A stretch of DNA of 24,600 nucleotides from a virus: positions 1-24,600 of the IMG/VR virus record IMGVR_UViG_3300025849_000212; one strand, given 5' to 3'. Positions 1 to 24,600 of this stretch are shown here, in pieces. The notes beneath the pieces are model-generated. The model was not told the origin of the DNA, ran no database searches, and saw only the letters and a list, made by a program, of their open reading frames with translations. The position numbers and the translations under genes are program-made. Every line of letters starts with the position of its first letter. Within the stretch, counting starts at the first letter, position 1.

Positions 1-2
1 CC

Positions 3-1196
3 GAATGGACCGGCGAACAATACCATCGTACGGCACAATCAGCAAGAGCTTGGTATTATGAAAACTACAAGCCAGCAGACTTGTATCCAGCTGTATGGAA
101 ATGGATGGAGCAAAATGATTACACCAAAGAACAACTTAGACAAGCAAAGGCCGCTCCTAGTCACGAACTAAGCATTACAGCCGGCATTACAGCAAAACTG
201 TTAATGAACGGCATGCCTGACTACAATAAAAAGCATGACGACTATTGGAATACATTGCCAGGAACAATGGGCGATGTTGCTCCTGCATCAAAGTTTTTAA
301 AAGCCCGTATCGAACGTGCTATAAAAGCAGGCACGAGTGTTGTTGAAGAAAAGAAAGAAGTCGAAAAAGAAAAAGCAAATGTATATGTTCCTACTATACA
401 AGAGCGTATTCGAGATCAAGCTAGGCTACAAGCAGAAGCACTTGAAGAATGGTTAGACGGCTTTATAAGCGACAGGAAAAACTTTGATCCTAAAGGATTT
501 GACTTTAAAAAACACTTTCAAAAAACAGGTGTTACACAAGCACATGCACGTAAACTTAAAGGCTTCTATGAAAACGAACTAGATGACTTTAAAGAACTAG
601 AACGATTTCCTACAGCGGGACAGCTAAAGAAGATGAGCGAGCATGAACAAGATCAGTGGGCTCAACTTAAAGAAGGTTACGCACATCTTAAGAAAGCAGA
701 CATTAAGATGTTTACGACTGCTATTGAAGAACTAATGACAGCATTAGACTTTGTTATTGATACAGCAAAAGCAACTAGAGCTCCACGTAAGTCAAAGCCT
801 AAGAGTGCTACTAAACTTGTTGAAAAATTAAAGTTCCTTAAAGTAGATGAAAAGTTTAAATTAGCAAGTGTTAGTCCAGACCAAATTATTGGCGCAAGTG
901 AACTATGGGTGTTTAATGTTAAGACACGTAAACTTGGAAAATATGTTGCTAAAAATCCTGATCCAACCGGAATGGGAAGAGACGGCAGTGGTCTACAAGT
1001 AAAAGGTACTACTATAATTGGTTACGACGAAGAACAAAGTATTCAAAAGACACTACGTAAACCAGTAGATCAACTCAAAGATTTTAAAGGTGCAGGAAAA
1101 GTAAAATTGCGCAAGTTCTTAGATGATATTAAGACTACAGACACAAAACTTAATGGTAGATGCAACCCGGAGACTGTGTTACTGAAGGTTATTTGA
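3..1196 (+). CDS. Conserved phage protein of unknown function (5' partial)
   Basis: The frame is open from the first bases of the window (visible residues begin E-W-T-G-E-Q), so the true start lies upstream; the TTG at 81 is only an internal codon. About 397 residues are visible. The middle (visible residues about 110-260) is rich in Lys and Glu and looks alpha-helical or coiled-coil. The C-terminal third has a more globular look, with a LWVFNVKTRKLGKYVAKNP segment followed by a Gly-rich GMGRDGSG stretch. There is no signal peptide or membrane segment. I do not recognise a domain. Its position just ahead of a fibre gene with a late promoter suggests a late or virion-associated role, but that is inference. 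The stop at 1194-1196 overlaps the late promoter of the next gene. Confidence 0.85.
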   Translation, partial: EWTGEQYHRTAQSARAWYYENYKPADLYPAVWKWMEQNDYTKEQLRQAKAAPSHELSITAGITAKLLMNGMPDYNKKHDDYWNTLPGTMGDVAPASKFLKARIERAIKAGTSVVEEKKEVEKEKANVYVPTIQERIRDQARLQAEALEEWLDGFISDRKNFDPKGFDFKKHFQKTGVTQAHARKLKGFYENELDDFKELERFPTAGQLKKMSEHEQDQWAQLKEGYAHLKKADIKMFTTAIEELMTALDFVIDTAKATRAPRKSKPKSATKLVEKLKFLKVDEKFKLASVSPDQIIGASELWVFNVKTRKLGKYVAKNPDPTGMGRDGSGLQVKGTTIIGYDEEQSIQKTLRKPVDQLKDFKGAGKVKLRKFLDDIKTTDTKLNGRCNPETVLLKVI

Positions 1197-1202
1197 TAAA
1201 TA
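1195..1202 (+). promoter_or_regulatory. T4-type late promoter GATAAATA
   Basis: The octamer GATAAATA matches the T4 late promoter consensus TATAAATA at seven of eight bases and recurs in this window before 8038, 18760 and 21608. If it sits at -13 to -6 as in T4, transcription would start at 1208, the A of the ATG of the downstream fibre gene. No -35 box is expected for this promoter class. Confidence 0.6.
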
Positions 1203-1207
1203 ATTGT

Positions 1208-2050
1208 ATGAGCAATATGAACCAAAAATTAGAACAAATGCGTGACGGTTTAACTGCTGTATCTACAGCAATACAAGCCATTGCAGACGAAAATCCAAAA
1301 ATATCTGGCAACATTGAAATGAAAGCGTTAAACGGTAGCGTTAGTAACACCGGGGTCATTTGGACAGGAGAAGGCAATACACGCCAACTTACTCAACAAC
1401 AAGATAGACTGTTTAGTAGTAATAGCGTAGATATAGCAACTGGTAACCAATATAGAATTGATAACAGAGTAGTTTTAAATAGTACAACATTAGGTTCAGA
1501 TGTTCGTCAAAGTTCGTTAACTTCAGTTGGTACACTACAAAACTTATCAACAGAAGGTAATATAAACTTTGATAACTTTATGTTTTACGACGAAGTTAAT
1601 AATCGTTTTGGACTAGGTATTGAAGCACCAAACGGCGTGCTTAGTGTAGGTTCAATTGAACATGAATTTGTTGTTGATAACAACGAAGTTGGAAAATTTA
1701 AAGTAGGATCTTGGACAACAAGTGAACTTTCAATCATCACAGATGATACTACTAGAATACATATAAGCGAAACCGGAAGAATAACTTTAAATGATAAAGT
1801 TAAAGTTGATGGCAAGCTAGGCGTAAATGTAAATAACGTAAGTGCAGATGTAGACTTAGATGTTGCAGGAGCAATGCGTTTTAGTGGTAAGAAAATGGAA
1901 AGCGCAATAGCGGCACCAGTTGACGGTTCTTACAAACTAGGAGATGTTGTTTGGAACAATGCTCCACGTCCATCAGGATATGTAGGATGGATTTGTGTAC
2001 GTGAAGGTACACCAGGTGAATGGTCACCATTTGGACTAATAGCTCAATAA
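1208..2050 (+). CDS. Short tail-fibre-like structural protein
   Basis: A 280-residue protein. The N-terminal 35 residues (MSNMNQKLEQMRDGLTAVST...) form a likely coiled coil. A Ser/Thr/Asn-rich beta region follows, with fibre-like phrases such as FGLGIEAPNGVLSVG, typical of phage fibres. The C-terminus, KLGDVVWNNAPRPSGYVGWI to EWSPFGLIAQ, resembles the terminal knob region of marine myovirus fibres. I chose the ATG at 1208 because it follows the late promoter and does not run into the upstream gene; an in-frame ATG at 1160 would give a 37-base overlap. There is no Shine-Dalgarno at a normal distance (GAAGG at about 1184 is too far), and the predicted transcript begins at the start codon. The role as a fibre or adhesin is inferred from composition and layout, not from a defined domain. 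Confidence 0.75.
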   Translation: MSNMNQKLEQMRDGLTAVSTAIQAIADENPKISGNIEMKALNGSVSNTGVIWTGEGNTRQLTQQQDRLFSSNSVDIATGNQYRIDNRVVLNSTTLGSDVRQSSLTSVGTLQNLSTEGNINFDNFMFYDEVNNRFGLGIEAPNGVLSVGSIEHEFVVDNNEVGKFKVGSWTTSELSIITDDTTRIHISETGRITLNDKVKVDGKLGVNVNNVSADVDLDVAGAMRFSGKKMESAIAAPVDGSYKLGDVVWNNAPRPSGYVGWICVREGTPGEWSPFGLIAQ

Positions 2051-2079
2051 AGCACTGATTTAATAAAATTGAAAAACTC

Positions 2080-2087
2080 AGTAAATA
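2080..2087 (+). promoter_or_regulatory. Possible late promoter AGTAAATA
   Basis: AGTAAATA lies in the 74-base gap between the fibre gene and the small membrane protein gene and shares TAAATA with the better late motifs here. Predicted transcription would start near 2093, leaving a leader of about 32 bases containing GGGAG at 2111-2115. It is weaker than the GATAAATA sites, and I see no sigma70 alternative with correct spacing. Confidence 0.35.
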
Positions 2088-2124
2088 CTTTGCATCGATA
2101 TAGATGTAAAGGGAGAAAACACGA

Positions 2125-2448
2125 ATGAATAAAACACAAAAAGAGGCAAACATAAACAACATTGAGGCTCAGGTAGAACGCTGGGATCTGTTCGCACGAC
2201 TGGTGCCAACAGTATTTCTAGTGATTAATATAATACTAGTAACAACAGGCGTAATTAATTTTGAGCAAGCATTCTGGGTAGGACTAGGCTTGTTTGCTGT
2301 AACCGCCGTAACTTGGTGGTTTTGGACTATATACACTATAAGGCATCTAGTTAAAACACTTAACAGGGCAAGTAAAAACTTACAAGAGGTACGTTCAGAA
2401 TTCATAGCAGTATCTAAGGATTTAAAGGACATAAAGAATGACGACTAA
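2125..2448 (+). CDS. Small membrane protein with two transmembrane helices
   Basis: A 107-residue protein with GGGAG at 2111-2115 as ribosome binding site. After a polar N-terminus come two hydrophobic segments, about residues 27-46 (PTVFLVINIILVTTGVI) and 50-72 (FWVGLGLFAVTAVTWWFW). The C-terminal tail of about 30 residues, rich in Lys, Glu and Asp (TLNRASKNLQEVRSEFIAVS), is likely a cytoplasmic coiled coil. The next gene overlaps it by 11 bases, so the two are probably co-translated and act together. Size and topology would fit a holin-like or membrane-anchoring protein, but no family motif confirms this. The gene itself looks secure; the function is unknown. Confidence 0.75.
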   Translation: MNKTQKEANINNIEAQVERWDLFARLVPTVFLVINIILVTTGVINFEQAFWVGLGLFAVTAVTWWFWTIYTIRHLVKTLNRASKNLQEVRSEFIAVSKDLKDIKNDD

Positions 2449-2911
2449 AAAATACATAATAACCAAAGCTATAGCAAATGTAATTAGCGGCCTTAGTATG
2501 GTAATAATAATTACCTTAGGCATAATGTACATGAGCTTTGATAACGCTTTTGTATTCCAAGATATTAAAATTGAAGTAGTAAATAATCCAATTGAACAGC
2601 ACGACGATATAGAGTTTATGATGATAGGCTCTAAAAAGTTTGAATGTAATAGTACAAAAGTATATGGAATAGCATACTCTGATGATGGTTATATGCATAG
2701 ACTAGATAAATTCACTAAGCAATACACACGCAACACACGCCCTGGAGAACCTATTCCTAATCAATGGAGTATGGCTGTTCCAGACGATATGATTATAGGT
2801 GGGGAATACCGTGTTAGTATGACAGGTGTGTTCACTTGTAATCATTTAATATTTCAAACTGAGAAAACACAAACATACGATAATATATTACTAATAGTTA
2901 AGCCACGCTAA
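2438..2911 (+). CDS. Membrane-anchored protein with an exported C-terminal domain
   Basis: A 157-residue protein whose start overlaps the preceding membrane gene by 11 bases. A basic N-terminus (MTTKKYIITK) precedes one hydrophobic segment at about residues 12-33 (NVISGLSMVIIITLGIMY), and the rest, about 120 residues, is soluble and probably periplasmic. That domain looks beta-rich and has only two cysteines, Cys70 and Cys134, which could form a disulphide if exported. N-terminal anchor plus periplasmic domain is the topology of T4 holin T and of some spanin-like proteins, but no sequence similarity to these is visible to me. It could also act in superinfection exclusion. Function is unassigned. 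Confidence 0.72.
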   Translation: MTTKKYIITKAIANVISGLSMVIIITLGIMYMSFDNAFVFQDIKIEVVNNPIEQHDDIEFMMIGSKKFECNSTKVYGIAYSDDGYMHRLDKFTKQYTRNTRPGEPIPNQWSMAVPDDMIIGGEYRVSMTGVFTCNHLIFQTEKTQTYDNILLIVKPR

Positions 2912-2914
2912 ATA
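2907..2914 (+). promoter_or_regulatory. Late-promoter-like GCTAAATA
   Basis: GCTAAATA straddles the stop codon (2909-2911) of the upstream gene and stands five bases before the ATG at 2920, the same geometry as GATAAATA before 1208. With T4 late spacing, transcription would begin at 2920. The core TAAATA is intact; the first two bases differ from TA. Confidence 0.4.
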
Positions 2915-2919
2915 ATTTT

Positions 2920-3498
2920 ATGTTAGTAATTGGTAATGGCGAAAGCCGCAAGGGCATTGACCTTAACAAGCACTTCGATACAAAGATTGGATGCAATGCC
3001 ATACATCGCGACTTTCACGTCGATCATTTAATATGTGTAGATCGAAGAATGGTACAACAAGCAATAGATGCTAATGTTAATGAAACATCAACAGTGTATA
3101 CGAGATCTGATTGGATAGACTCTTATAAAAATAAACAAAAAGTAAAGCAAGTTCCTAAACTACCATACGAAGGAACAGAAAGATGGGACGAGCCGTTTCA
3201 ATGGGGTAGTGGTCCTTATGCTGTATTACTAGCCGCTGGACTTTCAAAAGAAGTAAAATTATTAGGTTTTGATCTATTCAGCGAAACCAAGAATGTAAAT
3301 AACATTTATAAAGATACTGACGGATATAACGAAAGCACTAAAAATGCTGTTGATCCTAGATACTGGATACATCAAATTGGTATGGTATTTAAGTTATATA
3401 ATAAATGTAAGTTTATAATTTACCAAAAGAACAACTGGAACCTACCCAAAGCATGGAAATATACAAATGTTTCAGTTGACACGCTAGACAATTTATAG
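2920..3498 (+). CDS. GNGES-motif protein, possibly sugar-nucleotide or glycosyltransferase related
   Basis: A 192-residue soluble protein beginning MLVIGNGESRKGIDL, a Gly-rich beta-strand/loop start that recalls the nucleotide-binding opening of DUF115/sialyltransferase-like proteins. Further features are ICVDRRM (about residue 39), a central RWDEPFQWGSGPYAVLLA segment (about 88-105) and VKLLGFDLFSET (about 112-123), again a pattern seen in such proteins, where a conserved Gly-Ser-Gly precedes a helix. The core starts right at the ATG, which supports this start even though there is no Shine-Dalgarno. A glycosyltransferase-like gene lies two genes downstream, so a joint role in glycan modification is possible. 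The family assignment is tentative. Confidence 0.7.
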   Translation: MLVIGNGESRKGIDLNKHFDTKIGCNAIHRDFHVDHLICVDRRMVQQAIDANVNETSTVYTRSDWIDSYKNKQKVKQVPKLPYEGTERWDEPFQWGSGPYAVLLAAGLSKEVKLLGFDLFSETKNVNNIYKDTDGYNESTKNAVDPRYWIHQIGMVFKLYNKCKFIIYQKNNWNLPKAWKYTNVSVDTLDNL

Positions 3499-3504
3499 TA
3501 TAAT
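3476..3504 (+). promoter_or_regulatory. Consensus sigma70 promoter for the queD-like operon
   Basis: TTGACA at 3476-3481 and TATAAT at 3499-3504 are both perfect matches with a 17-base spacer. The -35 box lies inside the last codons of the preceding gene, and the -10 box starts right after its TAG stop at 3496-3498. Expected transcription start is about 3511, giving a leader of about 62 bases before the ATG at 3573. This would be an early, host-RNA-polymerase promoter. Confidence 0.85.
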
Positions 3505-3510
3505 AAGTAC

Positions 3511-3572
3511 AATACTAAGAGGACTTAGCGTCAACCCTCCTAATTCTGCCGCTATTATATAGGAGAATAAAT
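3511..3572 (+). promoter_or_regulatory. Structured 5' leader with alternative pairings over the Shine-Dalgarno
   Basis: The Shine-Dalgarno AGGAG (3561-3565) is perfectly complementary, within TAGGAG 3560-3565, to CTCCTA at 3537-3542. The same pyrimidine block can instead pair upstream, CCTC 3536-3539 with GAGG 3519-3522. These two pairings exclude each other, one hiding and one freeing the ribosome binding site. Other possible stems are CTAAG 3515-3519 with CTTAG 3524-3528 and TAGCG 3526-3530 with CGCTA 3550-3554. The order GAGG, AGC, ACCCTC loosely resembles the preQ1-I aptamer core, but the A-rich loop and spaced pseudoknot strand are missing. The switch is an inference from base pairing only. 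Confidence 0.45.
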
Positions 3573-4052
3573 ATGGCTTATTATAGCACAAAAACATACG
3601 GACACAACATAGGACTTTCAGCAGTCTTTAGACAACCTAATGCAGATCATTCACATTGTCATCTGCTACATGGATACAGTCTGCAATTTAAATTTACATT
3701 TGGATGTGATCACTTAGACAACAAAAACTGGGCTGTAGACTTTGGAGGATTGAAACAAGTTAAAGCCTGGCTTGAAGATAAATTTGATCACAAACTATGT
3801 GTAGACATGAACGATCCACACAAACAAGACTTTTATGATCTACAAGAAAAAGGATTGTGTGAAGTAAGAGAGTTTGGCGGTGTAGGTGCAGAGAAGTTTG
3901 CAGAACATGCATTTTACTTTGCTGACAAACTGATTAGAGAAGCAACTGACGATCGTTGTTGGGTTGAATCTGTCGAGTGTGCTGAGCATGGTGCAAACAG
4001 TGCAATCTATACACCCTTTACAGTACAGAAGATGTCTTTTGTAGATGGCTAA
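3573..4052 (+). CDS. queD: QueD / 6-pyruvoyl-tetrahydropterin synthase family protein
   Basis: A 159-residue protein of the T-fold PTPS/QueD family. QueD makes 6-carboxy-tetrahydropterin from dihydroneopterin triphosphate, an early step to preQ0 and queuosine or 7-deazaguanine DNA modification. Visible family features are Cys29 and His33 in HCHLLHGYS (the catalytic Cys and one zinc His of CxxLHGH), DFGGLK at 56-61, FDH at 71-73 (catalytic Asp/His) and SVECAEHG near the C-terminus. Two usual zinc ligands are replaced: Phe19 in LSAVFRQ where FxAAH is usual, and Tyr35 in HGY where HGH is usual. It may therefore use other His (26, 28, 30) or do a different reaction. AGGAG at 3561-3565 sets the start. 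The following glycosyltransferase-like gene overlaps by 8 bases. No other queuosine genes are in the window. Confidence 0.85.
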   Translation: MAYYSTKTYGHNIGLSAVFRQPNADHSHCHLLHGYSLQFKFTFGCDHLDNKNWAVDFGGLKQVKAWLEDKFDHKLCVDMNDPHKQDFYDLQEKGLCEVREFGGVGAEKFAEHAFYFADKLIREATDDRCWVESVECAEHGANSAIYTPFTVQKMSFVDG

Positions 4053-4863
4053 GATTGATAAAGAAATTTATACTAAAGCTGAATGGCATAGGATACGTGA
4101 AAAGCGTAGAAGAGAAAAAGAAGCCAAACAACTTTACATTCCAGAACAATCAGGAGAGTACTTTGTATTATGTTTGAAGCATGGTAAAAAGTACTCTGCT
4201 GAATATGTAAATCGCTTACATAGGATGGTAAACAGGCATACAACAGTTGATTACAAATTTGCATGTATGACTGATGATCCTAACGGATTAGATAAAGATA
4301 TAATAGTTATTCCAACTCCAAGCGGATTACCAGGTTGGTGGAATAAACCATATATGTATAATAGAGATTTACCTATTAAAGGTACTATTCTTTATATGGA
4401 TTTAGATGTAGTTATTGCAAATAATATTGATAGATTGTTTCAGTTTCAACCAGGGCATTGGTGTACAATACGTGACTTTACAAGATGCATGCGTCCCGGA
4501 TGGCAACAATATAACAGTAGTGTAATAAAATTTCAGACTGGTCAACTTGGACATCTATGGGATAAGTTCATTGAAGACCCACAAGCAATACAAAAGCAAT
4601 ATTTTGGCGACCAAGATTATTTGTATCATGAATCAGTCAAACAAGGCAAACAAGCAAGACTGTTTCCTGATGAATGGATTATGAGTTGGAAATGGGAAAT
4701 TAGATCTAGTAGAACATTCGCTTCAGGTGGTACAAAAGGCAATAGAAAATTAGAACATATAGAAAATGTTCGTCCTAGACCAGAGACGTGTATTTGTGTT
4801 TTTCATGGTGATCCTAATCCAGAAAATTGTGACGATCCTTGGGTAAAGGAGAACTGGGTCTGA
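4045..4863 (+). CDS. Glycosyltransferase-like protein with a DxD motif
   Basis: A 272-residue protein. The first 30 residues are highly basic and helical (EWHRIREKRRREKEAKQ). A GT-A-like domain follows: YFVLCLKHGKKYSAEYVNRL, then FACMTDD, then GWWNKPYMYN and the strand TILYMDLDVVI, in which Asp119-Leu-Asp121 is the DxD motif that binds the metal and sugar nucleotide in GT-A enzymes. YFGDQDYLYHE and a late VFHGDPNPEN resemble the GDQD and His-Gly elements of GT8-type enzymes. The start overlaps the queD-like gene by 8 bases with no clear Shine-Dalgarno, so translation is likely coupled. The acceptor is unknown: phage DNA, virion protein or host surface glycan are all possible. The broad family is likely, the exact one uncertain. 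Confidence 0.75.
   Translation: MAKIDKEIYTKAEWHRIREKRRREKEAKQLYIPEQSGEYFVLCLKHGKKYSAEYVNRLHRMVNRHTTVDYKFACMTDDPNGLDKDIIVIPTPSGLPGWWNKPYMYNRDLPIKGTILYMDLDVVIANNIDRLFQFQPGHWCTIRDFTRCMRPGWQQYNSSVIKFQTGQLGHLWDKFIEDPQAIQKQYFGDQDYLYHESVKQGKQARLFPDEWIMSWKWEIRSSRTFASGGTKGNRKLEHIENVRPRPETCICVFHGDPNPENCDDPWVKENWV
4847..4851 (+). promoter_or_regulatory. Shine-Dalgarno that indicates a CTG start for the reductase
   Basis: AGGAG at 4847-4851, within AAAGGAGAA, lies inside the 3' end of the glycosyltransferase-like gene. It leaves 8 bases to the CTG at 4860, an ideal distance. The TTG at 4839 lies upstream of it, and the CTG at 4854 is only two bases away, so neither is served by it. Confidence 0.6.
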
Positions 4864-5591
4864 ATTTAAAAGTAATTGATGTACAACATTATACAGATAG
4901 TCTATTTAGGATAAGGACAGAACGACCTGCTACCTATAAATTTGTTGCAGGTGAATTTGTAATGATAGGACTTGACAACTGGTCAGAAAAATTACAAAGA
5001 AATAAACCAATAATGAGAGCGTATAGTTTTACAAGTGGGCCTTATGATGAATACTTAGAATTTTATAGTATCAAAGTACAAGACGGTCCGCTTACAAGCA
5101 AACTACAGCATATTAAAGTAGGTGATGATCTAATAGTAGGCGAAAAGCCCACAGGCACTCTTACACTTAATAATTTAGCACTAGGCGGTAACTTATGGCT
5201 GTTAGCTACAGGCACCGGCATAGCACCCTTTATATCGCTTCTAAGAGACCCTACAACGTATGATTACTTTGATCAGATACATGTGTACTGGAGTGTGCGT
5301 AAAGCAGAAGAACTACAAGCATGGGATAGCTTTTTACAAGAACAAGGTATTAAGTATACAGCGACAGTTACACAAGATCCTGAATGGACAGGACATAATA
5401 AACGCATAACAACATTTATTAGAGCAGGCGAAATTGTTCCTAATTTAGAACCTAGCGATCATAAAATTATGATATGTGGTAATTTAGACTTTAACAAAGA
5501 AGTAGCCACAATGTTTGATGGTTGGGGATTTAAAGAAGGTTCTAACAAAGAAGCAGGAACCTTTGTACAAGAGAAGGCATTTGTAGGTTGA
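4860..5591 (+). CDS. fpr: Ferredoxin/flavodoxin-NADP(+) reductase, probable CTG start
   Basis: A 243-residue FAD enzyme that moves electrons between NADPH and ferredoxin or flavodoxin. From the CTG it reads MNLKVIDVQHYTDSLFRIRT, a normal Fpr N-terminus. RAYSFTSG at 53-60 is the FAD-binding RxYS motif, and LATGTGIAPF at about 115-124 is the NADP-binding loop. MICGNLDF is the late Cys-Gly element, and the protein ends VQEKAFVG (236-243). The E-K-A-F-V-G tail is known from bacterial subclass II enzymes of alphaproteobacteria. The CTG overlaps the stop of the upstream gene as CTGA (4860-4863) and has AGGAG 8 bases ahead, so coupled initiation at a rare CTG is the best reading; ATG or GTG alternatives are absent nearby. 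A sigma70 promoter overlaps its stop. A likely job is supplying reducing power to infected-cell ferredoxin pathways. Confidence 0.88.
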   Translation: MNLKVIDVQHYTDSLFRIRTERPATYKFVAGEFVMIGLDNWSEKLQRNKPIMRAYSFTSGPYDEYLEFYSIKVQDGPLTSKLQHIKVGDDLIVGEKPTGTLTLNNLALGGNLWLLATGTGIAPFISLLRDPTTYDYFDQIHVYWSVRKAEELQAWDSFLQEQGIKYTATVTQDPEWTGHNKRITTFIRAGEIVPNLEPSDHKIMICGNLDFNKEVATMFDGWGFKEGSNKEAGTFVQEKAFVG

Positions 5592-5616
5592 CATTAATTA
5601 TAAAAGAGACTATAAT
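5588..5616 (+). promoter_or_regulatory. Consensus sigma70 promoter for uvsE
   Basis: TTGACA at 5588-5593 and TATAAT at 5611-5616 are both perfect, with a 17-base spacer. The TGA stop of the reductase gene (5589-5591) is part of the -35 box. The uvsE ATG begins only five bases after the -10 box, so transcription should begin at or within a base or two of 5622, leaving no leader. Confidence 0.85.
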
Positions 5617-5621
5617 AAGTT

Positions 5622-6722
5622 ATGAATAATATAAAACGCATAGGCTTTGCATGCAAATACATGCACCCCGATCAAACACAGAAGAAAAAAGTGCTTGAAG
5701 AAATACAACGACCACTAAATACTCGTAGCACAACAGTACAGTGGCTTAACAGACAACCACGTGAAGTTGCTGAACAACGTTTGTGGGATATCATGGTTCA
5801 CAATGTACAATCGTATATGAACCTTATTAACTATGTAGGAGGATTACCGAATGAATTACGAATGGTTAGGTTGGGAAGTGACGTCCTACCTGTTTATACT
5901 CAGTCTGATTGGAGTTACTTCTGGCGCAAGCCTGATGTACGAAAATATTGCGAGACCAACTTCGCTAACGTCGGCGCAAAAGCTCGTGAACTTGATGTCA
6001 GGTTGTCTATGCATCCTGGTCAGTTTACTGTACTTGCGTCAGATAATCCTGATATCGTAGATAGGAGCGTAGAAGAATTTGAATATCACACCGATGTCAT
6101 CAGGTGGATGGGCTATGGACGCTCATTCCAAGACTTTAAATGCAACGTCCATATATCCGGTAGGCAAGGTCCAGCCGGTATCAAACACGCAGTTGACAAA
6201 AGACTTTCTCCAGAAGCGAGAAACACGATTACGATCGAGAACGACGAGAACAAGTGGGGACTTGAACACAGCCTCGAACTTGTTGACACCTGCGCACTCG
6301 TTCTTGACATACACCATCACTGGTGCCGCGAAGGTGAATACATACAGCCAACCGACGATAGATTTGCTCGCGTAATAGATTCGTGGCGTGGTGTGCGACC
6401 TGCAATACATTATTCATACAGCCGCAACGAAGCACTACTCCAAGGCTTTGCACACGACTCAATGCCAGACTTTCCAGCACTATTAGAAGCAGGACACAAG
6501 AAAGGTAAGTTGCGAGCTCACAGTGACTATTATCCTAATAATGCTGTCAATGACTATGCATTGTCATTCTTGCCCTACGCAGATATTATGTGTGAATCCA
6601 AATGTAAGAACCTAGCCAGTATCGCTCTACATAAATACAATACGGAGAAGAAGAATGAGTTATCTAAACAAAATGTACGGACGCAACGCACGGCAAGTCC
6701 AATCCTCGAACACATCGGATAA
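5622..6722 (+). CDS. uvsE: UV damage endonuclease UvsE/UvdE
   Basis: A 366-residue TIM-barrel endonuclease that nicks DNA 5' of cyclobutane dimers, 6-4 photoproducts and some other lesions, starting excision repair without UvrABC. The family opening IGFACKYM, the signature RLSMHPGQF (HPGQF 131-135), CNVHISG, TIENDEN with metal-ligand-type Glu206, LDIHHHW with Asp229 and His231, AIHYSYSR and KLRAHSDYY are all present, so the enzyme looks intact. There is no Shine-Dalgarno, and the promoter predicts a leaderless mRNA. The coding DNA is richer in G and C than the surroundings (33 of 60 bases at 6241-6300), which suggests recent acquisition. Its last 68 bases overlap the next gene. The residues after about 340 lie past the recognisable core. 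Confidence 0.93.
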   Translation: MNNIKRIGFACKYMHPDQTQKKKVLEEIQRPLNTRSTTVQWLNRQPREVAEQRLWDIMVHNVQSYMNLINYVGGLPNELRMVRLGSDVLPVYTQSDWSYFWRKPDVRKYCETNFANVGAKARELDVRLSMHPGQFTVLASDNPDIVDRSVEEFEYHTDVIRWMGYGRSFQDFKCNVHISGRQGPAGIKHAVDKRLSPEARNTITIENDENKWGLEHSLELVDTCALVLDIHHHWCREGEYIQPTDDRFARVIDSWRGVRPAIHYSYSRNEALLQGFAHDSMPDFPALLEAGHKKGKLRAHSDYYPNNAVNDYALSFLPYADIMCESKCKNLASIALHKYNTEKKNELSKQNVRTQRTASPILEHIG

Positions 6723-6945
6723 AAATCCTAATCGTGTAAGCGGCGGATTAAAAGGCCAAGGCGTAGACCATATAGTAATGGTTAGTGAAGATGGAGCAGA
6801 AAATCAAATTCCTACACAACGTTATGTACAAAGTTTAGAAGATCAAATCCGTAAACAAAGAACAGCTATTACAGTATTAGAACGTAAACTAGCAAGACAA
6901 ACAAAAACATTAGAAAGTTTAGATTCTTTCGTGAGGAGTAGATAA
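6655..6945 (+). CDS. Small coiled-coil protein of unknown function
   Basis: A 96-residue protein that overlaps the end of uvsE by 68 bases. It begins MSYLNKMYGRNARQV, has a polar, probably disordered N-terminal half with GGLKGQGVDHIVMVSEDG, and ends in a clear heptad-like helix (RYVQSLEDQIRKQRTAITVLERK and beyond, about residues 55-95). GGAGAAGAAG just ahead of the ATG at 6655 can serve as ribosome binding site; an in-frame ATG at 6673 is an alternative that shortens the overlap. Codon use after the overlap returns to the AT-rich style of the phage. I recognise no function. It likely belongs to the uvsE-to-hesB transcription unit. Confidence 0.7.
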   Translation: MSYLNKMYGRNARQVQSSNTSDKNPNRVSGGLKGQGVDHIVMVSEDGAENQIPTQRYVQSLEDQIRKQRTAITVLERKLARQTKTLESLDSFVRSR

Positions 6946-7130
6946 TGTATATAGACAGTGGTAAAGACTTAAAAGTCGATAAAATTGTAAGCCCACGCCC
7001 GGACAAACCAGGTGCAGGGGGGAATATGAGAACACAAGTTCCTGTAAAACAATCAACAAAATTAAAAGTATCACAAGTAGCAATGAAAACAACAGGTGCT
7101 GTTACAGCTAAAGGAGAGAAGTATGCTTAA
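6945..7130 (+). CDS. Small basic protein of unknown function
   Basis: A 61-residue, Lys-rich, low-complexity protein (MYIDSGKDLKVDKIVSPRPD ... AKGEKYA). Its ATG shares one base with the previous stop (TAATG at 6943-6947), and GAGGAG lies about 10 bases upstream, so translation is coupled and well supported. It has no cysteines, no membrane segment and no recognisable domain; Pro and Gly around residues 22-30 suggest disorder. The downstream gene overlaps its end by 8 bases. Confidence 0.6.
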   Translation: MYIDSGKDLKVDKIVSPRPDKPGAGGNMRTQVPVKQSTKLKVSQVAMKTTGAVTAKGEKYA

Positions 7131-7287
7131 ATCATGGATTGATGCAAGAATGAAAGAGCGTACATCCTGGGATGGAGCAGCTCTTATTATATTAGGACTT
7201 ATGGTATTGTTTTTAGCACCATTAGCTAAAATAGCAGCAGGACTTGCTATTGCGTACGGTGCTTGGACCATTTGGAAGAAAGACTAA
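7123..7287 (+). CDS. Small single-pass membrane protein
   Basis: A 54-residue protein, MLKSWIDARMKERTSWDGAA then a hydrophobic stretch of about 30 residues (about 20-49, LIILGLMVLFLAPLAKIAAG and on) and a short WKKD tail. It could form one long helix or a tight hairpin of two, since the Pro at about 33 breaks it. AAGGAG at 7111-7116 fits the ATG at 7123; a longer frame from 7096 would put the start before this site and within the previous gene. It is a compact phage membrane protein of unknown role, between an unknown basic protein and hesB. Confidence 0.72.
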   Translation: MLKSWIDARMKERTSWDGAALIILGLMVLFLAPLAKIAAGLAIAYGAWTIWKKD

Positions 7288-7290
7288 TTA

Positions 7291-7674
7291 ATGAACATTT
7301 GTACACTTACTGAAGCAGCAAAAACACAAATTAATACAATATGTAAAGAAAATAATGCTATTGCTGTTGCTTTAAATATGAAAGGCGGCGGATGTGCTGG
7401 CTTTGAATATGACTGGAGTACAATTAGCGATGCCCAAGAAATTGAAGAGGGTGATGAAATTATACCAACAGGAGACGGTAATAATTTCATTATAGGCGCA
7501 CATAGTATTATGTTTATGATAGGCACTGTTGTAGACTACAAAAAAGACATTATGGGCTCTATGTTTGATATAACTAATCCTAACGCACAAAGCTCATGTG
7601 GATGCGGAGTAAGTGTTAATTTTGATGTAGACAAACTAGATCATTCATTGAATATTCCTGTTGAAACAGCCTAA
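7291..7674 (+). CDS. hesB: HesB/IscA-type Fe-S cluster carrier
   Basis: A 127-residue A-type carrier that holds or delivers Fe-S clusters or iron to target proteins. The three family cysteines are present: Cys35 in KGGGCAGFEY and Cys103 and Cys105 in SSCGCGVS, with the usual spacing between the first and the CxC pair. Length is slightly above the usual 105-115. It follows the membrane protein gene by three bases with only a weak ribosome binding site, so coupling is likely. It converges with the - strand zinc-ribbon gene, and the two stop codons overlap. HesB genes are common accessory genes of marine myoviruses; with the ferredoxin-NADP reductase one operon upstream it hints at support of Fe-S electron transfer in the infected cell. 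Confidence 0.93.
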   Translation: MNICTLTEAAKTQINTICKENNAIAVALNMKGGGCAGFEYDWSTISDAQEIEEGDEIIPTGDGNNFIIGAHSIMFMIGTVVDYKKDIMGSMFDITNPNAQSSCGCGVSVNFDVDKLDHSLNIPVETA

Positions 7675-7958
7675 AGTTTACTAATAGGTATATTACTACT
7701 AGCAGGCAAATCCCACATTTTTTTCTTTTCAATACCTTTTCGTTGAGCAAATACTTTGCTATCACAATTCTTACATACGTGAAAGTAATTATTGCTTAAT
7801 CGTTTAGGGTCCATACTGCTTCTAAGCCGGTTAAACTCCGAATCACAGCTATCACACTTAAATACAGCAACAGTTTGACTTCGATTATACGTATGCTCTG
7901 TACCTAATTTGCTCTTACGTATATGCGTTGTTTTTTTAGTGTATTCTTTTATGAACAT
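7671..7958 (-). CDS. Small zinc-ribbon protein on the opposite strand
   Basis: A 95-residue protein and the only convincing - strand gene here. Cys35-x2-Cys38 (KCDSCDSEF) and Cys62-x2-Cys65 (HVCKNCDSK) form a treble-clef or zinc-ribbon knuckle pair 23 residues apart, between a basic N-terminal part (KKTTHIRKSKLG) and a conserved-looking end, WDLPASSNIPISKL. The DPKRLSNNYFHVC segment between the pairs resembles small zinc proteins found in marine T4-like phages. It probably binds nucleic acid or a protein partner, perhaps in transcription or nuclease control, but this is inference. It lies convergent to hesB, its stop overlapping that of hesB, and divergent from the giant fibre gene. No Shine-Dalgarno precedes the ATG. 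Confidence 0.75.
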   Translation of the reverse strand: MFIKEYTKKTTHIRKSKLGTEHTYNRSQTVAVFKCDSCDSEFNRLRSSMDPKRLSNNYFHVCKNCDSKVFAQRKGIEKKKMWDLPASSNIPISKL

Positions 7959-7975
7959 ACTGTATTTACATTAAG

Positions 7976-8004
7976 ATTATAAAAGCAAACGATAAATATG
8001 TTAT
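7976..8004 (-). promoter_or_regulatory. Possible sigma70 promoter for the zinc-ribbon gene
   Basis: On the - strand a perfect TATAAT (plus positions 7976-7981) has ATAACA (7999-8004, four of six matches to TTGACA) 17 bases upstream. Start near 7969 would leave a leader of about 11 bases. A late-like TGTAAATA also lies on the - strand at 7963-7970. The site overlaps the + strand late promoter at 7991-7998, so the two could interfere. Confidence 0.4.
7991..7998 (+). promoter_or_regulatory. T4-type late promoter GATAAATA for the giant fibre gene
   Basis: GATAAATA, followed by TG, lies 39 bases before the ATG at 8038. Predicted start is about 8004, with GGAG at 8028-8031 as ribosome binding site in a 34-base leader. 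The same GATAAATATG decamer occurs before the gene at 18760. Confidence 0.7.
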
Positions 8005-8037
8005 AGCAATGGTAATTTACCAACTTTGGAGTAATAA

Positions 8038-11000
8038 ATGGCAAAACAAGATGTAAACATTGGTGTAGAAGGTAACGACGGCACCGGCGATAGTATTAGA
8101 GAATCCTTTCGTAAAGTAAATGAAAACTTCCAAGAACTTTATGCAGTATTTGGACAAGGTGGACAAATTGGGTTCACAACACTAGGTGATACTCCTGATA
8201 CACTAGAAGGTGGTAAGATTGTAACTACTAACTCAGCAGGAACAGCAATTATTTACAGTACTATTGGTAGTGATACTGATTTAGGAAATCAAACCGATAG
8301 TGTTACGGTTGACACAACTAGTGTTCCAGGTAAAATTATATTATCAACCACATTTAGTGCTATTGTTGACGATAACGTTGCTCCGTCATTTGGTGCCCAT
8401 GTTGACGGTAGCGGATTTGCATTAGCAGGAGTAGCCATTACTGAAAGTGCAGCTAACAGTTTAAACAACCAGCCAGGTAAAACAACTAATTATACCATTG
8501 ACGATCTTGTTATAACAAGAGGATATGCTGATAGACGATATATTACAAGTGGACTTCCAATCAGAATTGCTGCTGAGCCTGCAACAAATACTCAGTATGT
8601 CAAAACAATTAGTTCATACGTAGACGGAAACTTGTTTATTAACGGACACGGCTTTGATAGTGGTGCAAACGGAACAGCATTTATATTCCAAGCAGAAGAT
8701 ACTGACCCAACAAATTTAGTAAGCGGAACTACATATTATATTAGATATGCTACTGATGATCAACTTTCTGTATTTGCTACATCAGAACAAGCTGTAACTG
8801 AATCAGCTTCTGAAGCAGCCGCAAACAAAATTAGTGTATCTGGTACTATTTCCGCTACTGATACACACACTATTACTGATGCAGGATTTGATAGTACATT
8901 AGAAGGTAACTTCCTAAAAGATGTAGGTATGCCGAGAGAAAGTATTGTAAGACGTCAAGGCGACAACATGGCAGGAGATCTTTTCCTAAGTGATCATCCG
9001 GGAGACTTAAAAGGCCAAGGCGCACCAAACGGACCAGAAGATTTACAAGCAGCAACAAAATTTTATGTTGACAACACAGCTTACAGTTCACCAGAAGTAC
9101 TAAGTGTTAGTACAATTGGCGATGATACTATGCAAGGTGTTCCTAACGGAAAAGAAGGCACTTCAGATATCTATGCATTTAGAACAATTAATGCAGCAGC
9201 ACGTAGAGCAGAAGAATTAATTAAAACAGCTCCGGAAGAGCCAGGACCATATTTCCAAACACTAGCACACACAACAGGTGGCACAACTACAGATTGTGTA
9301 GTAGATACCCAAGGTGTAGAAAATGGCGTAGCACCAATTACAAATGCTACATTAAAATTAAATAAAGATTTTTTAATAGCTGAAACATCTGCTTATATAA
9401 GATTTACATATCCTGACTTTACATACAATGTAGATACATGTAAAAGAGATTTAGGGTTAATTATTGATAGTTTAAGGATTGATGCTAACCGAGGTAATAA
9501 CGCTAACAGTTTGACAAGAACAGCTGCTGAAAGATATTATTCAAGTGTAAGTGGTAGAATTGCAATTACCACACAAATAAAACAAACCAAAGACTCGTTT
9601 AGATTTTTAGGTGAACTTATAAATGATGCTGTATTACAAAATGCAAAATTAAATACAAAACCGTTATTATCAACTAATGCTGGATTAACAGCATACGATG
9701 GAACAAATCCGGCACAAGCACAAACCCAAAGCGATCATGGATTAAAAGATGGAAACATTATTCAATTCTTTGATGTAAGTGGTGGGCAAGCATCTATAAA
9801 CGGAGAATTTATATATGTTAAAGTAATAAATGCAACTACTATAGAACTGTTTGCAGATAGTGCATTAACTATACCGTTTGACAATCAGGCGTTTGGAAGT
9901 TATGGCGGAGTTGGTAGTTTTGGATTACGTTATCAAACTAAATTCCAACAAGACACAACAGGAACACAAGTAAGTGACGGCATTGGCGGCGGAGCAGAAC
10001 CAAACACAGCAGCAGGTATTGCAAACAATGTTGTACTACTAAACAACATTATTGAAAACGGAATTGATGTAGGTGCTGATATTGTTTATGGTAGTAGATA
10101 TTTCTTAACTGTTGACAATAACTCAAGTGGATTTATTGATCAAACAAATCCAGACAACGTTGATGCACTTCCGGGTAAAGTAATCAAAGGTAAACGTTCA
10201 GGTGCTGTTGGTAGAATTATTACATTTAGCCAAACAACAAATGAAACTACCTTCTTCATGCAACTGTTAGAGCCAAAAGAATTTGATGCAACACAAGATA
10301 ACGCAACACAAGCACCAGGTGAAGAACTTGAAATGGGTAACTTTGTTAAAGCAAAACAAGTTACAATTAGAGTTGAGTCAGGTATATATGAAGAAGACTA
10401 TCCTATTAGACTTCCTAATAACGTATCACTTAAAGGTGATGAATTTAGACGAGTAATTATACGTCCAAAAAATCGTGTATCACAAAGTAAGTGGGCACAG
10501 ACTTATTTCTATAGAGATAGAGAATTTGACGGTAATACTCTACTTACAACAGGTACACCTTTTACTAACCAGTCTGGAGAAGTAACAGGATTCTTTGGTT
10601 TTAACTATCTTACAACTAACACAAGAGCTATTAATGTAGGATCAAATGTAAGTAACTTAGGAAAATACAATAAAGCTGCAAGCATTATTAAATCAAATAA
10701 AGAATTTATTATTGACGAAGTTATTGCATTTATTAATGCTACATTTGTTAATACAGGCTTTTCATATGATGAAGCAAAATGTAGACGAGATAGTGCAATT
10801 ATTTTAGAAGGGGCTGGGTTTGATATTGCATTCGGTACAAACTATAATGCTGTAACAAACGGCCTTGCATATCAAAGAGCAAATAGTGCATATGTACTAA
10901 GTGACCAGTTCAACGCTACAATAGGTGCTATTACATTCTTAAGAGATGCAGCACAAACACTAGCAACAAACGGTGGTGGCGATGCAACTACAAATACTAG

Positions 11001-14000
11001 ATTACTTGCTTACTTTAATGAAATTATAGACATTGCAACAAACGGTGTTGTAAGTACAGATACAAGTGCAGATGCATTAGTATTTCCAGTACCTGGTGCA
11101 TTACCTACAACAGATGCAAATGATGCAGCATTACATTTACAAGCAAATAGAGATTTCTTAGCAGCAGAAGTTGTTGCATTTGTAAATGCTAATACTCCTC
11201 CAGTAGGATACAATCAAGCAAAATGTTTGCGTGATGCAAAATATCTTGTTGATGCATTAACATACGATATTTTATATGGTGGTAACTATGCGTCAAGAAT
11301 AGTTGCTGAAAGTTATTTTGAAGGTGCTGTAGCACAACTTCCTGTAGCACAACAAGCTAAGACGGTAAATTCATATACACATATTAGCACAGTTATTGGA
11401 AACGTTGTGCAAGGTGTTAGTGTTACACCGACTACAGGAAACACAGAAGTACAAGATACATCAAATGCTAACGCTACAGCAACAGAAGCAACACAATTAG
11501 ATACATTAATTACTATTGTAACTGATGTTATTACAGCTAACGGAATTGGCGGATTGCCAGCAGAAGTTATGCCAGTTGTTACAAACGAGAGTGCAACTGA
11601 ACAAGCAGCAAAAGCGGCAATCGATGCTGGTGCAGCTGCAACAATCAACAATGTAATTACATACATCGATAGTAATTTCTTAAACTTTACATACAACGAA
11701 GTAAAATGTCGAAGAGACACAGGTTACATTATTGATGGAGTAATTAAAGATTTACAAAGAGGCGGCAGAGAGTTTGCATTACAAAATCAGGGTGAATATT
11801 TTAGTGCATATGTTGGCGGCGGCTTTGCTGGACAAGAAAATGAAACAGCAGCAGCAATTGGTCATATTAGTACACTTGCCGCGCAATTAATTGCAGGGAC
11901 AGCACCAACAAAAAGTGCAGGAACACAATTTGATCCAGACATTTCGCAAGGTGCAGCAACAACTACATGGGCATCGGGTGTTAGATACACGCAAGGTGAC
12001 TTTGTTGTAAGAGGCACCGGAGGTGGAGCAAGATATTATAGAACGACTACAACGCATACTTCTTCTGCAGGTGACGAAGTAGTTGAAATAGGAACTGGTA
12101 ATACTATACTTACTGACGAAAAATGGATTGAAGTTACTAGAGATGTATCAATAGTTGGTCAGTTAATTGACATTGTACAGTATCCGTTAGAAAACCCAAG
12201 TTTATTTAATCCACCAAAACGCAATGACGAAATGGATGTGTTCTTAATGGACGATGCAACTATCGTTCGTAACGTAACAGTGCAAGGACATGGAGGCTTT
12301 ATGTGTGTGCTTGATCCAGATGGACAAGTATTAACTAAATCACCTTACATTCAAACAGCTTCAAGTTTTTCTAAAAGTTTAAACAAAAAGACGTTTGCTG
12401 GTGGTATGTATGTTGATGCTTATTGCGGAAACATACCAATGCGTATTATTGGTAACAGTGGCAACTCGACAGATATTAGTATTAGTGGAGGTAACGTAAC
12501 ATTAAATGCATTTGCTATTGGTGTAGAAAGTTTAGATGTAGGCGGCGAGCCTCAAGGACTTAAACTTAGACTTCCACAATTACCTGCACCATTCTATTTT
12601 GAAGGAATACGTTATCAGGTAAATGCTATATCAAACTATGATAGCGGAACTGGTAGAGCAATACTTTATCTAGATCCTAATAGTAATGGCGGAACTGGTT
12701 ATACTAAAACAGGTACAGACTTGCCAGGGGCTGTTGGACATGATGTAAATGACACAGTCCAAGATATATTTTTACAAACAGCTGGTAACAGAAGTATACT
12801 TGGTAACGACTTTACGCAAATTAACGATTTAGGTTATGGTCTTGTAACCAACAACGGTGCGTTTTCAGAAATGGTTAGTATGTTTACATACTACACACAT
12901 GCGGCATACTATGCGGCTAACGGTTCAGAGATTAGATCACTAAACGGTTCAAACGGTTATGGTAACTTTGGCTTAGTTGCTGAAGGTGCAGATCCAAACG
13001 AAATTCCGGATCAGGTTGTTACAGCAAGAGATACAAACCAGTCAGTGAAAGCGTTTACATACTCAACAGGTGGATTTACTAATGCACTAGCAGATACAAG
13101 TTTCACAGCATATGACTTTAGACAAAGACCATTAAAAAATAGTTTTGTATATATTGATCATCCTACAAAAGGTCCATTAAATTATAAAATTACTAATATA
13201 TCAAATTTATCAACACCAGACAACGACGGTGTTAGTGGAGCAGGTGGCGCACCAGTTGCTACTGGTATCAATGCACTTGATGTAACAATCGGCGGAGGAA
13301 ACGGGTTCACAGGAACACCTCCAAGTGGTAGCGGAGTGTTTACAAACATTTTACAAAAATCAGCAACAGGCACAGGAACAGGTGCTAGGTTTAACGTAAC
13401 TATGGTTTCAGGTGTACCTACTATAACACTTGCAAATAGTGGGTCATCGTTTGCTATCAATGACGACATCGTTATTAGTGGCGCAGATATTGGTGGTGTT
13501 GATGCAACAAACGATCTTACTGTCAAAGTAAGTTTAGTTTACAACACAACAGCAGGTACATTTAGTAATGATATTTACAGACTAACAATTCAAGAAGCAG
13601 CAAGTAATAATGACTTCTTCCCAGATTTACAGGAAGCACTTGCACACGACAGTCTTGTAGAATATAGACATGGTGAAACTTTAATATTTGATGGTGTTAA
13701 CAGCCAAAATATTACAGAGCGTCCAAGCACAGCTATTAACTTTGATGAAAGTGATCTGACAACTTATCGTAGTACAGGCTTTACAGCAAAAGATGATCAA
13801 AACTTAGCCCTAACTAGTACACAAATTAAAGCAGTATTTGATACTGATTTTAAATATGTTTCAATAACATTAGATCCCTTACAAAAATCTACAAATGCTT
13901 CATTAGTAGGTGGTACAGGCACAATGGGTGCAGCAACAACAGACACATATTTGTCTATAAATGAACTTGCTGCAGCTGATGCAATCAGAGTTGTTCAAGA

Positions 14001-17000
14001 TTCAACAGATGCTTTGGGTCAAACAATTAAAAACCCAGGTGATGTTGGCTACACTGGCGGTATGATATTTACATACGGTTCGAGAACACTACAGATTATT
14101 GAGTACGGCGCTGTATATACAGGAACAATATCAACATTGACTGTAGACGGTGGCACGAATGAAGTAACTATTAACACTAGTACAGCACACAACTTAGTAA
14201 ACGGTAATAAGATTCTTCTTACAGGATTAGAAGGTACAACTCAGTTAAATGGTTTAGAAAAATGGGTAGGTGATGCTACATCAAATGAATTTGTTTTATA
14301 TGATGATGCAGGTCAAACAACAGCTACAGATGGTAGTACATTCGGAACATACGTTGGCGGAACAGGAACGTTTACTAAAACAGATACTCCGTACTATATT
14401 AAAACACAGGCTATTACAGCAAATGATGTAACAGGTAATACTAATAATGACATTGGTACTATTTCTACAGCAAGAAATGTATATGCAGGTGTAATTAACG
14501 GAACAACAGCAGAAATTACAATAGCGATATCGTTGCTACGTGCAACAGGACATGACTTTACTGAAATAGGCACAGGCGGATTTAACACAAGTAACTATCC
14601 AAATGTGTTGTTAGGTGAACCTATTGGTGGCGCATCTTCAAAAGCAGGTTATTACACTGATGCTGATAATGCAGCTTCTTCGCAAGTTTGGGAACGCAGA
14701 AAAGGTAGAGTGTTCTTTATTACTTCAGACAATGATGGCTTCTTTAGAGTTGGTAAGTATTTTGTTGTAGACCAATCAACAGGATCAATTACATTCGCAG
14801 GTGAAGTTGGTATTTCGAGAGCTGCTTCATTAGGATTTAAAGAAGGTGTTACAATTGATGAATTCTCAAATGATGAATTGTTTACAGATTTGTCTGACAC
14901 AGCAGTGCCTACAGAAAAAGCGATTGCAAATTATGTAAGTAGAAGATTAGGACATGACACTACTGCACAACTTACAGGTTCTAATAGAATTGCTCCAGGA
15001 TTTATGGCACTAAATGGGTCATCTGCAATGGAAGCGTCAATGGATATGAGTAGTAATAAAATTACAAACTTATTAGATCCAACCGATGCAAATGATGCTG
15101 TTACAAAAGACTTCTTAGATCAAGCGGTATCAGCATATGATGAAATTACAGACTTACGTAACTTTACTAATCATAGTGTTAGTCCTGCAAATACATTTAA
15201 ACAATTAATAGCACCATCAGGTGTTAGAAAAATTGTTGTAGAACCTGAGTCAAGTACACTATATGATCCTACTAGTGCAAACAAAGCACTTACAGGAGCA
15301 GGTGGCGCAACCGGTACACTTATTGCTAGAGAGGCACGTTTTGACAAGGTACTTAATCAAAATGTTGTTATACTTACATATACTCCAGGAGCAACCGATT
15401 TTGGATCAGGAGGTTCAGTAGTACAAACTAGTCCAAGTGTATCAAGTGCAATATTAGAAGCACCAATTGATGAAATTGTTAATGCTGTTGAAAGCACAGC
15501 AAGTGATATTAATTTAACTGTTACTAGAGGTGTATCAAATACTGAATGGGATTTACAAATTGAACCACAAGCAATTATTAATGCAGACGTTAACAACTCT
15601 GCTGCGATTGCACAAAGTAAGTTAAACATGAATGCTGCTACAACAAGATCAGATGCAACAGGTATTACACAGGCAGATTTAGGACTTGCAAGTTTTGATG
15701 ATGATGACTTTACTGTAACAGATGGTTGGGTAACTATAAAAGCGAATGAAATTGATTTAGCAGACTTACCAGTTTTAACACAATATCAAATATTTGGTAG
15801 AACAACTAACAGTAGTGGTAGCCCACAAATCGACACATACGCAAATGTTATTGACAAGGGGTTAGGTCTTGCAGATGGAGATTTTGGCTCAGCACTAGCA
15901 TATGGTAATCCAGTTAACGATCCAGGACAAGCTCTAATTAAAACTGGTGCTGGTGCATATAGTGTAAGTGAAATTGCTTATAACAACGAAGCAACAAGTA
16001 TTGCCAAACGTGATAACAATGGTAGCTTACAAGCAACATCGTTTATTGTAGGTGGTTCGGCAACTAATGTTGTATTAAGCGAAAGTGCTAACACACTAAC
16101 ATTTAGCACGCCAGAAGGCGGAACTATATTAACATCAATTGGATCTAGTAAACCTTCAATAGAAACAGGCGGCGCTATAAATGTTGGAGATATCCCAAGT
16201 GTAGTTGAAAGTCAATTCCACAAAGATTCACCATACGGAACAGTAGGCGGAGCAGGTGGATCAACAACAGAGACATCAAGTATTGCTGCACGTTGGATGT
16301 ATACATCATTTATTGAAGCAGCTAACGAGAAAGATGCTACAGGAACTGGTATTGGTCTAGGAAGCAATACAGGATTTGCAGCAGGCGGTGCTGACATTAT
16401 TACATTTGTAACAGGTGGTACTGTACGAGGTAAAATTAGTAGTGTTGGATTTACTGGCAATGTTGTTGGTGATGTAACTGGTACAGCAACAAATGCAAAT
16501 AATATTAACGTTGATGAAAAGAACGACAATGTAAACTATCAATTGTTGTTTAGTGCTAATAACGGCGCAGGTTATCAACGTCCTTACATTGATACTAATA
16601 ACGGACATGCAATGTATAATCCAAGTACACATACTTTAACAGTTGGAAATATTTCTACAGGTGCAGCAACTACTACAGGTACAATTACTGGTAGATGGAG
16701 TCTAACAGCAAGCTCACGCTTTGAAGCAACATATGCTGACTTGGCTGAGTACTACGAAGGCGATACTGAATATGCTGTTGGAACAGTTCTTGTATTTGGT
16801 GGAGACAAAGAAGTTACGCAAAGTACAGAACATCGTTCAACAAGAGTAGCTGGAGTTGTAAGTGATCAAAGTGCTTACACAATGAACCAAGAATGTCAGG
16901 GTATAAAAACACTTACAGCATTACAAGGTAAAGTTCCTGTAAATGTAATTGGTGCTGTTGCTAAAGGAGATATGTTAGTAGCAAGTTCAATTCCAGGATA

Positions 17001-17109
17001 TGCTGTTGTTGATAATGATCCTAAAGTAGGAAGTGTAATTGGTAAAGCAATTGGAACTAAAGACGATACAGAACGTGGCACAGTCCATGCTGTTGTAGGA
17101 AGAGTATAA
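8038..17109 (+). CDS. Giant virion fibre/structural protein, 3023 residues
   Basis: One uninterrupted frame of 9072 bases. Residues 1-40 (VNIGVEGNDGTGDSIRESFR, then KVNENFQELY) match an N-terminal module also found in the gene at 18031, probably for attachment to the tail or baseplate. About 184-255, 560-631 and 2039-2117 are similar HGL-type modules (DHGLKDGNIIQF, AHNLVNGNKILL) of the FCCH-like kind seen in phage tail proteins. Four Cys-Arg-Asp repeats lie near 461, 904, 1051 and 1212. About 780-815 (YPIRLPNNVSLKGDEFRRVI) and 1400-1450 (DATIVRNVTVQGHGGFMCVL) look like a right-handed beta-helix core. The end (about 2898 on, ATYADLAEYYEGD) is a terminal domain seen in marine phage fibres, possibly a trimerisation or chaperone domain. 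Composition is rich in Thr, Ala, Asn and Gly. Host adhesion is a likely role. GGAG 8028-8031 supports the start. Confidence 0.9.
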   Translation: MAKQDVNIGVEGNDGTGDSIRESFRKVNENFQELYAVFGQGGQIGFTTLGDTPDTLEGGKIVTTNSAGTAIIYSTIGSDTDLGNQTDSVTVDTTSVPGKIILSTTFSAIVDDNVAPSFGAHVDGSGFALAGVAITESAANSLNNQPGKTTNYTIDDLVITRGYADRRYITSGLPIRIAAEPATNTQYVKTISSYVDGNLFINGHGFDSGANGTAFIFQAEDTDPTNLVSGTTYYIRYATDDQLSVFATSEQAVTESASEAAANKISVSGTISATDTHTITDAGFDSTLEGNFLKDVGMPRESIVRRQGDNMAGDLFLSDHPGDLKGQGAPNGPEDLQAATKFYVDNTAYSSPEVLSVSTIGDDTMQGVPNGKEGTSDIYAFRTINAAARRAEELIKTAPEEPGPYFQTLAHTTGGTTTDCVVDTQGVENGVAPITNATLKLNKDFLIAETSAYIRFTYPDFTYNVDTCKRDLGLIIDSLRIDANRGNNANSLTRTAAERYYSSVSGRIAITTQIKQTKDSFRFLGELINDAVLQNAKLNTKPLLSTNAGLTAYDGTNPAQAQTQSDHGLKDGNIIQFFDVSGGQASINGEFIYVKVINATTIELFADSALTIPFDNQAFGSYGGVGSFGLRYQTKFQQDTTGTQVSDGIGGGAEPNTAAGIANNVVLLNNIIENGIDVGADIVYGSRYFLTVDNNSSGFIDQTNPDNVDALPGKVIKGKRSGAVGRIITFSQTTNETTFFMQLLEPKEFDATQDNATQAPGEELEMGNFVKAKQVTIRVESGIYEEDYPIRLPNNVSLKGDEFRRVIIRPKNRVSQSKWAQTYFYRDREFDGNTLLTTGTPFTNQSGEVTGFFGFNYLTTNTRAINVGSNVSNLGKYNKAASIIKSNKEFIIDEVIAFINATFVNTGFSYDEAKCRRDSAIILEGAGFDIAFGTNYNAVTNGLAYQRANSAYVLSDQFNATIGAITFLRDAAQTLATNGGGDATTNTRLLAYFNEIIDIATNGVVSTDTSADALVFPVPGALPTTDANDAALHLQANRDFLAAEVVAFVNANTPPVGYNQAKCLRDAKYLVDALTYDILYGGNYASRIVAESYFEGAVAQLPVAQQAKTVNSYTHISTVIGNVVQGVSVTPTTGNTEVQDTSNANATATEATQLDTLITIVTDVITANGIGGLPAEVMPVVTNESATEQAAKAAIDAGAAATINNVITYIDSNFLNFTYNEVKCRRDTGYIIDGVIKDLQRGGREFALQNQGEYFSAYVGGGFAGQENETAAAIGHISTLAAQLIAGTAPTKSAGTQFDPDISQGAATTTWASGVRYTQGDFVVRGTGGGARYYRTTTTHTSSAGDEVVEIGTGNTILTDEKWIEVTRDVSIVGQLIDIVQYPLENPSLFNPPKRNDEMDVFLMDDATIVRNVTVQGHGGFMCVLDPDGQVLTKSPYIQTASSFSKSLNKKTFAGGMYVDAYCGNIPMRIIGNSGNSTDISISGGNVTLNAFAIGVESLDVGGEPQGLKLRLPQLPAPFYFEGIRYQVNAISNYDSGTGRAILYLDPNSNGGTGYTKTGTDLPGAVGHDVNDTVQDIFLQTAGNRSILGNDFTQINDLGYGLVTNNGAFSEMVSMFTYYTHAAYYAANGSEIRSLNGSNGYGNFGLVAEGADPNEIPDQVVTARDTNQSVKAFTYSTGGFTNALADTSFTAYDFRQRPLKNSFVYIDHPTKGPLNYKITNISNLSTPDNDGVSGAGGAPVATGINALDVTIGGGNGFTGTPPSGSGVFTNILQKSATGTGTGARFNVTMVSGVPTITLANSGSSFAINDDIVISGADIGGVDATNDLTVKVSLVYNTTAGTFSNDIYRLTIQEAASNNDFFPDLQEALAHDSLVEYRHGETLIFDGVNSQNITERPSTAINFDESDLTTYRSTGFTAKDDQNLALTSTQIKAVFDTDFKYVSITLDPLQKSTNASLVGGTGTMGAATTDTYLSINELAAADAIRVVQDSTDALGQTIKNPGDVGYTGGMIFTYGSRTLQIIEYGAVYTGTISTLTVDGGTNEVTINTSTAHNLVNGNKILLTGLEGTTQLNGLEKWVGDATSNEFVLYDDAGQTTATDGSTFGTYVGGTGTFTKTDTPYYIKTQAITANDVTGNTNNDIGTISTARNVYAGVINGTTAEITIAISLLRATGHDFTEIGTGGFNTSNYPNVLLGEPIGGASSKAGYYTDADNAASSQVWERRKGRVFFITSDNDGFFRVGKYFVVDQSTGSITFAGEVGISRAASLGFKEGVTIDEFSNDELFTDLSDTAVPTEKAIANYVSRRLGHDTTAQLTGSNRIAPGFMALNGSSAMEASMDMSSNKITNLLDPTDANDAVTKDFLDQAVSAYDEITDLRNFTNHSVSPANTFKQLIAPSGVRKIVVEPESSTLYDPTSANKALTGAGGATGTLIAREARFDKVLNQNVVILTYTPGATDFGSGGSVVQTSPSVSSAILEAPIDEIVNAVESTASDINLTVTRGVSNTEWDLQIEPQAIINADVNNSAAIAQSKLNMNAATTRSDATGITQADLGLASFDDDDFTVTDGWVTIKANEIDLADLPVLTQYQIFGRTTNSSGSPQIDTYANVIDKGLGLADGDFGSALAYGNPVNDPGQALIKTGAGAYSVSEIAYNNEATSIAKRDNNGSLQATSFIVGGSATNVVLSESANTLTFSTPEGGTILTSIGSSKPSIETGGAINVGDIPSVVESQFHKDSPYGTVGGAGGSTTETSSIAARWMYTSFIEAANEKDATGTGIGLGSNTGFAAGGADIITFVTGGTVRGKISSVGFTGNVVGDVTGTATNANNINVDEKNDNVNYQLLFSANNGAGYQRPYIDTNNGHAMYNPSTHTLTVGNISTGAATTTGTITGRWSLTASSRFEATYADLAEYYEGDTEYAVGTVLVFGGDKEVTQSTEHRSTRVAGVVSDQSAYTMNQECQGIKTLTALQGKVPVNVIGAVAKGDMLVASSIPGYAVVDNDPKVGSVIGKAIGTKDDTERGTVHAVVGRV
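9400..11790 (+). repeat. Four divergent Y-x-x-x-x-C-x-R-D protein repeats within the giant fibre gene
   Basis: Protein-level repeats: FTYNVDTCKRDLGLIIDSLR (residue about 460), FSYDEAKCRRDSAIILEGAG (about 908), VGYNQAKCLRDAKYLVDALT (about 1055) and FTYNEVKCRRDTGYIIDGVI (about 1216). Each carries Tyr, Cys, Arg-Asp, then a hydrophobic helix, an Asp and a Gly-rich turn with a basic or Asn residue. They contain some of the few cysteines of the protein. Upstream of each, an N- or D-rich phrase leads into IxFINA- or TYIDSNF-like text, so the true unit is longer, roughly 60-80 residues. Confidence 0.7.
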
Positions 17110-17116
17110 TGAATAA

Positions 17117-17124
17117 AATAAATA
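17117..17124 (+). promoter_or_regulatory. Late promoter AATAAATA
   Basis: AATAAATA, followed by CATATA, sits in the 33-base gap between the giant gene and the next fibre gene. Predicted start is near 17130, just before GAGG at 17133-17136, giving a very short leader of about 13 bases to the ATG at 17143. Confidence 0.5.
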
Positions 17125-17142
17125 CATATAGCGAGGAACAAA

Positions 17143-18018
17143 ATGGCCAATAGATATCCTTTAGTAGTCGATACATCCGACAATAATCAAATTAAAGAAA
17201 TACCCAACGGTGATAACTTATTGCTTACTGGTAATAGTATTACAGGAGTTGTAGATATTACAGCTAGTGGAAATATTAGTGCAGCAAGCGTTGTTATGTC
17301 AGGTACACTTACATATCAAGGTAATCCTTTAGCTAACATTGCTACAACAGCAGCATATAGTGATTTAACTGGAGTACCAACAAACGTAAGTCAATTTACA
17401 AACGATGCAAATTATAGATCAAATGGTGATAATATAAGTGTGTTTACTAATGATGCAGGATACTTAACAACTGTATCATTTAATGATTTAACCGGCAAAC
17501 CTACAACACTAGGTGGTTACGGTATTATAGATGCAGCAAGTAGTGTACAAGGTTCGTTAGCAACATCGGCACTACAGCCTGGAGCAAATATTTCAACACT
17601 AAACAACGACAGTGGATTTGTTACACTTACACAATTAACTGACGGAACTGTTACTGTAGATGTAAACAACTCTGGCGACTTAGTTGGTAGTGTGTTTGCA
17701 GACGATTCAACTGTAATGATTGATAGTATGCTTGGTGCTGTAAACTTAGACGGAACCATAAGAGGTAATGTTGTTCCTAATACTAATCAACACAATACAT
17801 GGGACTTAGGTAGTAACACAGTAAGATTTAAAGATGCATATTTTGCAGGAACAATCTCAGCAACAGTACTAAGTGGTGGAATTGTTGCAACAACAGCATC
17901 AGCACCAACAGCAAATGCTGATCCTGGTGACACAGGCGAAATAAGATATGACGACAACTACTTATATATAAAAACAGCATCTGGATGGAAACGTACAGCA
18001 CTAAGCGGAATAGTATAA
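17143..18018 (+). CDS. Tail-fibre-like protein with DLTGxP and NDAGY repeats
   Basis: A 291-residue structural protein. The N-terminus (NRYPLVVDTSDNNQIKEIPN, then GDNLLLTGNSI) is a module common to marine phage fibres. The middle has the widespread tail-fibre repeats: YSDLTGVPTNVSQFTNDANY (about 66-85), SVFTNDAGYLTTVSFNDLTG (about 93-112) and KPTTLGGYGIIDA. The C-terminal part has TWDLGSNTVRFKDAYFAGTI, a phrase typical of fibre shafts, and ends TGEIRYDDNYLYIKTASGWK to ALSGIV, a small terminal domain. Together this indicates a trimeric beta-rich fibre. The ribosome binding site is GAGG at 17133-17136. It lies in tandem with the giant fibre gene upstream and another fibre gene 12 bases downstream. 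Confidence 0.82.
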   Translation: MANRYPLVVDTSDNNQIKEIPNGDNLLLTGNSITGVVDITASGNISAASVVMSGTLTYQGNPLANIATTAAYSDLTGVPTNVSQFTNDANYRSNGDNISVFTNDAGYLTTVSFNDLTGKPTTLGGYGIIDAASSVQGSLATSALQPGANISTLNNDSGFVTLTQLTDGTVTVDVNNSGDLVGSVFADDSTVMIDSMLGAVNLDGTIRGNVVPNTNQHNTWDLGSNTVRFKDAYFAGTISATVLSGGIVATTASAPTANADPGDTGEIRYDDNYLYIKTASGWKRTALSGIV

Positions 18019-18030
18019 CGGAGATAACAA

Positions 18031-18729
18031 ATGGCAATAACTAGAATAAATGTAGGAACACTAGCAAACGATGGAACAGGCGATGACCTAAGACAAGCGT
18101 TTGTTAAAGTCAACAACAACTTTGATGATCTGGATGCTAGAACAGAAGGACAAGCAACAGCTGACAATTTAGGTTCAGGTACTGGAATATTTTATTCTAA
18201 AGAAGCTGGTGTTATAGGATTAAAAAGTTTAGTTTCCGGAACAAACATTGAAATAACCAACGACGCAGATACTGTTACAATTAGCAATAACGGAACTATT
18301 ATACTACAAGGTTCAACTGGCACAGGATCTATAGCAGGTGCAAGTAGAACACTACTAATAAATGGCGGAGATAATATTACTACTAACGCATCAAGTAATA
18401 GTATTACAGTCAATATTGATCCTGCGGGATTAGTAGTAAGTGACACAGCACCTCAACTAGGTGGCCCACTTAATGCAGACGGTAATAATATAGTAGCCGT
18501 AGGAACTATTACAGCAACTCAGATCAACGGTGCACATACAGGAACTATTGATGGCGTAAACTTTACAACTTTCTATAATAGCTTAGGCAACGCTTTAGGA
18601 TTTGATTACGGTTCAATAATAGTAAACGTAACCAATGCGTTAGACTTTTTTGTATCACAACAATCAATAAATTATGGAACAATAGCTTCGCCAGGCGGCA
18701 CAGGCTCAGACTTTGGAGCAATAGTATAG
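18031..18729 (+). CDS. Fibre protein sharing the attachment module of the giant protein
   Basis: A 232-residue protein. Its start, RINVGTLANDGTGDDLRQAF then VKVNNNFDDLDA, aligns with the start of the 3023-residue protein (shared pattern: NVG, NDGTGD, LR or IR, xxF, KVN, NF, x-x-L), so both probably dock on the same site. The rest is beta-rich with phrases of fibre shafts (GSGTGIFYSKEAGVIGLKSL, TNIEITNDADTVTISNNGTI, PQLGGPLNADGNNIVAVGTI). The last 55 residues repeat F/Y-D/N-Y/F-G-S/T/A-I: FDYGSI, INYGTI and the terminal DFGAIV. CGGAG at 18019-18023 is the ribosome binding site; it follows the preceding fibre gene by 12 bases without its own late promoter motif. Confidence 0.8.
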   Translation: MAITRINVGTLANDGTGDDLRQAFVKVNNNFDDLDARTEGQATADNLGSGTGIFYSKEAGVIGLKSLVSGTNIEITNDADTVTISNNGTIILQGSTGTGSIAGASRTLLINGGDNITTNASSNSITVNIDPAGLVVSDTAPQLGGPLNADGNNIVAVGTITATQINGAHTGTIDGVNFTTFYNSLGNALGFDYGSIIVNVTNALDFFVSQQSINYGTIASPGGTGSDFGAIV

Positions 18730-18730
18730 C

Positions 18731-18738
18731 GATAAATA
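18731..18738 (+). promoter_or_regulatory. T4-type late promoter GATAAATA
   Basis: GATAAATATG begins one base after the stop codon of the preceding fibre gene and is identical over ten bases to the motif at 7991. Predicted start is about 18744. AAGGA at 18747-18751 is the ribosome binding site for the ATG at 18760. Confidence 0.7.
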
Positions 18739-18759
18739 TGCTATATAAGGAAATAATAT

Positions 18760-21576
18760 ATGGCAAACTATTGGAATAAAAATTCAGGTGACGTACTTCT
18801 TACACTAGAAGAGCAAGTAACTATTGCACCGTTTCAGTTACCATTATCAGAATCTAATGCAACTGTTCAAATTATTAGCGGTAAATTACCTGGCGGCTTA
18901 TATTTAGACGGTACTTCTTTGAGAGGCACACCAAGAGAAGTTTCTAAAGAAACTACAAGTACATTTGTTTTACGTGCAACATATAATAATCAAATAAGTG
19001 ATAGAACTTTTAAGATTGTTGTATTAGGAGCAGACAATCCTCAATGGCAAACACCAGCAGGACAATTAGCATTAGGAAATAACAATACATATTTTATCTT
19101 AGATAGTGCGCCTATTGATTTTCAACTACAAGTAATTGATACTGATACCGAGGCAGGACAAGTATTAGATTATTTTATAGGAAGTAGAGGAGGTACACTA
19201 CCTCCGGGAATAAAACTAACATCAGATGGACGACTAGTAGGAATAGTTGATCCAATACGAGCAATTGAGCTTTCTACAGCAACAGGTAAGTTTGATGAAG
19301 TTGGATACGATCAGGATGCAAAAGCTGGATTTGATTGGAGTGTTCCAGACAATAACGGATTTGATAGTTTTTATTATGATATTACTACTTACGATTTAAG
19401 TACTCCAACTAAGTCTCCAAAAAAATTAAATCGTTACTATGAATTTACTGTAAGTGTTAGTGACGGCGATTCAATTGCTGATCGTACTTTTACAATTTAT
19501 GTAGTTGGTGACGATTTCCTTCGTTCAGACAATACAATTATGCAAGTTGGCACTGGAACATTCCAAGCAGACATAACACATATTAGAGTACCAATATGGA
19601 TTACTCCAGGCGACTTTGGATATAGGCGTGCAAATAACTATGTAACTCTTATATTAGATATAATTGATCCAAACACACTAAGTGGTGTTGTTAGTTATTA
19701 TTTAAAAGCAACAAATGATGACAATACACCTAGTATACTTCCTCCAGGATTAGAACTAGATGCAACCACAGGAGAAATTGCAGGGCGTGTACCTTATCAG
19801 CCAGCTGTTACAAAAGAATATAACTTTACTATTGCAGCACAGCGTATAGGTTATGATGTTGACAGAGTACAACTTTTAAAATATGCATTTGAGCAAACTA
19901 ACCAAGGGCTATCACAAATTAAAATTAACAAGTTTGATCCCCAATATTTAGAACAAGTACCCGGAAGAGAGTTTACATACCAAGGAAGAACATACCAAGT
20001 ACTAAATGTATTATCAACAGTTAGCACAGAATATGATATATTAAATCTAACAACTCCGTTGCTAGATACTATACCTAAAGCAGCACCAGTAAATCTAGGT
20101 ACTATAACATTATCAGGTCAGGAAGTAGCTACAAGTAAAAAGAAATTTAGTATAAAACTATTAGGTGAAATTGATAGTACAATCAAATGGAATACACTAG
20201 CAGACTTTGGAGACTTTAGTGCAAACTATATTAGTACACTTTCAGTAAGTGCTACTACTTCAGTACCTAATGGAACTTTACTTTATACAATTAAATCAGG
20301 ACAATTACCTCCCGGACTGTCTTTATCATTAGACGGAGAAATAATTGGTAAGGTAACTAGTTTTGGACAAGTTGGAAATCCAGGGTTAACAATTTTTGAT
20401 TCAGGAACTTTCAAATTAGATCAAAACGCTACTAGGTTTGATAGAACATATAAATTTACTATTACAGCACAAGACCAATTTGGATTTAGTGCAATTGATA
20501 GAGAATTTACTATTACCCTTGCAGATCCTGATAACAAATTATACAGCAACTTATATATGGCACCGATGATGACTCCGGAAAAACGTAGGAGTTATGCTGA
20601 TATTATTAATAACAGTGCTATTTTTACACCTGAAACATTATATCGACCTAATGATCCTAACTTTGGATTACAAAGTACTATTAAAATGTTACTATATCCA
20701 GGAATTGAATCAAAACATATAAGAGAATTTGTAGGTAGTCTATCACAAAATGCAAAACGCAAACGCTACCATTTAGGAAAAATAAAAACAGCAGTTGCTA
20801 AAAATCCTGGTACGCAAAACATAATATATGAAATAGTTTATTTAGAAGTTATAGATCCTCAAGTATCACAAAAACCTATAAAAACTAAAAAGAAAATTAA
20901 GATAGCAAATAAAGATAAAATATTAATAAACAGTACTAAGTATACAACAACTAACGATTTATACGATAACGATCTTTATAAACTTTCAATAGGAACTAGA
21001 GAAACTACTGATGTAGTATATAAATTTGGTGATGATTTAAAAGTTAAAAAACGTGATAGTATTTTTGTTAAATCACAAAATATCACAACAAATGATATCC
21101 CTATTAGAGTAGCACCTGACTTTGATGTATTAAGTAGATCTAGCTATCCTTTAGCTATACCATTTACTCCAGGAGTATTAGTAAGTCGTAAACTAAGACC
21201 AGATCCGGAAAATACTGTTACAGTAGACTTACAAGCTATAACTGTAGACGGTTCACAAGACACAACTAGATACAATAGTTCAACTGATCATATTAAAGAC
21301 AATATTAAAGCAATAGGTGAAACTGAAAAGAACTTTATGCCGTTATGGATGAGAAGTAGCCAAGTTAATCAAATAGCTGAATTAGGTATGGTAGATGCAA
21401 TACCGTTGTGTTATTGTAAACCAGGTACAAGTGCAACTGTAGCTAATAAACTAAATCTAGAAAACATAGACTTTTCTGTGTTTGACTTTGATATAGACCG
21501 GGTATTAATTGATAGTTCACAAGGCGTAGCAGACGAACAATATATAGTATTCGCAAATTACGAATACAACGTATAA
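18760..21576 (+). CDS. Virion structural protein with Ig-like (He_PIG) repeats
   Basis: A 938-residue protein. Four copies of the putative Ig-like signature L-P-P-G-L-x-L-x-x-x-G-x-I-x-G are visible: SGKLPGGLYLDGTSLRGTP (about 39-57), GTLPPGIKLTSDGRLVG (about 145-161), SILPPGLELDATTGEIAG (about 326-343) and SGQLPPGLSLSLDGEIIG (about 512-529). Each is followed by a strand ending in F-x-I/V (RTFKIVV, RTFTIYV, YNFTIAA, REFTITL), as in He_PIG/cadherin-like domains. The last 330 residues differ: PEKRRSYADI, RPNDPNFGLQSTIKMLLYPG, a basic segment and YEIVYLEVIDP, a conserved-looking domain of marine T4-like phages. The length suggests an elongated virion protein, either fibre or baseplate decoration. 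Late promoter and AAGGA upstream support late expression. Confidence 0.82.
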   Translation: MANYWNKNSGDVLLTLEEQVTIAPFQLPLSESNATVQIISGKLPGGLYLDGTSLRGTPREVSKETTSTFVLRATYNNQISDRTFKIVVLGADNPQWQTPAGQLALGNNNTYFILDSAPIDFQLQVIDTDTEAGQVLDYFIGSRGGTLPPGIKLTSDGRLVGIVDPIRAIELSTATGKFDEVGYDQDAKAGFDWSVPDNNGFDSFYYDITTYDLSTPTKSPKKLNRYYEFTVSVSDGDSIADRTFTIYVVGDDFLRSDNTIMQVGTGTFQADITHIRVPIWITPGDFGYRRANNYVTLILDIIDPNTLSGVVSYYLKATNDDNTPSILPPGLELDATTGEIAGRVPYQPAVTKEYNFTIAAQRIGYDVDRVQLLKYAFEQTNQGLSQIKINKFDPQYLEQVPGREFTYQGRTYQVLNVLSTVSTEYDILNLTTPLLDTIPKAAPVNLGTITLSGQEVATSKKKFSIKLLGEIDSTIKWNTLADFGDFSANYISTLSVSATTSVPNGTLLYTIKSGQLPPGLSLSLDGEIIGKVTSFGQVGNPGLTIFDSGTFKLDQNATRFDRTYKFTITAQDQFGFSAIDREFTITLADPDNKLYSNLYMAPMMTPEKRRSYADIINNSAIFTPETLYRPNDPNFGLQSTIKMLLYPGIESKHIREFVGSLSQNAKRKRYHLGKIKTAVAKNPGTQNIIYEIVYLEVIDPQVSQKPIKTKKKIKIANKDKILINSTKYTTTNDLYDNDLYKLSIGTRETTDVVYKFGDDLKVKKRDSIFVKSQNITTNDIPIRVAPDFDVLSRSSYPLAIPFTPGVLVSRKLRPDPENTVTVDLQAITVDGSQDTTRYNSSTDHIKDNIKAIGETEKNFMPLWMRSSQVNQIAELGMVDAIPLCYCKPGTSATVANKLNLENIDFSVFDFDIDRVLIDSSQGVADEQYIVFANYEYNV

Positions 21577-21580
21577 CAAT

Positions 21581-21588
21581 GATAAATA
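21581..21588 (+). promoter_or_regulatory. T4-type late promoter GATAAATA
   Basis: GATAAATA occurs five bases after the stop of the preceding gene. Predicted start is about 21594, immediately before AGGAG at 21595-21599, so the leader would be only about 14 bases. The match to the motifs at 1195, 7991 and 18731 is exact over eight bases. Confidence 0.65.
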
Positions 21589-21607
21589 TAATGCAGGAGA
21601 AATAAAT

Positions 21608-22165
21608 ATGGCCAGTACAATTACAACAGTAGGGTTTGATGAAACTTACCCAGTAGCAGGACAAGATAACGATAGTCAAGGCTTTCGTACAAACTTTACA
21701 GTTACAAAAACAGGTTTAGAAACAGCAGCAACTGAAATTACAGCATTACAAAGTAGTACAGCAAAATTAAATGCTGACAATGATTTCAACGGTAGTAAAA
21801 TACAAGAAGCAGAAATGATTGCAAATACTGAAACAGTGTATGCAAACGGGGCAGTTGGAACATCACAAAACATCAGTTGGGGATTTGGCCATTACCAGAC
21901 TGTACAAGTTACCGGTGATGTTACACTAACTATTTCAGATCTTCCTGTAAGCGGTAAACTAGGTAAAATGCGTTTAGAGATAACAGCAAATGATGTAGCT
22001 AGAACAGTTATTTTTGCAGGTGAAGGCGGAGCAACTATGAAAACTGATGCAAACTTTCCTAACCCATTTATAGTTACAAGTTCAGCAAATCCTATGATAA
22101 TCGACTTTTGGACAACTAACGGTGGCGTTTCTCTGTTTGCACAAAGTCATGGTGTATTTACTTAA
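21608..22165 (+). CDS. Small virion/fibre protein with the YPVAGQDNDSQGFR module
   Basis: A 185-residue protein. Its start, VGFDETYPVAGQDNDSQGFR then TNFTVTKTGLETAATEITAL, is a conserved opening of marine myovirus structural proteins; the order (Asp-rich loop, Gly-Phe-Arg, Asn-Phe, then a helix) is analogous to the NDGTGDxxRxxF module of the other fibres, though not clearly homologous. The second half is beta-rich (TVQVTGDVTLTISDLPVSGK, LGKMRLEITANDVARTVIFA) and ends SLFAQSHGVFT. AGGAG at 21595-21599 fits the start. The next gene begins at the last base of its stop codon (TAATG). Probably part of the tail fibre or baseplate set. Confidence 0.8.
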   Translation: MASTITTVGFDETYPVAGQDNDSQGFRTNFTVTKTGLETAATEITALQSSTAKLNADNDFNGSKIQEAEMIANTETVYANGAVGTSQNISWGFGHYQTVQVTGDVTLTISDLPVSGKLGKMRLEITANDVARTVIFAGEGGATMKTDANFPNPFIVTSSANPMIIDFWTTNGGVSLFAQSHGVFT

Positions 22166-22404
22166 TGTTCAATCCTTTAGTTGACAGCTTTAAAGATTTA
22201 AAAGATAACGAAATAGAAAATAAGATTGTAGAACTACAACGTAAATATTTTCAAGCAGGTGCTAATCCGCAACTACAACAGCAAGTCCAAGCTATATTAG
22301 AAATGTACAAGCTAGAAATGCAAGAACGCAGAGCTAAAAGTTTAGAAAAACAAAAGCAAGATAATGGCGATAATTCTCTTGACAATCTTATAAACATCAG
22401 TTAA
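22165..22404 (+). CDS. Small coiled-coil protein of unknown function
   Basis: A 79-residue, strongly helical protein (FKDLKDNEIENKIVELQRKY, then QLQQQVQAILEMYKLEMQER, ending SLDNLINIS). Its ATG overlaps the preceding stop as TAATG at 22163-22167, so it is translated by coupling with the virion gene. It may be an assembly or chaperone-like factor for that virion protein, an inference from linkage only. Its 3' end carries the -35 and -10 boxes of the next transcription unit, with the TAA stop at 22402-22404 forming the first bases of the -10. Confidence 0.72.
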   Translation: MFNPLVDSFKDLKDNEIENKIVELQRKYFQAGANPQLQQQVQAILEMYKLEMQERRAKSLEKQKQDNGDNSLDNLINIS

Positions 22405-22407
22405 AAT
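22379..22407 (+). promoter_or_regulatory. Sigma70 promoter for the DnaE-like gene
   Basis: TTGACA at 22379-22384 and TAAAAT at 22402-22407, with a 17-base spacer: perfect -35 and five of six -10 bases. The ATG at 22414 comes six bases after the -10 box, so transcription is expected to start at or next to the start codon. The promoter lies wholly within or at the end of the preceding coding region. Confidence 0.75.
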
Positions 22408-22413
22408 ACATGT

Positions 22414-22944
22414 ATGCTAATGAAAACAGACTCTCTCGGTATCCCACGATTTACAAATAAAGATCTAGTTGATATGATCTATTCAGGTCATGCGGATAAG
22501 GTGCATATAGTATTATGCGATGCAAACGACGATGTAGATAAGTTTAATGAAGCATGCGAAGAACAAGGACTTGGCAAACTACAAAAGTATATTCCATTAG
22601 ATGTAGACCAAAAGACTTTTGACGGTGTTTGCCAAAGTGAATGGTTTATGCCTGATGCTTACAAAGACATTAATGTATACGAATATGTACTAGGTAAAGC
22701 AGAAACACCTTGCCCAGAACATGTACAAAATCGTATATGGGAAGAATTAGATGCTTTTAAAGAACGTGATATGCACAACTTATTACGCTATATGATCTAT
22801 CTTGTAGACTTTATGCGTGAGAATGATATTGTATGGGGTGTAGGTAGAGGATCAAGTGTAGCAAGTTATGTGCTATATTTGATAGGTGTACATAAGATAG
22901 ATTCAATCCAATATGACCTGGATTGGAGAGAGTTCTTGAGATAA
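22414..22944 (+). CDS. Short protein with a DnaE (DNA polymerase III alpha) palm-entry segment
   Basis: A 176-residue protein. Its C-terminal third, MRENDIVWGVGRGSSVASYV then LYLIGVHKIDSIQYDLDWRE and FLR (about 134-176), matches the bacterial Pol III alpha signature G-x-G-R-G-S-S/A-x-x-S-x-V-x-Y-x-x-G-I-x-x-I-D, followed by Y-D-L and the E-R-F-L region. In full DnaE the catalytic P-D-x-D-x-D-F comes just after, but here the protein ends at that point. The following 28 bases hold a ribosome binding site, not a frameshifted continuation, so it is a short protein, not an interrupted one. It cannot polymerise by itself. The N-terminal part (about 1-110) is not a recognisable PHP domain. No Shine-Dalgarno is present; ATG 22414 or 22420 could be the start. 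It may be a regulator or decoy of replication, or a relic. Confidence 0.72.
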   Translation: MLMKTDSLGIPRFTNKDLVDMIYSGHADKVHIVLCDANDDVDKFNEACEEQGLGKLQKYIPLDVDQKTFDGVCQSEWFMPDAYKDINVYEYVLGKAETPCPEHVQNRIWEELDAFKERDMHNLLRYMIYLVDFMRENDIVWGVGRGSSVASYVLYLIGVHKIDSIQYDLDWREFLR

Positions 22945-22972
22945 GTACTAATATAACTAAGGAGACATAATT

Positions 22973-23272
22973 ATGCCAATGAAACAAACTGGACGTAAAT
23001 TACATAAAAGTGCTAACGGTAAAATCGTTGACATGGATTTGTTACGTCAAAAAAATGAACTTACACCAGCTGTAGGTAATGTGCGAGTAAATGCTCGTGG
23101 CGACGAACTAGGACCAGGTGGGCAAATTATTCGCAAGCGTGAAGATATCATGAACGAATACTATGCAACTAATCCAGGTGTGAAAGAAGAAACTCCAGTC
23201 AATCAAGATACAAAAGATCTTACTGATGATTGGGTTGAAGATGAAAACGGAAACTTTATTCAAAGAGGATAA
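22973..23272 (+). CDS. Conserved small phage protein of unknown function
   Basis: A 99-residue protein with AAGGAG at 22959-22964 as ribosome binding site. The N-terminal half is basic (MPMKQTGRKLHKSANGKIVD) and includes ELTPAVGNVRVNARGDELGP followed by GGQIIRKREDIMNEYY. The last third is acidic (DTKDLTDDWVEDENGNFIQR). The pattern is one I associate with marine T4-like phages, but no function is known to me. No cysteine or membrane segment. It lies between the DnaE-like and GroES-like genes and 5 bases from the latter, in the sigma70-driven unit that begins at 22414. Confidence 0.78.
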   Translation: MPMKQTGRKLHKSANGKIVDMDLLRQKNELTPAVGNVRVNARGDELGPGGQIIRKREDIMNEYYATNPGVKEETPVNQDTKDLTDDWVEDENGNFIQRG

Positions 23273-23277
23273 TAACT

Positions 23278-23706
23278 ATGGAAATGGACGGTGGCGGATA
23301 TAAAATCACGCCTACAATTAAAGGTAGCTTAAAGCCTGTACAAAATAGAGTATTAGTTAGTCACATGCATTTTGGCGAACAAAAGACAGCAGGTGGACTT
23401 ATTATTCGAAGTGACGATGGCGAGACTAGAGGCATTTATCCACGTTGGGGTAAAGTATATGCTAAAGGTCCTACTAACAAGGATGCATACGAAATAGGTG
23501 ACTGGGTTTTAGTAGAACACGGACGATGGACACGTGGAATTGATATGGTGCAAGACGATGGTGAAAAGCTAACTATTAGAATGGTAGAAGCAGAAAGTAT
23601 CCTTGCTGTATCTGATGAAAAACCTGATGATGTTATCTTAGGTAAAGAGTACAATGATGGTCAAGGTGTAGACATTGATCCATCACAATTTGTTAACGCA
23701 GAATAG
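23278..23706 (+). CDS. GroES-like co-chaperonin (T4 gp31 type role)
   Basis: A 142-residue protein with a GroES fold signature: LKPVQNRVLVS at 18-28 (compare LxPLxDRVLVK), a mobile-loop-like EQKTAGGLIIRSD (about 34-46), then WGKVYAKGP, a GDWVLVEHGRWTRGI strand (the equivalent of GDxVLFxxYxGTEI) and IRMVEAESILAV near the end of the fold. The GroES core is about 95 residues; here an N-terminal extension of about 17 and an acidic C-terminal tail of about 30 residues are added. T4 gp31 replaces GroES so that the host GroEL can fold the major capsid protein, and a similar role is likely here. Ribosome binding is by AGAGG at about 23263. The neighbouring genes are small proteins of the same unit. 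Confidence 0.88.
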   Translation: MEMDGGGYKITPTIKGSLKPVQNRVLVSHMHFGEQKTAGGLIIRSDDGETRGIYPRWGKVYAKGPTNKDAYEIGDWVLVEHGRWTRGIDMVQDDGEKLTIRMVEAESILAVSDEKPDDVILGKEYNDGQGVDIDPSQFVNAE

Positions 23707-23720
23707 AGAAAGCAAAAAAA

Positions 23721-24140
23721 TTGAGTAACATTGATCTAAACAAATATAAAGACTTCGTACGAGAAGTAACAAGCAACGAATCACTATCAAGTATGCAGAT
23801 GTATAATCGTATTGTTGATATTGAAACTACTGAAAGTAAAATGAAAGTTAACATGGCGCAACTTATGACAGGTGCTGTTGGCATTTGTGCTGAAGGTGGC
23901 GAGTTTATGGAAATCATTAAAAAGTGTGTATTCCAAGGCAAACCTATGGATGAAGATACACAGTTTCATGCTATGCGCGAACTGGGCGACATTATGTGGT
24001 ACTGGATGAACAGTTGCAGTGCATTAGGAATTGACCCTAATGATGTAATTGCAGAAAATGTACGCAAACTTGAAAAACGTTATCCAGGCGGAGAGTTTGA
24101 TCCGTACTATTCAGAAAATAGACAAGATGGAGATCTTTGA
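23721..24140 (+). CDS. mazG: MazG-like nucleotide pyrophosphohydrolase
   Basis: A 139-residue all-helical NTP-PPase of the MazG family. Glu58-x-x-Glu61 in AEGGEFMEIIKK and Glu87-x-x-Asp90 in RELGDIMWYW are the metal-binding ExxE and ExxD motifs, and NVRKLEKRYPGGEFD at the C-terminus is the usual final helix and tail. Such enzymes cut NTPs or dNTPs to the monophosphate and pyrophosphate; phage MazG has been proposed to alter nucleotide pools or (p)ppGpp in starved hosts. The start is TTG at 23721 (MSNIDLNKYKDF); a weak AGAGAAAG lies upstream. It follows the GroES-like gene by 14 bases and overlaps the next membrane protein gene by 14 bases, indicating one operon. Confidence 0.9.
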   Translation: MSNIDLNKYKDFVREVTSNESLSSMQMYNRIVDIETTESKMKVNMAQLMTGAVGICAEGGEFMEIIKKCVFQGKPMDEDTQFHAMRELGDIMWYWMNSCSALGIDPNDVIAENVRKLEKRYPGGEFDPYYSENRQDGDL

Positions 24141-24306
24141 AAACTTTGAATGGTATGACTTCTTAGTTGTAGCAATATTCGCCAAAGTATTCCAAGTATT
24201 AATAATAGTGACATTAATGGGCGGTGGCTTTGTATCAGCTACTATCCTGTTTGTAACATGGGAACTTTGGAAAGCCTACGAAAAATTTAGAGCAAATAAT
24301 ACTTGA
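24127..24306 (+). CDS. Small single-pass membrane protein
   Basis: A 59-residue protein, MEIFENFEWYDFLVVAIFAK then VFQVLIIVTLMGGGFVSATI and a short tail, LFVTWELWKAYEKFRANNT. One long hydrophobic segment (about 12-45) may span the membrane once or form a hairpin around the GGG. The ATG at 24127 overlaps the mazG-like gene by 14 bases; a longer frame from 24049 would overlap far more and begin with mazG-antiframe residues, so I prefer 24127. No Shine-Dalgarno is evident, so coupling is likely. Role unknown. Its TGA stop is inside the -35 box of the next promoter. Confidence 0.65.
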   Translation: MEIFENFEWYDFLVVAIFAKVFQVLIIVTLMGGGFVSATILFVTWELWKAYEKFRANNT

Positions 24307-24331
24307 CTTCTATTAGTTTTTACGCTATAAT
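24303..24331 (+). promoter_or_regulatory. Sigma70 promoter for the DexA-like gene
   Basis: TTGACT at 24303-24308 (five of six) and TATAAT at 24326-24331 (perfect), with a 17-base spacer. The TGA stop of the upstream gene (24304-24306) lies inside the -35 box. Start near 24338 leaves about 20 bases of leader containing AGGAG at 24346-24350. Confidence 0.8.
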
Positions 24332-24357
24332 TAGTATTAATTAATAGGAGTTTTCTT

Positions 24358-24600
24358 TTGACTACACACGCAACTATAGATATTGAAACAATTGACACTT
24401 GCCCAGAAGCAACTGTACTAAGTATAGGATGTGTTAAATTTAATCCATTAGATAATAGTGAACCTCACAGTGAATTATATTTCAAAGTTAGTATAGATGA
24501 TCAAGATCGTCTTGGTCGTACAGCTAGTGATGATACAATTGAATGGTGGAGCAAGCAAGATCCTAAGATTATGGAAGAAGCGTTCGACCAAAAAGATGCT
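24358..24600 (+). CDS. dexA: DexA-like 3'-5' exonuclease (3' partial)
   Basis: The first 81 codons of a DEDD-superfamily exonuclease; the gene runs out of the window. TIDIET (Asp8 and Glu10) is the ExoI D-x-E motif, followed by VLSIGCVKFNP. TIEWWSKQDP (about 60-69) matches the S-T-I-E-W-W-x-x-Q-S-P element of T4 DexA, so this subfamily is favoured over DnaQ or RNase T. T4 DexA is a 3'-5' exonuclease on DNA; the related Rv2179c-like group also cuts RNA. The start is TTG at 24358, with AGGAG at 24346-24350 seven bases upstream. It has its own sigma70 promoter, so it is probably expressed early. Confidence 0.88.
   Translation, partial: MTTHATIDIETIDTCPEATVLSIGCVKFNPLDNSEPHSELYFKVSIDDQDRLGRTASDDTIEWWSKQDPKIMEEAFDQKDA

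Follow-up and report, generated by a model that had tools for sequence, protein, structure and literature searches.

The leader of the QueD-like gene in the window, the 24,600-nucleotide stretch of viral DNA that was analysed as a whole, almost certainly contains an H-type pseudoknot built of two helices, P1 and P2 (Table 1). This pseudoknot represents a genuine, covarying RNA family that is specific to viral queD leaders and is apparently new. It is very probably a regulatory RNA, and the best explanation, to which we assign a probability of about one half, is that it is a cis-regulatory pseudoknot acting as a riboswitch for a guanine-like ligand and turning translation on. In its general form, the element has a P1 of 4-5 bp, a P2 of 6-8 bp in which a conserved U faces C, an L2 of 2 nt, and an A-rich L3.

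Table 1 Features of the queD leader and gene, in window positions except where L244 or L245 is named
Feature	Position	Strand	Remarks
Sigma-70-type promoter TTGACA-N17-TATAAT	3476-3504	+	12/12 match; predicted start ~3511
P1 5' arm GAGG	3519-3522	+	Partner 3536-3539
L1 ACU	3523-3525	+	Consensus H-C-U; C and U invariant in 94 aligned sequences
P2 5' arm UAGCG-U-CA	3526-3533	+	Covaries with 3547-3554; U3531 opposite C3549; pairs U3526-A3554, A3527-U3553, G3528-C3552, C3529-G3551, G3530-C3550, C3532-G3548, A3533-U3547
L2 A-C	3534-3535	+	C3535 immediately 5' of P1 3' arm; C in 94/94
P1 3' arm CCUC	3536-3539	+	Covaries with P1 5' arm
CUCCUA, possible anti-SD of an alternative state, window subclade	3537-3542	+	Complement of 3560-3565
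L3 CUAAUUC, short form	3540-3546	+	UANANAYUC in most relatives
P2 3' arm UG-C-CGCUA	3547-3554	+	Covaries with 3526-3533
UAGGAG with Shine-Dalgarno (SD) AGGAG at 3561-3565	3560-3565	+	Read from the sequence
QueD-like gene (PTPS family)	3573-4052	+	Pfam PF01242 E 7e-13; PHROG 2389 QueD-like E 2e-38
FolE/QueD/phosphoribosyltransferase/QueE cluster, no QueC or TGT	L244 2114-8025; L245 3608-9458

To examine the leader across relatives, the 80 closest IMG/VR relatives of the QueD-like protein were collected and their leaders aligned by start codon. A common block (G-G-A-C-U, a variable stretch, U-C-R-N-C-C-C, an A-containing loop, C-U-Y-G-C, and a second variable stretch) was present in 66 of the 80, leaving 14 queD genes without the element. 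The block-bearing leaders fall into 38 with a short L3, which form the subgroup of the window, and 28 with a longer, A-rich L3. In a long-loop set of 69 sequences, found by pattern and by protein, 88.8% of cells were paired as compared to 72.3% after shuffling, and 164 double changes were counted as compared to 51, with none of 500 shuffles reaching either measure; sliding the partner column by one lowered pairing to 31%. Because a DNA pattern had supplied part of this set, a less biased test was made with new protein anchors. The resulting 90 distinct sequences gave 91.4% pairing (75.1% shuffled) and 181 double changes (44 shuffled), and again 0/500 shuffles matched them on any measure. Double changes occurred in 11 of 13 pairs, including four of the five P1 pairs, P1 was 99% paired, and the R-Y pair at the base of P2 was A-U in 84 sequences and G-C in six, with no exceptions. 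The shuffles leave relatedness in place, as do the slid controls, which paired at just 28-50% overall and at 28-33% when slid by one. The covariance model used for searching, R1, was fitted to P2 with P1 entered as plain sequence, so that the P2 counts are biased towards the model and the P1 counts are free of that bias. P1 takes the forms GWGG/CCWC, GCGG/CCGC, AGCGG/CCGCU, UGCGG/CCGCA, ACCGG/CCGGU, and AGACG/CGUCU. The unpaired residues are equally constrained among the 94 aligned sequences: C and U of L1, the U opposite C in P2, and the C before the P1 3' arm are invariant, as are UC and three alternating A residues of L3, one A having a single exception, while the base preceding the invariant L2 C may be U, C, or A.

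The window carries an atypical member, with a short L3 and an R1 score of only 25 bits (E 1e-4, followed in the window by a match at E 0.4). Taken from this leader alone the case is weak, because the fold of 3511-3580 gave a nested structure no more stable than shuffles (z = +0.76) and no Rfam 15 family matched the window at gathering thresholds. The null result of the nested fold is explained by the actual structure being a pseudoknot. The sequence-only reading had drawn attention to two pairings, CTCCTA with TAGGAG and CCTC with GAGG. Both are exact, and they exclude each other, since 3537-3539 are common to both. Shuffling the upstream leader also yields an exact 6-nt complement of TAGGAG in 2% of cases, and this match is by itself weak evidence. 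Among the 38 short-loop relatives, the CUCCUA/UAGGAG helix was retained in 24, counting G-U pairs, and broken in 14, and it lies beyond the reach of covariation support because its SD side hardly varies. It was therefore rejected as a family feature and is limited to the subclade of the window. Of the translational switch originally proposed for this leader, a conserved, regulatory-looking RNA before queD has been borne out, but the geometry of the switch is different and the anti-SD helix is not family-wide. Two structural statements did not survive: a proper pseudoknot had been described as absent, and P2 exists, and an A-rich L3 had been described as absent, and most relatives possess one. 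The same reading had named a lack of compensatory changes in the stems, or transcription starting downstream of 3522, as fatal to it; such changes are abundant in P1, with the SD side of the anti-SD helix near-invariant, and the predicted start lies upstream of that position.

The sigma-70 promoter lies a few bases upstream of the element. A promoter-like site matching at least 10/12 positions was found within the 75 nt upstream in 65% of 125 relatives as compared to 3.5% of shuffles, and in the relatives that have one, 4-15 nt separate the end of the -10 from the element. Because the promoter ends so close, the RNA is expected to begin at the 5' side of the element, which by prediction places the pseudoknot at the extreme 5' end of the queD transcript. 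A second 12/12 sigma-70 promoter is present elsewhere in the window (5588-5616), with 5 nt between the end of its -10 and the ATG (5622) of a UvdE-like gene, and it would leave that mRNA nearly leaderless. The protein encoded behind the element matched PF01242 above its cut-off and TIGR03367 with E 3e-9, at 37 bits as compared to the 89 needed. It carries CxxxHGY in place of the HGH of PDB QueD chains, and one likely zinc-ligand histidine appears to be replaced by tyrosine. QueD-like relatives linked to the element include both HGY and HGH types.

The position before queD is near-exclusive. When R1 was applied to four other QueD subfamilies (E 0.01), the element was found at 65/80, 28/80, 10/80 (the L109 set), and 74/80 loci. 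Across the 320 protein-anchored loci, all 177 matches lay ahead of queD on its coding (+) strand, and the PTPS proteins linked to the element range down to ∼28% identity with that of the window. A GUGG-form pattern was found in at least 120 viral stretches, and among the matches listed, 115 of 120 directly precede a QueD open reading frame (ORF) and most of the others precede a truncated one. In 49 whole records, in which R1 mostly misses short-loop members, each long-loop phage had one strong copy, even in contigs of 200-518 kb, and the long-loop records that were checked contain a single PTPS gene directly downstream of it. A scan of one bacterial genome per GTDB species with a pattern blind to GCGG forms returned 20 matches, about as many as we expected by chance; only three had the structure, and all three precede a phage-type queD. 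The element was not found in named phages by blastn, nor, at E 0.1, in the leaders of 12 cultured-phage queD genes, most of which directly follow another ORF. Rfam at a low threshold gave nothing credible, and freshwater-2 was rejected as an identity at 15 bits, below its 49.9 cut-off. A literature search of partial coverage found no description of the leader RNA, and an earlier report may exist elsewhere.

A conserved, covarying, structured 5' leader linked to a metabolic gene, as seen here, is one mark of a riboswitch, the other being direct ligand binding that changes expression, and a ligand-binding riboswitch of either sign is the likely identity of the element. The invariant C, the A-rich L3, and the 7-deazaguanine genes that many of the element-bearing genomes also carry point to a guanine-like ligand, and we put the chance that it is a 7-deazaguanine or another guanine-like compound at about even. 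By analogy, the invariant L2 C would read the Watson-Crick face of the ligand and the L3 adenines would line P1; the likeliest ligand would be a compound of the 7-deazaguanine pathway (preQ0, CDG, or a derived nucleotide) or a pterin. Control would be at translation. A strand after P2, whose last nucleotides also belong to the P2 3' arm, would pair with the SD or the start codon, and pseudoknot formation would release the ribosome site, giving an ON switch; the SD-pairing part would fall to the P1 3' arm in the window, with CUCCUA/UAGGAG opposed to P1. The segment after P2 pairs with its own SD or start at -5.00 kcal/mol as compared to -4.37 kcal/mol when permuted (z -4.8; 0/10,000), and the post-P2 hairpin overlaps the P2 3' arm in 95 of 101 hairpin-bearing leaders. 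Clear hairpins include CCUAUG/CAUAGG, ACUCC/GGAGU, and CAUUAUUA/UAAUAAUG. The ON direction is slightly better than an even bet and only moderately favoured, because the platform pairing test on a second, independent set, which holds only about two platform types, failed (z -1.4), and because SD accessibility in the free leader was not below that of shuffled leaders (0.43 vs 0.34). Sequestration of the SD in the free leader is accordingly unsupported as a general rule. An ON switch on a biosynthetic gene would also be unusual, unless the ligand is a precursor. Two recurrent leader tails were seen in the L081-L200 range, AUCAAACUUACUC...GGAGGCAAGAG and AUCAAACUUGCUACC...GGAGACUAGAG, both showing more conservation from P2 to the start codon than the hairpin accounts for.

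A riboswitch of the opposite sign, in which the pseudoknot, once ligand is bound, lies against the ribosome site and turns queD off as in the Tte and Eco preQ1-I switches, is the strongest of the alternatives and is rather unlikely. It follows the usual feedback logic of biosynthesis, and preQ1-I translational switches do repress (PMC10639078, PMC11625349). The last base of P2 in the window is at -19 relative to the AUG, beside the 30S footprint, but the spacing between P2 and the SD is widely variable and reaches ∼30 nt, which argues against occlusion as a general mechanism, and the P2 3' arm competes with the pairing at the SD or start.

Less probable again is a protein-bound translational operator, in which the pseudoknot is clamped, and queD thereby repressed, by the QueD-like enzyme or by an RNA-binding protein of phage or host. 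Exclusive linkage to queD would fit autoregulation, and pseudoknots serve as operators in phage leaders, as in that of T4 gene 32. A diverged self-binding protein would, however, be expected to shift its site, and this one element is common to PTPS loci down to the lowest protein identity noted above, of HGH and HGY types alike; the conserved unpaired core also resembles an aptamer pocket. That core, with its invariant residues in L1, L2, and L3, and the confinement to a single gene even in the largest genomes likewise make it improbable that the pseudoknot is a constitutive mRNA structure without a ligand, providing 5' stability or ribosome standby, although it sits where the transcript is predicted to begin. 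Chance pairing, with which the unremarkable nested fold and the 2% frequency of the anti-SD match would agree, has already been refuted for P1 and P2 by covariation and distribution.

The guanine-ligand riboswitch also suits the other genes of the phages that carry the element. FolE was found in 18 of 49 records, including all seven larger than 200 kb. Among 37 records, 16 had QueE-like proteins and 17 had a xanthine/guanine-type (purine) phosphoribosyltransferase, mostly in the same records. Clear clusters in two records run FolE, HIT-like, the RNA with QueD, glycosyltransferase-like, radical SAM, phosphoribosyltransferase, and QueE, in which the HIT-like and glycosyltransferase-like labels are our reading of the sequences. 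QueC and TGT had no match over the cut-off in 22 phage records, and the FolE, QueE, and phosphoribosyltransferase partners were not seen in the window record, a 24.6 kb fragment. The cluster composition, with neither QueC nor TGT, suggests a nucleotide route to 7-deazaguanine DNA, and we infer that the element-bearing phages would produce a 7-deazaguanine nucleotide. Several element contigs (the records of L157, L138, L135, L083, L110, and others) carry an unusual load of 8-22 radical-SAM genes each. The phosphoribosyltransferase match crosses one in-frame stop in G002, G022, and G043 (of L005, L083, and L146), perhaps because the match overruns the true end or start of the gene or because the gene is broken. 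The Kyanoviridae phage BUCT-ZZ01 has a phosphoribosyltransferase, QueD, and FolE neighbourhood without the RNA.

The element is probably a switch, through which the phage would sense a guanine-like metabolite and tune its own 7-deazaguanine pathway. A riboswitch class so far restricted to viruses, in which a preQ1-I-like pseudoknot would take another ligand (CDG, preQ0, or a 7-deazaguanine nucleotide) and meter modified guanine for phage DNA, is a tentative proposal that falls somewhat short of even odds. Few riboswitch candidates seemingly confined to viruses are known, and the present one combines small size and a clear consensus with hundreds of examples. It points to a pathway of FolE, QueD, QueE, and phosphoribosyltransferase in which QueC and TGT were not found, and the identity of the ligand would test both which 7-deazaguanine these phages make and the nucleotide route to modified DNA. 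Some phages that lack DpdA have been described as carrying genes of the preQ0 pathway, among them dADG-rich Campylobacter phages (Hutinet et al., PMC6884629), for which a route through a modified dGTP was proposed (PMC6884629). The element-bearing phages are alike in having preQ0-pathway genes without TGT/DpdA; what is known of the Campylobacter phages is the pathway, with no mention of a riboswitch (PMC6884629), whereas here a phosphoribosyltransferase is linked as well.

The closest known RNAs are the preQ1 riboswitches. The sequence-only reading had looked to RF00522 and RF01054, and neither family matched: RF00522 gave no match at its gathering threshold, nor up to E 10 on short stretches, and RF01054 and RF02680 gave none. 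preQ1-II (RF01054) and preQ1-III (RF02680) are likewise pseudoknots; they sense preQ1 and control translation, but are larger, of the HLout type with extra helices, and stand before queT-type transporters (PMC11625349). The queD element is also set apart from membership in preQ1-I, failing RF00522 and differing in L1, P2, and L2. Its L1 is H-C-U in 94/94 sequences, without the UU of preQ1-I types I and III; its P2 of 6-8 bp with U opposite C compares with ∼4 bp in preQ1-I (PMC10639078); and its L2 of 2 nt, which brings P2 to within 2 nt of the P1 3' arm, is shorter than that of preQ1-I. The SD lies outside P2, the element is viral, and the gene controlled is queD, which is not mentioned in a preQ1 review (PMC11625349). 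The loose likeness to preQ1-I and the 7-deazaguanine setting that were first noted for this leader are nonetheless supported. Both RNAs are small, two-helix H-type pseudoknots, the queD element having been tested by covariation, and they share GG/CC at the loop side of P1, an A-rich L3, a translational setting, and a gene of the 7-deazaguanine pathway. In preQ1-I, a C (as UC or AC) immediately precedes the P1 3' strand (PMC11625349) and marks the site of the specificity base, and the queD element has its invariant C at that same position. By this analogy, the queD element may work like preQ1-I.
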